Positions 1 to 64,000 of a stretch of 64,000 nt of DNA are shown piece after piece. This stretch comes from Proteus penneri (GTDB taxonomy: Bacteria; Pseudomonadota; Gammaproteobacteria; Enterobacterales; Enterobacteriaceae). Under the pieces are notes generated by a model. The model was not told where the DNA came from. It made no database searches and saw only the letters and a list, made by a program, of their open reading frames with translations. Location: positions 62,001 to 126,000 of the forward strand of contig NZ_PHFJ01000002.1 of the NCBI RefSeq assembly GCF_003144535.1, read 5' to 3'. The translations under genes and the position numbers were made by a program. Position 1 is the first letter of the stretch. Each line of letters begins with the position of its first letter.

Positions 1-967
1 GTAAACCCACTTGTTTGATGGTTTCGACTGCTAGAGGGTCATTTTTAATAGCCGCTCGACAAATGTCTTGGATTTGGCACTGTGTTAGCGATAAATACTG
101 GCTTGGATACCCTTGCTCTAACTGATAGCGCACTTTTGCTTCGATAGCAGTATTGGACGCTATCGTTTCTAAACAACCAAAATTACCACAATGGCAACGT
201 TCACCTAGAGGATCGATTTGAATATGACCAATCTCCCCTAAGTTACCACGCTGATTGAGTAGAATTTTATTATTAATAATAACACCAGCACCTGCACCAC
301 GATGGATCCGGACTAATAACGAGTCTTCACAATCTCGTGTCGCACCAAAATAATTCTCGGCTAGTGCAAGGCTTCGAATATCATGTCCAGCATAACAAGG
401 CAAATTAAAGTGTTTCTCTAAGCTATTGACTAGAGCCCAATTATCTACTTTCATATGAGGCATATAACGAACAATGCCTTTATTTGGATCAACAAGGCCG
501 GGTAAGATCACGGAAATTGAAATAAGCTCACGAATGCGGCGTTGGTTTTGCTTAATAAAATCATCAATTGCATTGATGAGCAGGGCTTCAACTTCATTTT
601 GAGTACTCTGCTCTAAAGGATAGTGCTGCTCAATGATGACTTTACCGCTTAGATCATAAAGAGCGACGGTGGCATCATTACGACCCAATCGTACACTGAC
701 TGTATTAAAATTACGGTGTTCAACAATGATGGAAATCGCACGGCGTCCACCTGTTGATGCTTGTTGGTCAACTTCTTTAATCAGCCCGCGTTCAAGCAAC
801 TGACGAGTAATTTTAGTCACACTGGCTGGTGCTAGTTGGCTTTGTTCGGCTATTTGGATACGGGAAATCGGCCCGTGTTGATCAATCAGTCGATACACAA
901 TCGCACTGTTAAGTTGTTTAACAAGATCGATATTGCCAATTTGCGTTTCAGTGTTGTTATGACTCAT
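1..967 (-). CDS. nagC: NagC, N-acetylglucosamine-responsive ROK-family repressor (3' end outside window)
   Basis: Transcriptional regulator of amino-sugar genes that releases DNA when GlcNAc-6-phosphate accumulates. About 322 codons are visible with no stop before the window edge, so the C-terminus is missing (E. coli NagC is about 406 residues). The N-terminal helix-turn-helix is clear (PISRIQIAEQSQLAPASVTK, roughly residues 33-52). The ROK zinc and sugar-binding motif CHCGNFGCLE is present. I chose ATG 967; in-frame ATGs at 973 and 979 are also possible. It follows nagA with only a short gap on the same strand, which fits a nagBAC operon. Likely targets in this window are the operators at 3430-3452 and 7983-8003. 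Confidence 0.95.
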   Translation of the reverse strand, partial: MSHNNTETQIGNIDLVKQLNSAIVYRLIDQHGPISRIQIAEQSQLAPASVTKITRQLLERGLIKEVDQQASTGGRRAISIIVEHRNFNTVSVRLGRNDATVALYDLSGKVIIEQHYPLEQSTQNEVEALLINAIDDFIKQNQRRIRELISISVILPGLVDPNKGIVRYMPHMKVDNWALVNSLEKHFNLPCYAGHDIRSLALAENYFGATRDCEDSLLVRIHRGAGAGVIINNKILLNQRGNLGEIGHIQIDPLGERCHCGNFGCLETIASNTAIEAKVRYQLEQGYPSQYLSLTQCQIQDICRAAIKNDPLAVETIKQVGL

Positions 968-982
968 CAGCATATACATCCA

Positions 983-2146
983 TTAGTTATCAGTTATTTC
1001 AATACCATTGACAAATGTTGTGCAAAGGTTGAAGTCCTTGTCAAAAGAAGCGAGATTAGCAATTTTTCCTGCTTCAATTGTCCCGAGTTCTTTTTCTATC
1101 CCAATCGCACGAGCAGGATAAAGTGTAGCCATCCGCAAGGTTTCATCTAATGGAATACCTACATGGATCACGCTATTTTTAATCGCACCAATCATGGTCA
1201 GTGATGATCCACTTAATGTGCCATCTGCATCGACACAAAGACCATTACGATAATATATGGTTTTACCGGCAAAATCGAAGCTATCCATCTCATTTTTATT
1301 AGGATCAAGCCCCGCTGGCGCAGTTGCGTCTGTGACTAAAAGTAATTTTTCACCCTTTAAACGCTTACTGTTACGAATATTTGCCCATGAAACATGTAAA
1401 CCATCGGCGATGATACCAGCATAAACCTCTGGTGTATCATAAATGGCGCCTACAAGCCCCGGGCCTCTGCCTGTAATATAAGGCATAGCATTGTAAAGGT
1501 GAGTCGATAATGAGATACCATTACGGAATCCTTTACGTGCTTCTTCATAAGTTGAATTGGAATGCCCCGCAGAAACAATGATACCTGCTTTGATTAATTG
1601 ACGAACATACTTTTCATCAACCATTTCTGGCGCAAGGGTGATTTTGGCGATGACATCAGCATTATCGCACAAATAGTTAATCATCTGAGCACTTGGTTGA
1701 CGAATGTATTGTGGATTATGTGTCCCTTTTTTAATCACATTGATATAAGGACCTTCTAAATGTAATCCCAATACTTTATTTTCATGTTTCTTCATATAAG
1801 CACGAGTTGCTTCGATGCCTATTTTCATCAATTCATCAGAACAGGTAATTAGCGTTGGCAAATAGCTAGTGCAACCTAAACGTTCATTCGCCTTTTGCAT
1901 AATTTCTAATGTTTCAACAGTGACATTTTCTGGTGTGTCATTAAATTGTACACCACCACAACCATTAACCTGTAAATCAATAAAGCCGGGAGAGACAATT
2001 GCACCTTTCATATCACGAACAGTGATATCTTTTGGCAGCTGATCCTGTGGGCAAACCTGCTCAATACGGGAGCCGTTAATAATAATGGCGTGGTTTTCTA
2101 AACGGTCGTAACCTGTATAAATAACAGCATTTGTTAAGGCAAACAT
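983..2146 (-). CDS. nagA: NagA, N-acetylglucosamine-6-phosphate deacetylase
   Basis: Converts GlcNAc-6-phosphate to glucosamine-6-phosphate plus acetate in the cytoplasm, the first step after PTS uptake. At 387 residues it is close to the family length. The metal ligands fall at the same numbering as in E. coli: E131 in HLEGP, H195 in SAGHSNST and H216 in THLYNAM. The catalytic D273 is in [10 protein letters not shown]. The gene lies between nagB and nagC on the same strand, and the nagB-nagA spacer holds a hairpin that may set relative expression. Nothing looks damaged. Confidence 0.97.
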
Positions 2147-2188
2147 ACCTTTGTCTCCTGATAAGGGAAGTCAATCTAAAAAAGCCGA

Positions 2189-2220
2189 TATCAGCCAGCA
2201 AATTCTGGCTGATAAGTAAG
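2189..2220 (-). terminator. Hairpin between nagB and nagA (attenuator or partial terminator)
   Basis: A perfect 10-bp stem (TATCAGCCAG paired with CTGGCTGATA) has a 6-nt loop at 2189-2214. On the minus strand it is followed, after a few bases, by CTTTTTTAG (plus positions about 2178-2185). It sits inside the nagBA transcription unit, so partial termination or stabilisation of the nagB transcript is the likely role. The role is inferred. Confidence 0.5.
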
Positions 2221-2271
2221 AAAGTTTAGCCTTTTCCGCTACTTAATCAGTAGGTACTTATTTTACTAAAC

Positions 2272-3078
2272 TTAGTCTTGGTATTTCTGACACTCTTGCG
2301 CTTCAATCTGTTGGAAATAACGCAATGTTTTTACTCGTAATTCCATTGTTGCAGGATCATCACACACTAAAATAGCTTTAGGGTGAAGTTGAACACAAGA
2401 AATCGTCCATAAATGGTTAACAGCGCCTTCCGTTGCTGCATGTACTGCTTGCGCTTTATTAAAACCTGTCGCCAAAATCATTAGTTCTTCAGCATCTAAT
2501 AATGTGCCTACACCAACGGTCAGTGCATATTTAGGAACATGATTAACATTATTGTCGAAGAAACGTGAATTTGCTAAGCGTGTATCTTCAGTTAGCGTTT
2601 TCATACGAGTGCGTGAAGAGAGTGATGACGCAGGTTCATTAAATGCAATGTGACCGTCGTTACCTACACCGCCCATAAATAAATTGATTTTGCCATAAGA
2701 CTTAATTTTAGCCTCATAACGCTCGCATTCTGCTTGCGGATCTTCTGCATTGCCGTTTAATAAATTGATATTTTCATCTTTAATATCAATATGATTAAAG
2801 AAGTTTTCATACATAAAAGTACGATAACTTTGTGAATGATCTGATGGAATACCAACATATTCATCCATATTGAACGTCACAACGTGTTGGAAGCTAACTT
2901 TTCCTGCACGATGTAATTCAATTAACTCTTTATATGTCGCCAATGGCGTGCCACCAGTCGGTAAACCAAGTACGAAAGGGTGTTCTGCCGTTGGATTAAA
3001 TGCGTTGATCTTTTCAACGATGTAATTTGCAGACCACTTACCAACTTGCTTTGCCGTGGATAGGGGGATTAACCTCAT
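2272..3078 (-). CDS. nagB: NagB, glucosamine-6-phosphate deaminase
   Basis: Isomerises and deaminates glucosamine-6-phosphate to fructose-6-phosphate and ammonia, linking amino sugars to glycolysis. The protein is 268 residues (E. coli 266). Active-site residues are at the standard positions: D72 in MDEY, and D141, H143 and E148 in [12 protein letters not shown] chose ATG 3078 (MRLIPLST) because it matches the family N-terminus and has GAGGT about 5 bases upstream. An upstream in-frame start at 3102 would add eight atypical residues. It is the first gene of the minus-strand nagBAC unit and is divergent from nagE. Confidence 0.97.
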
Positions 3079-3156
3079 AGTAACCTCATAGAAAAAAGAC
3101 AAATCTGATAACTCAGTAACGTGTTATTTTATCGTGTGATTATCAGTGGCTCATCT

Positions 3157-3284
3157 ATACCCGTCATCCTTCAAGTTGCAGGGGGGGTGGCTACGCTCAG
3201 CTACCCGAATCACATACATGAGTATACTCATCGGGATATCTTTGCTTGCAGCCTACCTGCAACTCGAATGATTTAGAGTGTATA
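3157..3284. repeat. Dispersed imperfect palindromic repeat, copy A
   Basis: About 128 bp with related ends: TTCAAGTTGCAG near the left, and CTGCAACTCGAA followed by TTTAGAGTGTAT at the right. The centre is a perfect 14-bp palindrome, ATGAGTATACTCAT. It is noncoding and sits between nagB and the nag operators. Copy B at 12090-12213 shares the end motifs and fold. Similar palindromic intergenic elements are known from Yersinia, Serratia and related genera; assignment to a named family is not made. Confidence 0.7.
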
Positions 3285-3336
3285 ACACGAATTTCTTTTC
3301 ATTTTTAGCTGATGATCGAAATGTCCCGCCAAAAGA

Positions 3337-3355
3337 TATTTTTAATCATAAAATA
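3337..3355. promoter_or_regulatory. Possible second NagC operator
   Basis: TATTTT and AAAATA half-sites flank a 7-bp spacer centred near 3346. It lacks the GC-containing core of the stronger site at 3430-3452. It is kept because the centre-to-centre distance, about 95 bp or nine helical turns, would suit a repression loop like that described for E. coli nagE-nagB. Confidence 0.3.
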
Positions 3356-3399
3356 AGCTTTCTGACTTAGCCAGCATTTCAGCTAAAAATTATACGGTA

Positions 3400-3419
3400 T
3401 TGGTGACTTCAATCACAAA
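3400..3419. promoter_or_regulatory. CRP-binding site in the nagE-nagB regulatory region
   Basis: GGTGA-CTTCAA-TCACA matches the CRP consensus TGTGA-N6-TCACA with one mismatch. It lies between the two NagC-like sites in the divergent nagB/nagE spacer, the same arrangement as in E. coli, where CRP activates both genes. Confidence 0.6.
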
Positions 3420-3429
3420 TTATGACTAA

Positions 3430-3452
3430 TTAATTTGCGATACAAAATAATT
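3430..3452. promoter_or_regulatory. NagC operator for nagE/nagB
   Basis: Read on the minus strand the core is TTTTGTATCGCAAATTAA, very close to the E. coli nagE/nagB NagC operator as I recall it (TTCGTATCGCAAATTAA). It lies about 110 bp upstream of nagE. Confidence 0.7.
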
Positions 3453-3557
3453 TTTTTAGACTAAAAATGGAATTAAATAATTAGCTCATCAATTTTATTA
3501 TAAAATATGAATGAGTATGAATAAGATCCCGCATAGGGGCTATCCAAGGGGGAGTTT

Positions 3558-5600
3558 GTGAATATTTTAAGTTATCTGCAGAAGATAGGGCGGGCGCTGA
3601 TGGTGCCTGTTGCTACATTACCTGCAGCAGCAATTCTGATGGGGATTGGCTACTGGATTGATCCAGTAGGCTGGGGTAGCGATAACGCGCTTGCTGCCTT
3701 ACTTATCAAATCTGGTGCTGCTATCATCGACAATATGTCAGTTTTGTTTGCCATTGGTGTTGCTTATGGTATGTCGAAAGACAAAGACGGCGCTGCCGCT
3801 TTAACAGGATTTGTTGGGTTCTTAGTCGTGACAACACTCTGTTCTCCAGCAGCGGTGTCAATGATCAAAGGTCTGCCTTTAGAAGAGGTTCCCGTTGCTT
3901 TTGGTAAAATAAATAACCAGTTTGTTGGGATCTTGGTTGGTGTACTTTCTGCCGAGCTTTATAACCGCTTTAGTAGCGTTGAACTGCCTCGTGCACTGTC
4001 GTTCTTTAGTGGTCGCCGTTTAGTTCCTATCCTAACCTCATTTTTAATGATCATCGTCGCTTTTATTCTGATGTATATCTGGCCTGTGATTTATGGTGGA
4101 TTAGTCAGCTTCGGTGAAAGTATTAAAGATATGGGGGCATTGGGTGCGGGTATCTATGCATTCTTTAACCGTTTATTAATTCCAGTTGGCTTACACCATG
4201 CGTTGAACTCTGTATTCTGGTTTGATGTCGCTGGTATTAACGATATTCCTAATTTTCTAGCAGGTCAGCAAGCTATTGATTCTGGCTTAGCAACTGTGGG
4301 TGTAACAGGTCGTTATCAAGCAGGTTTCTTCCCAGTAATGATGTTTGGCTTACCGGGTGCAGCACTAGCGATTTATCACTGTGCACGTAAAGAGAACAAA
4401 GCAAAAGTTGCAGGTATCATGCTTGCTGGTGCATTTGCTGCTTTCTTCACCGGTATTACTGAACCGCTTGAATTCTCCTTTATGTTCGTGGCACCAGTGC
4501 TTTATGTTATTCACGCATTCTTAATGGCGATTTCTGTTTATATCGCGGCAAGCATGGAGTGGATTTCAGGATTCGGCTTTAGTGCAGGTTTAGTGGACAT
4601 GTTCTTATCTTCACGCAACCCACTAGCTGTTCATTGGTACATGCTGATTGTTCAAGGTATTGTTTTCTTCTTTATTTATTACGGTATTTTCCGTTTCACT
4701 ATTACTAAATTCAACCTGAAAACGCCGGGTCGTGAAGATGAAGTGATTGGTGATGAAACAGCTGATGGTTATGATGAAGATATCAAAACAGCGCCAGCAA
4801 ATAGTAAAGAAGGTATCCAGCAAGAAGCGCGTCAATATATCGCGGCTATCGGTGGTTCTGATAATTTAACCGGTATTGATGCTTGTATTACCCGTTTACG
4901 CTTAAATGTAAAAGATGCCACAGTTGTTAATGATGCCTATGCAAAACGTTTAGGTGCATCAGGTGTTATTCGTTTAAACAAACAAAGTGTTCAAGTGATT
5001 GTGGGTACGCGTGCTGAATTAGTCGCTAACGCGATGCGTGATGTATTAACACAAGGCCCTGTTGCCGCTTATGAAGCGCCTGCTACCTCGACAGTATCTA
5101 CGGAAAAAACAGCTGTAAAACAAGCCAACACAAATTCAAAAGTATTACTTGAAATGATTGCGCCTTTTGATGGCGAAATCGTGGCATTGAAAGATGTGCC
5201 TGATGAAGCGTTCTCTAGTGGTATTGTTGGTGATGGTGTAGCAATTAAACCAACTTCTAATATCGTAATGGCGCCTGCGCCAGGTACTGTTGTTAAGATT
5301 TTTGATACAAACCACGCATTTTGTATTGAGACTGACAATGGGGTTGAAATCATCGTGCATATGGGAATTGATACTGTTGCGTTAGGTGGCAAAGGCTTCA
5401 AGCGTTTAGTTGAAGAAGGTGCAGAGGTTAAAGTTGGTCAACCTATCTTAGAATTAGATCTTGAATATCTGAATGCTAATGCTAAATCGATGATAAGCCC
5501 TGTGATTGTTAGCAATATCGATGATTTTGATAAAATTGCTGAACAAGTTACAGGTGAAGTGGTTGGAAATAAAACCGTTATCTACAAAGTATTAAAATAA
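3558..5600 (+). CDS. nagE: NagE, GlcNAc-specific PTS permease EIICBA
   Basis: Single-chain PTS transporter that imports and phosphorylates GlcNAc. The 680 residues contain an N-terminal EIIC membrane domain (about 1-390), an EIIB domain with phospho-cysteine C443 (DACITRLRL), and a C-terminal EIIA domain with phospho-histidine H601 (IVHMGIDTV). The start is GTG, preceded by a strong AAGGGGGAG. It is about 30 residues longer than E. coli NagE, mostly in EIIC. It is divergent from nagB and preceded by CRP and NagC sites. Confidence 0.97.
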   Translation: MNILSYLQKIGRALMVPVATLPAAAILMGIGYWIDPVGWGSDNALAALLIKSGAAIIDNMSVLFAIGVAYGMSKDKDGAAALTGFVGFLVVTTLCSPAAVSMIKGLPLEEVPVAFGKINNQFVGILVGVLSAELYNRFSSVELPRALSFFSGRRLVPILTSFLMIIVAFILMYIWPVIYGGLVSFGESIKDMGALGAGIYAFFNRLLIPVGLHHALNSVFWFDVAGINDIPNFLAGQQAIDSGLATVGVTGRYQAGFFPVMMFGLPGAALAIYHCARKENKAKVAGIMLAGAFAAFFTGITEPLEFSFMFVAPVLYVIHAFLMAISVYIAASMEWISGFGFSAGLVDMFLSSRNPLAVHWYMLIVQGIVFFFIYYGIFRFTITKFNLKTPGREDEVIGDETADGYDEDIKTAPANSKEGIQQEARQYIAAIGGSDNLTGIDACITRLRLNVKDATVVNDAYAKRLGASGVIRLNKQSVQVIVGTRAELVANAMRDVLTQGPVAAYEAPATSTVSTEKTAVKQANTNSKVLLEMIAPFDGEIVALKDVPDEAFSSGIVGDGVAIKPTSNIVMAPAPGTVVKIFDTNHAFCIETDNGVEIIVHMGIDTVALGGKGFKRLVEEGAEVKVGQPILELDLEYLNANAKSMISPVIVSNIDDFDKIAEQVTGEVVGNKTVIYKVLK

Positions 5601-5650
5601 ATTCTATACAGATATTTAATCCTCTATAAAGAGATGGTTAAATAAGACGA

Positions 5651-5687
5651 TAAAACGGGGAGTCTTTCGAACTTCCCGTTTTTTTAT
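5651..5687 (+). terminator. Rho-independent terminator of nagE
   Basis: A 10-bp stem (AACGGGGAGT with ACTTCCCGTT, one G-U pair) has a 7-base loop and is followed directly by a T tract. Confidence 0.85.
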
Positions 5688-5791
5688 CTCTATTTTGATA
5701 AATATCTCAGGGGTGTATTTAGCTAAGGTATTTATGAAACCTGCTTATTGGATTATAGTGGGTTAATTATGCGTTTTGCTTTGAGGAAAAA

Positions 5792-7465
5792 ATGACCATG
5801 AATGAGGCAGATGCCCGCCCAACGAACTTTATTCGTCAAATTATTGACGAAGATCTGGCTACTGGGAAACATGATAGCGTTCATACGCGTTTCCCACCTG
5901 AACCTAATGGCTATCTTCATATCGGCCATGCGAAATCAATTTGCCTGAATTTTGGTATTGCTAAAGATTATCAGGGAAAATGTAATCTACGTTTTGATGA
6001 TACCAATCCAGTAAAAGAAGATATTGAGTATATCAACTCAATTCAAAAAGATGTTCAGTGGTTAGGTTTCCAATGGGAAGGTAGCATTCATTACTCCTCA
6101 GATTATTTTGATCAGCTTTATCAATATGCGATTGAGTTGATTAATAAAGGCTTAGCTTATGTCGATGAGTTGAGCGCTGAAGAAATTCGTGAATACCGCG
6201 GTACATTAAAAGAGCCTGGTAAAAACAGCCCTTATCGCTCACGTAGCGTAGAAGAGAACTTAGCACTATTTGAAAAAATGCGTGCTGGTGGCTTTGAAGA
6301 AGGTAAAGCGTGTTTACGTGCGAAAATTGATATGGCATCACCGTTTATTGTTATGCGTGATCCGGTGCTTTATCGTATTAAATTTGCTGAACACCACCAA
6401 ACTGGAAATAAATGGTGCATTTATCCAATGTATGATTTTACCCACTGTATTTCTGATGCACTGGAAAATATCACACATTCTTTATGTACTTTAGAATTCC
6501 AAGATAACCGTCGTTTATATGATTGGGTGCTGGATAATATCACTATCCCTTGTCATCCTCGTCAATATGAATTCTCACGTCTTAACCTTGAATACACAGT
6601 GATGTCAAAACGTAAGCTGAATCAGCTTGTGACAGAAAACATTGTGAATGGTTGGGATGACCCTCGTATGCCAACGATCTCAGGCTTACGTCGTCGTGGT
6701 TATACAGCAGAATCTATTCGTGAGTTCTGCCAACGTATTGGTGTGACGAAACAAGAAAACAATGTTGAAATGGCTGCATTAGAATCTTGTATTCGTGATG
6801 ATTTAAACGAAAATGCACCACGTGCAATGGCGGTTATCGATCCGGTTCGTTTAGTGATTGAAAATATGCCAGAAGGCGAAGAGATTTTAACTGCGCCGAA
6901 TCACCCAAATAAGCCGGAAATGGGGACGCGTGAAGTGCCATTTAGCCGTGAAATTTATATTGATCGCGCAGACTTCAAAGAAGAAGCAAACCGTCAATAT
7001 AAACGTCTGGTGCTAGGTAAAGAAGTACGTTTACGTAATGCTTATGTTATTAAAGCTGAGCGTGTTGAAAAAGACGAGCAAGGTGAAATCACAACCATTT
7101 ACTGTACTTATGATGCTGAGACTTTAAATAAAGATCCTGCTGATGGACGTAAAGTAAAAGGCGTTATTCACTGGGTGAGCATTCCACACGCTATTCCTGC
7201 TGAAATCCGTCTTTATGACCGTCTATTTAGTGTGCCAAATCCAGCGGCAGAAGATGATTTCTTATCAACAATTAACCCTGAATCTTTAGTTATTCGTGAA
7301 GGTTTTGTTGAACGTAGCTTAAAAGATGCAGCTATCGAAAAAGCGTATCAATTTGAGCGTGAAGGCTACTTCTGTGTTGATAAGCTTTCAACGGCGGATA
7401 AACTTGTGTTTAACCGTACCGTGGGCTTACGCGACACTTGGGCGAAGATTTCTCAACAAGGTTAA
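5792..7465 (+). CDS. glnS: GlnS, glutaminyl-tRNA synthetase
   Basis: Class I aminoacyl-tRNA synthetase that charges tRNA-Gln. The protein is 557 residues (E. coli 554) and collinear with the E. coli enzyme. The HIGH motif is at residues 43-46 (YLHIGHAKS) and the KMSKS-type loop MSKRK at 271-275. ATG 5792 and ATG 5798 are both plausible: GAGG at 5783-5786 lies 5 or 11 bases upstream, and the second start gives a length and N-terminus (MNEADARPT) closer to E. coli. The neighbouring chiP is also the E. coli arrangement. Confidence 0.97.
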
Positions 7466-7518
7466 TTTAAACCTTATTTTGAGTTGTATTAAGTATCGTT
7501 AGTACCAAAATTAATAGG

Positions 7519-7550
7519 ATGCTCGGTAATTAAGTTATCGAGCATTTTTT
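7519..7550 (+). terminator. Rho-independent terminator of glnS
   Basis: An 11-bp stem, ATGCTCGGTAA with TTATCGAGCAT (one G-U), has a 5-base loop and runs into TTTTTT. Confidence 0.85.
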
Positions 7551-7982
7551 CATCTGTTTTCTTTTTAAGATTGTACGATTTTTCATCTGTTTATATTTAA
7601 TATTTATTCTTCTGGGATCAATTAATCTCAATTTTTTCATTTCAAACGATAACTTTTTATTTGTTTCATTTGAAATAATTAACTTGTTATCACTTTATTC
7701 TTCCGTTTTTTCATACCATTTCATTAAATAAGACTGTAGTAAGAAAAGTGTGATTGAATGCACATATTTTACATCGTTAAAAAAGCTTATTTATAAGCAC
7801 TACTTATTATTCCTTTTAATAAAAACGAAATCTAATATCGTTTAAAGATTGGTGTAAAAATTAAATAAAATCAATTTGTTATATTTATTTTTAATGAGGG
7901 ATTATAAAAGCAAGAAAATGAAACGATCATTTAGTTATGTGCCCTTGGTTATATTTTGATAAAAATTCTCTTTTTTTGGTTG
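7551..7982. other. AT-rich noncoding spacer upstream of chiP
   Basis: No coding sequence or structured element is seen here before the NagC operator. It probably carries chiP promoter elements, but none could be picked out with confidence. Confidence 0.5.
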
Positions 7983-8003
7983 ATAATTCGCGTCGCGAAA
8001 AAT
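7983..8003. promoter_or_regulatory. NagC operator of chiP
   Basis: Contains the perfect palindrome TTCGCG-T-CGCGAA (7987-7999) with flanking A/T bases, essentially the same core as the high-affinity NagC site upstream of E. coli chiP (ybfM). It implies derepression of chiP when GlcNAc-6-phosphate is present. Confidence 0.75.
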
Positions 8004-8092
8004 ATGCTGTTTCTAACCTAATTTAGGTTTTTTCCCCACTTGGGGTTTTATATTTGGAAATAGGCATTGTGCTTATTTCTTTTTTAGTCAAA

Positions 8093-8104
8093 GTCAAAGA
8101 GGAA
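8093..8104 (+). promoter_or_regulatory. ChiX small-RNA pairing site over the chiP ribosome-binding site
   Basis: GTCAAAGAGGAA is the exact complement of the ChiX seed UUCCUCUUUGAC as recalled from E. coli and Salmonella, and it includes the chiP Shine-Dalgarno GAGG. In those species ChiX represses chiP at this spot until chitosugar-induced transcripts titrate it. The chiX gene itself is not in this window. Confidence 0.65.
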
Positions 8105-8112
8105 ACAATGCT

Positions 8113-9507
8113 ATGGTTATGCAACATGCTAAACCAGGCAGGGTGGCACTTGTCGTTATGGGCGCATTGCTTGTAACTGCACTACCTGCAAAAATGTCTC
8201 ATGCTGAAGGATTTATTGATGACTCAACCCTAACAGGCGGCCTTTTTTATTGGCAACGTGACCGTGATAGAAAAGAGTTAACACCAAATAGTCCTGATTA
8301 CGGCAAATACAAAGCTAACCTACACCATTCTACTTTCAACGCTAATCTAGACTTCTCATCAGGTTACCTTGGTGATTTTATTGGTATTGATTTAGCTGCC
8401 TTTGGTGCAGCTGAATTGAATAATAGTGGCCCCGCAGCACCTAACGAAATCGGTTTTAGTGACGCAAAAAGTCGCTGGGATGAAAAATGGACTGGCGATC
8501 GCAGTGGCTTAAGCGTTTATAAAGCAGCTGCAAAATTCAAATTAGGCAATTTCTGGGCTCAAGGGGGATATATTCAACCTAAAGGTCAAACGTTATTGCG
8601 TCCACATTGGAGCTTCTTACCGGGAACTTACCGCGGTGCTGAAGCGGGTGCTGTTTTCGACTTCGATAAAAGCGGTGAATTATCTTTCTCCTATATGTGG
8701 ACAGATGAATATAAAGCACCATGGTATCGGAATATGTATAACTTCCGTAAAGCTGATCTAGAAACCAATATCAGCTATCTTCACTCTTTTGGCGCCAAAT
8801 ATGATTTTAAAAACAGCCTAGTGTTAGAAGCTGCATTTGGTCAGGCCGATGGTTATATCGATCAGTATTTTGGTAAAGTTTCTTATGATTTCCCAATTGC
8901 TGATAATGCATTAAGAACATCTTACCAATTCTACGGTGCTAAAGATAAAGTGACCGGTGGTGGTGTTAATGACGTTTATGATGGGCTGGCATGGTTACAA
9001 GCACTGACTTTTGGTTATACCTACAATGTATTTGACTTCAAAGTAGAAGGAACATGGGTTAAAGCCGAAGGTAATCAAGGTTATTTCTTACAACGTATGA
9101 CGCCGGGTTGGGCGACATCAAATGGTCGTCTTGATATTTGGTGGGATGGTCGTTCTGACTTTAACGCCAATGGTGAAAAAGCACTTTATGCGGGTGTAAT
9201 GTACGATCTGAAAAATTGGGATCTATCTGGCTGGGCGGTAGGCACTTCTTATGTTTATGCATGGGATGCTAAGCCAAGTGGTAAAGCCATTTATGATCAA
9301 GGTCAGCGCATCAGAGAAAGTGCATGGAATGCGGATATTATGTATACGGTTCAAGAAGGTCGCGCTAAAGGGACACTCTTTAAGCTTCATTATACCCGTT
9401 ATGATAACCATTCCGATATCCCAAGTTATGAAGGTGGTTTTGGTAATATCTTCCAAGATGAAAAAGACGTTAAGTTTAACGTAATTATGCCATTTACTAT
9501 TTTCTAA
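8113..9507 (+). CDS. chiP: ChiP, chitoporin (OprD-like outer-membrane channel for chitooligosaccharides)
   Basis: Outer-membrane porin that lets chitobiose and chitotriose into the periplasm. The 464-residue protein has a cleavable signal peptide ending near SHA-EGF (about residue 31) and a mature start [12 protein letters not shown] like E. coli ChiP. It ends in [11 protein letters not shown], with the terminal aromatic typical of outer-membrane barrels. ATG 8113 was chosen; ATG 8119 is possible. NagC and ChiX sites lie upstream. The E. coli partner lipoprotein gene chiQ is absent downstream. Confidence 0.95.
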
Positions 9508-9517
9508 TATCAGAGTG

Positions 9518-9548
9518 AGGATAAAGTGCATTAATTGCACTTTATCCT
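9518..9548. terminator. Strong hairpin after chiP
   Basis: A perfect 13-bp stem (AGGATAAAGTGCA with TGCACTTTATCCT) has a 5-nt loop 11 bases after the chiP stop. There is no clean T tract, so it may end transcription weakly or protect the 3' end. Confidence 0.5.
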
Positions 9549-9759
9549 GAATAAAATAAAAAGTTAAATACGATTACGATGAGTAAAAATAAGTAATAGA
9601 AAGAGTAGGGATAAATTAAAAAGAATAAATATTATTCTCAAAAATTAGCCTCGTTAATAAAGTGAAGTTGTCAGCAGTAGTAAGAAGTAAAGTCGTCATG
9701 TCATGCCGTCTGAGATAAATGTGAGTGGGTTATGTTTATCTCTTGTGCTTCAGTTATTT

Positions 9760-9838
9760 CGCAAAATTTGCGTAAGGTATTTACCCTAATAGGCAGTCAG
9801 AGTGGGTATCGTAGTGGGGGGTAAATACCTTTATTTTT
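9760..9838 (+). other. Palindrome and long stem-loop upstream of the DUF817 gene
   Basis: In the 427-bp spacer after the chiP hairpin there is a perfect 13-bp palindrome, CGCAAA-A-TTTGCG (9760-9772). It is followed by a perfect 13-bp stem, AAGGTATTTACCC (9774-9786) with GGGTAAATACCTT (9819-9831). The loop is 32 nt and the tail is TATTTTT. Part of the left arm (TACCC) can also pair with GGGTA at 9803-9807. It resembles a leader, attenuator or small-RNA terminator. No coding sequence is seen in the rest of the spacer (9549-9977). Confidence 0.45.
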
Positions 9839-9977
9839 AAATCCTTTCTTTTTCGTTCTTTTCATCCTTGTACGTTTTTTCATTCTATGGCAAATTTCTT
9901 CTCATTCATTTTATCTCTCCTTAATTTATTATTTTGCATTGAATGCTATTTAATAATGCACGTTTTCAGGAAGAAGC

Positions 9978-10817
9978 ATGTTAAAGCGACTGGATGATTT
10001 TTTATTAGAACCACCATTGAAGCCCTTTAGAGGTATAAAACGATTTATTGTTGAATTTCTTTTTTTTGGTGTGAAAGAAGCGCGTTCTTGTTTATTTGCG
10101 GGGTTTTTCTTTTTTATTTTATTTGCAACACCAAGTAAAGGAATATTAGGAATACCTCGTTATGACGTTTTACTTATTCTCGCTATTGCTTTCCAATTAT
10201 GGATGGTATGGGGCAAACTCGAAACATGGGATGAATTAAAAGCGATCTGTTTTTTCCACATTGTTGGTTTTGTGATGGAATTATTTAAAACATCAGCGGC
10301 AATTGGATCGTGGAAATACCCTGATTTTGCTTACACTAAATTATGGGAAGTTCCTTTGTTTACAGGATTTATGTACTCCGCAGTAGGAAGTTATTTAATT
10401 CAAGCATGGCGTTTTTTAAAAGTACGAATTGAACATTATCCACCTTATTGGATGGCAACTTTGGTTGCGCTCGCTATCTATATTAATTTCTTTTCTCATC
10501 ACTTTATCGGCGATTATCGCTGGTATTTAACTGCCTTTATTTTAGGTCTTTATGCTCGTAGTGTGGTTTACTTTACGCCTTATGATACAGAGCGAAAAAT
10601 GCCACTATTATTGGCTTTTGTTTTAATAGGTTTCTTTATTTGGCTTGCTGAGAATTTCGGTACATTTTTTGGTGTATGGCAATATCCTAATCAAATGGGT
10701 GCTTGGTCTGCAGTACATGCAGGAAAATGGGGCTCTTGGTCATTGTTAGTCATTGTTACATTTACTATCGTGGTTCATTTAAAGCATATTAAACACAGCA
10801 TCAGTGTAGCTAAGTAG
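9978..10817 (+). CDS. DUF817 family integral membrane protein
   Basis: The function of this family is not known. The 279-residue protein has about seven or eight hydrophobic segments separated by short loops, so it sits in the inner membrane. Features I associate with DUF817 are KEARSCLFAGFFF near residue 35, LETWDELKAICFFH near 82, YTKLWEVPLFTGFMY near 117, and a C-terminal region rich in Trp and Gly. The start has GGAAG upstream. It occupies the place of chiQ between chiP and fur, with its own long leader, so it is probably separately transcribed. No substrate is proposed. Confidence 0.8.
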   Translation: MLKRLDDFLLEPPLKPFRGIKRFIVEFLFFGVKEARSCLFAGFFFFILFATPSKGILGIPRYDVLLILAIAFQLWMVWGKLETWDELKAICFFHIVGFVMELFKTSAAIGSWKYPDFAYTKLWEVPLFTGFMYSAVGSYLIQAWRFLKVRIEHYPPYWMATLVALAIYINFFSHHFIGDYRWYLTAFILGLYARSVVYFTPYDTERKMPLLLAFVLIGFFIWLAENFGTFFGVWQYPNQMGAWSAVHAGKWGSWSLLVIVTFTIVVHLKHIKHSISVAK

Positions 10818-10841
10818 AGTTATCCTCGGATTTTAGGCAAT

Positions 10842-10872
10842 AAAAAAGGAACTGTTGGCAGTTCCTTTTTTT
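10842..10872. terminator. Bidirectional terminator between the DUF817 gene and fur
   Basis: A 13-bp stem, A-rich on the left and T-rich on the right (core AAGGAACTG with CAGTTCCTT), has a TTGG loop. It gives a U tract on both strands, so it can serve the converging genes. Confidence 0.85.
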
Positions 10873-10896
10873 TACTGAGAGATTATCCAGAATGAA

Positions 10897-11343
10897 TTAT
10901 TTCTCATCATGTGCGTGGCTATCTTCTTTACAATTACCTTCAGCGCAGTGGCCATATAGATAAAGGCTATGATTGGAAAGTTTGATACCATGACGTTCAG
11001 CGATGTTTCTTTGGCGCACTTCAATCGCATCATCTGTAAACTCGATAACTTTACCACAATCAAGACAAATTAAATGATCGTGATGGTGTTGTTGAGTTAA
11101 TTCAAATACTGATTTACCACCTTCAAAATTATGACGGGTAACAATACCAGCATCGTCAAATTGGTTTAAGACGCGATACACGGTTGCCAGACCAATCTCT
11201 TCACCGATATCGATGAGTTTTTTATAGAGATCTTCAGCACTGACATGATGGCACTCAGGATCCTGGAGCACTTCCAAGATCTTTAAGCGAGGAAGTGTAA
11301 CTTTTAACCCAGCATTTTTTAACGCTTTATTATTGTCGGTCAT
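10897..11343 (-). CDS. fur: Fur, ferric uptake regulator
   Basis: Fe(II)-dependent global repressor of iron uptake genes. The protein is 148 residues, exactly the enterobacterial size. The N-terminal winged helix includes GLATVYRVLNQF (51-62). The His-rich metal site HHHDH spans 86-90. The structural zinc cysteines fall at C93, C96, C133 and C138, as in E. coli. It lies downstream of fldA on the same strand, with a Fur box in between that predicts autoregulation. Confidence 0.98.
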   Translation of the reverse strand: MTDNNKALKNAGLKVTLPRLKILEVLQDPECHHVSAEDLYKKLIDIGEEIGLATVYRVLNQFDDAGIVTRHNFEGGKSVFELTQQHHHDHLICLDCGKVIEFTDDAIEVRQRNIAERHGIKLSNHSLYLYGHCAEGNCKEDSHAHDEK

Positions 11344-11496
11344 GCGGATTTAATCCTGTTGCTAATGGTGAATTTAATTTTTGTGCTCACAAATAGGTTT
11401 TATTCATTAATACTCGGGTGAATAAATAACCTTATTGATTATAGGCATGATATTTAAAAATAAACACCCCACCTATCACACTATCTTAGCACACCA

Positions 11497-11515
11497 TTGA
11501 ATAATTATCATTCTC
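11497..11515 (-). promoter_or_regulatory. Fur box upstream of fur
   Basis: Read on the minus strand, GAGAATGATAATTATTCAA matches the 19-bp consensus GATAATGATAATCATTATC at 14 positions, including the central ATGATAAT. It lies in the 189-bp fldA-fur spacer about 155 bp before fur. Confidence 0.65.
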
Positions 11516-11532
11516 AATATTGAGAATTTATT

Positions 11533-12060
11533 TTATCCCAGAATTTCGTCTAAGCTCATTTCTTCTTTGATTTGAGCAACCCAAGCGTCAACACGCTCTT
11601 CGGTTAATTCTGGTTGACGATCTTCATCAATTGCAAGACCGATAAAATGATTATCATCAGCAAGTCCTTTAGAGGCTTCGAAATGATAGCCTTCAGTTGG
11701 CCAATGTCCGACGATAACTGCACCACGAGGCTCAATAATATCGCGAATGGTACCCATTGCATCACAGAAATATTCTGCGTAGTCCTCTTGGTCACCACAA
11801 CCAAATAGTGCAACAAGCTTACCATTAAAATCAATATCTTCTAGTGTTGGGAAAAAATCATCCCAATCACATTGTGCTTCACCATAATACCAAGTAGGAA
11901 TACCTAGTAACAGAATATCGAACGCTTCGATGTCTTCTTGACTAGATTTTGCAATATCATGAACTTCGGCATTATCAGCGCCCAGTCTTTCTTGAAGCAT
12001 TTTGGCAATATTTTCTGTGTTGCCAGTATCACTGCCGAAGAATATTCCTATGATTGCCAT
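11533..12060 (-). CDS. fldA: FldA, flavodoxin I
   Basis: Small FMN electron carrier of the cytoplasm, used for example by methionine synthase, biotin synthase and IspG/IspH. The 175 residues match E. coli FldA (176). The phosphate-binding loop GSDTGNTENIA covers 9-19, W57 lies in PTWYYG, and the second FMN-stacking loop GCGDQEDYAEYF is present. It is upstream of fur on the same strand, as in E. coli. Confidence 0.97.
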   Translation of the reverse strand: MAIIGIFFGSDTGNTENIAKMLQERLGADNAEVHDIAKSSQEDIEAFDILLLGIPTWYYGEAQCDWDDFFPTLEDIDFNGKLVALFGCGDQEDYAEYFCDAMGTIRDIIEPRGAVIVGHWPTEGYHFEASKGLADDNHFIGLAIDEDRQPELTEERVDAWVAQIKEEMSLDEILG

Positions 12061-12089
12061 AAAGTGAGATAACCTCTTTTATTCTAAAT

Positions 12090-12213
12090 TCGTTATATTT
12101 CAAATTGTAGCGTTATTGACTACGTCTATTCTCACAAGTTACATACTTTTTGTATGTTCCTAGTGACTCATTCACTTGTCACCTAGCTACACTTCAAAAT
12201 ATTTAGAGTATAT
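12090..12213. repeat. Dispersed imperfect palindromic repeat, copy B
   Basis: About 124 bp directly upstream of fldA. The left end is TATTTCAAATTGTAGC, the right end GCTACACTTCAAAATATTTAGAGTATAT, split here as GCTACACTTC and ATTTAGAGTATAT. The apex is ACATAC-TTTTT-GTATGT. The TTCAA(G/A)TTG(C/T)AG and ATTTAGAGT(G/A)TAT ends match copy A at 3157-3284. Confidence 0.6.
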
Positions 12214-12333
12214 TTGTCTGTGTTTGAACAATTACTAGTGAAAGATAAGCATTGTGTTTTCATAATAGAAAACTAAAAATGTATTTTGACGAAAATAGCA
12301 GGCTAATTCTGTCGAATTTGTGTGGTTTATCTG

Positions 12334-12642
12334 CTAGCTATTTTTGTTTTGATGCATTTTTAAGGCGTGATTTTGCGCCAATTGCTCTAGTAATATTTCT
12401 TCAATAAGTTCACTACGACTGACGTTTCTTTCTGTCGCTAACTCATTGAGAGCATTCACAGCATCTTCATTTAATTTTAACTCAACTCGACGTAACCCAT
12501 TGACTCTATCACGTCTTAATTGATTGCGTTTATTAATTCTAAGCTGTTCATCCCGAGAAAGCGGGTTTGTTTTAGGTCGCCCAGGTCTGCGTTCATCTGC
12601 GAACAAATCCAGAGTGGTGCGATCAGTTTGTTCTTTTGCCAT
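12334..12642 (-). CDS. ybfE: YbfE family protein (LexA-regulated in E. coli)
   Basis: A 102-residue basic protein of unknown function. The N-terminus MAKEQTDRTTLDLF and the segment RRPGRPKTNPLSRDEQLRIN are almost identical to E. coli YbfE. The C-terminal part (ELATERNVSRSELIEEILLEQ) looks like a ribbon-helix-helix DNA-binding fold. I chose ATG 12642 to match the family; the frame stays open to 12723 but that extension is atypical. E. coli ybfE belongs to the SOS regulon, yet I found no convincing LexA box here. The order fldA-ybfE-ybfF is conserved. Confidence 0.88.
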   Translation of the reverse strand: MAKEQTDRTTLDLFADERRPGRPKTNPLSRDEQLRINKRNQLRRDRVNGLRRVELKLNEDAVNALNELATERNVSRSELIEEILLEQLAQNHALKMHQNKNS

Positions 12643-12853
12643 AAATTTTGCTGTGAAAGGGCGTATACCAATGACTAAATTGCGAAACGCCCAATAATAC
12701 CCCACATAGTGATGTCTCGCCACTGCTTCCTGAATTTAACCTATTGTGATTTGGTCTTTTTATCAACAGACACTATTTTTAAGCACAATAATTATACACT
12801 CTATGACATTCTCATTTTTCAGTGGCGTTATTTTAAGCTATAACGTTTATTAA

Positions 12854-13642
12854 TTAAGCTTTTTCTAAAAAACGACGAATGGCCTTAATAACGGTATCGG
12901 GTTTTTCTGAATGCACCCAATGCCCTGTGTTTGCGACAACAAAGGCGGTTGCGAGAGGAAATTGGCGAGCTATATTTTCACGATACTCATCTAAAATATA
13001 AGGTGATAAACCGCCACGAATAAATAATACAGGATGATGCCAAGCAGGCACCTCTTGCCAGCCAATAATGTCTGAATAAGCATTTTTTATTGCAGGTAAA
13101 TTAAATAGCCACTGACCATTTTTGAATGATTTGAGTAAAAACTGGATCACACCTTCCTCTTCAATAAAAGGGCGCATGATTTCCATAGCATCTTGACGAC
13201 GTGTGGCTTGAGCTTCTGTTACGGCTTCAAGCGCAGCAAAAATTTTGTCATGACGGCGAACGTTGTAAGCAACAGGAGACATATCAATCACAACAATATT
13301 TGCGATACGTTCGGGGGCTAATGCTGTCATCGCCATCGCAATTTTGCCTCCCATTGAGTGCCCAATAATAATGGCTTTTGGGATAGCTAAATTATCAAGC
13401 AATGCAAGTACATCTTGCGCCATATCTTGATAATTCATACTTTCGCTATGAGGAGAGTGTCCATGGTTACGCACATCAATTTGTATCACGGTATTATCTT
13501 GACGAAGTGCGCGACTTAAAACGCCTAAATTATTGAGGTCACCAAAGAGGCCGTGGATCAAGACGATAGGTAAATTAGATGCAGGCGCAGGTGTAGTTTC
13601 AGGTTGGTGTAATTGATAATTTAATAATGTATTGAGTTTCAT
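12854..13642 (-). CDS. ybfF: YbfF, alpha/beta-hydrolase esterase
   Basis: Cytoplasmic acyl esterase family; E. coli YbfF hydrolyses acyl-CoA and short esters in vitro. The 262-residue protein has the oxyanion motif LIHGLFGD, the nucleophile elbow GHSMGG and the catalytic His in NTGHWVHSEKP. ATG 13642 (MKLNTLL) matches the E. coli start; an upstream ATG at 13687 would add 15 non-conserved residues. It is followed on the same strand by ybfE. Confidence 0.92.
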   Translation of the reverse strand: MKLNTLLNYQLHQPETTPAPASNLPIVLIHGLFGDLNNLGVLSRALRQDNTVIQIDVRNHGHSPHSESMNYQDMAQDVLALLDNLAIPKAIIIGHSMGGKIAMAMTALAPERIANIVVIDMSPVAYNVRRHDKIFAALEAVTEAQATRRQDAMEIMRPFIEEEGVIQFLLKSFKNGQWLFNLPAIKNAYSDIIGWQEVPAWHHPVLFIRGGLSPYILDEYRENIARQFPLATAFVVANTGHWVHSEKPDTVIKAIRRFLEKA

Positions 13643-14097
13643 ATTAATGACCAAAATGATTGCGATTTTTTCTATGATGACATGCACAAGATGCTAAGCC
13701 AACTTATCGCAATAATATAAAAGAGTAATGAAACTCAGAAATAATTAATAAGATAAATTTATAAAAATCCATAAAATAATATTTTATAGATATATGCTCT
13801 AAAGTTATTTAAGAAATTGAAATATTAACATTGCTAAAAAATAAATAGTCAGGATTTTATATTATTTGGTGGTTGGTGGTGTGATATGTTTGAATTTAAA
13901 ACTGATTTTGTGTGAATAAGTTCAAAGAATAGAAGATGATACCAAGATAAACAATAGGATAAATACCGAGCTTAGCCTTTCAAACGGTAGGATCTTGAAT
14001 AGATCTTCTTTAAGTTATTGAAATTTTACCTATTTTGTTTTTAAAGATTATATCTTATAATCCTAATTACTTTTTTTGAAAACAGTACTGGGTAGCA
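13643..14097. other. Divergent ybfF/seqA spacer
   Basis: A 455-bp AT-rich gap. The only element noted is a perfect -10 hexamer TATAAT at 14056-14061, 37 bases before seqA, with a weak -35 (TTTTGT or TTTGTT). No open reading frame or repeat is apparent. Confidence 0.4.
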
Positions 14098-14649
14098 ATG
14101 AAAAAGATAGAAATTGATGACGAACTTTACCGCTATATTGCTAGCGAAACTAGGCATATCGGTGAAAGCGCTTCAGATATTTTAAGGCGTCTACTGAAGC
14201 TTGATGCCAAACAGCCCGTACAACCAGTCGTCGTCACTGAGTCAGTACAAGCACCTGTTATGAAACAGGAAGCTGAACCTAAATCGATTACGCCAGCAAA
14301 AAATCCGATTCGTGAAATGCGAGAACTGTTGTTATCTGACAGCTATGCAGAAAAAACAAAATCAGTTGATCGTTTTTTACAGATCCTTTCTACGTTATAT
14401 AGCCTAGATAGTGCTACTTTTACTCAATCTGCTGAAACAGTACATGGACGAACACGCATCTATTTTGCTGGTGATGAACAAACATTACTCGATAGTGGGC
14501 GTCATACAAAACCGCGCCATATTTCAGGTACGCCGTTTTGGGTTATTACTAACTCGAACACAGAGCGTAAAAGAACAATGGTACAAAGCATCATGCAGGA
14601 TATGCAATTTCCTGCAAATGAGATTGATAAGGTGTGTGGAACTATCTAA
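14098..14649 (+). CDS. seqA: SeqA, negative modulator of replication initiation
   Basis: Binds hemimethylated GATC sites to sequester oriC and organise new DNA. The 183-residue protein has the N-terminal oligomerisation domain (KKIEIDDELYRYIA, then IGESASDILRRLLKL), a Pro/Val-rich linker at about 40-65, and the C-terminal DNA-binding domain with HGRTRIYFA and GTPFWVITNSNT. It ends in KVCGTI like E. coli. It is just upstream of pgm, the standard seqA-pgm unit. Confidence 0.97.
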   Translation: MKKIEIDDELYRYIASETRHIGESASDILRRLLKLDAKQPVQPVVVTESVQAPVMKQEAEPKSITPAKNPIREMRELLLSDSYAEKTKSVDRFLQILSTLYSLDSATFTQSAETVHGRTRIYFAGDEQTLLDSGRHTKPRHISGTPFWVITNSNTERKRTMVQSIMQDMQFPANEIDKVCGTI

Positions 14650-14723
14650 CCACTATTGTTAATTGATGCATTGCAAAGGCTTTTGTTTAAAGCGTGATTG
14701 TGATGTCTAATAGGAGAAGGTTC

Positions 14724-16364
14724 GTGGCAATTCATCCAAGAGCAGGGCAGCATACTCGTCAAAGTGATCTGATTAATGTGGCGCAATTAACGTCTCAATA
14801 CTATTCACTTAAACCTCAAGTTAGCAATAATGCTCATCGTGTGAAATTTGGTACATCTGGTCATCGTGGAAGTGCAAATCGCCATAGCTTCAATGAAGCC
14901 CATATTTTGGCAATTGCACAAGCTATTGCTGAAGTACGTGCAAAAAATGGAGTAACAGGGCCATGTTATGTGGGTAAAGATACTCATGGACTGTCAGAGC
15001 CTGCGTTTATTTCTGTTTTAGAAGTACTCGCTGCCAATAAAGTGAAAGTGGTTATTCAAGAAAATAATGGCTATACACCCACACCGGCAGTTTCTTTTTC
15101 TATTTTGACTTACAACGATGCACATCAAGATATTGCTGATGGCATTGTTATCACGCCATCACATAACCCACCTGAAGATGGCGGTATTAAATATAACCCA
15201 TCAAATGGTGGGCCTGCTGATACTGACTTAACTTCGGTTATTGAAAAACGTGCTAATGAACTGCTTGAAAATAATTTAGCAGGGATCAAGCGTCTTTCGT
15301 ATGATGAAGCATTGGCGAGTGGTTATATTGAAGCTCAAGACTTAATTATGCCTTATGTCAAAGCGTTAGGTGACGTTGTTGATATGGAAGCCATTAAGAA
15401 AGCCGGCTTAAAATTAGGTGTTGATCCATTAGGTGGTTCCGGTATTGAGTATTGGAAACGCATTGGTGAATATTATGGTCTTGATCTTGAATTGGTTAAC
15501 GATCAAGTCGATCAGACATTCCGTTTTATGACGCTCGATCATGATGGCGTTATTCGTATGGATTGTTCATCACCATGGGCAATGGAAGGTTTATTACAAT
15601 TGCGTGATAAATTTGACTTAGCCTTTGCTAACGATCCAGATTACGATCGTCATGGTATTGTGACGCCATCTGGTTTAATGAATCCTAACCACTATTTAGC
15701 GGCTGCGGTTAACTATCTTTTCCGTCATCGTCCACAATGGGCTAAAGATGTAAAAGTGGGTAAAACACTGGTTTCAAGTGCAATGATTGACCGTGTTGTG
15801 GCAGATTTAGGTCGTGAGCTAGTTGAAGTGCCTGTTGGTTTTAAATGGTTTGTTCAAGGCTTATTTAATGGTGAGTTTGGCTTTGGTGGTGAAGAGAGTG
15901 CTGGTGCATCTTTCTTACGCTTTAATGGTAAACCATGGTCAACTGATAAAGACGGTATTATTTTATGCCTGCTGGCTGCCGAAATGAAAGCAGTAACAGG
16001 TAAAGATCCGCAAGAACATTACAATGAATTAGCACAACGTTTTGGTTCACCAAGCTATAACCGTATTCAAGCATCAGCAACCCATGAACAAAAAGCACTG
16101 TTGTCACGTTTATCCCCTGAAATGGTGACTGCTAGCACATTAGCTGGCGACCCAATTACAGCTCGTTTAACACATGCTTCAGGTAATGGCGCGTCAATTG
16201 GTGGCTTAAAAGTGATGACCGATTACGGTTGGTTTGCGGCTCGTCCTTCTGGTACTGAAGAAGCCTATAAGATTTACTGTGAAAGCTTCCGTGGCCCCGA
16301 GCACCGTGAATTAATTGAAAAAGAAGCCATTGAAATAGTAAATAATGTTTTTGCTAACAAATAA
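14724..16364 (+). CDS. pgm: Pgm, alpha-D-phosphoglucomutase
   Basis: Interconverts glucose-1-phosphate and glucose-6-phosphate, supplying UDP-glucose for surface polysaccharides. At 546 residues it is the E. coli size. The phosphoserine is S146 in [11 protein letters not shown], the metal loop is DPDYDRHG, and the C-terminal phosphate loop is [11 protein letters not shown] chose GTG 14724 (reads VAIHPRAG, matching E. coli MAIHNRAG) because AGGAGAAGG precedes it closely; an upstream ATG at 14694 is in frame but off-family. It is 74 bases after seqA. Confidence 0.96.
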
Positions 16365-16390
16365 ATTAGTGCAATAAACGAGTTATATAG

Positions 16391-16424
16391 AATACACTCT
16401 ACCTAAAAGTAGAGTGTATTTTTT
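16391..16424 (+). terminator. Rho-independent terminator of seqA-pgm
   Basis: A perfect 12-bp stem (AATACACTCTAC with GTAGAGTGTATT) and 6-base loop are followed by TTTT. Confidence 0.85.
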
Positions 16425-16509
16425 AATTATTGAATATTTTTAGATCACAGCATTGATATCCATCATTGAGGTTGATTTAGAATTAAAAATAGAGTGGATA
16501 ATCAATATA

Positions 16510-16992
16510 ATGCAAAATAATTTTGTTTTACGCAGTGTACGTTACATGCTGGATCTAAGTGATGCACATGTTGTAGAAATCATGAAACTAGCCGATTACA
16601 CCGTCACAAAAGAGTTAGTCAATAGTTGGCTGAAAAAAGACGATGAACCTGAATTTGTCGAGTGTGACGATAATGCGATGGGACATTTTTTAAATGGCCT
16701 AATTTTTTATCGTCGTGGAAAAGATGAAAACTTCCCAGCACCTGAAGTTGAAAAGCGTATCACAAATAATATTATCCTAAAAAAACTGCGTGTCGCTTTT
16801 GAATTAAAAGATGTGGATATTCTGAAGATTTATGAGCTTGCAGACTTCCGTGTTTCTAAGCCAGAACTTAGCGCGATATTTCGTAAACCAGGACATAAAA
16901 ACTACCGTAATTGCGGTGATCAGCTGGTAAGGTATTTTCTGAAAGGCTTAACCGAAACTCTACGTGGCAAAGGTAAAACGGTTAAGAAATAA
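16510..16992 (+). CDS. yehS: YehS-like DUF1456 family protein
   Basis: A 160-residue cytoplasmic protein of unknown function. It has two related halves of about 70 residues: LRSVRYMLDLSD followed by MGHFLNGLIFYRRGKDE, and LKKLRVAFELKD followed by LVRYFLKGLTETLRGKG. This is the DUF1456 repeat seen in E. coli YehS. ATG 16510 (MQNNFVLRSVRY) is preferred over 16453, which adds a non-family N-terminus; the ribosome site is weak. It stands alone between two terminators. Confidence 0.85.
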   Translation: MQNNFVLRSVRYMLDLSDAHVVEIMKLADYTVTKELVNSWLKKDDEPEFVECDDNAMGHFLNGLIFYRRGKDENFPAPEVEKRITNNIILKKLRVAFELKDVDILKIYELADFRVSKPELSAIFRKPGHKNYRNCGDQLVRYFLKGLTETLRGKGKTVKK

Positions 16993-17018
16993 AGCAAAAT
17001 ATTTTAATCAAAATTACC

Positions 17019-17044
17019 TCCCTCTTTAATAGAGGGATTTTTTT
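17019..17044 (+). terminator. Rho-independent terminator after the yehS-like gene
   Basis: Stem TCCCTCT with AGAGGGA and loop TTAAT, followed by a run of seven T. Confidence 0.8.
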
Positions 17045-17536
17045 AAATAAAACGCTCCGTAGCACAAGAACTCATATTTAATCTTAAACGCTATGTGTGT
17101 ACATTTTATAATGATAAATTAGAGCAAAAGTGTTTATCGCTATTAATAAAAATCCTAATTTATTTAAAGAGTTAGATAGATATATAATATCTTTAACCTT
17201 TCCTTTTTCTGCTAAATTTGTCTTGTTTCGCAGTAAACTTGTATTTTTTAATATTCCATATCTCCTCCCATTTCCTCGCTGATTTATAATTTTACCTTTT
17301 CGGTAACCTATGACTAGTGTTACTTATCACGATTTAAGATAAGTAAAAATATCGTTATTCAATTGTTAATAAAATTTATTGAATATTTCTTTTTTGTTTC
17401 CATTCTGAAATTTAATTACATATCAAGCAAAATAAAGGTGATTTTTCGCACGAATTAAGTGGTCTGATCAGTAGTAAAATTTCATCAAATGAGGTAAAAT
17501 TTCACCATCAAATCAATCTCTATACAGGAGGGCACT
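17045..17536. other. AT-rich spacer before ybfA
   Basis: About 490 bp without a coding sequence. The short motif TAAAATTTCA occurs twice close to ybfA (within 17475-17506, ending TTCATCA and TTCACCA), which could be a direct-repeat operator. Nothing else stands out. Confidence 0.4.
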
Positions 17537-17743
17537 ATGCCAGCTTATAACGAATATACAAAAAAACATGTTTTAGCCCGTCGTTCTGGTGCTGTTGCGC
17601 TAGGTGTTGTGGCATTTCCTGTTATGATTTTTCATCCTAAACGTGCACAATTTTATAGCTATATACATCGTGTATGGTCTAAAACAAGTGATAAACCCGT
17701 TTGGTTGGCAAAATCAGAAATGGCACTAAATAGCCACAAATAA
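17537..17743 (+). CDS. ybfA: YbfA family small membrane protein
   Basis: A 68-residue protein of unknown function with one hydrophobic segment (about residues 18-33, AVALGVVAFPVMIF). The C-terminal half RAQFYSYIHRVWSKTSDKPVW is nearly identical to E. coli YbfA (about 19 of 21 positions). The start has GGAGGGC upstream. In E. coli the gene lies next to the kdp operon, which is not seen here. Confidence 0.88.
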   Translation: MPAYNEYTKKHVLARRSGAVALGVVAFPVMIFHPKRAQFYSYIHRVWSKTSDKPVWLAKSEMALNSHK

Positions 17744-17964
17744 CAGAATATAAAAATAACGCCTGCAAATGTGGGCGTTATTTTCATCCCGCTTTAAGTA
17801 CTTTCCCGTGTGACCTTCTTGTTTTTCCTTATCTTCAAATAATCTTTAATTTTTACGTTACAATAAGCAGTAATAAGTCATTTAAACGAAGGCTATTAAC
17901 CTAATGCTATTTATCTTATTGTTATATAAATAGTGGCATTCGTGATAACAGGGAAATAAATAAA

Positions 17965-18708
17965 ATGAAGAATACTGATCTGGAATTGGTGATTAATGAA
18001 AAGTTAAGCATTGAGAACTTTCAAGATTATGCACCTAATGGACTTCAAGTTGAAGGACGTCCTCATATTCAAAAAATAGTAACGGGTGTAACGGCAAGCC
18101 AAGCATTACTTGATGAGGCTGTGCGATTAAACGCTGATGCCATTTTAGTACATCATGGTTACTTTTGGAAAAACGAACCTGTTGTTATTCGTTCAATGAA
18201 GCGTAATCGCTTAAAGACATTACTTTGCAATGACATTAATCTTTTTGGTTATCATTTGCCGTTAGATGCGCACCCAATCTTAGGGAACAATGCTCAATTA
18301 GCGTTAAAAATGGGCGTTAAAGTTGAAGGTGAAATATTACCGTTAGTGCCTAAAGGCGTGTTTGATTTACCTTTAACACCGCTTGAATTAAAAGCACGTT
18401 TAGAAAAAGCGTTACAACGCAATGTATTGCATTGTGGTGATAATGCACCTGACGCTATTCGCAGTATTGCGTGGTGTACGGGGGGCGGACAAGGCTTTAT
18501 TCAAGATGCCGCAGAGCAAGGTGTGGATGCCTTTGTAACAGGTGAAGTTTCAGAACAGACTATTCATATTGCAAGAGAAATGGGCGTTCATTTCTTTGCC
18601 GCTGGGCACCATGCGACAGAGCGTTATGGTATTAAAGCATTAGGTGAATGGCTTGCTCAAACACATCACTTCGACGTGACATTTGTTGATATTGATAATC
18701 CAGCATAA
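17965..18708 (+). CDS. ybgI: YbgI, Nif3-family dinuclear metal-binding protein
   Basis: Toroid-forming metal protein sometimes annotated as GTP cyclohydrolase 1 type 2; its physiological role is unsettled. The 247 residues match E. coli YbgI end to end. The metal-binding motifs VHHGYFWKNE and GYHLPLDAHPILGNN lie in the N-terminal half and AAGHHATERYG in the C-terminal half. In E. coli it heads the pxp 5-oxoprolinase operon; here the next genes are the yeh-like cluster on the opposite strand, so it appears monocistronic. Confidence 0.95.
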   Translation: MKNTDLELVINEKLSIENFQDYAPNGLQVEGRPHIQKIVTGVTASQALLDEAVRLNADAILVHHGYFWKNEPVVIRSMKRNRLKTLLCNDINLFGYHLPLDAHPILGNNAQLALKMGVKVEGEILPLVPKGVFDLPLTPLELKARLEKALQRNVLHCGDNAPDAIRSIAWCTGGGQGFIQDAAEQGVDAFVTGEVSEQTIHIAREMGVHFFAAGHHATERYGIKALGEWLAQTHHFDVTFVDIDNPA

Positions 18709-18727
18709 ACCCATTTATTCTTATCTT

Positions 18728-18766
18728 AAAAGCTATCTCCCAAATTAAAGAGAGATAGCTTTTTTC
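18728..18766. terminator. Bidirectional terminator between ybgI and the SWIM-protein gene
   Basis: A 12-bp stem, AAAAGCTATCTC with GAGATAGCTTTT, has a 12-base loop. A T tract follows on the plus strand and TTTT on the minus strand, serving the converging transcripts. Confidence 0.8.
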
Positions 18767-18777
18767 GCTAATATCAA

Positions 18778-20850
18778 TTACTCGTTAAGTTGAATAGGTA
18801 ACGGGATCTGCAATTGTTGCAGATTATCGCATAGCCAAATTAACTGTAATAACGCCCGTGAGTCACGGGAAGTTAATGCCAAATAATAAGCTAATTGATC
18901 AGCTATTAATGTCATCCCTAAATCGTCTGCGGTGTGTTTGCTTATTTCTAATTGCTCTTTTTGCATTTCTGAGAGTAATTCCCGTCCGGTACATGCTTGG
19001 GTTTCTAATACAGACAAAATAGGGCGACAGAACTTTTGTGCTAATGTCGGTTCACTGTGATGCATTGCTGTTTGTTGCTTACGTTTAGCCATATATTCTT
19101 GAATACGGCTAATAAAGCCTGATTGTTTTTTCTTACGTGGAAATTGGTCAAAATCGAGATAAAACAGTTCAATGCCTTTTTCTGTTTTGATCCAAATAGT
19201 CGTTGGTAACAAGTCTATATTGAGATCACGCCGAACGGGTTGCACCGTGATGGCGACAATTTCTAACTCTTTTTTGGTAAGAAAGCGCAACTCTTCTAGA
19301 TTATTTTGTGTTGTTCCTTCCCAATAGAGACGCAAGAATGCTGAATTTTCATGATTATCTGATACTTCCCAAATGACGCATTGCTCAACCTCATACCAAA
19401 TTAAAGGTTTATAGTTTTTGATATGCAAAACAAGAGGGGAAAGAAACCCTTCTGTTTGATGGGCAAAGTAATCAGGTAAATCTTGCCAATTATTGATGCC
19501 TAGCTCAGTTTGTAAATTGTTATAGTCCGTCATATCAAGAAAATCTGCTTGATTTTGAGCAAAGCTATCACCAATAGTGGCGAGTTTTCCTTCATCAGAA
19601 ATACGAGGATCTTGTAATAAAAAAGGACGACGCATTAATTTATCCGCAGTTTGTTTCCATAATGACAAACTGTTCCAAACACCATAACGATTAAACAAGG
19701 TATCGAGCTGATTAGGGCGCGCTTGTGTCGCTTGTAATAGCTGTTTTTCTTCGCTATCCCAAAAGGTAAACGTTGCTCCTAATGCGCCACTTTGTGCTGT
19801 CCACCAATTTGCACCAACTGGAATAAGAGAAAGGCTATTTTTTTTATCATCATATTGACGACGAAGTTGCCCTCGTAACACTTTTAACTGTTCTGGTGTC
19901 GCATTAGATAATTGGAATAAATAGGCAGAAATATGGGCTAATAAACGCAAGACATTGCTTTCATCCATGGTGAAGTGTCTTTCTGCCAACAGTTTGACTT
20001 GAGTGCTTAATGTTCTTAAATAAGACGCTAAACGAGGTAAACCTTCCGCTCGAGCGGACATATTTAATAAATGCAACTGTGTGGCACTGCTTAAGCTAAT
20101 ATGTGATAGCCCTTGACGTAATAAATCATAAATAAATTGTTCAATGGTATTAATTAGAGCTATTTCTTCATCATTCAGAGGACGTTTAGAAGATTGCACC
20201 GTCATTAAATCTTCAGGCCATGTCCATGGTTGAGCATGTTGTTCAAATAATTTAGCCACGATAGCGAGATGAAAGGCTTTTTTCTGTGAGTCAGAAAATG
20301 GCGATAATATGCCATCGTAACCACTCGCTTGTAAGAAAATAACAGGTTCATTCACATCAGGAAGTTGAATTTTTAACTGAGTTCCTGTGTCTTCTAGATT
20401 GAATGTTATATTTTCCCATTGCTCAATTAATTTAATTGCTGCTCGACAGGCTGGTTTACCCGCTTTTTTGATTAATGCTTCTGGATCAAGAGCAAATAAT
20501 GTGGGTAGCAGAGGGGCGATTTCAACAGGCTCAGTAATGACTTCTAATGATATTTCACCACTATTATCGTTATTTGAATTATCAGCACTATTATTAGCTT
20601 GGAGCCATAAAATGGCGGCTAAAATATGTTTACAGCAACCAGATGCAGAACAATCGCAACTGGCTTGTTGAATACCCGCTTCGTGTAAAACAACATTTTG
20701 TCCATCACTACTGAATTGCCCTGTATTGGCATCAGTGAGAGATACTTTTTCGTTATCAACATCTTTTCTTGCGCGTCTTAATAATCCTGCATTAGCAAAT
20801 ACAGTGAGCGCATCTTCATCGTAATGAAAGTAAACGGTTTGCCAACTCAT
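18778..20850 (-). CDS. SWIM zinc-finger protein (YehQ-like)
   Basis: A 690-residue cytoplasmic protein of unknown function, last in the five-gene cluster. The SWIM zinc finger is near the N-terminus: C65-D-C67, five residues, then C73-K-H75. The remaining 600 residues are mostly helical and match no domain I can name. ATG 20850 (MSWQTVYF) overlaps the VWA gene stop as ATGA, so the two are translationally coupled; a start at 20871 is less likely. Position, length and SWIM domain match E. coli YehQ. SWIM domains usually bind DNA or protein; the target is unknown. Confidence 0.8.
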   Translation of the reverse strand: MSWQTVYFHYDEDALTVFANAGLLRRARKDVDNEKVSLTDANTGQFSSDGQNVVLHEAGIQQASCDCSASGCCKHILAAILWLQANNSADNSNNDNSGEISLEVITEPVEIAPLLPTLFALDPEALIKKAGKPACRAAIKLIEQWENITFNLEDTGTQLKIQLPDVNEPVIFLQASGYDGILSPFSDSQKKAFHLAIVAKLFEQHAQPWTWPEDLMTVQSSKRPLNDEEIALINTIEQFIYDLLRQGLSHISLSSATQLHLLNMSARAEGLPRLASYLRTLSTQVKLLAERHFTMDESNVLRLLAHISAYLFQLSNATPEQLKVLRGQLRRQYDDKKNSLSLIPVGANWWTAQSGALGATFTFWDSEEKQLLQATQARPNQLDTLFNRYGVWNSLSLWKQTADKLMRRPFLLQDPRISDEGKLATIGDSFAQNQADFLDMTDYNNLQTELGINNWQDLPDYFAHQTEGFLSPLVLHIKNYKPLIWYEVEQCVIWEVSDNHENSAFLRLYWEGTTQNNLEELRFLTKKELEIVAITVQPVRRDLNIDLLPTTIWIKTEKGIELFYLDFDQFPRKKKQSGFISRIQEYMAKRKQQTAMHHSEPTLAQKFCRPILSVLETQACTGRELLSEMQKEQLEISKHTADDLGMTLIADQLAYYLALTSRDSRALLQLIWLCDNLQQLQIPLPIQLNE

Positions 20851-22007
20851 TGCATTACCTCTGCTAGCCATTGCGCGAAATGTTCTGGTGTTAAAGCGGC
20901 AACTTGCATACCTCTGTCCGCGAGTTTTTGTGCAATCGCAGAGTCATAAACAGGTTGAGCTTCATCATCAAGTGCAGCAAGCCCTAATAATTTAACTTGT
21001 TGGCTATTAAGACGTTGTGTGCAATCTAATAAGCGGTTTAATGAGCCACCTTCTTCAAAGTCACTGATTAGTGAAATAACGGTACGTTTAGGGTTTTTGA
21101 CTAAACTTTCACAGTATTGCATTGCACCAGCAATATCAGTACCGCCTCCTAATTGTACGGTCATTAAAACCTCAACAGGATCGTCTGCTAGATGAGATAA
21201 ATCGACAACTTGAGTATCAAAAACCACTAAAGAGACATTAACGGCAGGCAATGAAGCTAAAATACTGGCACAAACAGCCGCATACATAATGGAACTAGAC
21301 ATTGACGCACTTTGGTCAACACAAAGAATCACATCCCACGGAAAATGCTGTTGCATCCGTGAGTTAAAATAAGGTGTTTCAATCACTAAACGGCGATTTT
21401 GAGTATCGTAATGTTTTAAATTCGCCGCGATAGTTGCACGCCAATCAAAGTTACGACTATTGGGGACTAAAGAGCGTCTAAAACGGTTACGACGACCTGT
21501 TAACGATTGGCGAAAATTATTACGAATTTGACGTAAAATATCTTCAACCACTTTGCGAATAATAGTTTTAACCGCATCTCGTGTTTCGTCGCTCATTCGT
21601 CCACGTAAGCTTAATAGTGTTTTGGCTAACACTTTTGTGGGCTCCATTGCTTTTAACGTATTGGGATCTTTAAGAAAGCTACTGATTTGATAACGTTCAA
21701 TAGCTTGTGATTGCATACGTTCAAAGGTGCTATTAGGGAATAGCTTACGTGCTTGATTTAACCAGTTTACCGCAGTAAGTTGCGATGCATCGAGTGAGCC
21801 ATGACGTCCTCGTTCTTGACGAAGCCCTCGGCGCTGATATTCTCGGCGATAGAGAAAGTCGAGTGTGCGTTCAACTTTTAAATCATCAGCATTAAACGTT
21901 GCTTGCCCAAGAGCATCATCAGCATATTGACCTAAAATCAGGCGCCAGCGTTTTGCTTGTTGTATTTTATCTTCAGGCATATCGTCATTATGCTGACTCA
22001 TGGGCAT
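20847..22007 (-). CDS. yehP: VWA domain protein (YehP-like), putative MoxR partner
   Basis: A 386-residue protein. The N-terminal half is helical and basic (SLTGRRNRFRRSLVPNSRNF near 168-187). The von Willebrand A domain spans about 224-386 with an intact MIDAS: D231-Q-S-A-S235, T290 in GGGTDIA and D316 in ISDFEEGG. ATG 22007 was chosen since AAGGAGAC lies just upstream; this overlaps the end of the DUF5682 gene by 20 bases. VWA proteins next to MoxR ATPases typically act as their adaptor or substrate-recognition partner; that role here is inferred. It matches E. coli YehP in length and motif order. Confidence 0.85.
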   Translation of the reverse strand: MPMSQHNDDMPEDKIQQAKRWRLILGQYADDALGQATFNADDLKVERTLDFLYRREYQRRGLRQERGRHGSLDASQLTAVNWLNQARKLFPNSTFERMQSQAIERYQISSFLKDPNTLKAMEPTKVLAKTLLSLRGRMSDETRDAVKTIIRKVVEDILRQIRNNFRQSLTGRRNRFRRSLVPNSRNFDWRATIAANLKHYDTQNRRLVIETPYFNSRMQQHFPWDVILCVDQSASMSSSIMYAAVCASILASLPAVNVSLVVFDTQVVDLSHLADDPVEVLMTVQLGGGTDIAGAMQYCESLVKNPKRTVISLISDFEEGGSLNRLLDCTQRLNSQQVKLLGLAALDDEAQPVYDSAIAQKLADRGMQVAALTPEHFAQWLAEVMQ

Positions 22008-24567
22008 TGTCTCCTTTCTCTGTTTTCTTAGTATCAAACCAAGAAATCATGCCTTGTTCCGTTATACGCTGTTGCAGTTTTTGATTGAGTTTAGTGGCTT
22101 CAAGCATCTGTTTAGCACTAAATTCTGACTGCCATAATGATAACGCTTGTGTATCTAAACCAATATCGTTGGCAATATATTGTGCAAGCTCTGCATTTTG
22201 CTTGGGATTAAGTTGGCTAAATGCAAAACGCAGATCAGGCAAGATCTGAATAAAACGTTCTTCATCCCATTGTTGTAACAAGGTATTTAAGTGATCAACC
22301 AATAAAGGTAAGCGGATCACAAGCTCTGGTGCTGTGCGCATCATCCCGACAAAATAACCAATAGCTTGTTCAGGCAAACTTCCTGTACTAAACGTGGCAT
22401 TTAATGCGTTTGTCAGCGTGGTTTCATCAATATATGAGCCTAAATAGCGCAATGCATCAACAGCACCTTTTAATAAAGGAACTGCATCTAGTTGACCATC
22501 AAGGCGATTGAGTTGCTGATAGAAATCACTTTTGTAATCATGTGGATTATTGAGTGATGGCATAAATTCAATCAGTTCACGTAAAGAGAGCAAAGCTTGT
22601 AAATTGCTTTCTTGTTGTTGTTCATCACCTTGAGCGAGTTGTTCTAAACAAAAGAAAGCTTGTGGAATAACTTGATGTAGACGATTTTCAAGTGAAAGCT
22701 CATCGGTAATATCAAGGTATTGGCGACCTCGCCATAAATGGATCAATTTATGTCCACATTGAGTTAATGACTCAAGACGAAAATCTTGCTGAATATAGCT
22801 ATCTAACAGTTTAAAGAGTGATGGAATGCGCTGGTGGAGGCCAATTAATGCCGCTTGTGTTAATAACGTGACGGCACTTTGACTTGAACGGCTTTGCCCT
22901 TGCTCCTCAAGCTGTTTTTCCATCGATAACAACTTAGTTAAGGCGATAGCTTCAAGTTGTGAGCCTTTCTCTGATAATGAAATCAGCTCGCCTTCCACAT
23001 TAGGTGTCCAAGCGTACTGCCACTCTTCAAATAATAAATCCAATTGATGACCAGAAAGAAAGTCAGGGCCATTGATTCGATGTGCAAAGTGAATTTCTAA
23101 GAAAGCCAGTAAATGTAAAAAACGACTTCTTAAGCGATGTTGCGGGTTGCGGTAAACATCACACTTAGTGGTTTTTGCTAATGTATCATCCAGTTTGAAG
23201 CGAAACGCTCTAGCACGCTCATAGGTTTCATTGACTAAAGGAGGCGTTGCCGTACCTAATGGAATTTTGCCTAAAAGATAGCCTGAAAAACAGGTTTTAA
23301 TTTCTGTCCATAACTCGCTTTGGCTATCATCTAAACTGCCCTTAATAAAGGCACTTTGTAAACCATCAAGCAAATCATAACGACCCATACCAGCGTGATC
23401 TCTCAGTAAAGCAAGGCGTAAACTTTGCTCGGCAGCCAGTTTTACGGCTAAATAGCTAGGTGGATTATCAAATTGTTTTTCTCTAATAGATTGAGCCACT
23501 GAGCTTAAAAATGCGATCCCCATTTTATTGCGATAAATTTGGGTAGGTTGTTTAGCAAGAGCATTATTTTCTAATTTATCATAATGTTGTTGCATTAAAC
23601 TTTGCCAAACTTGTTGATAAAAAGCCGGAGATGGCATACCAGAAGCATAGCCATTAAGTGCATCTAATCGGTCAAAACTGTAGCGAATAAGCCAAGCTTG
23701 TTCTTTTTCGGCCATTCTTTGCATTTTAGTGAATTGCTTTTGCTCTGTGCTAGAAATGGCGAAAGAGTGAGATTGTGAATTGGCTAGACCTTCAATTAAT
23801 GCAAGGGTATGAAATCCTCCTGTCACAATTAAAATCTTGGCATTAGGATCTTGTTGTTTGATGGTTTGAATATGAGTGAGCATATGAGCTTCACGTTGCG
23901 AAGAACCTTCTGATTCAAGTACTTCTGGCTCATAATCAAGGCGCGCAAGTGCACACCAAATAAAGGTATCATTAAAGAGGGTTTGCCAATCAGCTAAAGC
24001 TTCAATGTTGCGTAGCTCAAAAAGATGCTCCCAAACATCATCATGATCACGGCAATGACATTTTTTGGCTAATTGTGCAATAAACTGGCTATGGGCTAAA
24101 TAACGTTCTTTTTGTAAGCTACGACTTTGTGAATCACTATACTCTTCGTTATTAACCTGAGCTGCCCATGGCAAATCGATAAAGCGTGTTTTTGCATTGA
24201 TGCGTAAACCACCTCGCAATGCTTGCCATTCAGGAGAATATTCACAAAATGGAAAATAGGCAGAGTGCAGTGATTTCTCACGCCCTTCTTGGTTACCATC
24301 ATTATGCAAATATTCTGCTTGCCCCATAATAGCCACGGGAGGCAGGGTGTCTTTATCAGTCAGGCTTGGAATAAGAGAATTAAAGGTATCAGGGCCTTCA
24401 ATTAATATATAGTCAGGCTTTACCGAATCAATTAGTGATAAAACCGCATAAGCACAAGCGGGGCTGTGATGGCGTACTGGGGCAAAATAGAGATGTTGTT
24501 GCTGTAACGACGTCCATTTCAGTCGTGCTTGGTCAATTCTTTCTGGCAAAGGTATTGAAGGTAGCAT
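21988..24567 (-). CDS. DUF5682 family protein (YehM-like), TIKI/ChaN-like N-terminal domain
   Basis: An 859-residue protein of unknown activity. The first 260 residues carry conserved polar motifs: RHHSPAC (32-38), EGPDTF (57-62), RFIDLPW (128-134), REAHML (225-230) and VTGGFHT (248-254). Their order resembles the metal-dependent TIKI/ChaN/EreA superfamily; this link is my inference. The rest is helical. ATG 24567 was preferred because the upstream extension (to TTG 24654) runs through an 11-bp hairpin; GTG 24570 is an alternative. It lies between the MoxR and VWA genes, as yehM does in E. coli. Confidence 0.75.
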   Translation of the reverse strand: MLPSIPLPERIDQARLKWTSLQQQHLYFAPVRHHSPACAYAVLSLIDSVKPDYILIEGPDTFNSLIPSLTDKDTLPPVAIMGQAEYLHNDGNQEGREKSLHSAYFPFCEYSPEWQALRGGLRINAKTRFIDLPWAAQVNNEEYSDSQSRSLQKERYLAHSQFIAQLAKKCHCRDHDDVWEHLFELRNIEALADWQTLFNDTFIWCALARLDYEPEVLESEGSSQREAHMLTHIQTIKQQDPNAKILIVTGGFHTLALIEGLANSQSHSFAISSTEQKQFTKMQRMAEKEQAWLIRYSFDRLDALNGYASGMPSPAFYQQVWQSLMQQHYDKLENNALAKQPTQIYRNKMGIAFLSSVAQSIREKQFDNPPSYLAVKLAAEQSLRLALLRDHAGMGRYDLLDGLQSAFIKGSLDDSQSELWTEIKTCFSGYLLGKIPLGTATPPLVNETYERARAFRFKLDDTLAKTTKCDVYRNPQHRLRSRFLHLLAFLEIHFAHRINGPDFLSGHQLDLLFEEWQYAWTPNVEGELISLSEKGSQLEAIALTKLLSMEKQLEEQGQSRSSQSAVTLLTQAALIGLHQRIPSLFKLLDSYIQQDFRLESLTQCGHKLIHLWRGRQYLDITDELSLENRLHQVIPQAFFCLEQLAQGDEQQQESNLQALLSLRELIEFMPSLNNPHDYKSDFYQQLNRLDGQLDAVPLLKGAVDALRYLGSYIDETTLTNALNATFSTGSLPEQAIGYFVGMMRTAPELVIRLPLLVDHLNTLLQQWDEERFIQILPDLRFAFSQLNPKQNAELAQYIANDIGLDTQALSLWQSEFSAKQMLEATKLNQKLQQRITEQGMISWFDTKKTEKGDNAHESA

Positions 24568-24594
24568 CACCGTGTCGATCCCTTTTCTGGGTGA

Positions 24595-24622
24595 AAAGGC
24601 AGAGTGAGTTAACTCTGCCTTT
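24595..24622 (-). other. Intercistronic hairpin between the MoxR and DUF5682 genes
   Basis: A perfect 11-bp stem (AAAGGCAGAGT with ACTCTGCCTTT) has a 6-nt loop and a short TTTTC tail on the minus strand. It sits in the only sizeable gap of the cluster and may adjust the ratio of ATPase to downstream proteins. Confidence 0.5.
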
Positions 24623-24668
24623 AATTGATAAATAATGTATTTATTGTGTAGCAATTAATCTCAGCGTG

Positions 24669-25778
24669 TTATTGCCAAAACTCTTTTGATGCATCAAAGA
24701 ACGCTTTCCACTCTTTACTGTTTCTGGCTCTTTCTCTGGCTACATTGTCCATGTAATAACGAATACGCTTGATATCATCAGCATTGTCTTTTAATACAAC
24801 ACCGATTAATTGGCGTGCAATTGCACCAGCATTCATCACTCCATCACCTAAATAATGCGCTTCTAAGGCGCAAGCATAAGCAATGTTTACAGCTTCTGCG
24901 GTTGACATAACTGCATCAGGCGTTTTGATATTGCCGCCATCTTGTGTATTACCTGAACGTAATTCTTGGAATGTGGTTACCAGCAATTCCACTACGTCAG
25001 CAGGCACCGTCACTTCATTAGCTAAAGAGCCTAATTCATTTTCAAGCTGTGATTGGATCAAGCTAATTTCAAATGCCGGATCACGAATAGGTTTTACGGT
25101 TTCAAAGTTAAAACGGCGCTTTAATGCGGCTGACATTTCATGAACACCACGATCGCGTAAGTTTGCGGTACCGATAAGGTTAAACCCAGGTTTTGCACTA
25201 ATACGCGCACCATCACCCATTTCGGGGATCATTAACTGTTTTTCTGACATCAAAGAAACCAGTACGTCCTGAATTTCAGGAGGACAACGGGTTATCTCTT
25301 CAAAGCGAACAATTTTACCTTGCAACATACCTTGATAAAGCGGTGATCCCACTAAAGCGCGCTCTGTTGGGCCTTCTGCTAATAACAACGCATAGTTCCA
25401 TGAGTACTTGATGTGATCTTCTGTAGTGCCCGCAGTGCCTTGAATAGTTAATCCTGAATCACCGCTGATGGCGGCAGCAAAAAGCTCTGAGAGCATTGAT
25501 TTTGCTGTACCTGGTTCACCCACTAGCATTAAACCTTGCTTGCCTAATAATGTGACAATCGCGCGATCAACCAAGGCATCGTCACCGAAAAATTTAGGTG
25601 TGATGCCTAATGCATCATCACCTAAAATAAATTGGCGTACAGCACGAGGAGAGCGAAGCCATCCTTGTGGTTTAGGATTATTAACATCTGCTTTTGTTAA
25701 ACACTCTAACTCTTGAGCAAATCGAACCTCAGCACTTTCCCTGATTACTTGTTGATCTGCGGGTGCTTTTTTAGCCAT
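24669..25778 (-). CDS. yehL: MoxR-family AAA+ ATPase (YehL-like)
   Basis: A 369-residue AAA+ ATPase. Walker A is GEPGTAKS (87-94), Walker B is IVRFEEIT (156-163), sensor 1 is IGTANLRDRG (202-211) and the arginine-finger region is ALKRRFNF (218-225). MoxR proteins are hexameric remodelling ATPases usually paired with a VWA protein, here two genes downstream. It follows the DUF4132 gene by 25 bases on the same strand. The actual substrate is unknown. Position and motifs agree with E. coli YehL. Confidence 0.88.
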   Translation of the reverse strand: MAKKAPADQQVIRESAEVRFAQELECLTKADVNNPKPQGWLRSPRAVRQFILGDDALGITPKFFGDDALVDRAIVTLLGKQGLMLVGEPGTAKSMLSELFAAAISGDSGLTIQGTAGTTEDHIKYSWNYALLLAEGPTERALVGSPLYQGMLQGKIVRFEEITRCPPEIQDVLVSLMSEKQLMIPEMGDGARISAKPGFNLIGTANLRDRGVHEMSAALKRRFNFETVKPIRDPAFEISLIQSQLENELGSLANEVTVPADVVELLVTTFQELRSGNTQDGGNIKTPDAVMSTAEAVNIAYACALEAHYLGDGVMNAGAIARQLIGVVLKDNADDIKRIRYYMDNVARERARNSKEWKAFFDASKEFWQ

Positions 25779-25803
25779 ATTCTTTCCTAGTTATCCCTAA
25801 TTA

Positions 25804-28800
25804 TTACCAAGGTGTTTTCTTTTCCCATTCAGGATCAAATCCTGCACAAGCTTCAGCGATTTTTAGATAATCAGCATAGCTTTCAGCTAATAAAATTGGC
25901 GGAACTTCTTTTAGCTCAACATTATTGCGATCCCAGTAATTTTGCTGATTTTTCTCAAAGCTCAAATCAAATAAGACAGCAGGAATGTTTTCCTCTGGCA
26001 CATAGCTACCACTGAAACCGATGTTGACGTAGTAGTTTAAACTAGAGAAGAATTTGTAATAGTGGGAGAACGAACCTCCATCTTCTGCTGGGCCACGCTG
26101 ATAACCCATTTTGGTTAAAATACCGCGTAAAGTGAAAGTGTCTGTGATCCAGCCTTTTCGGTCTTCAACTTCTGTTTGCGTTAGATCTAACTCTGGGATC
26201 TTATGTTCCATTTGTGAGAATAAGAACTTCACTTTGTAATCTTTAAAATGAGCAATCCATGCTTTGCGTTCATCTTCATTAACTAATGCCGCGTGGGCTA
26301 ATTGAATAAATGAGTCGTTTTGTAAAGTGACTTCGTCATCTTCAAGGTTAAGCAATGCGCCGTCATCAGAAGGGCGGAACGTATTGATCACTTCGCCATT
26401 TTTAACTTCCTGCCAAACTAATTGTTCAATTAATTTATGCATAATTGGGTGAGCTAAAATATATTCTTGCCAATCTGCACTTAACCATTGACGTTGAGCA
26501 CACATGGCTTCATATAAACGCACACTTTGTAATTCAATAACTTGTTTAAGTTCTTTTTTACTTGAAGTGAAAAGTTTTTTCGCTTCCTTAATCAGCTCCG
26601 CATCATCATTTTTGCGCGCAGCAGGTAACGCTTTAACTTCTTTTCCTTCTGGATTAAATAGAACAAGTTTTTGTTTTGCATCCATTTTTGCAGTGAAAAT
26701 ACGTTCACCATATTCCAGCACTAATGTTCCGGTATCATCAAAACCTGCGGTTGGAATAGTTCTATCGGCTAATTCATCTGCACTCCAGCCATTACGCTCT
26801 GCGATTTGCGTAACTAAATGACGGGCTTTTTCCTGAACAGATGCAGTGCGATAGCGACGAGATAACGAAAGAAGAAGTTGGATGATAATAGGATCATTGC
26901 TTGAAGCAACCGCATCAATCATCGCTTCAATTTGTGCACGACGCTGATAATGATCGCGCATATAGTTGCGTAGTACAGATACCGCAACATGACCTTCAAT
27001 CCCACAGATAAGCGCTAACATACCTTTATCACTGATTGCAGAGCCTAAATAACGACGTAATACCTCGTTTTTAATCTCTTCAATTACTTGCTCTAAAGTG
27101 TAGTTTTCATATTTAGCGTAATATTCAGGATAACGCTTCGCCCAGTTTTGATAATTGCTTAAACGTCCCGGTGCTTCACGTTGCGCTTCTACCATTGCTT
27201 CTTCCAGTGATGGCCCTTTAATATCCTGAGCAACGAAGGTATGCAGAATAAAGCTAGAAAGTTTATGTTGGCTATCTGTAGAAAGCAGGCCGATATAACG
27301 TTGTAATAGCGCGTTGCCTCCTGGCATTTTTAATTTTACTGCCAGAATAATCCACCAACGAATAATCGCGGGATCAACCGCTTTTTTATTTTCCCATGTG
27401 AGTGCAGGAATTGCCTCAAAATTAAACCAAGCAAGGCTTGCTGGTACTTTGGCTTTAAGGCCTTTTTCAGCTTCTGCTAATAATGTTTTTGGTGATAAAT
27501 AGCTCGAAATGTCTTCACCTAATTGCTCTAATGCAGTGAGTAAAGAAGCTCGCACTACTTCGCGTTTCTCTTTTTTCAATAAGGCATTAAGCGCAGGTAA
27601 GGAATCCGGATTATTTAAGCGAGCTAGCCATTCAATGGCTGTAACACGGATCTCTTGTTTACTTGAGGTTAATCCTTCTTGTGCACTTAAATGAATATTA
27701 GGCAGAGTTTCTAATAATTTTTGTGCAGAAACGCGGTGTGTTTTATTTTCGCCTAATGCCAATTCCATGATGCGCGGAACAAATTGTGCAGGAATGGTTG
27801 GGAAACGACCTAATACTTCTATACCTTGTGATGTTTCAAATTGACGATAACGATGTTCACTTTGGTTTGGCATTAAGTTTAGGGCTTCTGCAATATAATC
27901 AGTATGTTGAGAGAAGAAAGGCCAAATTTGTTCTGGTTTACGAAAACGGCGTAAACCATCTTGATAGGATTCTAAGCATAGTGCCGCTGTGACACGGGCT
28001 GCACGTTTGAAGCCACATCTTTCTAATACATTTTCAACTTGTCGTAATTCAATATCACTAAATAAACGCTCAGGAATATCACCATTAAAGTAGTGAGAGG
28101 AGAAGTGATCGGCATGTTGGCGGTTGTTGGTTATCACACGCACAGCATGAAAGAATGTGTATTCTGGCAAATTAGGAATACGATTTTTGTGTTTAATAAT
28201 TTGGATCTCATTCGACTGAATAGTGCCTTGCCCACTGTTGAGTTTATCAACTAATGCACGACATTGTTTTTCATCAATCTTAGATAAATCTTTATAATGA
28301 CGTTGTGCCCAATTATAAGAGTGCTTCGATGTTTTATTTTCTTCAATTTCGCGTTCAGCATTTTCTTTCGCTTTAGCTAACATTTCATTGAAGTTATTGA
28401 CCATCATATCACGGGCACTATCGGGTAATGGTGTATCTTCTAATGGCGTAAAATCAGGGGCTTCGATGGCATCAACAGTGTTTGCATTATCAGCAACGCT
28501 AAAGCGTTGTAGGGCACTTTCAATACTTTTGATGACTGCTTTTGAGGTTTCATGTTTTAACGCTTCTTCAAGTACATCACGGTTTTCACCTTGGCGAGCA
28601 AATAAATCAGCCGCTTGTGTACGTTGTTTTGGTGTACCATTCATTAAAACATGGGTTAAATTTTCTTTTACAATTTCAGCCGGTAAGGTATTTAAAATTG
28701 GCTCTGCGGTTTTCTTAACGGTTTTTAAGTTACTGGTGGCAAGTAAAACAATAATATCTGCAAAAGTATCGCGTAATATCGTATTTTTATTTAGATAGTT

Positions 28801-29532
28801 AATGAGCTCAACTAAACCATTTGCTGATAGTTTTTCAATTAATTCTGTTCTAATAAATTCTTGATGTGAAAGTAGATAATCTTTTAAATCATGAAGTTCA
28901 TAAATACGCTTAAGATTAGAAGCATAATATTCAGAGATATCTTTTCTATCAAATAGTGCGAATAATGCATTTTCGCCTGCAATATTGGCCTCTGCTTCGA
29001 CCATATTAGCGATAAATTCCATACTCCAATGTTTACGATGCTCTAAATTAAGATTACGTGCATTATCATAAGTAGTGTAAAACGCATCAACTAACAGGTA
29101 AATAACCCAAGTTGGCACTTCAGTTGTTGTCACTTTGATATTGATATCTTGACATGCGGCTGCAATGACTTTTGCATAACGAGCGACTTGTTCTAAGGAA
29201 AAGCTTTCGCCAACTTTAGAGTAAAGCTTATGGCGGGCATTAAGGCCTTGGGTGATAACTTTACTATATTTTCCTGTATCAATATTACTGGCATACCACC
29301 ATTCTAATGTTCCTGCACGATGAAAATAAACGGCTGCTTTTGCTGCATCCAGTTTATTTAACTCAAAAAGAATTTCAGGGTTTTTGCCTGTAAGTACATA
29401 ATCTAATGCACGTTTAGGTAATCCTTCATCAAATATAGCAAGTAGTACAAGAGATTCTTGGAGATATTTCTCAGTAATATCGACGTCTTTTTTCCCAAAA
29501 ATAGGGAAAATGTCTAAGATTTTTTTTATCAC
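25804..29532 (-). CDS. yehI: Large HEAT-repeat / DUF4132 protein (YehI-like)
   Basis: A 1242-residue cytoplasmic protein, first gene of the cluster. It is helical, with HEAT-like repeats around residues 270-345 and 580-670 (for example RVTAIEWLARLNNPDSLPAL). A DUF4132 region lies near the C-terminus, about 900-1090 (IFTAKMDAKQKLVLFNPEGK region). E. coli YehI (1210 residues) shares the architecture and was once linked to molybdate metabolism as molR, but its function is not established. The start is GTG 29532 with AAGGAA nine bases upstream. There is no transmembrane segment or signal peptide. Confidence 0.82.
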   Translation of the reverse strand: MIKKILDIFPIFGKKDVDITEKYLQESLVLLAIFDEGLPKRALDYVLTGKNPEILFELNKLDAAKAAVYFHRAGTLEWWYASNIDTGKYSKVITQGLNARHKLYSKVGESFSLEQVARYAKVIAAACQDINIKVTTTEVPTWVIYLLVDAFYTTYDNARNLNLEHRKHWSMEFIANMVEAEANIAGENALFALFDRKDISEYYASNLKRIYELHDLKDYLLSHQEFIRTELIEKLSANGLVELINYLNKNTILRDTFADIIVLLATSNLKTVKKTAEPILNTLPAEIVKENLTHVLMNGTPKQRTQAADLFARQGENRDVLEEALKHETSKAVIKSIESALQRFSVADNANTVDAIEAPDFTPLEDTPLPDSARDMMVNNFNEMLAKAKENAEREIEENKTSKHSYNWAQRHYKDLSKIDEKQCRALVDKLNSGQGTIQSNEIQIIKHKNRIPNLPEYTFFHAVRVITNNRQHADHFSSHYFNGDIPERLFSDIELRQVENVLERCGFKRAARVTAALCLESYQDGLRRFRKPEQIWPFFSQHTDYIAEALNLMPNQSEHRYRQFETSQGIEVLGRFPTIPAQFVPRIMELALGENKTHRVSAQKLLETLPNIHLSAQEGLTSSKQEIRVTAIEWLARLNNPDSLPALNALLKKEKREVVRASLLTALEQLGEDISSYLSPKTLLAEAEKGLKAKVPASLAWFNFEAIPALTWENKKAVDPAIIRWWIILAVKLKMPGGNALLQRYIGLLSTDSQHKLSSFILHTFVAQDIKGPSLEEAMVEAQREAPGRLSNYQNWAKRYPEYYAKYENYTLEQVIEEIKNEVLRRYLGSAISDKGMLALICGIEGHVAVSVLRNYMRDHYQRRAQIEAMIDAVASSNDPIIIQLLLSLSRRYRTASVQEKARHLVTQIAERNGWSADELADRTIPTAGFDDTGTLVLEYGERIFTAKMDAKQKLVLFNPEGKEVKALPAARKNDDAELIKEAKKLFTSSKKELKQVIELQSVRLYEAMCAQRQWLSADWQEYILAHPIMHKLIEQLVWQEVKNGEVINTFRPSDDGALLNLEDDEVTLQNDSFIQLAHAALVNEDERKAWIAHFKDYKVKFLFSQMEHKIPELDLTQTEVEDRKGWITDTFTLRGILTKMGYQRGPAEDGGSFSHYYKFFSSLNYYVNIGFSGSYVPEENIPAVLFDLSFEKNQQNYWDRNNVELKEVPPILLAESYADYLKIAEACAGFDPEWEKKTPW

Positions 29533-29875
29533 GCCAGTTCCTTAAGCTATGTATGGATAAACAGTTTTTTTTACCATGAAATAGCGAAACGAACAATTTG
29601 ATTATCATTGTTGGAAACGAAAGTAAGGTATATCATTTGTTAAATTTATAGATGTAAACGCTAAAAAAGCTAACCTAGCTTTATTAATATTCAATTCTGC
29701 AATATATAAAACGTTATATCAGGAAAAAGTGCTGAAAATGAAGAAGTGATAATAAAGGCATTTTTTGTGGTATTTGAAAAATTTAAGAATTGTCTGTTTA
29801 ACAAAATAAGCGTTAACACTTAGCTAAATTGATTAAAAAAATAACAGCGGAAAATAAGATCAATTGTAAGAGAAA
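29533..29875. other. Spacer upstream of the yeh-like cluster
   Basis: A 343-bp AT-rich noncoding stretch that must contain the promoter of the five-gene cluster. No clear operator, repeat or sigma-54 element was recognised. Confidence 0.4.
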
Positions 29876-29902
29876 ATCCCGTACCTTTTAGGGATACGGG
29901 AT
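29876..29902 (-). terminator. Terminator of the minus-strand MFS gene
   Basis: An 8-bp stem, ATCCCGTA with TACGGGAT, has an 11-base loop. On the minus strand it is followed by TTTTC just after the MFS stop. Confidence 0.65.
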
Positions 29903-29908
29903 AAATTA

Positions 29909-31039
29909 TTATTTAGTTGTTTGGCGAGAGAAAGACAACAACAAGGAGCCGAGGCTACAAATCAGTAAGGTGATGGCTAAATCTTGTCCCCATCCTGCAA
30001 GTGCGAGCCCGCCACCAATTAACAAATAGTAGAACAAGCCTAATAATGCCCCCGCAGTGCCTAAACGATCTTTATATTGTGCTAATGCTGTGGCTAAGAT
30101 ATTTGGAATAGCAATGCCATAAGCAATAACACTCGTCATCATTGGGATAATAAAGCTAATGTGATCACGTAAAAAATAAACACCCGCAGCACTCACTAAT
30201 GCAATAAAGCTGGCAAGTAAAACTAATTTTCCACATGACCAATGATGATTTAATAATGCTTTATTAATATAAGAGCCAATACCGACACCTATTGCTAACA
30301 CAATGCCACTATATCCAAAGGTGCTTGCACTATAACCTTGTTTATCAAACATAAAAGGTGCTAACTGATAATAAGCAAAAAGGCTGATATTAAAAAAGGC
30401 AATTAATAATACAGTTTTAGCAATTTGCTTATCCTTAAGCATTTTTATTGCCGTTTCTCCTAATGGGGCTGTTTTTATTGCTTCAGGGCGACTTTCAGGT
30501 AAAGCAAAAGCACTCCATAACAGTAAAATCAAGGCAAGAAGGGCTAGGCCACTAAATACGCCTTGGTAGCCGGCATAACTCACTAATAATGAACCACTTA
30601 ACATACCTATTGCCGGGCTTAATGCGATAGCGGCTCCCATAACTGAGAATACTTTTGCTAACTCATCGCCACTATAGACATCACGCATAATGGTTTGTGT
30701 GCCTACTGAGCCTACCGCAGCACCAAAAGCGGAAAGCATGCGCAATCCAAGTAAGACTGAAAAATCTTGTGTCATGAAAACACCAAGACAAGCAATAGAA
30801 TAAATAAACAACCCAGCTAACATTGTCGGACGACGACCAATGACATCACATAACCGACCCCATATAATGACCCCCAATGCAAATGCAAAGAAATAGAGCG
30901 AAAGTGTTTGTCCAGCCTCGTTTGCATTGACATGAAAGCCGTTTGCAATATCAGTAAGTGCTGGGCTATAAATGGTTTCTGCAATTTGTGGAAACATCAT
31001 TAACGCAATTGCTAACCATAAAGAGAGTTTTTTGTTCAT
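29909..31039 (-). CDS. MFS exporter, Bcr/CflA-like (DHA1)
   Basis: A 376-residue inner-membrane protein with about 12 hydrophobic segments. Motif A is present between helices 2 and 3 (GRLCDVIGRRP, near 61-71), as is the N-terminal sequence AETIYSPALTDIA typical of Bcr/CflA and related proton-driven drug or metabolite exporters. The substrate cannot be told from sequence. It is divergent from an AraC regulator across a 101-bp spacer containing an inverted repeat, so it is probably controlled by that regulator, like E. coli nimT-nimR. Confidence 0.85.
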   Translation of the reverse strand: MNKKLSLWLAIALMMFPQIAETIYSPALTDIANGFHVNANEAGQTLSLYFFAFALGVIIWGRLCDVIGRRPTMLAGLFIYSIACLGVFMTQDFSVLLGLRMLSAFGAAVGSVGTQTIMRDVYSGDELAKVFSVMGAAIALSPAIGMLSGSLLVSYAGYQGVFSGLALLALILLLWSAFALPESRPEAIKTAPLGETAIKMLKDKQIAKTVLLIAFFNISLFAYYQLAPFMFDKQGYSASTFGYSGIVLAIGVGIGSYINKALLNHHWSCGKLVLLASFIALVSAAGVYFLRDHISFIIPMMTSVIAYGIAIPNILATALAQYKDRLGTAGALLGLFYYLLIGGGLALAGWGQDLAITLLICSLGSLLLSFSRQTTK

Positions 31040-31090
31040 CTTTTTATCCTACATCCTTAAATCTTGATGAGCAGAATACAGAGATAATGA

Positions 31091-31116
31091 ATGTCTTGTT
31101 ATAAACATAAAGACAT
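31091..31116. promoter_or_regulatory. Inverted repeat between the MFS and AraC genes
   Basis: ATGTCTT and AAGACAT form a perfect 7-bp inverted repeat with a 12-bp spacer, in the divergent promoter region just upstream of the AraC gene. It is a candidate site for that regulator; direct evidence is lacking. Confidence 0.4.
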
Positions 31117-31140
31117 ATTATTTTTCAAATAGGACAAGTG

Positions 31141-31902
31141 ATGGCTTGGCTTAATCAATACGACCACTTTGTGCCAGAAGAGCATCTTGCATCAGTTGTG
31201 GGTATTGCAGCAGAAATGGGAAAGCACGATTCAGGATTTCATTCTCATGATAGAGGACAATTATTATTTACGCAGTCAGGATGTATGCGAATTACTTTGG
31301 CCTCTCGGGTTTCTGTTTTACCCCCTATGAGAATTGCGTGGATCCCCGCAAAATTGGAACATCGAGTCGAAATGTATGCCTCTGTGGGATATCGCTCTGT
31401 TTATATTTCCGATAAATATCATGATAAATTTCCAAGTGAGAGTGAGATATTTACGCTTTCTCCTCTTTTACGAGAAATTCTTGAGCGTATTTCTGTAGCT
31501 GATTTTGATACACAATGGGAAGAAGGACGCTACGCCAATTTATTGGCGGTTTTCTTTGATGAAATCACGCAGGCTCAACGACAACCTAATCATTTATTTA
31601 TGCCGAAAGATAGGCGATTAAAACGTTTATCATTTGATGATTTGCCGCCACCGTTACAAGAAATGGCAAAGTATGTGGGAGCGAGTGAGAAAACGATTAC
31701 ACGCTTATTTTACAAAGAAACAGGCTTAAGTTATCAGCAATGGCGTCAACAGTGGCGATTAATGAAAGCCATTGAATTATTAGCTACTCATCATCGTTAT
31801 ATAGATATTAGTCAGATATTAGGATTTGCCAGTGACAGCGCCTTTATTACCTTTTTTAAGAAAATGACAGGTCAGACACCACAAGAATATTTGAAAAGCT
31901 GA
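31141..31902 (+). CDS. AraC-family regulator (NimR/YeaM-like)
   Basis: A 253-residue transcription factor. The N-terminal cupin-like part (HDSGFHSHDRGQLLFTQSG, about 28-46, and IAWIPAKLEHRVEM) resembles the effector domain of small AraC proteins such as E. coli NimR. The C-terminal part has two helix-turn-helix motifs, about 175-253 (VGASEKTITRLFYKETG; LGFASDSAFITFFKKMTG). ATG 31141 is preferred because AGGA lies 6 bases upstream; GTG 31138 is in frame. It likely regulates the divergent MFS gene. The inducer is unknown. Confidence 0.85.
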   Translation: MAWLNQYDHFVPEEHLASVVGIAAEMGKHDSGFHSHDRGQLLFTQSGCMRITLASRVSVLPPMRIAWIPAKLEHRVEMYASVGYRSVYISDKYHDKFPSESEIFTLSPLLREILERISVADFDTQWEEGRYANLLAVFFDEITQAQRQPNHLFMPKDRRLKRLSFDDLPPPLQEMAKYVGASEKTITRLFYKETGLSYQQWRQQWRLMKAIELLATHHRYIDISQILGFASDSAFITFFKKMTGQTPQEYLKS

Positions 31903-31930
31903 TCGATTTTATCGATAACTTTAAAACATA

Positions 31931-31953
31931 AAGCCCCGATTTAATCGGGGCTT
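31931..31953. terminator. Hairpin between the AraC gene and gltA
   Basis: A 10-bp stem, AAGCCCCGAT with ATCGGGGCTT, has a 3-base loop. On the minus strand it runs into CTTTATGTTTT, so it is best read as the gltA terminator, possibly shared. Confidence 0.7.
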
Positions 31954-31980
31954 AACAAGGATAATTAATAAAAAAATCAA

Positions 31981-33264
31981 TTATTTCTTTTTAATTTCAC
32001 TTTTAAAATCGCGCTCATCATAACCAGTATAAAGCTGACGAGGACGCGCAATTTTCAGACCATCTTCGTGCATTTCATTCCAGTGAGCAATCCAGCCAAT
32101 TGTACGTGCAATCGCAAAAATAACCGTAAACATATTGGATGGAATACCTAATGCTTTCAGGATAATACCAGAGTAGAAATCAACGTTAGGATACAGTTTT
32201 TTCTCAATAAAATACGGATCGTTTAGCGCAATACGTTCTAATTCCATCGCCACTTCAAGCAAGCTGTCATTGAGGTTTAATTCTTTTAACACTTCATGAC
32301 AGGTCTCACGCATTACTGTTGCTCGAGGATCGTAGTTTTTGTAAACACGGTGACCAAAGCCCATTAAACGGAAGGAGTCATTTTTATCTTTTGCTCGTTT
32401 AATAAATTCAGGAATGTGTTCAACCGTTTTGATCTCTTCCAGCATACGTAGACAAGCTTCGTTAGCACCACCGTGAGCGGGTCCCCAAAGTGACGCGATA
32501 CCTGCTGCGATACATGCAAATGGGTTTGCACCTGAAGAGCCTGCAGTACGTACTGTAGATGTTGATGCATTTTGCTCGTGATCTGCGTGAAGGATGAAAA
32601 TTCTATCCATTGCGCGTTCAAGTACTGGGTTAACAATATACTCTTCGCATGGTGTTGCAAACATCATATGCAAGAAGTTACCTGCATAGGAGAGGTCATT
32701 TCTTGGATAAACGAAAGGTTGACCAATCGAATATTTGTAACACATCGCTGCCACTGTTGGCATTTTAGAGAGCAGGCGGTAAGCCGTAATATCACGGTGA
32801 ACCGGATTACTGACATCCAATGCATCGTGATAGAACGCAGCTAAAGCACCTGTAACACCACACAGCACGGCCATTGGGTGTGAATCACGACGGAACCCAT
32901 TGAACAGTCGGGTAATTTGTTCATGGATCATGGTGTGACGCGTCACTGTGGTTTTAAATTTATCGTATTGCTCCTGTGTCGGTGCTTCACCGTACAGCAG
33001 GATATAACAGACTTCCAAGTATGTTGATTCAGTCGCTAATTGCCCGATAGGGAAACCACGGTGAAGTAAGATACCGTTATCACCATCAATAAAAGTGATT
33101 TTTGACTCACAAGAGGCGGTTGAGGTAAAGCCAGGATCATAGGTGTAATAACCTTTGGAGCCGAGAGTACGAATATCAATAACTTTGGAACCGAGTGTAG
33201 GGGATAGAACGTCCAAGTCTACAGATGTTTCAGCAATCGTTAGCTTAGCTTTGTTATCAGCCAT
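31981..33264 (-). CDS. gltA: GltA, type II citrate synthase
   Basis: Condenses oxaloacetate and acetyl-CoA to citrate, the entry step of the TCA cycle. It has 427 residues, as in E. coli. Catalytic His residues lie in [11 protein letters not shown] and in [10 protein letters not shown], and the active-site Asp in the C-terminal region NVDFYSGI. The type II N-terminal domain that binds the NADH inhibitor is present. The start has GGAGA upstream. It is divergent from sdhC across a 626-bp control region, the E. coli layout. Confidence 0.98.
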
Positions 33265-33591
33265 TTATAATCTCCTTAGCGCTTATATGTCTCCTAACAA
33301 AGTCGAGGGTATCTTCATAAAGATGCACTTCGATAGTGAAACTATAGTTGATGTAAGGTACCCAGCCGAGTTTTACTTAATGCCCGTCATATCTAGGTCT
33401 ATAGTGTGTCACTTATGTTAAGGAGCTTTTGATGTTATGTTTTTTTAGGTGCTTTTTTATGCAATGCACTTAGAATTAGTACTGACAACACTTTTACATA
33501 AGTTTGAGGTTTCTGGAAGCGTGTTTGCGCACAAAAAAAACATAAACATTAAAATTATGCAGTAAATGTAATGAAAATGTTGTGCGTGTGT
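33265..33591. other. gltA side of the gltA-sdhC control region
   Basis: No gene is present. This part must hold the gltA promoter and leader. No site was assigned with confidence. Confidence 0.4.
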
Positions 33592-33612
33592 CAAAAATGA
33601 TAATCATTTTTG
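33592..33612. promoter_or_regulatory. Fur-box-like palindrome upstream of sdhC
   Basis: CAAAAATGAT-A-ATCATTTTTG is a perfect 21-bp palindrome. The central 19 bp match the Fur consensus at 15 positions, including the whole ATGATAATCAT core. It is about 72 bp upstream of the sdh -35 hexamer and could affect gltA too. Confidence 0.6.
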
Positions 33613-33683
33613 CATCGGATGTATTAAATAGTGATCCTTCTCACTGTTCGAGGCAAATGTCGGGCACACAAGTTGTGTGGTAA

Positions 33684-33712
33684 TTGTAATAAGTTTGTGA
33701 AGCACTTATACT
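33684..33712 (+). promoter_or_regulatory. sdhCDAB-sucABCD promoter
   Basis: The -35 TTGTAA (33684-33689), a 17-bp spacer and the -10 TATACT (33707-33712) form a good sigma-70 promoter. The surrounding sequence, including the downstream GTCTCCGGAAC, closely resembles the E. coli sdh promoter region. It gives a leader of about 170 bases before sdhC. Confidence 0.75.
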
Positions 33713-33890
33713 GCGCGCAGGTCTCCGGAACCGTTGTTGTATGGAGAACCAGCGTAACGAATCCACAATTTTTGTAAAATAGACGGATTTAACATTTTAC
33801 TTAAAATGTGCCTTTGTACCCCATTCGCTGTTTGATTTCCATCCAGGTCCGGAGGAAGGAAAAATTATAAAAGCTGTGTGGGCATAAATT

Positions 33891-34268
33891 GTGAAAAAAC
33901 AAAGACCTGTCAATCTGGATTTACAGACGATACAGTTTCCACTCCCTGCTATCGCATCGATCTTGCATCGTGTCTCTGGTGTTATTATGTTAGTCGCAGT
34001 TGGCATCTTACTGTGGTTACTTGGCACCTCTCTCTCTTCTCCTGAAGGTTTTCAGCAAGCGGCTGAAATAATGACTGGTTTCTTCGCAAAATTTATTTTG
34101 TGGGGCATCCTAACGGCATTGGCATACCATATTTGTGGTGGTATTCGTCATATGTTGATGGACTTCGGCTTTATTGATGAAACCTTGATTGTCGGTCGCA
34201 ACTCAGCGGCTGCATCAATGGTTATTACAGTAATTTTATCAATATTGGCGGGGGTATTAGTATGGTAA
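33891..34268 (+). CDS. sdhC: SdhC, succinate dehydrogenase cytochrome b556 subunit
   Basis: Membrane anchor of complex II that helps bind heme b and ubiquinone. The 125 residues contain three transmembrane segments. The SILHRVSGV motif of the quinone site and the heme-ligand region [18 protein letters not shown] are intact. The start must be GTG 33891 because the in-frame upstream codons run into TAA at 33885, so the protein is four residues shorter than E. coli SdhC (which begins MIRN). It is the first gene of the sdh-suc operon and overlaps sdhD by 7 bases. Confidence 0.96.
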
Positions 34269-34606
34269 GTAATTCTTCTACTTTAGGCCGTACTGGCATA
34301 CAGGATTGGTTATTTCTGCGTGCTTCAGCCATTATTATCGTTTTATATGTTCTTTATCTTGTGGGATTTATTGCTACAACAGAAATAACCTATGAGGTAT
34401 GGCGTGGGTTCTTTAGCTCATCCTTAACCAAAGTGTTCACCATCTTGACGTTGCTTTCTATTCTTATTCACGCGTGGATAGGAATGTGGCAAGTGTTAAC
34501 GGACTATATTAAACCGCTGGCATTACGCCTGACTTTACAACTGATTATTGTTGTTGCGCTGTTGGTTTATCTTATTTATGGAACAATTGTGGTGTGGGGT
34601 GTGTAA
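34262..34606 (+). CDS. sdhD: SdhD, succinate dehydrogenase membrane anchor subunit
   Basis: Second hydrophobic anchor of complex II, 114 residues with three transmembrane segments (about 18-38, 58-80, 90-112). The conserved [13 protein letters not shown] start of helix 1 and [19 protein letters not shown], containing the heme and quinone-site residues, are present. It overlaps the end of sdhC, and its stop TAA overlaps the sdhA ATG (TAATG), which indicates coupled translation. Confidence 0.96.
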
Positions 34607-36372
34607 TGAATCTGCCAGTAAGAGAGTTTGATGCTGTTGTTATTGGTGCGGGTGGTGCCGGTATGCGTGCCGCTTTACAGATTTCTCAAATGGGTCTGTC
34701 TTGTGCACTGATTTCTAAAGTTTTTCCCACTCGTTCTCATACTGTTTCCGCTCAAGGTGGTATTACTGTTGCGCTAGGTAATACTCATGAGGATAACTGG
34801 GAATGGCACATGTACGATACGGTAAAAGGTTCCGATTATATTGGTGACCAAGATGCTATCGAATATATGTGTAAAACCGGCCCTGAAGCAATTTTAGAGT
34901 TGGAACATATGGGGCTCTCATTTTCTCGATTAGATGATGGCCGTATTTATCAGCGTCCATTTGGTGGTCAGTCAAAAAACTTTGGTGGTGAACAAGCTGC
35001 GCGTACAGCGGCTGCTGCTGACCGTACTGGACATGCATTATTGCATACCCTTTATCAGCAAAATTTAAAAAATCACACAACCATCTTTTCAGAGTGGTAT
35101 TCACTGGATCTAGTGAAAAACCAAGATGGCGATATTGTTGGATGTACTGCAATTTGTATCGAAACGGGTGAAGTTGTTTATTTCAAAGCAAATGCCACGA
35201 TTTTAGCGACTGGCGGTGCGGGTCGTATTTACCAGTCAACTACAAATGCGCATATCAACACAGGTGATGGTGTAGGTATGGCGGTTCGCGCAGGTGTTCC
35301 TCTGCAAGATATGGAAATGTGGCAATTCCACCCAACCGGTATTGCGGGTGCGGGCGTATTGGTGACCGAAGGTTGTCGTGGTGAAGGCGGATATCTGTTA
35401 AATAAAGACGGTGAACGCTTTATGGAACGTTATGCACCAAACGCCAAAGATCTTGCCGGCCGCGATGTGGTTGCTCGTTCTATTATGATCGAAATTCGTG
35501 AAGGTCGTGGTTGTGATGGTCCTTGGGGACCTCATGCGAAATTGAAACTTGATCACCTCGGTAAAGAAGTTCTTGAGTCTCGTTTACCGGGTATTCTTGA
35601 TCTTTCTCGTACTTTCGCACACGTTGACCCAGTTAAAGAGCCAATCCCTGTTATACCTACTTGTCACTATATGATGGGGGGTATTCCAACAAAAGTAACG
35701 GGTCAAGCTATTCGTGTGAACGAGAAAGGCGAGGACGTGGTTATTCCTGGACTGTTCGCAGTTGGTGAAATTGCTTGTGTATCTGTTCATGGTGCAAACC
35801 GCTTAGGTGGTAACTCGTTGTTAGACCTCGTTGTATTTGGCCGTTCAGCAGGGGTGCACTTAAAAGAATCACTGATGGAACAAGGCACAATGCGTGATGC
35901 GAGCGATTCTGATATTGAAGCTGCATTAACTCGCTTAAATCGCTGGGAAAATAACCGTTCTGGTGAAGATCCAGTTGAAATCCGTAAAGCACTGCAATCT
36001 TGTATGCAGCATAACTTCTCGGTATTCCGTGAAGGTGATGCAATGGCAAAAGGCTTAGAAGAACTGAAAGTGATTCGTGAGCGCTTACAAAATGCACGAC
36101 TGGATGATAATTCAAGTGAATTCAATACACAGCGTATTGAATGCTTAGAATTAGATAACTTGATGGAAACAGCTTATGCCACCGCGGTATCTGCAAACTT
36201 CCGTACAGAAAGCCGTGGAGCTCATAGCCGTTTCGATTTCCCAGAACGTGATGATGCTAATTGGTTATGCCATACATTATATCAACCGCAAACCGAAACA
36301 ATGGCACGACGTGAAGTCAATATGCAGCCGAAACTGCGTGAAGCTTTCCCACCAAAAGTGCGTACATATTAA
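34606..36372 (+). CDS. sdhA: SdhA, succinate dehydrogenase flavoprotein subunit
   Basis: Catalytic subunit that oxidises succinate to fumarate. At 588 residues it has the same length as E. coli. The dinucleotide-binding fold [13 protein letters not shown] starts at residue 11, and H45 in [11 protein letters not shown] is the covalent FAD attachment site. The active-site segments [21 protein letters not shown] and [10 protein letters not shown] are intact. ATG 34606 (MNLPVREFD) matches the family; an in-frame start at 34594 would lie inside sdhD. Confidence 0.98.
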
Positions 36373-36408
36373 TTAGCGGTGTTATTGAAGTTGCGGAGAC
36401 TTTTAAAT

Positions 36409-37125
36409 ATGAAACTTGAATTTTCGATTTATCGTTACAATCCCGACGTTGATAATGCGCCGCATATGCAAGATTACACCCTAGAAGTTCCTGAAGGGCG
36501 TGACATGATGCTGTTGGATGCATTAATTCAATTAAAGGAAAAAGATCCTACCTTATCGTTTCGTCGTTCTTGTCGTGAAGGTGTTTGCGGCTCTGATGGT
36601 GTGAACATGAATGGTAAAAATGGTTTGGCTTGTATCACACCTATTTCATCTTTACAGAAAGGAAGTAAGAAAATTGTGATCAGACCGTTACCTGGTTTAC
36701 CAGTAATTCGTGATTTAATAGTGGATATGACTCAGTTCTATACACAGTACGAGAAAATTCGTCCGTATTTAATTAATAATGGCAAGAATCCTCCTGCTCG
36801 TGAGAACTTACAGTCACCAGAACAGCGTGAAAAGCTTGATGGGCTTTACGATTGTATCCTTTGTGCTTGTTGTTCAACCTCTTGTCCGTCATTCTGGTGG
36901 AATCCAGATAAGTTTATCGGACCTGCTGGATTGTTAGCTGCATATCGTTTCTTAATTGATAGTCGCGATACAGAAACAGAATCTCGCCTTGATGATCTTA
37001 ACGATGCGTTCAGTGTGTTTCGTTGTCATGGCATCATGAACTGTGTCAGCGTATGTCCTAAAGGACTCAATCCAACAAAAGCGATTGGCCATATTAAGTC
37101 GATGTTGTTAAAACGTAGTGCATAA
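36409..37125 (+). CDS. sdhB: SdhB, succinate dehydrogenase iron-sulfur subunit
   Basis: Transfers electrons from FAD to quinone through three iron-sulfur clusters. It has 238 residues as in E. coli. The [2Fe-2S] ligands C55, C60, D63 and C75 are in SCREGVCGSDG and ACITP. The [4Fe-4S]/[3Fe-4S] cysteines lie in CILCACCSTSCP and CHGIMNCVSVCPKGLNP. ATG 36409 (MKLEFSIYRYNP) was chosen with GGAG at 36395-36398. Confidence 0.98.
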   Translation: MKLEFSIYRYNPDVDNAPHMQDYTLEVPEGRDMMLLDALIQLKEKDPTLSFRRSCREGVCGSDGVNMNGKNGLACITPISSLQKGSKKIVIRPLPGLPVIRDLIVDMTQFYTQYEKIRPYLINNGKNPPARENLQSPEQREKLDGLYDCILCACCSTSCPSFWWNPDKFIGPAGLLAAYRFLIDSRDTETESRLDDLNDAFSVFRCHGIMNCVSVCPKGLNPTKAIGHIKSMLLKRSA

Positions 37126-37130
37126 AATAA

Positions 37131-37232
37131 TAACCGCCCTAAAATAGTTAGGGCGGTTAATGGAAAAACTAAGTTAGACGTTTGCGGTAAATAGTAAGGC
37201 ACCTTTAAACACTGTTAGACAGTGCTTAAAGG
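37131..37232 (+). other. Two hairpins in the sdhB-sucA spacer
   Basis: The first hairpin is a perfect 12-bp stem, TAACCGCCCTAA with TTAGGGCGGTTA (37131-37159). The second is a 14-bp stem with one mismatch, CCTTTAAACACTGT with ACAGTGCTTAAAGG (37202-37232). Neither has a T tract, so they more likely act as processing or stability elements inside the sdh-suc transcript than as full terminators. Confidence 0.55.
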
Positions 37233-37368
37233 TTCCTTGAGAGCTAAAGCTCCATATTTAAAGAACCTGCGAGATAGCGGGTCATAAGAGAACCTTGCAA
37301 TCGACACCGTTTAATCACGGTATTAGTTATCCACGGCGAACTAAAGCTGTATAGCTTAAGGGATCATA

Positions 37369-40173
37369 ATGCAGAACGGCGCAATGAAGGACTGGCTAGA
37401 ATCAACCTTTCTAGCAGGAGAGAATCAGTCTTACATAGAAGATATCTATGAAGACTACCTAACTGACCCAAACTCTGTTGACGAAAGTTGGAGAGAGATT
37501 TTTCAACAACTGCCCGCAAGTCAAGGCATAGAACAGTCGCATTCTCAAACCCGCGACTATTTCAGACGCCTCGCAAAAGAATCCACTCGATATCATACCT
37601 CGGTAAGCGATCCGGCAATGGACTCAAAACAAGTGAAAGTTTTGCAGCTCATTAATGCCTTCCGTTTTCGTGGTCACCAAAACGCTAATCTCGATCCGCT
37701 TGGTTTATGGAAACAAGAATCTGTGCCAGATTTAGATCCAGCTTTCCATAATCTAACTAAAGAAGACTTTGAAGAAACCTTCAATGTCGGTTCTTTTGCT
37801 ATCGGCAAAGAAACGATGAAGTTAGGTGATTTATATGAAGCACTGAAACGCATTTACTGTGGTTCAATCGGTGCTGAATATATGCATATCACTAATACTG
37901 AAGAAAAACGCTGGATACAACAACGTTTAGAATCAGTGAATGTAGCAGACCAATTCACGAAAGAAGAAAAGTTACGCTTCCTGACAGAGCTAACCGCAGC
38001 TGAAGGTTTAGAGCGCTATTTAGGCGCGAAATTCCCAGGTGCAAAACGCTTCTCTTTAGAAGGTGGTGATGCATTAGTTCCGATGTTAAAAGATTTAATC
38101 CGCCATGCTGGTAAACAAGACACTCGTGAAGTGGTTCTTGGTATGGCGCACCGCGGACGTTTAAACGTGCTGGTTAATATCTTAGGTAAAAAACCGGCTG
38201 ATTTATTTGATGAATTTGCGGGTATTCATAAAGAACATTTGGGAACAGGTGACGTTAAATATCACCAAGGTTTCTCATCTGATTTTGCGACTGAAGGCGC
38301 TCAAGTTCATCTCGCATTAGCTTTTAACCCATCTCACCTAGAGATTGTTAGCCCAGTTGTCATTGGTTCTGTTCGTGCTCGTCGAGATCGCTTAGATGAA
38401 GCGCGTAGCAATATGGTTCTTCCTATCACTATTCATGGTGATGCGGCTGTGACAGGTCAAGGTGTTGTGCAAGAAACCCTGAATATGTCTCAAGCGCGTG
38501 GCTATGAAGTCGGCGGTACAGTTCGTATTGTTATCAATAACCAAGTTGGTTTTACGACTTCAAATCCAAAAGATGCCCGTTCAACACAATACTGTACTGA
38601 TATTGTGAAAATGGTTCAGGCACCAATTTTCCACGTTAATGCAGATGATCCTGAAGCGGTTGCTTTTGTCACTCGCCTAGCATTAGATTTCCGTAATACC
38701 TTTAAACGTGATGTTATGATTGATCTCGTTTGTTACCGTCGTCATGGTCACAACGAAGCGGATGAGGCAAATGCGACTCAGCCTCTGATGTATCAAAAAA
38801 TCAAAAAACACCCAACACCACGTAAAATTTATGCGGATAAACTGGTTGCTCAATCATTGCTTGATGCCAATGATGTGACAGAGATGGTTAATCTCTATCG
38901 CGATGCGTTGGATCGGGGTGATTGTGTTGTTGAAGAATATCGCCCAATGGGGCTGCATTCTTACACATGGGAACCGTATTTAAATCACGAATGGAATGAA
39001 GAGTATCCACATAAAGTAGAGAAAACGCGTTTACAAGATTTAGCGCGTCGTGTGAGTACCGTTCCTTCAGAAATCGTGATGCAGTCTCGGGTTGAGAAAA
39101 TTTATGCTGACCGTGCTGCTATGGCTGAAGGAGAGAAACTACTCGACTGGGGGGCAGCAGAAACATTAGCGTATGCAACTTTAGTTGATCAAGGTATCAC
39201 CATTCGACTTTCTGGTGAAGATGCGGGACGCGGCACATTCTTCCATCGCCATGCCGTTATTCATAACCAAACAAATGGCTCTGTTTATGTACCATTAGCT
39301 AATGTTCATAATGCTCAAGGACAATTTAATGCCTGGGACTCTGTATTAACAGAAGAAGCAGTACTTGCATTTGAATATGGTTATGCCACAACAGAACCTC
39401 GAGGTTTAACGATTTGGGAAGCACAATTTGGTGACTTCGCAAACGTTGCTCAAGTGGTTATCGACCAATTCATTAGCTCAGGTGAGCAAAAATGGGGTCG
39501 TATGTGTGGTTTAGTCATGTTGTTGCCACACGGTTATGAAGGCCAAGGCCCAGAGCACTCTTCTGCACGTTTAGAACGTTATCTGCAACTGTGTGCAGAA
39601 CAAAATATGCAGGTTTGTGTGCCGTCAACTCCGGCCCAGGTTTATCATATGTTACGCCGTCAAGCGTTACGTGGCATGCGTCGCCCACTTATCGTAATGT
39701 CACCAAAATCACTGTTACGTCATCCATTAGCGGTTTCTGCGTTAGATGAATTAGCCAATGGTAAATTCTTACCGGTCATTGGTGAAATTGATGATTTAAA
39801 ACCAGCTGATGTGAAACGTGTTGTGATGTGCTCAGGTAAGGTTTACTACGATTTATTAGAGCAGCGTCGTGCTAATGAACAAAACAACGTTGCCATTATT
39901 CGTATTGAACAACTGTATCCATTCCCACACGAAGATATTGCGCAAATTCTGGCACCTTACTCCCATGTGAAAGATTTCGTTTGGTGTCAAGAAGAGCCTT
40001 TAAATCAGGGGGCTTGGTATTGCAGCCAGCATAATTTCCGTGATGCGATCCCTACGGGTGCAACATTACGTTATGCAGGACGTCCTGCATCAGCCTCTCC
40101 AGCTGTTGGTTATACCTCTGTTCATCAGGAGCAACAAAAAGCTCTGGTTGAAGACGCACTGAAAGTTGAATAA
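37369..40173 (+). CDS. sucA: SucA, 2-oxoglutarate dehydrogenase E1 component
   Basis: Thiamine-diphosphate decarboxylase that starts oxidation of 2-oxoglutarate to succinyl-CoA. The 934 residues match E. coli (933). The cofactor region carries GDAAVTGQGVVQETLN and later INNQVGFTTSNP. The C-terminal transketolase-like half has SGEDAGRGTFFHRHAV and HGYEGQGPEHSSARLER. AAGGGA precedes the ATG. It is in the operon with sucB 13 bases downstream. Confidence 0.98.
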   Translation: MQNGAMKDWLESTFLAGENQSYIEDIYEDYLTDPNSVDESWREIFQQLPASQGIEQSHSQTRDYFRRLAKESTRYHTSVSDPAMDSKQVKVLQLINAFRFRGHQNANLDPLGLWKQESVPDLDPAFHNLTKEDFEETFNVGSFAIGKETMKLGDLYEALKRIYCGSIGAEYMHITNTEEKRWIQQRLESVNVADQFTKEEKLRFLTELTAAEGLERYLGAKFPGAKRFSLEGGDALVPMLKDLIRHAGKQDTREVVLGMAHRGRLNVLVNILGKKPADLFDEFAGIHKEHLGTGDVKYHQGFSSDFATEGAQVHLALAFNPSHLEIVSPVVIGSVRARRDRLDEARSNMVLPITIHGDAAVTGQGVVQETLNMSQARGYEVGGTVRIVINNQVGFTTSNPKDARSTQYCTDIVKMVQAPIFHVNADDPEAVAFVTRLALDFRNTFKRDVMIDLVCYRRHGHNEADEANATQPLMYQKIKKHPTPRKIYADKLVAQSLLDANDVTEMVNLYRDALDRGDCVVEEYRPMGLHSYTWEPYLNHEWNEEYPHKVEKTRLQDLARRVSTVPSEIVMQSRVEKIYADRAAMAEGEKLLDWGAAETLAYATLVDQGITIRLSGEDAGRGTFFHRHAVIHNQTNGSVYVPLANVHNAQGQFNAWDSVLTEEAVLAFEYGYATTEPRGLTIWEAQFGDFANVAQVVIDQFISSGEQKWGRMCGLVMLLPHGYEGQGPEHSSARLERYLQLCAEQNMQVCVPSTPAQVYHMLRRQALRGMRRPLIVMSPKSLLRHPLAVSALDELANGKFLPVIGEIDDLKPADVKRVVMCSGKVYYDLLEQRRANEQNNVAIIRIEQLYPFPHEDIAQILAPYSHVKDFVWCQEEPLNQGAWYCSQHNFRDAIPTGATLRYAGRPASASPAVGYTSVHQEQQKALVEDALKVE

Positions 40174-40186
40174 ATAAGGATAGAAA

Positions 40187-41392
40187 ATGAGTAGTGTAGA
40201 CATTCTAGTACCGGATCTCCCTGAATCAGTTGCTGACGCATCGGTCGCAACTTGGCATAAAAAACCTGGTGATAGCATTCAACGCGATGAAGTGCTGGTT
40301 GAAATCGAAACAGATAAAGTTGTTTTAGAAGTTCCTGCAAGTGAAGCTGGTGTTTTAGAAAGCATTCTTGAAGAAGAGGGCGCTACTGTTGGTTCACGCC
40401 AATTGCTAGGCCGTATTCGTTTAGGTGATAGCACTGGCATTCCTGCTGATGTGAAACCTGCTCAAGATAGTACGCCAGCACAGCGTCAAAGCGCAGATAT
40501 TGCTGCAAAAGACAATAATGATGCCTTAAGTCCAACAGCACGTCGCTTAGTGGCTGAACACGATATTAACCCTGCGGATGTGAAAGGTAGCGGTGTAGGT
40601 GGACGTTTAACTCGCCAAGATATCGAAGGCCATGTTGCGAATAAGTCAACGGCACAACCTGTAGCAGAAGTTCCTCAAGCACCGTTATCTCACCGTAGCG
40701 AAAAACGTGTACCAATGACACGTTTACGTAAACGTGTAGCAGAACGTTTATTAGAAGCGAAAAACACCACTGCAATGTTGACAACATTTAACGAAATCAA
40801 CATGCAACCAATCAAAGAGTTACGTGCTCAGTATGGTGAAGCATTCGAAAAACGTCACGGTGTACGTTTAGGTTTTATGTCTTTCTATATTAAAGCCGTT
40901 GTTGAAGCCCTGAAACGTTATCCAGAAGTGAACGCTTCTATTGATGGCACTGATGTGGTTTATCACAACTACTTCGATATCAGTATTGCAGTATCGACAC
41001 CACGTGGTCTGGTAACACCAGTATTACGTGATGCGGATGCAATGAGCATGGCCGATATTGAGAAAAATATCAAAGCATTAGCTGTAAAAGGTCGTGACGG
41101 TAAGTTAACTGTTGAAGACTTAACTGGCGGTAACTTCACTATCACAAATGGTGGTGTTTTCGGTTCATTAATGTCAACTCCAATTATCAACCCACCACAA
41201 AGTGCCATTTTAGGGATGCATGCTATTAAAGATCGCCCAATGGCAGTAGATGGCCAGGTTGTTATTCTACCAATGATGTATCTGGCTCTGTCTTATGACC
41301 ACCGTTTAATTGATGGTCGTGAGTCTGTCGGTTTCTTAGTAACCGTTAAAGAGATGCTAGAAGATCCAGCTCGTTTATTACTTGATGTATAG
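40187..41392 (+). CDS. sucB: SucB, dihydrolipoyl succinyltransferase (E2)
   Basis: Core of the 2-oxoglutarate dehydrogenase complex that passes the succinyl group to CoA. The 401-residue protein has one N-terminal lipoyl domain with K44 in [11 protein letters not shown], an E3-binding domain near 110-150 ([21 protein letters not shown]), and the catalytic domain with [12 protein letters not shown] near the C-terminus. It follows sucA closely. Confidence 0.98.
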
Positions 41393-41410
41393 GTAATAGA
41401 TATCGCTTTT

Positions 41411-41434
41411 AGGCAGGAGATGCTCCTCCTGCCT
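41411..41434 (+). other. Hairpin between sucB and sucC
   Basis: A perfect 9-bp GC-rich stem, AGGCAGGAG with CTCCTGCCT, with a 6-base loop and no T tract. It is inside the operon and may stabilise or process the transcript. Confidence 0.5.
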
Positions 41435-41553
41435 ACTTAGCAACAGACACAAGCATCAAAGAAGTACAGTGTGTTCGTGAAGCCAGATTTTACTGGCTTA
41501 TAGTCAAAAAAATAAGAAAGCCCGACTTTCAACAAGATTATGGATAGAACATC

Positions 41554-42720
41554 ATGAATTTACACGAGTATCAGGCAAAACAGCTTTTCACACGGTATGG
41601 ATTACCAGCACCTGCTGGTTTCGCCTGCACTACACCGCGTGAGGCAGAAGAAGCTGCATCAAAAATTGGTCAAGGCCCTTGGGTCGTGAAATGTCAGGTT
41701 CACGCGGGTGGACGTGGTAAAGCGGGCGGCGTAAAAGTCGTTAAATCTAAAGAAGAGATCCGCGCATTTGCTGAACAATGGTTAGGCAAACGTTTAGTCA
41801 CTTATCAAACAGATGCTAATGGTCAGCCTGTTACACAGATTTTGGTTGAAGCAGCAACTGATATTGCTAAAGAACTTTATCTTGGTGCGGTTGTTGACCG
41901 TGGTACCCGTCGCGTTGTCTTTATGGCCTCAACAGAAGGCGGCGTTGAAATCGAAAAAGTGGCGGAAGAAACGCCAGAACTTATTCATCGCGCAATTATT
42001 GATCCACTGACAGGCCCTATGCCTTATCAGGGACGAGAATTAGCATTTAAACTGGGTTTAAAAGGCAAGCAAGTCAGTCAATTTGCTAAGATCTTTATGG
42101 GATTAGCCTCTATTTTCTTAGAGCGTGATCTTGCGCTAATTGAGATTAACCCTTTGGTTATCACTAAAGAAGACGATCTGATTTGTCTTGATGGTAAATT
42201 AGGCGTAGATAGCAACGCGTTGTATCGTCAACCAGAAATGCGTGAAATGCACGATCCTTCACAAGAAGATCCTCGTGAAGCACAAGCGGCACAGTGGGAA
42301 CTGAACTACGTTGCATTAGATGGCAACATTGGTTGCATGGTCAATGGTGCAGGTTTAGCAATGGGTACTATGGATATTGTTAAACTTCACGGTGGCGAAC
42401 CCGCTAACTTCCTCGATGTAGGTGGTGGTGCAACAAAAGAGCGTGTAACTGAAGCATTTAAAATTATTTTGTCAGATGAAAATGTCAGTGCTGTATTAGT
42501 CAACATTTTCGGCGGTATTGTTCGTTGTGACTTAATCGCAGACGGTATTATTGGCGCAGTTGAAGAAGTTGGCGTTAATGTTCCTGTGGTTGTTCGTCTC
42601 GAAGGAAACAATGCAGAGTTAGGCACCAAAAAATTAGCGGATAGTGGATTAAATATTATCGCAGCTAAAAGCTTAACTGATGCCGCGAAACAAGTTGTTG
42701 CAGCAGCGGAGGCAAAATAA
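41554..42720 (+). CDS. sucC: SucC, succinyl-CoA synthetase beta subunit
   Basis: Beta subunit of the ADP-forming enzyme that makes succinate plus ATP from succinyl-CoA. It has 388 residues, as in E. coli. The ATP-grasp domain contains [14 protein letters not shown] near residue 50, and the C-terminal CoA-ligase domain carries [10 protein letters not shown]. The stop overlaps the sucD ATG (TAATG), consistent with equal subunit production. Confidence 0.98.
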
Positions 42721-43589
42721 TGTCTATTTTAATCGATAAAAACACCAAAGTAATTTGCCAAGGTTTTACTGGTAGCCAAGGAACATTCCACTCTGAGCAA
42801 GCAATTGCTTATGGTACACAAATGGTCGGTGGCGTTACACCAGGTAAAGGCGGCACTACGCACTTAGGCTTACCGGTATTCAATACAGTGCGTGAAGCCG
42901 TTGAAGCAACAGGTGCAACTGCGACAGTTATCTATGTACCGGCGCCATTTTGTAAAGATTCAATCTTAGAAGCGATTGATGCAGGCATCAAACTAATTAT
43001 TACTATTACTGAAGGTATTCCTACGCTGGATATGCTGACTGTTAAAGTGAAATTAGATGAAGCTGGCGTGCGTATGATTGGCCCTAACTGCCCAGGTGTT
43101 ATCACTCCAGGTGAATGTAAGATTGGTATTATGCCTGGCCACATTCACTTACCAGGTAAAGTAGGTATTGTATCTCGTTCAGGTACATTAACTTATGAAG
43201 CTGTTAAGCAAACAACAGACGTTGGCTTAGGTCAATCAACTTGTGTTGGTATCGGTGGTGACCCAATTCCGGGTTCTAACTTTATTGATATTCTGAAGCT
43301 TTTCCAAGAAGATCCACAAACAGAAGCGATTGTAATGATCGGTGAGATTGGTGGTACAGCGGAAGAAGAAGCGGCCGCTTATATCAAAGATCACGTTACT
43401 AAGCCGGTTGTCGGCTATATTGCTGGTGTAACAGCGCCTAAAGGCAAACGTATGGGACATGCGGGTGCAATTATTGCTGGTGGTAAGGGCACCGCAGACG
43501 AGAAATTTGCTGCTCTTGAAGCTGCTGGTGTGAAAACTGTCCGTAGCTTAGCTGATATCGGTGAAGCAATTAAATCACTGATCAAGTAA
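42720..43589 (+). CDS. sucD: SucD, succinyl-CoA synthetase alpha subunit
   Basis: Alpha subunit that is phosphorylated on histidine and binds CoA. The 289 residues match E. coli. The N-terminal CoA-binding fold begins with [18 protein letters not shown], and the phospho-histidine H247 is in [12 protein letters not shown]. It is the last gene of the sdh-suc operon. In E. coli the SdhX small RNA is made from this 3' region. Confidence 0.98.
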
Positions 43590-43628
43590 GTAACAATTCT
43601 GTTAATAATTTCAGATTAATACTATCTA

Positions 43629-43665
43629 AAATGCCAGTTTCCAAAAAAGAAGCTGGCATTTTTAT
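43629..43665 (+). terminator. Terminator of the sdh-suc operon
   Basis: A stem of nine pairs, AAATGCCAG with CTGGCATTT, has an A-rich loop and runs into T-rich sequence 40 bases after the sucD stop. Confidence 0.8.
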
Positions 43666-45075
43666 TTCTAGTTTCATTTAACAGCTTATATAAATAGCTA
43701 GTATTGTAATTAACATATCAATACCTTGCCTAAATTTACGCTAATAAGTTGTTTTATATTATCTTTTTTAAAAATTGATCTGTATGCGAAAACGCATTTT
43801 TCTATTTATTTACTTTATTGTCGATCCTAAAAATAATGATAAAAACCATAAACAAGTCTCTTGGATTGTTAAAAATAATATTTTAAATACGTGTTTTGAA
43901 TGAAAAGAGTGTCATCTAGAAAAAATGAACATTTGTTTTATGGTGTTTTCAATACTAGGTTCTTCTATAAATATCGTAATAATTAGCGTTAAATTTATAC
44001 AAGGATCACCCTGTAACGCTGATTTTTACTAAGAATATAAGACGGTTAAGCATGCTAATGAATGCATAAAGAAGAGAAGGAGGCAAGCTCTTTGGTAGGA
44101 AAAAATACCTTTCTATTATACAAAACATCAAAATGACGATTAAAGTCAGATTATGTTCTATTTATCGTTATAAGAATTGATAATAAGAAGTTGGTATTAT
44201 CTCGAAGAACATTTTGTTTAAATAAGAAAAAATAATAAAAAAGTTTTCGTATTATTTCTCATGTCGTTCAATGATTGACTTATTTAAATTATCTATCTTA
44301 TTGATTTATTTGTGGTTATTTGTTTTTGTGTAAATGGCTGTTTTGTATTTTGTCAGCTAAATATGGATTTATTGTACTTTTTCTATTTAGAATAAAAAAG
44401 AGGTTATAAAAAATAATATTAGGAATAAATAAGCAAGATTAGACTTTTTCATATATCTTTGTTAGATCAAAAATTGAGAGTATTTTTTTTATATATACAT
44501 TTTTGTAAATTTCAACTTATTAATTAATAGCTTATTTTTTTAAAATATTTATTATTTACCTGCAAAAAAATAAAATTGATATTAAAATTAATAAAACACA
44601 ATTAAATGTGTTTATTTTTAAGTCTTTTATGAAAATAAAAAGTTAATTTTATTATGGAAGTTATAAGGAGGTAAATAACACTCAAAAATAAAAACAACAT
44701 TGCATTAACACAATGGTAACTATTGGGCAATTTATTCGCAACTAGTTAACATTAAAGTGTTTTTTTGATGTGGGTCAAGTTATTAATTGTGGAAAAAAAT
44801 TCTGAATATGCTTAAATTGGCACACGATCAAATATGCTGTTACAAACCTAAAAGTCGTATTGTTGACCTAAGCTCAAAATTCAAATCTGGGTCACGCAAA
44901 ATATATTTATTATATGTAAATATAAGCGTACTATTTGTAAGGTATTGTGTTTTTGGTCTTTAATATTCGTTGTTGTTTTTAGAGGCATTTATTGCTGGTA
45001 GTTATGAGGCTTTATAATTTAATAAAGTCGGGTTGCCGCAAGTCGGTGTCTTCCTGCTAGGAGCAAGGAGTCAAG
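43666..45075. other. Long AT-rich region upstream of cydA without a recognised gene
   Basis: About 1.4 kb with very high A/T content and no credible coding sequence on either strand. In E. coli the mngR-mngAB genes lie between sucD and cydA. The last 300 bases form the cydA leader. Its end (GTCGGGTTGCCGC, then CTGCTAGGAGCAAGGAGTC) is noticeably more GC-rich than the rest, which suggests a functional untranslated region. Confidence 0.5.
44765..44778. promoter_or_regulatory. FNR-like site upstream of cydA
   Basis: TTGAT-GTGG-GTCAA matches the FNR consensus TTGAT-N4-ATCAA at nine of ten positions. It is about 300 bp before cydA, near where the main E. coli cydA promoter lies, so FNR control of cytochrome bd is plausible. 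Confidence 0.5.
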
Positions 45076-46641
45076 ATGTTTGATATTGTCGAACTGTCAC
45101 GGTTACAGTTTGCCTTAACAGCAATGTATCACTTCCTGTTTGTCCCATTAACGCTGGGTATGGCGTTTATGCTGGCAATCATGGAAACGATATATGTTCT
45201 GTCGGGTAAACAAGTTTACAAAGATATGACAAAGTTCTGGGGTAAGTTATTTGGTATTAACTTTGCTCTGGGTGTCGCAACTGGATTGACCATGGAGTTC
45301 CAATTTGGTACTAACTGGTCATATTTCTCTCATTACGTCGGTGATATCTTCGGTGCACCTTTAGCAATCGAAGGTTTAATGGCGTTCTTCTTAGAATCAA
45401 CTTTCGTCGGGTTGTTCTTCTTTGGTTGGGATCGCTTAGGTAAGAAGCAACACTTGATGGTAACTTGGTTAGTTGCTTTCGGTTCTAACTTCTCTGCTCT
45501 GTGGATCCTTGTTGCGAATGGTTGGATGCAAAACCCTGTCGCTGCAGACTTCAACTTTGAAACCATGCGAATGGAAATGTTGAGTTTTGCTGATCTGGTT
45601 TTAAACCCTGTCGCTCAAGTTAAATTTGTTCACACCGTTGCTGCTGGTTACTGTACTGGTGCATTCTTTGTTCTGGGTATCAGCTCTTACTACCTGCTCA
45701 AAGGTCGTGATATCGGTTTTGCAAAACGTTCTTTCGCAGTTGCTGCTACTTTTGGTATCGCAGCTGTATTATCTGTTATCGTGCTGGGTGATGAATCTGG
45801 TTACGAAATGGGTGACGTACAGAAAACCAAATTGGCTGCGATTGAAGGTGAATGGCATACAGAACCCGCTCCAGCTGCATTTAATCTGATTGCATTCCCT
45901 AATCAAGAAAAAATGGAAAACTCGTTTGCATTACAAATCCCTTATGTCATGGGTATTATTGCAACGCGTTCTTTCGACACACCTGTATTAGGCCTTAATG
46001 ATCTGATGAGTCAGCACGAAGTTCGTATTCGTAATGGTATGAAAGCTTACGAATTATTAAGCGAATTACGCGCAGGTAATACTGATCCTGCTATTCGTGC
46101 AGCATTTAATGATACTAAACAAGATTTAGGCTACGGCTTATTACTGAAGCGTTATACTGATAAAGTTGTTGATGCAACAGAAGAGCAAATCAAATCTGCT
46201 GCAAAAGATACTATTCCTAATGTCGCACCATTGTTCTGGTCGTTCCGTATCATGGTCGCTTCAGGCTTCCTGATGTTACTAGTTGTTGCGATTTCCTTCT
46301 GGACAGTTCTGTCTAACCGCATTGGTAACTATAAATGGTTACTGCGTGCTGCTCTGTTTAGTATTCCATTACCATGGATCGCAGTTGAAGCAGGTTGGTT
46401 TGTTGCAGAATATGGACGTCAACCATGGGCGATTGGTGAAATCCTGCCTACGGCTGTAGCAACTTCTTCATTGACACAGGCTGATATCCTAGTATCTATG
46501 GGACTTATCTGTGGTCTGTATACACTGTTCCTAATTGCTGAAATGTTCCTGATGTTCAAATTTGGTCGCCTTGGGCCGAGCAGCCTGAAGACGGGTCGCT
46601 ATCACTTTGAACAGAAGACAGCTTCTTCTCAAAGTAAGTAA
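45076..46641 (+). CDS. cydA: CydA, cytochrome bd-I oxidase subunit I
   Basis: Quinol oxidase subunit that carries hemes b558, b595 and d, used at low oxygen. The 521 residues match E. coli CydA (522). The heme ligand H19 is in TAMYHFLF, the quinol-binding Q-loop follows the fifth or sixth helix, and the signature [11 protein letters not shown] is present. A strong AAGGAG precedes the ATG. It is the first gene of cydABX-ybgE. Confidence 0.98.
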
Positions 46642-46655
46642 CACAGGAGTCCACT

Positions 46656-47813
46656 ATGTTTGATTATGAAGTATTGCGATTTGTTTGGTGGCTACTGATT
46701 GGTATCTTACTAATTGGCTTTGCAGTCACTGACGGTTTTGATATGGGTGTTGGTGTGTTACTACGCGTTATCGCGAAAGATGACACTGAACGCCGTATTT
46801 TGATTAACTCTGTTGCACCTCACTGGGATGGTAACCAAGTATGGTTAATCACAGCAGGTGGTGCATTATTCGCTGCATGGCCAATGGTTTATGCTGCAGC
46901 ATTCTCGGGTTTCTATTTTGGTATGATTTTCGTACTGGCGGCTTTATTCTTCCGCCCAGTGGGTTTTGATTATCGTTCTAAACTGGAATCTCCAAAATGG
47001 CGTGGTATGTGGGATTGGGGTATCTTTATTGGTAGCTTCGTTCCACCATTAGTTATCGGTGTTGCTTTTGGTAACCTGTTACAAGGTGTACCTTTAGAAG
47101 TCGATAGCATGCAACGTGTATCTTATAATGGTACGACTAATGCGCTGATCAACCTGTTAAGTCTGTTAAACCCATACGGTTTATTAGCGGGTGTGGTTAG
47201 TTTAATGATGATTGTTGCACATGGTGCAAGTTATCTTCAAATGCGTACAACTGGTGAATTACATGAGCGTACTCGTAAAACAACGTACATTACCTCATTA
47301 ATTACTTTCATCGCATTCGCATTAGCAGGTGTATGGTTAATCTATGGTATCGATGGCTTTATTATTACAAGCGCTATTGATACAGCTGGTCCATCATCTC
47401 CACTACTGAAAACCGTTTCTCATGAAGCAGGTGCTTGGATGACTAACTACAACAATTATCCTGTGTTATGGGTATTACCGGCCTTAGGTCTGTTATCTCC
47501 ATTACTGGCGATTGTTGCAACTAAAGCAAATAAAGGGGGTTGGGCATTCCTGTTCACTTCACTGACAATTGCGGGTGTTATCCTGACGTGTGGTGTGACC
47601 ATGTTCCCATTTGTGATGCCTTCAAGCACTTTCCCAGATGTGAGCTTAACTATGTGGGATGCAACTTCTAGCCTGTTTACTCTTCAGGTGATGACAGTTG
47701 TTGCGATTATCTTTGTACCTATCGTTCTCCTTTACACCATTTGGTGTTACTGGAAAATGCATGGTCGCCTCGATAAGAAATTTATCGAAGGCAATAATCA
47801 TACTCTGTACTAA
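46656..47813 (+). CDS. cydB: CydB, cytochrome bd-I oxidase subunit II
   Basis: Second membrane subunit of the bd oxidase. The 385 residues (E. coli 379) have about nine transmembrane helices. Conserved segments include FAVTDGFDMGVG near residue 22, HWDGNQVWLITAGG near 55 and FRPVGFDYR near 98. It starts 14 bases after cydA with AGGAG upstream. Confidence 0.97.
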   Translation: MFDYEVLRFVWWLLIGILLIGFAVTDGFDMGVGVLLRVIAKDDTERRILINSVAPHWDGNQVWLITAGGALFAAWPMVYAAAFSGFYFGMIFVLAALFFRPVGFDYRSKLESPKWRGMWDWGIFIGSFVPPLVIGVAFGNLLQGVPLEVDSMQRVSYNGTTNALINLLSLLNPYGLLAGVVSLMMIVAHGASYLQMRTTGELHERTRKTTYITSLITFIAFALAGVWLIYGIDGFIITSAIDTAGPSSPLLKTVSHEAGAWMTNYNNYPVLWVLPALGLLSPLLAIVATKANKGGWAFLFTSLTIAGVILTCGVTMFPFVMPSSTFPDVSLTMWDATSSLFTLQVMTVVAIIFVPIVLLYTIWCYWKMHGRLDKKFIEGNNHTLY

Positions 47814-47825
47814 GGAGCATAGAGA

Positions 47826-47939
47826 ATGTGGTATTTTACATGGCTTCTCGGAACGCTCTTCGCTTGTAGTATTGCGGTGATCGCAGGACTGGCTTTCGAG
47901 CATGCTGAAGCGAAAAAAGCTTCAGAAAGTGAAGAATAA
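47826..47939 (+). CDS. cydX: CydX, small subunit of cytochrome bd-I oxidase
   Basis: A 37-residue single-helix protein beginning MWYFTWLLGTLFACS and ending in KKASESEE. The MWYF start, the helix to about residue 25 and the location after cydB are those of E. coli CydX, which is needed for oxidase stability. AAGGAG lies upstream. The stop overlaps the ybgE ATG (TAATG). Confidence 0.95.
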   Translation: MWYFTWLLGTLFACSIAVIAGLAFEHAEAKKASESEE

Positions 47940-48223
47940 TGTTGGATAAAAGCTACCAACTATTAGACAAGGGCCCTATTAGGGCTCTTGTTTTAATCAT
48001 GGCGTTGGTAATGGCATTTTGTGTCATGTGGGACCCTAGCCGATTTGCCGCGAACACAAGTTCACTGGCAATTTGGCAAAGTGTCCTTCTTATTTGGTCT
48101 GTATGTGCTGGAGCAACTTTTGGTCTAGCATTCCGTCCTAAGCATGTTGTTGCAAAATGTTTATTACATCCAATCCCTGCAATTATTATTTTGGTTGTTG
48201 GGCTAATTTACTTTTTCTTCTAA
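47939..48223 (+). CDS. ybgE: YbgE, cyd operon membrane protein
   Basis: A 94-residue inner-membrane protein with three hydrophobic segments (about 14-31, 43-62, 75-94). The family is found only next to cydAB and its role is unclear. The overlap with cydX shows coupled translation. The MWDPSRFAA motif after helix 1 is typical of the family. Confidence 0.9.
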   Translation: MLDKSYQLLDKGPIRALVLIMALVMAFCVMWDPSRFAANTSSLAIWQSVLLIWSVCAGATFGLAFRPKHVVAKCLLHPIPAIIILVVGLIYFFF

Positions 48224-48224
48224 G

Positions 48225-48277
48225 AAAATACCTTATTTCTACTCAGTGTATGAAAAAGAAATAAGGTATTTTATTTT
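48225..48277 (+). terminator. Terminator of cydABX-ybgE
   Basis: A perfect 16-bp stem, AAAATACCTTATTTCT with AGAAATAAGGTATTTT, has a 16-base loop and then ATTTTC. It sits immediately after the ybgE stop. Confidence 0.8.
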
Positions 48278-48314
48278 CTAAATATCCTTGCTACATTCGC
48301 TCACTTTTCTAACG

Positions 48315-49202
48315 TTATAGCTGGATATTTTCTTTTAAGTAATCAATAAATAAACGTGTTTTTCTTGGGATATATTCACTATAAGGGAAAATAATATTAA
48401 CGGATTGTGTTAACAAAGAAATATCAGGAAACAGCACGACTAATTTCTCTTCCAATAATTCTTGATGAATGAACCAATGTGGTAAAATAGCCATTCCTGT
48501 ATGCGAAAGTACCATTTTTTTTAATGCCGAAATAGTATTAGTTTCAAAATAAGCATTTTGAGATAACTGAGAGAGTAAGATATTAAATTCTAAAGATGGT
48601 GAAAGTTTACTTTGACGTAAATTACTATTTGCTAAATAAGGAATAACCTTTAAGTCGTCGATAGTTTTTATTGAGAATTTCTGTAATAAACCAGGGGAAA
48701 TAACCAAACTTATCTTATAATCAGCCAGCTTTGTAGATCGGTAATTGCTATCTTTCAATGTACCAAGTCGAATAGCGAGATCAAGCTTATGGTTTATTAA
48801 ATCCTCAATAGAAGAATTAAATGCATATTGTATTTTTAGCTTTGGGTGTAACTGTATAAATTGATTGAGTAATGGCAAAATATAGTGTTCACCAAATTCA
48901 GTTGTTGAACTTAATCGTAACGATCCTTGCAGCTCTTGTTGTCCTAATCGCGCCTTATCCAAAGTTTGTTCTAACTGACTTAACACAAGACGAAAGTCTT
49001 GATAAAGCATTTCACCCGTTTCTGTCAGTGAAAATCGTCGAGTATTACGATTGAGTAAAGAGACATCCAATTCTGTTTCTAATGCTTTGATATGAATACT
49101 CACCATCGATTTACTTAGGCGCAAATATTTTGCTGCTTGAGTAAATGAACCGGTATCAACAACAGCAATAAAAGAGCGAATTCGATCAATTTGATTTTGC
49201 AT
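48315..49202 (-). CDS. LysR-family transcriptional regulator
   Basis: A 295-residue LTTR. The N-terminal winged helix-turn-helix (about 1-60) contains GSFTQAAKYLRLSKSMVSIHIKALE. The effector domain starts near residue 90 (LQGSLRLSSTTEFGEHYILP). It is divergent from an MFS gene across 89 bp with a palindrome, so it probably controls that gene. The inducer is not predictable. With the MFS and NTF2-like genes it interrupts the usual cyd-tol neighbourhood. Confidence 0.88.
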   Translation of the reverse strand: MQNQIDRIRSFIAVVDTGSFTQAAKYLRLSKSMVSIHIKALETELDVSLLNRNTRRFSLTETGEMLYQDFRLVLSQLEQTLDKARLGQQELQGSLRLSSTTEFGEHYILPLLNQFIQLHPKLKIQYAFNSSIEDLINHKLDLAIRLGTLKDSNYRSTKLADYKISLVISPGLLQKFSIKTIDDLKVIPYLANSNLRQSKLSPSLEFNILLSQLSQNAYFETNTISALKKMVLSHTGMAILPHWFIHQELLEEKLVVLFPDISLLTQSVNIIFPYSEYIPRKTRLFIDYLKENIQL

Positions 49203-49246
49203 GATTGTTTACTCTGATTAAACAATAAATTCTATTTTGTCAGATA

Positions 49247-49259
49247 GACGAAATTCGTC
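49247..49259. promoter_or_regulatory. Palindrome in the LysR-MFS divergent spacer
   Basis: GACGAA-A-TTCGTC is a perfect 13-bp palindrome about 33 bp before the MFS start. It is a candidate LysR-regulator binding site, inferred from position and symmetry. Confidence 0.4.
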
Positions 49260-49291
49260 AATATTCCGTACTCTATGTGCGGAGGATTTTT

Positions 49292-50662
49292 ATGACTTAC
49301 CGCTATCGAATTGCATCTATATTTTTGCTGGGCTTTTTTATCGATTGTATTAACATTTTTATGTCAGCCATTGCATTACCTGCAATAGCCAATGATATGC
49401 AGATCTCTATCGTTTCTGTTACATGGGTTTCAAATAGTTATATTCTGGGATTAACATTAATTATTCCCTTGAGTCACTGGTTATCTCAACGTTTTGGAAT
49501 TAAAGCATTGATGGTAACGTCAATGTTGATGTTTAGTTTATCGGTCGCATTAGTCGGATATTCTCACGCTTTCAGCGAACTTATTTTTTGGCGCTTTATT
49601 CAAGGTGTGAGTGGTGGACTGCTAATCCCAATCGGACAAGCATTAACTTTTCAATATTTTCAAGGACATGAAAGAAGCAAAATATCAACGATCATTATGG
49701 CGATAGCTTTGATTGCACCGGCAATATCACCGACATTAGGTGGATTTATTGTTGATGTTGTTTCGTGGCGTTGGGTTTTTTATAGTAATATTCCATTCTC
49801 ATTGTTAACTGCGTTTCTGGCCTTTATCTGGGTAAAAGAGCCTTTACCTAAAGAAAATGTTATACCTGATATTAAAGGGATCATTCTTATTAGTTTGATC
49901 ATTGTATCTGGATTGTTCGCATTATCTGCTTATGGTGAATATCACTCAACATTATTTGCCTTAGTGATTGCCGCACTTTCAACAAATTTTGCTGTACTTT
50001 ATTATTACCATTATCGGCATCATTCATCGCCGGTTATTAATTTAGCATTATTAAAAAATAGAAATCTATCACTCTCTATTTTTATTTATTACTGTATTCC
50101 AGGTCTTTTTACTGGGGTGAATATTCTCGCTATTTTTTATTTACAACAATATTTAAAATTTACTGCTCAAGGAACAGGTTTTTTCATGTTGTTGTATGCA
50201 CTGGGTGCTTTTATTTCAATGACAATAAGTGGTGCACTTTATAATAAATTAGGTATGAAATATTTATTTATAATTGCATTGCTATTGCACAGTATTGGTA
50301 TTTCTTTATTAACATTTGTAAATAGTAATACAGATATTCCATTACTGATTATTGCCTATCTAATTATCGGAGTGGGTGGGGGGATTGGTGCTAACACCGC
50401 TCAAACCACAGCGTTGTATGACTTTAGTACACAAAAATTAGTTCAAGCAAGTATTATTTGGAATATTAATAGACAAGTTGTTTTTAGTATCGGGGCAACT
50501 ATGGTTGCTATGTTATTTAATATTCTTTCTCTTTTTTGTTTACCACAAACAGCTTATAGCATGACCTTTTTAATATGTGCATTGATAGGCATATTACCTC
50601 TTACTTTATTATTTACAATAAAGAAAAAAGTGATTACACAGGAAACACAAGATGAATTTTAA
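49292..50662 (+). CDS. MFS transporter, DHA2/EmrB-like
   Basis: A 456-residue inner-membrane transporter with 12 to 14 hydrophobic helices. Conserved points are FFIDCINIFMSAIALPAIA in helix 1, WVSNSYILGLTLIIPLSHWL (motif D1 region), FQGVSGG-like IQGVSGGLLIP (motif B) and ISPTLGGFIVD (motif C of exporters). I chose ATG 49292 because GGAGG lies at 49281-49285; an earlier in-frame start (49277) is less supported. It overlaps the following gene by 11 bases. The substrate is unknown. Confidence 0.85.
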   Translation: MTYRYRIASIFLLGFFIDCINIFMSAIALPAIANDMQISIVSVTWVSNSYILGLTLIIPLSHWLSQRFGIKALMVTSMLMFSLSVALVGYSHAFSELIFWRFIQGVSGGLLIPIGQALTFQYFQGHERSKISTIIMAIALIAPAISPTLGGFIVDVVSWRWVFYSNIPFSLLTAFLAFIWVKEPLPKENVIPDIKGIILISLIIVSGLFALSAYGEYHSTLFALVIAALSTNFAVLYYYHYRHHSSPVINLALLKNRNLSLSIFIYYCIPGLFTGVNILAIFYLQQYLKFTAQGTGFFMLLYALGAFISMTISGALYNKLGMKYLFIIALLLHSIGISLLTFVNSNTDIPLLIIAYLIIGVGGGIGANTAQTTALYDFSTQKLVQASIIWNINRQVVFSIGATMVAMLFNILSLFCLPQTAYSMTFLICALIGILPLTLLFTIKKKVITQETQDEF

Positions 50663-51059
50663 TACTGACTCAATTATAGAAAGCATTAAATCTTTGCATG
50701 ATGAGATTGAAACAGTTTTTACACAATACCCACTATCAGTTGATGCCATTACAAAAATAGAAAACCTTTTATCTCAAGAGTTTTCAATGGTAGGGATCAG
50801 TGGGAAAGCAGTGAGTTATGATGACGTTATCGCGATGTTCAGACAAAATGCAGGAAAAAGACGTGGTCTGAAAATACAAACGAGAGATTATAAAATAATT
50901 TATCAGTCAGATTGTTTGGCGCTTGTCAGATATCAAGAAATACACAGTGAAAATAAGAAAATTCTTATGCGCGAATCTGTAGTGTTATTGAGACGTAATT
51001 CTCATGATGAGTGTTGGCAATGGCACTATCTTCATGAAACTCCAATCGTAAGTAATTAA
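50652..51059 (+). CDS. Small NTF2/DUF4440-like protein
   Basis: A 135-residue soluble protein whose pattern (VGISGKAVSYDDVIAMF, then DYKIIYQSDCLALVRYQEI, then WQWHYLHETPI) suggests an NTF2-like fold of the DUF4440 type. No catalytic residues can be assigned. It begins inside the end of the MFS gene, so the two are co-transcribed and translationally coupled. It may act on the transported compound; that is only inference from context. Confidence 0.65.
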   Translation: MNFNTDSIIESIKSLHDEIETVFTQYPLSVDAITKIENLLSQEFSMVGISGKAVSYDDVIAMFRQNAGKRRGLKIQTRDYKIIYQSDCLALVRYQEIHSENKKILMRESVVLLRRNSHDECWQWHYLHETPIVSN

Positions 51060-51072
51060 TTGATTTATATAT

Positions 51073-51099
51073 AAAACCAGTTTTTAACTGGTTTTTTTT
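51073..51099 (+). terminator. Rho-independent terminator after the NTF2-like gene
   Basis: A 10-bp stem, AAAACCAGTT with AACTGGTTTT, has a TTT loop and a T tract. Confidence 0.85.
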
Positions 51100-51369
51100 C
51101 TGTCATTAAAAATAATACTATTAAATTAAACAATCTATGAATTTCTAATTAGCAAGCATTTTTATGCTGTCTTAATAAAAATATTTTTTCTATTCAGAGC
51201 ACAAAGCATATTGCGTGTTGCAAAGAAGAGTTTATGATTGGCGCCTGAAAACTGCGTTTTCTATTCTTTACGTTACTACGATTCCCTTAGAGCGACCTCT
51301 TAAGTATAGTTAGATAACCTATAGCTACATTATTTATGGACTTAACTCGGGAAAGGTAATGGAGGTAAT
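51100..51369. other. Spacer upstream of ybgC
   Basis: A noncoding 270-bp spacer that must carry the tol-pal operon promoter. No gene is seen. Confidence 0.4.
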
Positions 51370-51765
51370 ATGCAGTTTCTTTGGCCTGTTCGTGTTTATT
51401 ATGAAGATACTGATGCCGGTGGTGTTGTTTATCATGCCAGTTATCTGAAATATTTTGAACGCGCTAGAACTGAACTACTCAGAGAAAAAGGTTTTCATCA
51501 GCATGATTTACGGGAGTATGATCATGTTGTATTTGTTGTACGTAAATTATCAATAGAATATATTGCGCCAGCTCGACTTGATAATCTTTTGCAAGTAGAA
51601 AGTGAAATTACCACATTGCGTGGTGCTTCAATGACATTTTCTCAAAAGATTATTAATGAAGATGGTTGTGTATTATGTAGCGCAGAAGTGCTTGTTGTCT
51701 GCGTAGATTCATCAAAAATGAAGCCAGTAGCGCTTCCCAAGTCCATTATCGCGGAGTTTAAGTAG
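51370..51765 (+). CDS. ybgC: YbgC, tol-pal system acyl-CoA thioesterase
   Basis: Hot-dog-fold thioesterase linked to phospholipid metabolism. The 131-residue protein has the 4-hydroxybenzoyl-CoA thioesterase motif [24 protein letters not shown], whose catalytic Asp lies in DTDAGG. GGAGG is present upstream. It is the first gene of the tol-pal operon, and its TAG stop overlaps the tolQ GTG start. Confidence 0.95.
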
Positions 51766-52451
51766 TGGCTGACATGAATGTTATCGATCTCTTTCTAAAA
51801 GCAGGGCTTTTAGTTAAGTTGATCATGTTGCTTTTAATCGGATTTTCTATTGCATCTTGGGCGATTATTATTCAGCGAACTAAAGTTCTGAATGCCGCCG
51901 ATCGTGAAGCTGCAGATTTTGAAGATAAATTCTGGTCAGGTACTGATTTGGCTCGTTTATATAAAGATAGCCAAGCTCGCCGTGATGAATTATCTGGCTC
52001 AGAGCAAATTTTTCATTCTGGCTTTAAAGAATTTGCCCGTTTGCATCAAGCAAGCGTTCATGCTCCTGATGCAGTTGTTAATGGGGCATCAAGAGCAATG
52101 CGTGTTTCTTTCAATCGTGAATTAGAATCTTTAGAAACTCATATTCCTTTCCTCGGCACTGTTGGTTCTATCAGCCCATATATTGGTCTGTTTGGTACAG
52201 TATGGGGAATTATGCATGCATTTATTGCATTAGGTAGTGTTAAACAAGCAACATTACAAATGGTTGCTCCCGGCATTGCTGAAGCGTTGATTGCAACAGC
52301 TATCGGTTTATTTGCGGCAATCCCCGCAGTTATGGCTTATAACCGGTTTACGCAGCGTGTAAATAAACTGGAACAAAGTTACGATAACTTTATGGAAGAG
52401 TTCCTGACGATTTTACATCGCCAAGCTTTTGCCTCCGCAGAAAAGAAATAG
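51765..52451 (+). CDS. tolQ: TolQ, Tol-Pal inner-membrane motor subunit
   Basis: Forms the proton-driven motor with TolR and energises TolA during cell constriction. The 228 residues (E. coli 230) have three transmembrane helices, about 16-36, 135-157 and 170-190. The conserved pore segments are [26 protein letters not shown] and [16 protein letters not shown]. The start is GTG 51765, overlapping the ybgC stop by one base. Confidence 0.97.
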
Positions 52452-52473
52452 TTAACGCAGAAGGAGAGAGCTG

Positions 52474-52899
52474 ATGGCACGGGGTCGCAGTAGCCGCCGA
52501 GGCGTAAAATCAGAGATTAACATTGTTCCTTTGCTCGACGTATTATTAGTGCTGTTACTTATTTTCATGGCAACGGCACCTATTATCTCGCAAAGTGTTG
52601 AAGTTGATCTTCCTGAAGCAACAGAGACACAAACTGTTTCAAGTAGTGATAACCCTCCTGTGATTGTCGAAGTGGCAGGGGTTGGGCAATACAATATTCG
52701 TGTTGATCAGGAAGTATTAGAATTATTACCACAAGAACAGATTATGGCTGAAGCTAAACGACAACTGGAAAAAAATCCGAAAGTTGTATTTCTTATTGGC
52801 GGTGCTAAAGATGTTCCTTATGATGAGATAATTAAAGCGCTCAACATGTTACGTCAAGCAGGTGTTAAATCTGTAGGTTTAATGACTCAACCTATGTAA
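52474..52899 (+). CDS. tolR: TolR, Tol-Pal motor subunit
   Basis: ExbD/TolR-family protein of 141 residues. It has one N-terminal helix (about 17-37) containing the essential Asp in NIVPLLDVLLVLLLIFM, and a periplasmic domain binding peptidoglycan. AAGGAG precedes the ATG. It lies between tolQ and tolA. Confidence 0.97.
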   Translation: MARGRSSRRGVKSEINIVPLLDVLLVLLLIFMATAPIISQSVEVDLPEATETQTVSSSDNPPVIVEVAGVGQYNIRVDQEVLELLPQEQIMAEAKRQLEKNPKVVFLIGGAKDVPYDEIIKALNMLRQAGVKSVGLMTQPM

Positions 52900-52915
52900 T
52901 TAGGTTGAAATAAGT

Positions 52916-53995
52916 TTGGATAATAGCGTGGGAAAGAAAACGAAGCCAATTCGAAGTAAATTGAGCGGTTCAGTTATCTTGTCTACCGCCTTGCATTTAC
53001 TCGTTATAGCCTTACTTATCTGGGGTTCGTTAACTCAGAAATGGGATTTAGGTGGTGGCGGTGGATCTGATGGACAAGTTATTGATGCTATTATGGTCGA
53101 TCCTAATGCTGTGGTGCAACAGTATAATCAGCAAAAAGCGCAACAAGCTAACGTCCAAAAAGCCGAGCAAGAGCGTAAAGAGCGAGCTGAGCAACAAGAA
53201 GAAGAGTTGCGTCAGCAGCAAATGAAAGAACAAGAACGTTTGAAAACGTTAGAAGTTGAACGTTTACAAGCAAAAGAGGCGGCAGAGGCTCAAAAGCGTG
53301 AAGCAGCATTAGCTGCCGCTAAAGCAAAAGAAGAACAAAAGGTTGCAGAAGAAGCGGCTGCGCAAGCAAAAGCTGAACGTGATCGCATTTTAAAAGAGCA
53401 AACAGATGCTAAAAAACAAGCAGAAGCTGAAGCGAAAAAACAAGCTGAATTAGCCGCAAAGCAAAAAGCGGAAGAGGCGAAAGCTAAAGCTGAGGCAGAT
53501 GCTAAAGCGAAAGCAGAAGCTGAAGCCAAAGCGAAAGCTGAAGCGGACGCTAAAGCCAAAGCAGCCGCAGAAGCAAAAGCCAAAGCAGCAGCAGAGGCTA
53601 AAGCAAAAGCCGCAGCTCAACAGCAAAGTAAAGCAGTAGATAGTTTACTTGATGGTTTAATGGCTGATGGTAATAAACAAAGTGGTGCAGCCGCCGCTGG
53701 TCAAGGCGGTGGAAATCGTACTGGTGCCAATAATGCAGGTGTTGCTACTTATATTGGACAAGTAAAAACGGCTATTGAGCAAAAGTTTATTGACCCTGAG
53801 TTGTATAAAGGGCGAACTTGTGAGCTAAAAGTCAGTATTGCACCTGATGGCTTGTTAATCAGTGCGAAGGTTGTAGGGGGGGACCCTTCTTTATGTCAAG
53901 TGGCATTAAGAGCAGCAAATACCGCTAAATTACCGAAGCCACCGAAAGATGTTTATGAACAAGTAAAATCATCAGTAATTGAGTTTAAACCATAA
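52916..53995 (+). CDS. tolA: TolA, Tol-Pal energy-transducing protein
   Basis: Spans the periplasm from the TolQR motor to TolB and Pal. The 359 residues include a transmembrane helix near 19-41 (containing SGSVILSTALHLLVIALLIW) and a long Ala/Lys/Glu/Gln-rich helical domain about 65-245 with many AEAKAKA-type repeats. The C-terminal globular domain III is about 265-359. The start is uncertain: TTG 52916 or GTG 52928, since no ATG fits; E. coli tolA also begins with GTG. The repeat makes codon phase slips possible, but the frame is intact. Confidence 0.95.
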   Translation: MDNSVGKKTKPIRSKLSGSVILSTALHLLVIALLIWGSLTQKWDLGGGGGSDGQVIDAIMVDPNAVVQQYNQQKAQQANVQKAEQERKERAEQQEEELRQQQMKEQERLKTLEVERLQAKEAAEAQKREAALAAAKAKEEQKVAEEAAAQAKAERDRILKEQTDAKKQAEAEAKKQAELAAKQKAEEAKAKAEADAKAKAEAEAKAKAEADAKAKAAAEAKAKAAAEAKAKAAAQQQSKAVDSLLDGLMADGNKQSGAAAAGQGGGNRTGANNAGVATYIGQVKTAIEQKFIDPELYKGRTCELKVSIAPDGLLISAKVVGGDPSLCQVALRAANTAKLPKPPKDVYEQVKSSVIEFKP

Positions 53996-54137
53996 AACTG
54001 TCTGATTGTAGGAAAACACACACTAATTTATATCTATTTTAGAATGTTATTGATGCGTTGTATGGTGTTGTTGAAAAGCGTTTGTTACTATTCTGTGCGT
54101 TATTGCGTAATAACCGCAATAATAAAAGGGAGACATG

Positions 54138-55433
54138 ATGAAGCAGGCATTAAATGTTATCTTCGGGCTTTTAATTTTATGCGTAACCACTCTGGCTAAC
54201 GCTGAAGTTCGAATTGAAATTACACAAGGGGTGAATACTGCACGCCCTATCGGTGTTGTTCCTTTTAAATGGGAAGGCACTGGTCAAATGCCAGAAGATA
54301 TCGCTGGTGTGATTGCAGCAGATTTACGTAATAGCGGAAAGTTTAATCCTATTGATGTATCACGTATACCTCAACAGCCTGTCACGGCTTCTGAAGTCCA
54401 ACCTGCATTATGGACTGCATTAGGGATTGATTCTGTTGTTGTTGGACGCGTACAACCGTCAGCGGATGGTCAATATTTAGTAAGCTATCAGCTAGTTGAC
54501 GTTGCGGGCTCTCCAGGCGCGGTTTTATCTCAAAGCGAGTTTAAGGTCCCATCTAAATGGCTACGTTATTCTGCTCACACAGCCAGTGATGAAGTGTTTG
54601 AAAAACTGACAGGTATTCGTGGGGCATTCCGTACACGTATTGCTTATGTTGTTGTGACTAATGGTGGCGCATATCCTTATGAATTACGCGTTTCTGACTA
54701 TGATGGTTTTAACCAAGATCGTGTTTATCGTTCATCACAGCCATTAATGTCACCAGCATGGTCACCAGATGGTGCTAAACTTGCATATGTGACCTTTGAA
54801 AGTGGTCAATCTGCTTTAGTGGTACAAACATTAGCAACAGGTGAAATTCGTCAAATAGCATCATTCCCAAGACATAATGGTGCACCATCGTTTTCACCAG
54901 ATGGCTCTAAACTTGCATTTGCTCTTTCTAAGAGTGGTAGCTTAAATCTGTATGTTATGGATTTAGCCAGTGGAAATATGACACAGGTAACCAATGGCAG
55001 AAGTAATAATACTGAGCCAAATTGGATGCCAGATGGACAAACCTTAGTCTATACTTCAGATCAAGGTGGACGTCCACAAATTTACAAGGTTAATATTAAC
55101 GGAGGAACGCCTGAGCGTATTACGTGGGAAGGTAAACAAAACCAAAATCCTGCAGTAAGCCCAGATGGCAGTTTCTTAGTTATGGTGAGTTCTGAAAGCG
55201 GTAGGCAACATATCGCTAAGCAGGATCTGGAAACGAATTCCGTACAATATCTAACAGATACGTTTCTGGATGAAACGCCAAGCATCGCGCCTAACGGCAC
55301 AATGGTTATTTATAGCTCTACACAAGGCTTAGGCACCATTTTGCAGCTAGTATCGACTGATGGACGTTTCAAAGCGCGTCTTCCGGCGACTGATGGTCAG
55401 GTTAAATCGCCTGCCTGGTCGCCGTTTATGTGA
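54138..55433 (+). CDS. tolB: TolB, periplasmic beta-propeller of Tol-Pal
   Basis: Periplasmic protein that links TolA and Pal. The 431 residues have a signal peptide ending near ANA-EVRIEI, an N-terminal domain and a six-bladed propeller with repeated SPDG(S/A)KLA motifs. ATG 54138 was preferred over ATG 54135 because GGGAG lies 5 bases upstream of it. The TolA-box region at the mature N-terminus is conserved. Confidence 0.97.
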
Positions 55434-55478
55434 TGCATAAAAATTATGTATGGCAAACAAATAAAGGAACAAATAGAG

Positions 55479-55973
55479 ATGCAATTAAACAAAGTGTTTA
55501 AAGGGTTGATGTTAGCATTACCACTCGTTGCTGTTGCAGCATGTAGCTCAAACAAAAACGACGATCAAACTGATACAAACAATGTACCAGTTGTTGAACA
55601 AGGTCCTACTGCTGAAGAATTAGCACGTCAGCAATTAGAACAACTGAAACAACAAAACATCGTTTACTTCGGTTTTGACAAATATGACATTAGCTCAGAC
55701 TACGCTAACCTGTTAGATGCACACGCTGCATTCCTGCGTGCTAATCCTTCAGTACGTATCACTGTAGAAGGTCATGCGGATGAACGCGGTACTCCAGAAT
55801 ACAACATCGCGCTGGGCGAACGTCGTGCTAACGCTGTGAAAATGTACCTGCAAGGTAAAGGCGTATCAGCTGAACAACTGTCAATCGTTTCTTACGGTAA
55901 AGAAAAACCAGCTGTACTGGGTCATGACGAAGCCGCTTATGCGAAAAACCGTCGTGCAGTACTGGATTACTAA
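55479..55973 (+). CDS. pal: Pal, peptidoglycan-associated lipoprotein
   Basis: Outer-membrane lipoprotein anchoring the envelope to peptidoglycan. At 164 residues it is slightly shorter than E. coli Pal (173), mainly in the linker after the lipid anchor. The lipobox VAVAAC puts the modified cysteine near residue 21. The OmpA-like domain carries [24 protein letters not shown] 55479 ([11 protein letters not shown]) matches the family; an ATG at 55446 is in frame but would spoil the signal peptide. Confidence 0.97.
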
Positions 55974-55982
55974 GAGAACGGC

Positions 55983-56750
55983 ATGAACAACAGTAACTTC
56001 AGACCTTTCTTGATGAGTCTGTTGTTACTGGTTGGCGTAGCGGCTCCTGTAGCCGCTATTGCCCAAGCGCCAATCAGTAATATCGGTTCAGGTTCGACCG
56101 ATGAACGACTCGCCCAACTTGAGCGTTTTTCAAATGCTCACAGCCAGCTTTTGACTCAATTACAGCAACAACTCGCTGATTCTCAGCGTGATATTGATAT
56201 GTTACGTGGTCAAATTCAGGAAAATCAATATCAGTTAAATCAAGTTGTTGAACGCCAACGCAATATCTATCAACAATTAGATAGCCTTGGTGGTGGAGCT
56301 TCAACATCAACAGAAGCCACCCAATCTGATAATACTGCTTCTTCAACATCTCCTGCGGCAACTAATTCAGGGCAAGGTGATGAGAAGGCTGATTATAATG
56401 CAGCAATTGATATCGTATTGAATTCAAAAGATTACGATAAGGCAATTGTTGAATTAAACAACTTTATCAATAACTATCCAAAATCTAGCTATCAATCAAA
56501 TGCACAATTTTGGTTGGGTCAGATGTATTACTTAAAAGGTAATAAGGATCAGGCAGCAAGCACCTTTGCTATTGTTGTTAAAAACTATCCAAAATCTCAA
56601 AAAGCAAGTGAAGCCTTTTATAAAATTGGTTTAATTATGCAAGAGAAAGGGCAAAAGGATAATGCTAAAGCTGTTTACCAACAAGTGATTAAGCAATATC
56701 CAAATAGCGCTGGCGCTAAATTAGCGCAAAAGCAGCTAGGAACACTCTAA
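55983..56750 (+). CDS. cpoB: CpoB (YbgF), Tol-Pal and PBP1B coordinator
   Basis: Periplasmic protein that coordinates peptidoglycan synthesis and outer-membrane constriction. The 255 residues comprise a signal peptide (cleavage near AIAQ-A), an N-terminal coiled coil rich in Gln (about 40-105), a Ser/Thr linker (110-130) and TPR repeats in the C-terminal half (AIVELNNFINNYPKSSY and later copies). It is last in the tol-pal operon. Confidence 0.95.
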   Translation: MNNSNFRPFLMSLLLLVGVAAPVAAIAQAPISNIGSGSTDERLAQLERFSNAHSQLLTQLQQQLADSQRDIDMLRGQIQENQYQLNQVVERQRNIYQQLDSLGGGASTSTEATQSDNTASSTSPAATNSGQGDEKADYNAAIDIVLNSKDYDKAIVELNNFINNYPKSSYQSNAQFWLGQMYYLKGNKDQAASTFAIVVKNYPKSQKASEAFYKIGLIMQEKGQKDNAKAVYQQVIKQYPNSAGAKLAQKQLGTL

Positions 56751-56756
56751 TTATTG

Positions 56757-56789
56757 ACCCCGTAATGTAAAATGTTGCATTTTCGGGGT
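56757..56789 (+). terminator. Weak hairpin after cpoB
   Basis: Short stem ACCCCG with CGGGGT and a long loop, no clean T tract; a possible tol-pal terminator. Confidence 0.3.
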
Positions 56790-56836
56790 TAAATGATTGT
56801 TTTTTCAACGGTTGAATGTTTTTTTGAAAAAAAACG

Positions 56837-56864
56837 TTGCACAAATACATTAAATCAGTATTAT
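56837..56864 (+). promoter_or_regulatory. Promoter of the tRNA-Lys pair
   Basis: The -35 TTGCAC, a 16-bp spacer and the -10 TATTAT are followed by a GC-rich discriminator (ACCCGCCG), typical of stringently controlled stable RNA promoters. It lies 40 bp before the first tRNA. Confidence 0.65.
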
Positions 56865-56904
56865 TACCCGCCGTTGCCACAGAGAATGTGGCGAGTTCGA
56901 AAAA

Positions 56905-56980
56905 GGGTCGTTAGCTCAGTCGGTAGAGCAGTTGACTTTTAATCAATTGGTCGGGCGTTCGAATCGCCCACGACCCACCA
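56905..56980 (+). tRNA. tRNA-Lys (anticodon TTT), copy 1
   Basis: A 76-base tRNA with a 7-bp acceptor (GGGTCGT with ACGACCC), D stem GCTC/GAGC and anticodon loop CTTTTAA (anticodon TTT). The T arm is GGGCG-TTCGAAT-CGCCC and the CCA is encoded. It follows cpoB as in E. coli lysT. Confidence 0.98.
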
Positions 56981-57011
56981 TTTTCGAATACCAATCCGTT
57001 TTTATTGAAAT

Positions 57012-57087
57012 GGGTCGTTAGCTCAGTCGGTAGAGCAGTTGACTTTTAATCAATTGGTCGGGCGTTCGAATCGCCCACGACCCACCA
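57012..57087 (+). tRNA. tRNA-Lys (anticodon TTT), copy 2
   Basis: Identical in all 76 bases to copy 1, after a 31-base spacer, so probably the same transcript. The tRNA-Val genes of the E. coli cluster are not present here. Confidence 0.98.
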
Positions 57088-57248
57088 TTTCAAACCCTTC
57101 CGTATATATCTATCATTTCTTAAACAGTAAATAACGTTTATTATCTTTCTATTTTTTGATAGTGCAGTTCACCACTTTATTAAGCAATGAAGATAGTTTT
57201 ATCCCAATTGAAAAAACTATCAGGTCTTAATCTGTAATAATGTTCAAA

Positions 57249-58133
57249 TCAGTAATGACAAATAATTGATGACGTGATTTGGGTGTATTCATTTTCAGTC
57301 AAAAATTCATTATCGATTAACCAATTACTGACAAGCTCTTGGGTTTTAATGGCTGTATCGATAGGATGGTTTAACCGTTTCGAAGCATCAAGGAAAAAAG
57401 CCATCATAACAGAAAGGGCGGCTGCTGACTCATAAGGTGTACTCATTGCCAAGGTGCTTTCTAGTGAACGCAATGAATAAAACTTAGGTAGCCATTCTTT
57501 CAGATTTTTTCCTTGATACCACACATCTTGTGTTGATGTACTTAGCGCAACTTGTTCAAGTAACTCGATTAGCCATTCACGCATATCGTTTATACGATAA
57601 TTAGCAAACCAAAACTCATGGCGTAAAATGGCTATAGCGACTTGTGACGCTTCGAACCAGAATTCTTGAGCATTATCGTAAGCTTGCTCTTTCGTGAGCG
57701 TAGGTGGCGTTATAGTGCTAATTTCAGGAAGTCCGTCACATAAACCTGTTTTATCAAGTAAGATCTGGTATCCACGCTGGTAAACTGGGCTAAGTCCCTC
57801 TGTTTTCATGCTAAAAATACGCTCAGGTTCTGCCATCATAATGTCCATTTTGCGACCTTGAGCTAAAACATGTAAATAAATAGGCCAAAGTTTACCTTTA
57901 GGATCTTCACACTCTAATTGTAAGTTAACTAAGCTATCACCAAATTGTGATAACCAATGTTGGTTTTTTGCGAGTTCAGTCGCACCATAACCGATAAGCT
58001 CTATATCAATATCAGAATAACTGTCTATCTTTTTATTACGACCTAATGATCCTGTCAGTATTACAGCTTCAATTCTAGGATCGAGGAGAGCAAAAGATAG
58101 TGTGCGATCGATTAAGCGTGTTGTTGGCTCCAT
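57249..58133 (-). CDS. Aminoglycoside 6-adenylyltransferase-like nucleotidyltransferase
   Basis: A 294-residue protein resembling the ANT(6)/AadK (streptomycin adenylyltransferase) family. The nucleotidyltransferase motif is LTGSLGRNKK with metal ligands D41 and D43 in DSYSDIDIEL. The later segments DIMMAEPER (position of the third carboxylate) and NAQEFWFEASQVAIAILR fit the family helical domain. Whether it confers streptomycin resistance cannot be told; many chromosomal relatives do not. It sits where E. coli has nadA, between the tRNAs and pnuC, on the opposite strand. Confidence 0.78.
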   Translation of the reverse strand: MEPTTRLIDRTLSFALLDPRIEAVILTGSLGRNKKIDSYSDIDIELIGYGATELAKNQHWLSQFGDSLVNLQLECEDPKGKLWPIYLHVLAQGRKMDIMMAEPERIFSMKTEGLSPVYQRGYQILLDKTGLCDGLPEISTITPPTLTKEQAYDNAQEFWFEASQVAIAILRHEFWFANYRINDMREWLIELLEQVALSTSTQDVWYQGKNLKEWLPKFYSLRSLESTLAMSTPYESAAALSVMMAFFLDASKRLNHPIDTAIKTQELVSNWLIDNEFLTENEYTQITSSIICHY

Positions 58134-58206
58134 ATTTCTCTCTAATAATTAAAAGGTATAAAGTTATTTATCGTTTTTATTGTTTAAAGCGTAGATCAGA
58201 ATAATT

Positions 58207-58224
58207 TGTTTAGTGTATAAAACA
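58207..58224. promoter_or_regulatory. NadR-box-like site 1 upstream of pnuC
   Basis: TGTTTA-GTGTAT-AAAACA differs from the NadR consensus TGTTTA-N6-TAAACA at one base. It lies between the divergent adenylyltransferase-like gene and pnuC. Confidence 0.45.
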
Positions 58225-58257
58225 TTTTTTTGTTGTTTTTATAGTTAAGCAATATAA

Positions 58258-58275
58258 TGTTTAGTATTTAAAACT
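58258..58275. promoter_or_regulatory. NadR-box-like site 2 upstream of pnuC
   Basis: TGTTTA-GTATTT-AAAACT is a diverged copy of site 1 (14 of 18 bases shared), displaced by 51 bp, about five helical turns. Confidence 0.35.
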
Positions 58276-58384
58276 AAGTGCCATTATAAATATGAATTTA
58301 TAATATATCTTTACTACTTTGCAAAGATGTCGCAATAACCCATATTTTCTTTGTTTTTTTCTATGATTAAGTCGGGGTTGTAAA

Positions 58385-59113
58385 ATGGATGTCATGAGTT
58401 GGTTTAGTATCAATAATATTTTAGTCAACATTCCACTTGGACAAGGTGGGTACCCACTTTCGTGGATTGAAGCTGTGGGCACTATAGCAGGTCTCTTGTG
58501 TATATGGCTTGCAAGTCAGGAAAAAATTATTAATTACTTATTTGGACTGATTAACGTCACCTTATTTGCCATTATCTTTTTCCAAATTCAGTTATATGCA
58601 AGTTTATTGCTTCAAATTTTCTTCTTTGCGGCCAATATTTATGGATGGTATGCATGGAGCCGAGTAAATGATTTTGAGCAAGCGGAACTAAGAATTCGTT
58701 GGTTAAAACCAAGCCATCGTCTCTTTTTAATTATTGTTTCAATTGCTGCTATTGTCGCTTTGACTTTTAATATTGATACTGTATTTGGTTATTTAGCCGT
58801 TGTTGCTGTTGATATACTAAATGTCTTTGGCGCAAACTTAGCTACACCAGTGATTGAACCTGATGCTTACCCATTCTGGGACTCTACAATGACCGTCCTG
58901 TCGATTGTAGCGATGATCTTAATGACACGGAAATTAGTTGAAAACTGGCTAATTTGGTCTGTTATTAATGTGATTAGTATTGTTATATTCTACAAACAAG
59001 GTGTTTATGCAATGTCTGTTGAATATATTATTTTACTGGCTATCGCTATTAATGGTTCTCGTTTGTGGATCAAAGCAGCAAAACACTCTAGTAGAAATAA
59101 TTATCTCTCCTAA
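58385..59113 (+). CDS. pnuC: PnuC, nicotinamide riboside transporter
   Basis: Facilitates uptake of nicotinamide riboside for NAD salvage. The 242-residue membrane protein has about seven helices. The family signatures GGYPLSWIEAVGTIAGLLCIW and FFAANIYGWYAWSR are nearly identical to E. coli, as is MTRKLVENWLIWSVINVISIVIF. The start is ATG 58385 with a weak ribosome site; ATG 58394 is also in frame. It is not linked to nadA here, but NadR-like boxes precede it. Confidence 0.96.
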   Translation: MDVMSWFSINNILVNIPLGQGGYPLSWIEAVGTIAGLLCIWLASQEKIINYLFGLINVTLFAIIFFQIQLYASLLLQIFFFAANIYGWYAWSRVNDFEQAELRIRWLKPSHRLFLIIVSIAAIVALTFNIDTVFGYLAVVAVDILNVFGANLATPVIEPDAYPFWDSTMTVLSIVAMILMTRKLVENWLIWSVINVISIVIFYKQGVYAMSVEYIILLAIAINGSRLWIKAAKHSSRNNYLS

Positions 59114-59120
59114 TAAAAAA

Positions 59121-59155
59121 AGGCTGGCAGAGTTATCTTTCTCGCCAGCTTTACT
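59121..59155 (+). terminator. Probable terminator of pnuC
   Basis: An imperfect stem, GCTGGC with GCCAGC extended with a bulge, is followed by TTTACT, 10 bases after the pnuC stop. Confidence 0.5.
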
Positions 59156-59265
59156 ATTCATTGTTTTTATTCTTATCCTTAACGCAATTTTGAATCATTA
59201 TTTCGCTTAAATGCGCTATTTCCATTTTTGACGATTTTTTAGAAAAATAACTATAGATGCTTTAA

Positions 59266-59283
59266 GGTGAAAGGGTGTTTACA
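59266..59283. promoter_or_regulatory. Weak TyrR-box-like site upstream of aroG
   Basis: GGTGAA-AGGGTG-TTTACA matches the TyrR box TGTAAA-N6-TTTACA at ten of twelve defined bases and keeps the key G and C at the right spacing. TyrR controls aroG in E. coli. It lies about 77 bp before the ATG. Confidence 0.35.
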
Positions 59284-59359
59284 GATAGAAAATGAATGGT
59301 TAGATTGGGAAAGCAATAATAACATTGACTAGATAACATAAAAGAGTGGATACACGGGA

Positions 59360-60418
59360 ATGAATTATCAAAATGATGACCTTAAAATAACACAAATTAA
59401 TGAACTCTTACCGCCAGTGGCTTTATTGGAAAAGTTTCCAGCAACTGATAATGCGGCTTTTACAGTTCGTCATGCCCGTGAAGCTATTCATCAAATCCTA
59501 GCAGGAAAAGATGATCGTCTATTAGTGGTAATTGGACCTTGTTCTATTCATGATCCGAAAGCTGCACTGGAGTATGCACAACGTTTAAGTCTTATTAGAG
59601 AAGAGCTGAAAGATAAACTTGAAATTGTAATGCGTGTTTATTTTGAAAAACCACGTACAACAGTCGGTTGGAAAGGCTTAATTAACGATCCTCATATGGA
59701 TCATACTTTTGATATTAATGAAGGTTTACGCATTGCTCGTAATCTTTTATTAACGATTAATGATAGTGGCTTACCAACTGCTGGCGAGTTCTTAGATATG
59801 ATAACACCTCAATACGTTGCTGATTTAATGAGTTGGGGGGCTATTGGCGCTCGAACCACAGAATCACAAGTTCACCGTGAGCTTTCATCTGGTTTATCTT
59901 GTCCTGTTGGTTTTAAAAATGGTACAGATGGCACCATTAAAGTTGCTATTGATGCAATCAATGCGGCGGGATCACCACACTGTTTTCTTTCAGTGACTAA
60001 GTGGGGTCATTCAGCTATTGTGCGTACAGCAGGTAATGGTGATTGCCACATTATTTTACGTGGTGGTAAAGAGCCAAATTACAGCGCTGAACATGTTGCA
60101 GCGGTGAAAGAAGGGCTTAAAAAAGCCGGTTTACCACAAAATGTGATGGTTGATTTCAGTCACGCCAATAGTTGCAAGAAATTTGAGAAACAAATGGAAG
60201 TTGGTGCTGACATTTGCCAACAAATTAGTGCGGGTGAAAAAGCATTAATTGGCGTTATGATTGAAAGCCATTTAGTGGAAGGTAGCCAGTCATTAGAAAG
60301 CGGCGAGCCTTTGGTTTACGGCAAGAGCATTACCGATGCCTGCATTGGTTGGGATGATACCGAAATACTGTTACGCCAACTAGCATATGCAGTTGCGGCG
60401 CGTCGAAATAAAGCGTAA
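59360..60418 (+). CDS. aroG: AroG, phenylalanine-sensitive DAHP synthase
   Basis: First enzyme of aromatic amino acid synthesis, condensing phosphoenolpyruvate and erythrose-4-phosphate. The 352 residues match E. coli AroG (350). Conserved segments are VVIGPCSIHDP, FEKPRTTVGWKGLINDPHMD, SWGAIGARTTESQVHRE and DFSHANSCKKF with the metal-binding His. The N-terminus MNYQNDD is the E. coli AroG start, which separates it from AroF and AroH. Confidence 0.97.
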   Translation: MNYQNDDLKITQINELLPPVALLEKFPATDNAAFTVRHAREAIHQILAGKDDRLLVVIGPCSIHDPKAALEYAQRLSLIREELKDKLEIVMRVYFEKPRTTVGWKGLINDPHMDHTFDINEGLRIARNLLLTINDSGLPTAGEFLDMITPQYVADLMSWGAIGARTTESQVHRELSSGLSCPVGFKNGTDGTIKVAIDAINAAGSPHCFLSVTKWGHSAIVRTAGNGDCHIILRGGKEPNYSAEHVAAVKEGLKKAGLPQNVMVDFSHANSCKKFEKQMEVGADICQQISAGEKALIGVMIESHLVEGSQSLESGEPLVYGKSITDACIGWDDTEILLRQLAYAVAARRNKA

Positions 60419-60436
60419 TAATTAAATTTAGAGTAT

Positions 60437-60467
60437 AAAAATGCCACTTTGAAGTGGCATTTTTTTA
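60437..60467. terminator. Terminator between aroG and gpmA
   Basis: A perfect 13-bp stem, AAAAATGCCACTT with AAGTGGCATTTTT, has a 2-base loop and a T tract. Its A-rich left arm also makes it work for gpmA on the minus strand. Confidence 0.85.
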
Positions 60468-60490
60468 TCTAACTCAAAATAAAAGTAAAA

Positions 60491-61243
60491 TTATTTTGCT
60501 TTACCTTGGTTAGCAACAGCGGCTGCTTTTGCTGCGATTTCGTCAGCATTACCTAAGTAGTAACGTTTGATTGGTTTCATATTTTCATCAAATTCGTAAA
60601 CTAAAGGTACAGCGGTTGGGATATTCAGCTCAAGAATTTCATCTTCGCTCATGTTGTCTAGGTATTTAACCAGAGCACGCAGTGAGTTACCGTGAGCGGC
60701 GATGATAACTTTCTCACCAGAAGCAACACGTGGTTTGATCACTTCTTCCCAGTATGGTGTTACACGGTCGATAGTTAATGCTAGGCTTTCTGTTAATGGC
60801 AGTTCTGCTTCAGTTAAAGATGCATAACGAGGATCTTTACCTGGGAAACGTTCATCGTCTTTAGTTAATTCTGGTGGAGTGATAGCAAAACCACGACGCC
60901 ATTGTTTAACTTGCTCATCACCGTATTTTTCAGCGGTTTCAGCTTTGTTTAAACCTTGCAGAGCGCCATAATGACGTTCGTTTAATTTCCAGCTTTTTTC
61001 AACTGGCAGCCATTGTTGATCAACTTGATCAAGAATGTTCCACAAGGTGTGAATTGCGCGTTTCAAAACAGAAGTATATGCATAGTCAAAAGCAAAACCT
61101 TCAGCTTTTAGCAGTTTACCTGCTTCTTGCGCTTCATTACGGCCTTTTTCGGACAGCTCAACGTCAGTCCAGCCTGTAAAACGGTTTTCTTTGTTCCATA
61201 CACTTTCACCGTGTCGAACTAGCACAAGCTTAGTTACTGCCAT
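60491..61243 (-). CDS. gpmA: GpmA, 2,3-bisphosphoglycerate-dependent phosphoglycerate mutase
   Basis: Interconverts 3- and 2-phosphoglycerate in glycolysis. It has 250 residues as in E. coli. The phosphohistidine is H11 in [14 protein letters not shown], and the second catalytic His lies in [14 protein letters not shown]. The aroG-gpmA neighbourhood is conserved; the gal operon that follows in E. coli is absent before modF. Confidence 0.98.
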
Positions 61244-61632
61244 AGTTTAGACTCCTATAATTACTTTCTTAATATAAGTTTAAAATCAGCACTTCAATCA
61301 TTATATGGATCATCGACAAGAACGCCAAACATAAGTGACAAAACAAGAGGGATTAAGTCAAAAATGTCGTTTGTTCGATGAATTATTGCACAGTTGTCAC
61401 ACCTTTTGCTTAATCGTTCAAGCTGTTAATCTAGCGGGATCGGCGTAAAAAAACAAAATATCCGTTTTGTATAAAAAATAGACGAAAATAACGTCCGTAA
61501 AAATGACACATTTTTTATTTATTATTGTTCGAATAATAAGCAAAAAAGCGTCAATTTAAATAAAAAAGTAAAGCTAAGTTTACCGTTAATTTCTAAAATC
61601 ATTGCCCTGATTATGACAGTAAAAATCAACAT
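61244..61632. other. Spacer between gpmA and modF
   Basis: A 389-bp AT-rich region that should contain the gpmA promoter (minus strand). It holds an 8-bp inverted repeat, TTATTATT-GTTCG-AATAATAA (61519-61539). No gene is seen. Confidence 0.4.
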
Positions 61633-63099
61633 TTAACAAATTTCTTGTTGGTAACGATAAATTTCGCCTTCTTTAATAAATGTCAATCGATGAGTAATAC
61701 ACGATGGCGCGTCTTCTTGATGGTGGCTCACAAATAAAAGTTGCGTATTGCTGTGGCTTATCATGATATCTATAAAACGTTGGATTAAGAGCCGATTCGT
61801 TGTATCTAATCCTTGCAGTGGTTCATCAAGAATGAGCAAAGTAGGGTGCTTAACTAATGCTCTAACAATTAACACTAAACGTTGCTGCCCCCATGATAAA
61901 GCATGAAATGGACTATTGGCATAGTTTGTTAAACCAATTAACGCTAACCATTCATCAGCAAGTTTAAGCTGCTTATCTGTAATCGCTTGATAAATGCCAA
62001 TAGAGTCATGAAAACCTGAAATAATGACATTCTTTACTGTTGAAGAAACTCGATAACTCTGATGCAAGGCATTACTGACATAACCAATATGGCGTTTAAT
62101 CTCCCATATTGTTTCACCACTGCCTCTTTTGCGGCCAAATAGTGTTAAGTCATTGCTGTAACCTTGAGGGTGATCACCTGTAATCAAACTTAATAACGTC
62201 GATTTCCCTGCACCATTAGGGCCTAAAATCTACCAATGTTGCTGAGGTTTTACCTCCCAGCTTAAATGGTGAAGAACAGGTTTGTCGTTATAGCTCACTA
62301 CGCCATTTTTTAGCACGATAGGGGAAAGTGTCGGTGATAATTGAGGAATAGCATCTGGTAGATCTTGCTCAGGTAATGTGAGATTTTCCAGCGTTTCACT
62401 GTGAGATAATTGCCCTATTACAGAGTCAGATAACACCTGTTCTTTCTCACCGTTGGCGACTAATTCGCAATTAATTAGTAGACCTGCATACTGAATAAAG
62501 TCAGGAATATCATTAAAACGATTTAAAATCAGTATGATAGTAAGATTTTGTTGATGTAATAGAGTTAGTAACTCATTTAAAGCGCGGCGAGAATCAACAT
62601 CTAAGCCATCAAAAGGCTCATCTAAAATAATCAAATCTGGTTTGTTCATTAAAAGCTGAATAAGTAATACTTTCCGAGACTCACCAGTAGAAAGATATTT
62701 AAATCGTCTTGATAGCAAGTATTCAATACCAAATTGTTTTGCTAATAAAAAGCATCTGTCATCATCTTTTACCTGCATTTGAATAACTTGAGCTACGGTT
62801 AAGCCAGTGTCTTCTTCACCTTCACTTAATAAATCTGTGTTATTACGACGCCACTCTTCTTCAATCATTTTTTGTAGTTTTTCAAAAGAGAGGCTAATTG
62901 GACGAGAAAATGTATTGATAAACTCACCAGAGAGCAAAATACCTTCTTGGCATAATGCATTTGCTAAGGCAGTTTTGCCACTTCCATTACTGCCTACAAA
63001 TGCCCAACTGTCACCTTCGTTTATGACTAAATTGTCAATTTGTAAACAGAGTTTATCGCTTAAGCGAAATTGTGTTTTGTTGAGTTGCAAGTGTTTCAT
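61633..63099 (-). pseudogene. modF: modF, tandem-ATPase ABC protein disrupted by an amber codon
   Basis: E. coli ModF is a 490-residue protein with two ABC ATPase domains, linked to molybdate metabolism. Here 489 codons align end to end, starting at ATG 63099 (MKHLQLNKTQFRLSD). The first domain is whole: Walker A VGSNGSGKT, signature YLSTGESRK, Walker B DLIILDEPFDG. A TAG at 62230-62232 replaces the Gln found in E. coli (HWQIVGPNGAGKS; here HW-stop-ILGPNGAGKS). The second domain continues in the same frame with LSWGQQR and LILDEPLQG. No frameshift is needed. The truncated N-terminal half may still be made; readthrough is possible. Confidence 0.85.
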
Positions 63100-63138
63100 T
63101 ATTATTAGCCTTGTTTTTTTAATGTAAGCTAAGTGCAA

Positions 63139-63292
63139 GTTAAGTATCTAGCAATATAGGGTTAATAGAAACTTGTCAATATTTGCTGAAAGAACGTTTT
63201 CCACAAGTATTATACACCTACTATTTAATGATAACCTTTAAAATGCGTTTCCTATGTAAATATATAAACATCTTTTTAAGGATGATTTATAT
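63139..63292. other. AT-rich spacer between modF and the TpsB gene
   Basis: A noncoding divergent spacer of 154 bp. AAGGAT at 63278-63283 is the ribosome site for the next gene. Confidence 0.4.
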
Positions 63293-64000
63293 ATGCATAA
63301 ATTTAAAAAAATTCACCTATTCTGCTTTGTACTTTTACTCTTTAGTAAAAATAGTTTTTCTTTGAATAATGAAAGTGTAAATAACAATTGCTTTCTTATT
63401 AATAAAATTGATCTGATAGGAAGCAATTTATTAGATTATAGAAGTAAATCTAAAATAATTTCACCATATCTACAACAATGTTTAACATCAAATAAGATAA
63501 AAAAGATAGCTGAATTAATTACTCATAATTATATTAAAAAAGGTTATGTCACATCGCAAGCAATAATTGAAGAGCAAGAGATTTCCAATCATAAATTAGT
63601 AATAAAGATTATTGAAGGCAGAATAAAAGATATTTCTATCAATGGTGTTTCTTCTAGATTGGTCGATATTATTTTTCCTTCATTTAAAGGAGCGATTTTA
63701 AATCTACGAGAGTTAGAACATGGGTTAGAACAACTTAATCGATTAACAACATCACAATATACATTAGATATAAAACCAAGCGATAGTGTGGGATATTCTT
63801 CTATTTTTATTGTTCAAAACAATAAAAAAACGCCTTTTAAAAATCAATTAATCGTTGATAATTCAGGTGATAAAATAACAGGTGAAATTCTATTAGCGAA
63901 TACTACAACCATAGATTCATTATTTGGATTGGGTGAACAATGGGGTTTTTCACTAAGTTCAAATATAGATTTTTCTCGTGCTCACTATTCTCGCTCTTAT
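63293..64000 (+). CDS. Two-partner secretion transporter (TpsB; HpmB/ShlB/FhaC family), 3' end outside window
   Basis: Outer-membrane transporter that secretes a large exoprotein such as a hemolysin or adhesin. The 236 visible codons have a signal peptide (residues 1-24, KIHLFCFVLLLFSKNSFS) and a POTRA region beginning CFLINKIDLIGSN with the paired Cys near TNNCF/QQCL. Further family landmarks are HNYIKKGYVTSQAII, IIEGRIKDISING and LRELEHGLEQLNRL. The barrel begins near QLIVDNSGD. The partner exoprotein gene is expected downstream. The codon usage is more AT-rich than the core genes around it, suggesting horizontal transfer. Confidence 0.85.
   Translation, partial: MHKFKKIHLFCFVLLLFSKNSFSLNNESVNNNCFLINKIDLIGSNLLDYRSKSKIISPYLQQCLTSNKIKKIAELITHNYIKKGYVTSQAIIEEQEISNHKLVIKIIEGRIKDISINGVSSRLVDIIFPSFKGAILNLRELEHGLEQLNRLTTSQYTLDIKPSDSVGYSSIFIVQNNKKTPFKNQLIVDNSGDKITGEILLANTTTIDSLFGLGEQWGFSLSSNIDFSRAHYSRSY

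Follow-up and report, generated by a model that had tools for sequence, protein, structure and literature searches.

As far as sequences can show, five closely packed genes that fill the minus strand of positions 18778-29532 in a 64,000-nucleotide stretch of Proteus penneri DNA (the whole stretch analysed, hereafter the window) form one conserved functional unit, because their families co-occur, keep their order and co-diverge. Their products are a DUF4132/HEAT protein, a MoxR ATPase, a DUF5682 protein, a VWA protein and a SWIM zinc-finger protein. The best explanation, to which we would give slightly less than even confidence as a whole, is that these make up a single cytoplasmic machine that remodels and processes proteins at the expense of ATP, and that the set, spread by horizontal transfer, has an accessory role and is not a dedicated phage-defence system. 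The initial annotation had described five minus-strand genes with short or overlapping junctions, and the open reading frames (ORFs) were indeed found there, as follows:

29876-29902: terminator-like hairpin preceding the possible leader region (pattern match only)
29533-29876, minus strand: possible leader/promoter region of the set (pattern matches only)
25804-29532, minus strand: DUF4132/HEAT protein, first gene of the set, 1242 aa, GTG start (ORF; Pfam DUF4132 and HEAT_2)
25807-27015, minus strand: conserved C-terminus (residues 840-1242) of the DUF4132 protein, model pLDDT 91.6
24669-25778, minus strand: MoxR AAA+ ATPase, YehL type, 369 aa (Pfam AAA_5, E 2e-34; of 32 E. coli DNA matches the 20 listed are yehL)
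25497-25520, minus strand: Walker A GEPGTAKS of MoxR (alignment of 76 rows)
21988-24654, minus strand: DUF5682 protein, 888 aa from TTG, or 859 aa from the ATG at 24567 (ORF; Pfam DUF5682, E 2e-94)
23650-24564, minus strand: probable TIKI/ChaN/Ere-like N-terminal domain of DUF5682, model residues 1-305
24466-24474, minus strand: R31-H32-H33 of DUF5682, end of the first strand, invariant (76 of 76 and 58 of 58 rows)
24397-24399, minus strand: E56 of DUF5682 (LIEGP), end of the second strand, invariant (alignments)
23809-23811, minus strand: H252 of DUF5682 (GGxH), invariant (alignments)
21991-23547, minus strand: alpha-solenoid at the C-terminal end of DUF5682, model residues 340-858 (secondary structure; matches to helical repeat proteins)
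20847-22037, minus strand: VWA protein, CoxE type, 396 aa from TTG, with an ATG at 22007 (Pfam VWA_CoxE, E 4e-49)
21303-21317, minus strand: MIDAS DxSxS of the VWA protein (D, S and S in 76 of 76 rows)
18778-20871, minus strand: SWIM zinc-finger protein of 697 aa, with a further start at 20850 (ORF; Pfam; start context)
20626-20658, minus strand: SWIM motif CxC-x5-CxH (alignment)

The starts at 24567, 22007 and 20850, which we chose from their contexts, are the likely ones for the DUF5682, VWA and SWIM genes respectively; the VWA ATG is preceded by an AGGAG-like site. With these starts, the VWA and SWIM genes share an ATGA overlap and the DUF5682 and VWA genes overlap by 20 nt, while the spacing is 25 nt between DUF4132 and MoxR and 101 nt between MoxR and DUF5682. 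The set is flanked by ybgI/NIF3 and citrate synthase, two genes, one of MFS and one of AraC type, lying in between. Promoter and terminator pattern counts in the region were not above those of shuffles. A LexA-type site with one mismatch lies at 29549-29564, just before the DUF4132 start.

Neighbourhood comparison bears out the expectation that the five families occur together. The 123 loci were reduced to 98 clusters at 70% DUF5682 identity, 81 of which have full flanks (at least 5.5 kb on each side; the 17 short-flank clusters were omitted), and all five families are present in 57 of these 81 non-redundant loci. Beside DUF5682, MoxR is found in 77 loci, VWA in 78, SWIM in 65 and DUF4132 in 58, and the order MoxR-DUF5682-VWA is kept in 74; since false antisense ORFs are picked in high-GC DNA, counts were taken from all stop-to-stop ORFs. 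Among 394 genomes of the order, DUF5682 and DUF4132 occur together in 18, DUF5682 alone in nine, DUF4132 alone in eight and neither in 359 (Fisher P 1e-18). The identities of the five families are correlated at r 0.83-0.96, the largest value in 200 permutations being 0.16 (76 loci after removal of five duplicates, several Proteus rows remaining). Gene order is conserved over several phyla, and purifying selection acts on the genes, with dN/dS of 0.014-0.083, ratios that are rough because dS reaches 1.34. Of the single complex suggested earlier, what co-occurrence, order and co-divergence support is the functional unit.

The spread of the set is patchy (27 of 394 order genomes and 14 of 398 phylum genomes), within the genus DUF5682 occurs in 19 of 20 genomes, and the hosts include E. 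coli, Proteus, Lachnospiraceae and Clostridia. Some genomes hold further DUF5682 copies elsewhere. In E. coli SCU-102, yehI-yehL-yehM-yehP-yehQ lie in the order of the window set, as the initial annotation had it; there the set adjoins metG, and a second DUF4132 bears WGR. Identity between window and E. coli proteins is 48% for MoxR, 43% for VWA, 27% for DUF5682, 19% for SWIM and 16% for DUF4132, and judged by sequence the E. coli set is of the same order and of another lineage. That the set moves as a unit, as had been claimed, agrees with this difference in lineage between the Proteus and E. coli sets and with the plasmid copies that we found, including one on an Iodobacter plasmid. A viral origin was considered and rejected: what a scan of viral contigs yielded was 30 pattern matches, with no relative among them, and the search of 50,697 phage records gave one partial match (MT835988).

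A second class, seen in 11 of the 81 loci, has a related SWIM protein in place of SWIM itself (hhalign P 1e-7, probability 94%), located upstream on the same strand in all 11 clusters, and in nine of the 11 a DUF5691 scaffold replaces DUF4132. One Hymenobacter ORF carries both the second-class SWIM protein and DUF5691, the two profile ranges overlapping. Apparent fusions of DUF5682 with VWA in one ORF of locus L054, and of VWA with SWIM in L087, have partial or overlapping domain ranges and are therefore not relied on, the Hymenobacter ORF being firmer. No conserved sixth gene emerged from the 916 ORFs compared, in which no neighbour family occurs in more than nine clusters; the examined member of the commonest family (nine clusters) is a MATE transporter, and only four recurrent families had a Pfam-named member.

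All key motifs had been described as intact, which holds for Walker A, the MIDAS and CxC-x5-CxH, whereas Walker B of the MoxR protein (RFEEITR) reads E-E in 75 of 76 rows, the remaining row being a gap; D-E is the usual Walker B pair. The Walker A positions G, P, G, T, A and K are kept in 75 of the 76 rows, with one gap, and the cysteines and histidine of the SWIM motif in 74, 74, 73 and 73. Distant blastn matches occur in 32 of 5426 E. coli genomes, the 20 of these 32 that were listed all being yehL, and the YehL assignment is founded on these matches and on the identical neighbours of yehL, not on a subfamily tree. A PDB sequence search matched MoxR to midasin and returned nothing at E <0.1 for the other four proteins.

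The DUF5682 protein consists of an alpha/beta domain joined to an alpha-solenoid, and its N-terminal domain is likely, if not proven, to have the TIKI/ChaN/Ere (esterase-like) fold. Its best profile match is ChaN, at low hhalign probabilities; hhalign gave a negative result with a set of four Ere homologues, half of which reach the seed at only some 20 bits, and TraB was likewise negative against this Ere set (P 0.39); Foldseek with the whole model gave no match at E <0.001, EreC ranking 22nd (E 0.63). Two histidines and one glutamate are invariant. According to the available text of PMC6254334, enzymatically active members of the TIKI superfamily are defined by a 2His/2Glu catalytic set; this set is incomplete in DUF5682, where Arg stands in 76 of 76 rows at the position of the first Glu, as placed by the hhalign alignment to ChaN. 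The possible metallo-hydrolase proposed earlier keeps its hydrolase part, the fold being likely hydrolase-like, and its metal part stays conjectural: among studied relatives, EreC and RRSP are termed metal-independent and Tiki metal-dependent in the available portions of PMC7979712 and PMC6254334.

The SWIM protein matches Pfam SWIM at E 0.001 (18.9 bits, below the cut-off of 19.6), a family matched by 32 of 48 relatives at E 0.01. The DUF4132 protein matches Pfam DUF4132 at E 1e-32 as well as HEAT_2, and WGR was not found in it by the Pfam scan. In the model its last ~115 residues resemble the YugN fold, and Foldseek gave no match for the C-terminus at E <0.001. DUF4132 is the most often duplicated part, with at least two copies within one locus in 24 of the 65 clusters having it (the locus with most matches taken per cluster, and split genes as in L069 and opposite-strand copies as in L057 and L064 included), compared with one cluster for SWIM, a split gene, and none for MoxR, DUF5682 or VWA. 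Because of these duplications and its replacement by DUF5691 in the second class, DUF4132 resembles an exchangeable adaptor more than the large, fixed HEAT scaffold envisaged earlier.

In the remodelling and processing machine that we favour, the HEAT and SWIM proteins would recognise and hold a client, with DUF4132 as exchangeable adaptor, and the VWA protein would link the complex, once loaded, to the ring of MoxR, whose hydrolysis of ATP would then remodel either client or complex. DUF5682 may hydrolyse or otherwise process a client bond via its conserved His-Glu-His. A bolder form of this, unlikely in our judgement, is an undescribed, phylum-wide AAA+ machine whose MoxR-VWA motor would supply a TIKI-fold DUF5682 hydrolase with clients that interchangeable HEAT/SWIM adaptors pick, in effect a cytoplasmic ATP-dependent protease/esterase unrelated to ClpXP, Lon, HslUV and FtsH.

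By analogy with CoxD-CoxE or chelatases, the MoxR-VWA pair might instead help to load a metal centre, with a ChaN-like DUF5682 holding the cofactor, so that the set would serve metallo-cofactor or tetrapyrrole maturation; we consider this unlikely. The VWA protein does belong to the CoxE Pfam family, but no metalloenzyme was seen to recur among the neighbours, whose commonest family is that of the MATE transporter, and Lachnospiraceae and Clostridia, which are among the hosts, are largely fermenters. The paralogue of DUF4132 next to yehI is, as we take it, MolR. ChaN, to which DUF5682 gives its best profile match, is a heme-binding protein (PMC7979712, available text), and the name MolR of an E. 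coli WGR protein suggests molybdate, but that link is founded on the genetics behind the name (PMC8533742, in part). A role in conflict or phage defence, in which MoxR-VWA would act as a threshold switch freeing a DUF5682 effector upon infection, seems distinctly unlikely to us, although analogous MoxR-vWA conflict systems have been described (PMC7159879, available text). The patchy spread and plasmid copies would suit it, as would the restriction-modification genes after the set on the Iodobacter plasmid and the PDDEXK nuclease gene adjoining the Hymenobacter set. However, none of the five proteins matches PADLOC 2.0.0 at E 0.01, and in the flanks of 20 of the 36 loci, 105 genes in all, 86 PADLOC models are matched at E 1e-10, against 148 for 100 control genes of the same genomes (of 140 picked), figures that count models and not genes matched and that reveal no visible excess of defence models in the flanks. 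The 25 listed of the 86 flank models include Cas1/Cas3 I-F, TmtA, PD-T4-6 and DrmD; the 25 listed of the 148 control models include GajA, GajB, DpdF, PsyrT, mad3 and AriA. The defence-island idea was dropped on these scans, and with yehM in 5284 of 5426 E. coli genomes, DUF5682 nearly throughout the genus and conserved components under purifying selection, the conflict role floated by the initial annotation is left unsupported.

Less likely still, in our view, is a part in DNA-damage response or genome maintenance, where a WGR-bearing DUF4132 and SWIM would bind DNA or DNA-bound proteins that the MoxR complex removes or processes. WGR is carried by the first DUF4132 paralogue of E. coli and by the two copies of locus L164, and PMC8533742, in the text available, describes MolR within the LexA regulon and a D. 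radiodurans operon, drA0165-drA0166 (DUF4132 in DRA0166), that rises upon DdrO depletion. The window DUF4132, however, is without WGR in the Pfam scan, and LexA boxes are at chance, on which account SOS regulation was rejected: the window total is 15, below the shuffled mean of 19.3, and upstream of 531 labelled ORFs (some possibly false, because the DUF5682 labels come from a drifted profile) we found one box of enteric type against 1.5 expected, none of Gram-positive type against 1.6, and two of relaxed type against 3.5. That the genes have no joint function, being neighbours by chance or through shared regulation only, is hardly credible given the order kept over several phyla, the co-divergence and the parallel second-class architecture, even though the linkage is one of genes alone and the literature on the E. 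coli yeh genes and the five families names no function or joint phenotype for the set among the matches listed (many yehl and yehi matches being apparent author or species names).

Nearly all genomes of E. coli, the best studied bacterium, carry the DUF5682 gene, for which the literature found names no function. A conserved five-part unit with a proposed active site and client adaptor makes a single testable problem of five genes of unknown function. Should DUF5682 be an ATP-coupled hydrolase, it would add a new design to bacterial protein quality control or regulation, and should it be a binding protein, a new MoxR maturation client.

Among known systems, the MoxR-vWA ternary conflict systems, as described in the available text of PMC7159879, likewise combine a MoxR-VWA pair with further conserved proteins, but their third component is VMAP, an inactive STAND, FtsH or a beta-propeller, none of which was found in the five proteins by a Pfam scan at E 0.1, and bpMoxR scores 23 bits, below its cut-off of 27. 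Those systems are characterised by a statistical bias to multicellular bacteria (E. coli and Proteus are among the hosts of the present set), and Kaur et al. (2020) propose MoxR-driven restructuring of vWA-bound complexes within them. CoxD-CoxE, a pair that goes with linked molybdenum hydroxylase/CO dehydrogenase genes, shares with the set a CoxE-family VWA protein and a MoxR-like ATPase and differs in that no recurrent enzyme was seen beside the set (among the 916 ORFs, with a Pfam-named member in four of the recurrent families). RavA-ViaA of E. coli, for which PMC3893208 gives a proposed role in complex maturation, also has a MoxR ATPase and its VWA partner encoded in one operon; compared by description, it belongs to another MoxR subfamily than YehL, named in the same paper, and the available passages mention no DUF5682, SWIM or DUF4132 partner. 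With the TIKI superfamily (ChaN, TraB, erythromycin esterases, HopBA1) DUF5682 has the likely fold (in ChaN, HopBA1 and Ere a parallel beta-sheet core flanked by helices) and the His, Glu, His order in common, and it departs from it in the Arg for the first Glu and the large alpha-solenoid that follows. The yehI-yehL-yehM-yehP-yehQ set of E. coli has the same five families in the same order and represents a different lineage.

The five minus-strand ORFs described in the initial annotation are indeed found at 18778-29532, and together with their Pfam families they bear out the proposed cluster:

minus strand, DUF4132 protein with HEAT repeats
24669-25778, minus strand, MoxR-type ATPase (AAA_5)
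start probably at 24567, minus strand, DUF5682 protein
start probably at 22007, minus strand, VWA protein (VWA_CoxE)
start probably at 20850, minus strand, SWIM protein, Pfam score slightly below the cut-off

Judging from the sequence, the mechanically listed start codons of the last three genes are probably too far upstream; with the better-fitting starts, the VWA/SWIM overlap is ATGA and the DUF5682/VWA overlap is 20 nt. Scanned against NCBIfam, the five proteins gave matches for the MoxR protein only, each far below the cut-off. The set is flanked by ybgI and citrate synthase, confirming the reported location between ybgI and gltA. DUF5682 relatives of 90-95% identity belong to Proteus species, and of the 20 genomes covered for this genus, 19 carry the family, the source genome among them. 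A convergent DUF1456 (yehS-like) gene (16453-16992) follows on the far side of ybgI, some 1.8 kb away from the SWIM gene; E. coli yehS is likewise convergent and beyond yehQ, though the two sets are separate lineages, and among 123 loci such a gene occurs only in Proteus and E. coli, plasmid copy included.

The neighbourhood check suggested earlier was run on the best 80 of at least 568 DUF5682 relatives from a scan of genome contigs, to which we added 36 loci from order and phylum searches, five from a plasmid collection, one from E. coli and the window; these 123 loci form 98 clusters at 70% identity, 81 of them with flanks of 5.5 kb or more on each side. In 57 of these 81 clusters the five families stand together on one strand, and near DUF5682 we found MoxR in 77, VWA in 78, SWIM in 65 and DUF4132 in 58, with three opposite-strand DUF4132 matches. 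The order MoxR-DUF5682-VWA is retained in 74 clusters, while DUF4132 opens the set in 37, closes it in 14, and lies between VWA and SWIM in four and elsewhere in three; a sixth gene recurs in nine clusters at most. Whole-genome counts from 394 members of the order agree with the locus counts: 27 have DUF5682, 26 have DUF4132 and 18 have both (Fisher P 1e-18). By genus, we take the hosts among the best 80 relatives to be Pseudomonadota, Bacillota, Spirochaetes, Planctomycetes, Verrucomicrobia, Actinobacteria and Bacteroidota.

Between pairs of loci, sequence identity varies in concert among the five families (r 0.83-0.96; maximum 0.16 in 200 permutations), a correlation that the shared ancestry of the hosts inflates. 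Host relatedness is not the whole explanation, since Proteus DUF5682 is less similar to that of E. coli (27%) than to those of Verrucomicrobium (30%) or Pseudomonas (33%). Among the loci compared, those nearest to the Proteus lineage are from Providencia, the set labelled G217, A. brisouii and Gilliamella, and those nearest to the E. coli lineage are the set labelled G315 and the one on an Iodobacter plasmid, where the SWIM gene is split into two ORFs. A conjugative Sinorhizobium plasmid also carries the set, and on an E. coli IncF plasmid (NZ_CP103756.1, locus L168) the yeh block, which looks chromosomal in origin, lies between IS26 copies and adjoins resistance genes. Plasmid copies and different nearest relatives thus uphold the claim that the set moves as a unit, and separate acquisitions in Proteus and E. 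coli fit better than vertical descent with relocation.

In 11 of the 81 clusters, MoxR-DUF5682-VWA occurs without DUF4132 and SWIM profile matches. All 11 have a divergent SWIM protein upstream on the same strand, and nine also a DUF5691 protein; the arrangement at five of these loci is

L132, L134, L135, L153 and L156: SWIM-DUF5691-MoxR-DUF5682-VWA, one strand (domains named by Pfam at L134 and L153)

The relationship between the two SWIM types extends past the zinc motif (hhalign P 1e-7, probability 94%, 146 columns), and DUF5691 may be similar to the HEAT region of DUF4132 (P 7e-4, probability 27%, 82 columns; for six other profile pairs, P 0.08-0.75). In Hymenobacter, SWIM-type and DUF5691 parts share a single ORF. 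With DUF5691 in place of DUF4132 and the SWIM types related, exchange seems to affect the HEAT scaffold and to leave DUF5682 and the motor pair (MoxR and VWA) in place. In the first class, 24 of 65 clusters have two or more DUF4132 copies within a locus, a count that takes the locus with most matches per cluster and includes split genes (L069) and opposite-strand copies (L057, L064); SWIM does so in one (a split gene) and the others in none. Upstream of its set P. alimentorum has an additional DUF4132 gene (L117:1931-4546, 872 aa), absent from the window, and some DUF4132 copies carry a WGR domain. Given this exchange and frequent duplication, DUF4132 could be the client adaptor.

A conflict-related role, as first suggested, found no favour: PADLOC matched none of the five proteins, defence models showed no visible excess in flanking over control genes, and yehM, the DUF5682 gene, is near-universal in E. 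coli (5284 of 5426 genomes, with at least 80% of the gene covered in 5166; the whole block including an extra DUF4132 gene is covered to at least 80% in 4504). A scan of viral contigs yielded no relative, and the one partial DUF5682 match in phage records (MT835988.1, 14,207 bases, labelled Bacteriophage sp.; 60% of the query, 25% identity) may be mislabelled bacterial DNA. No LexA control was visible in a box search of the window and upstream of 531 labelled ORFs. Against four Proteus relatives, the five genes have dN/dS of 0.014-0.083.

The MIDAS D, S and S of the VWA protein are invariant in 76 of 76 rows. D-E is the usual Walker B pair; the MoxR motif here is RFEEITR, and all 75 ungapped rows have E-E, a difference that might slow hydrolysis. 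At L151, L164, L165, L166 and L167 the DUF5682 ORF is about 965-1320 aa long and has insertions or is extended at the N terminus; at L164, Pfam matches nothing at E 0.01 in about 400 residues ahead of DUF5682. We are confident that the five proteins act together; that MoxR and VWA remodel a client held by the HEAT and SWIM proteins and processed by DUF5682 is a more tentative proposal, which we hold slightly less likely than its contrary.

No paper of the open-access library searched names DUF5682; three papers there mention DUF4132, with no function for the set in the available passages, and three bring together two or more yeh names. As subscription papers lie mostly outside the coverage of our search, the neighbourhood may already have been described there. 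The name of the YehL subfamily of MoxR proteins comes from PMC3893208. The five-gene unit is real and widespread, and is a MoxR-VWA system of new form.
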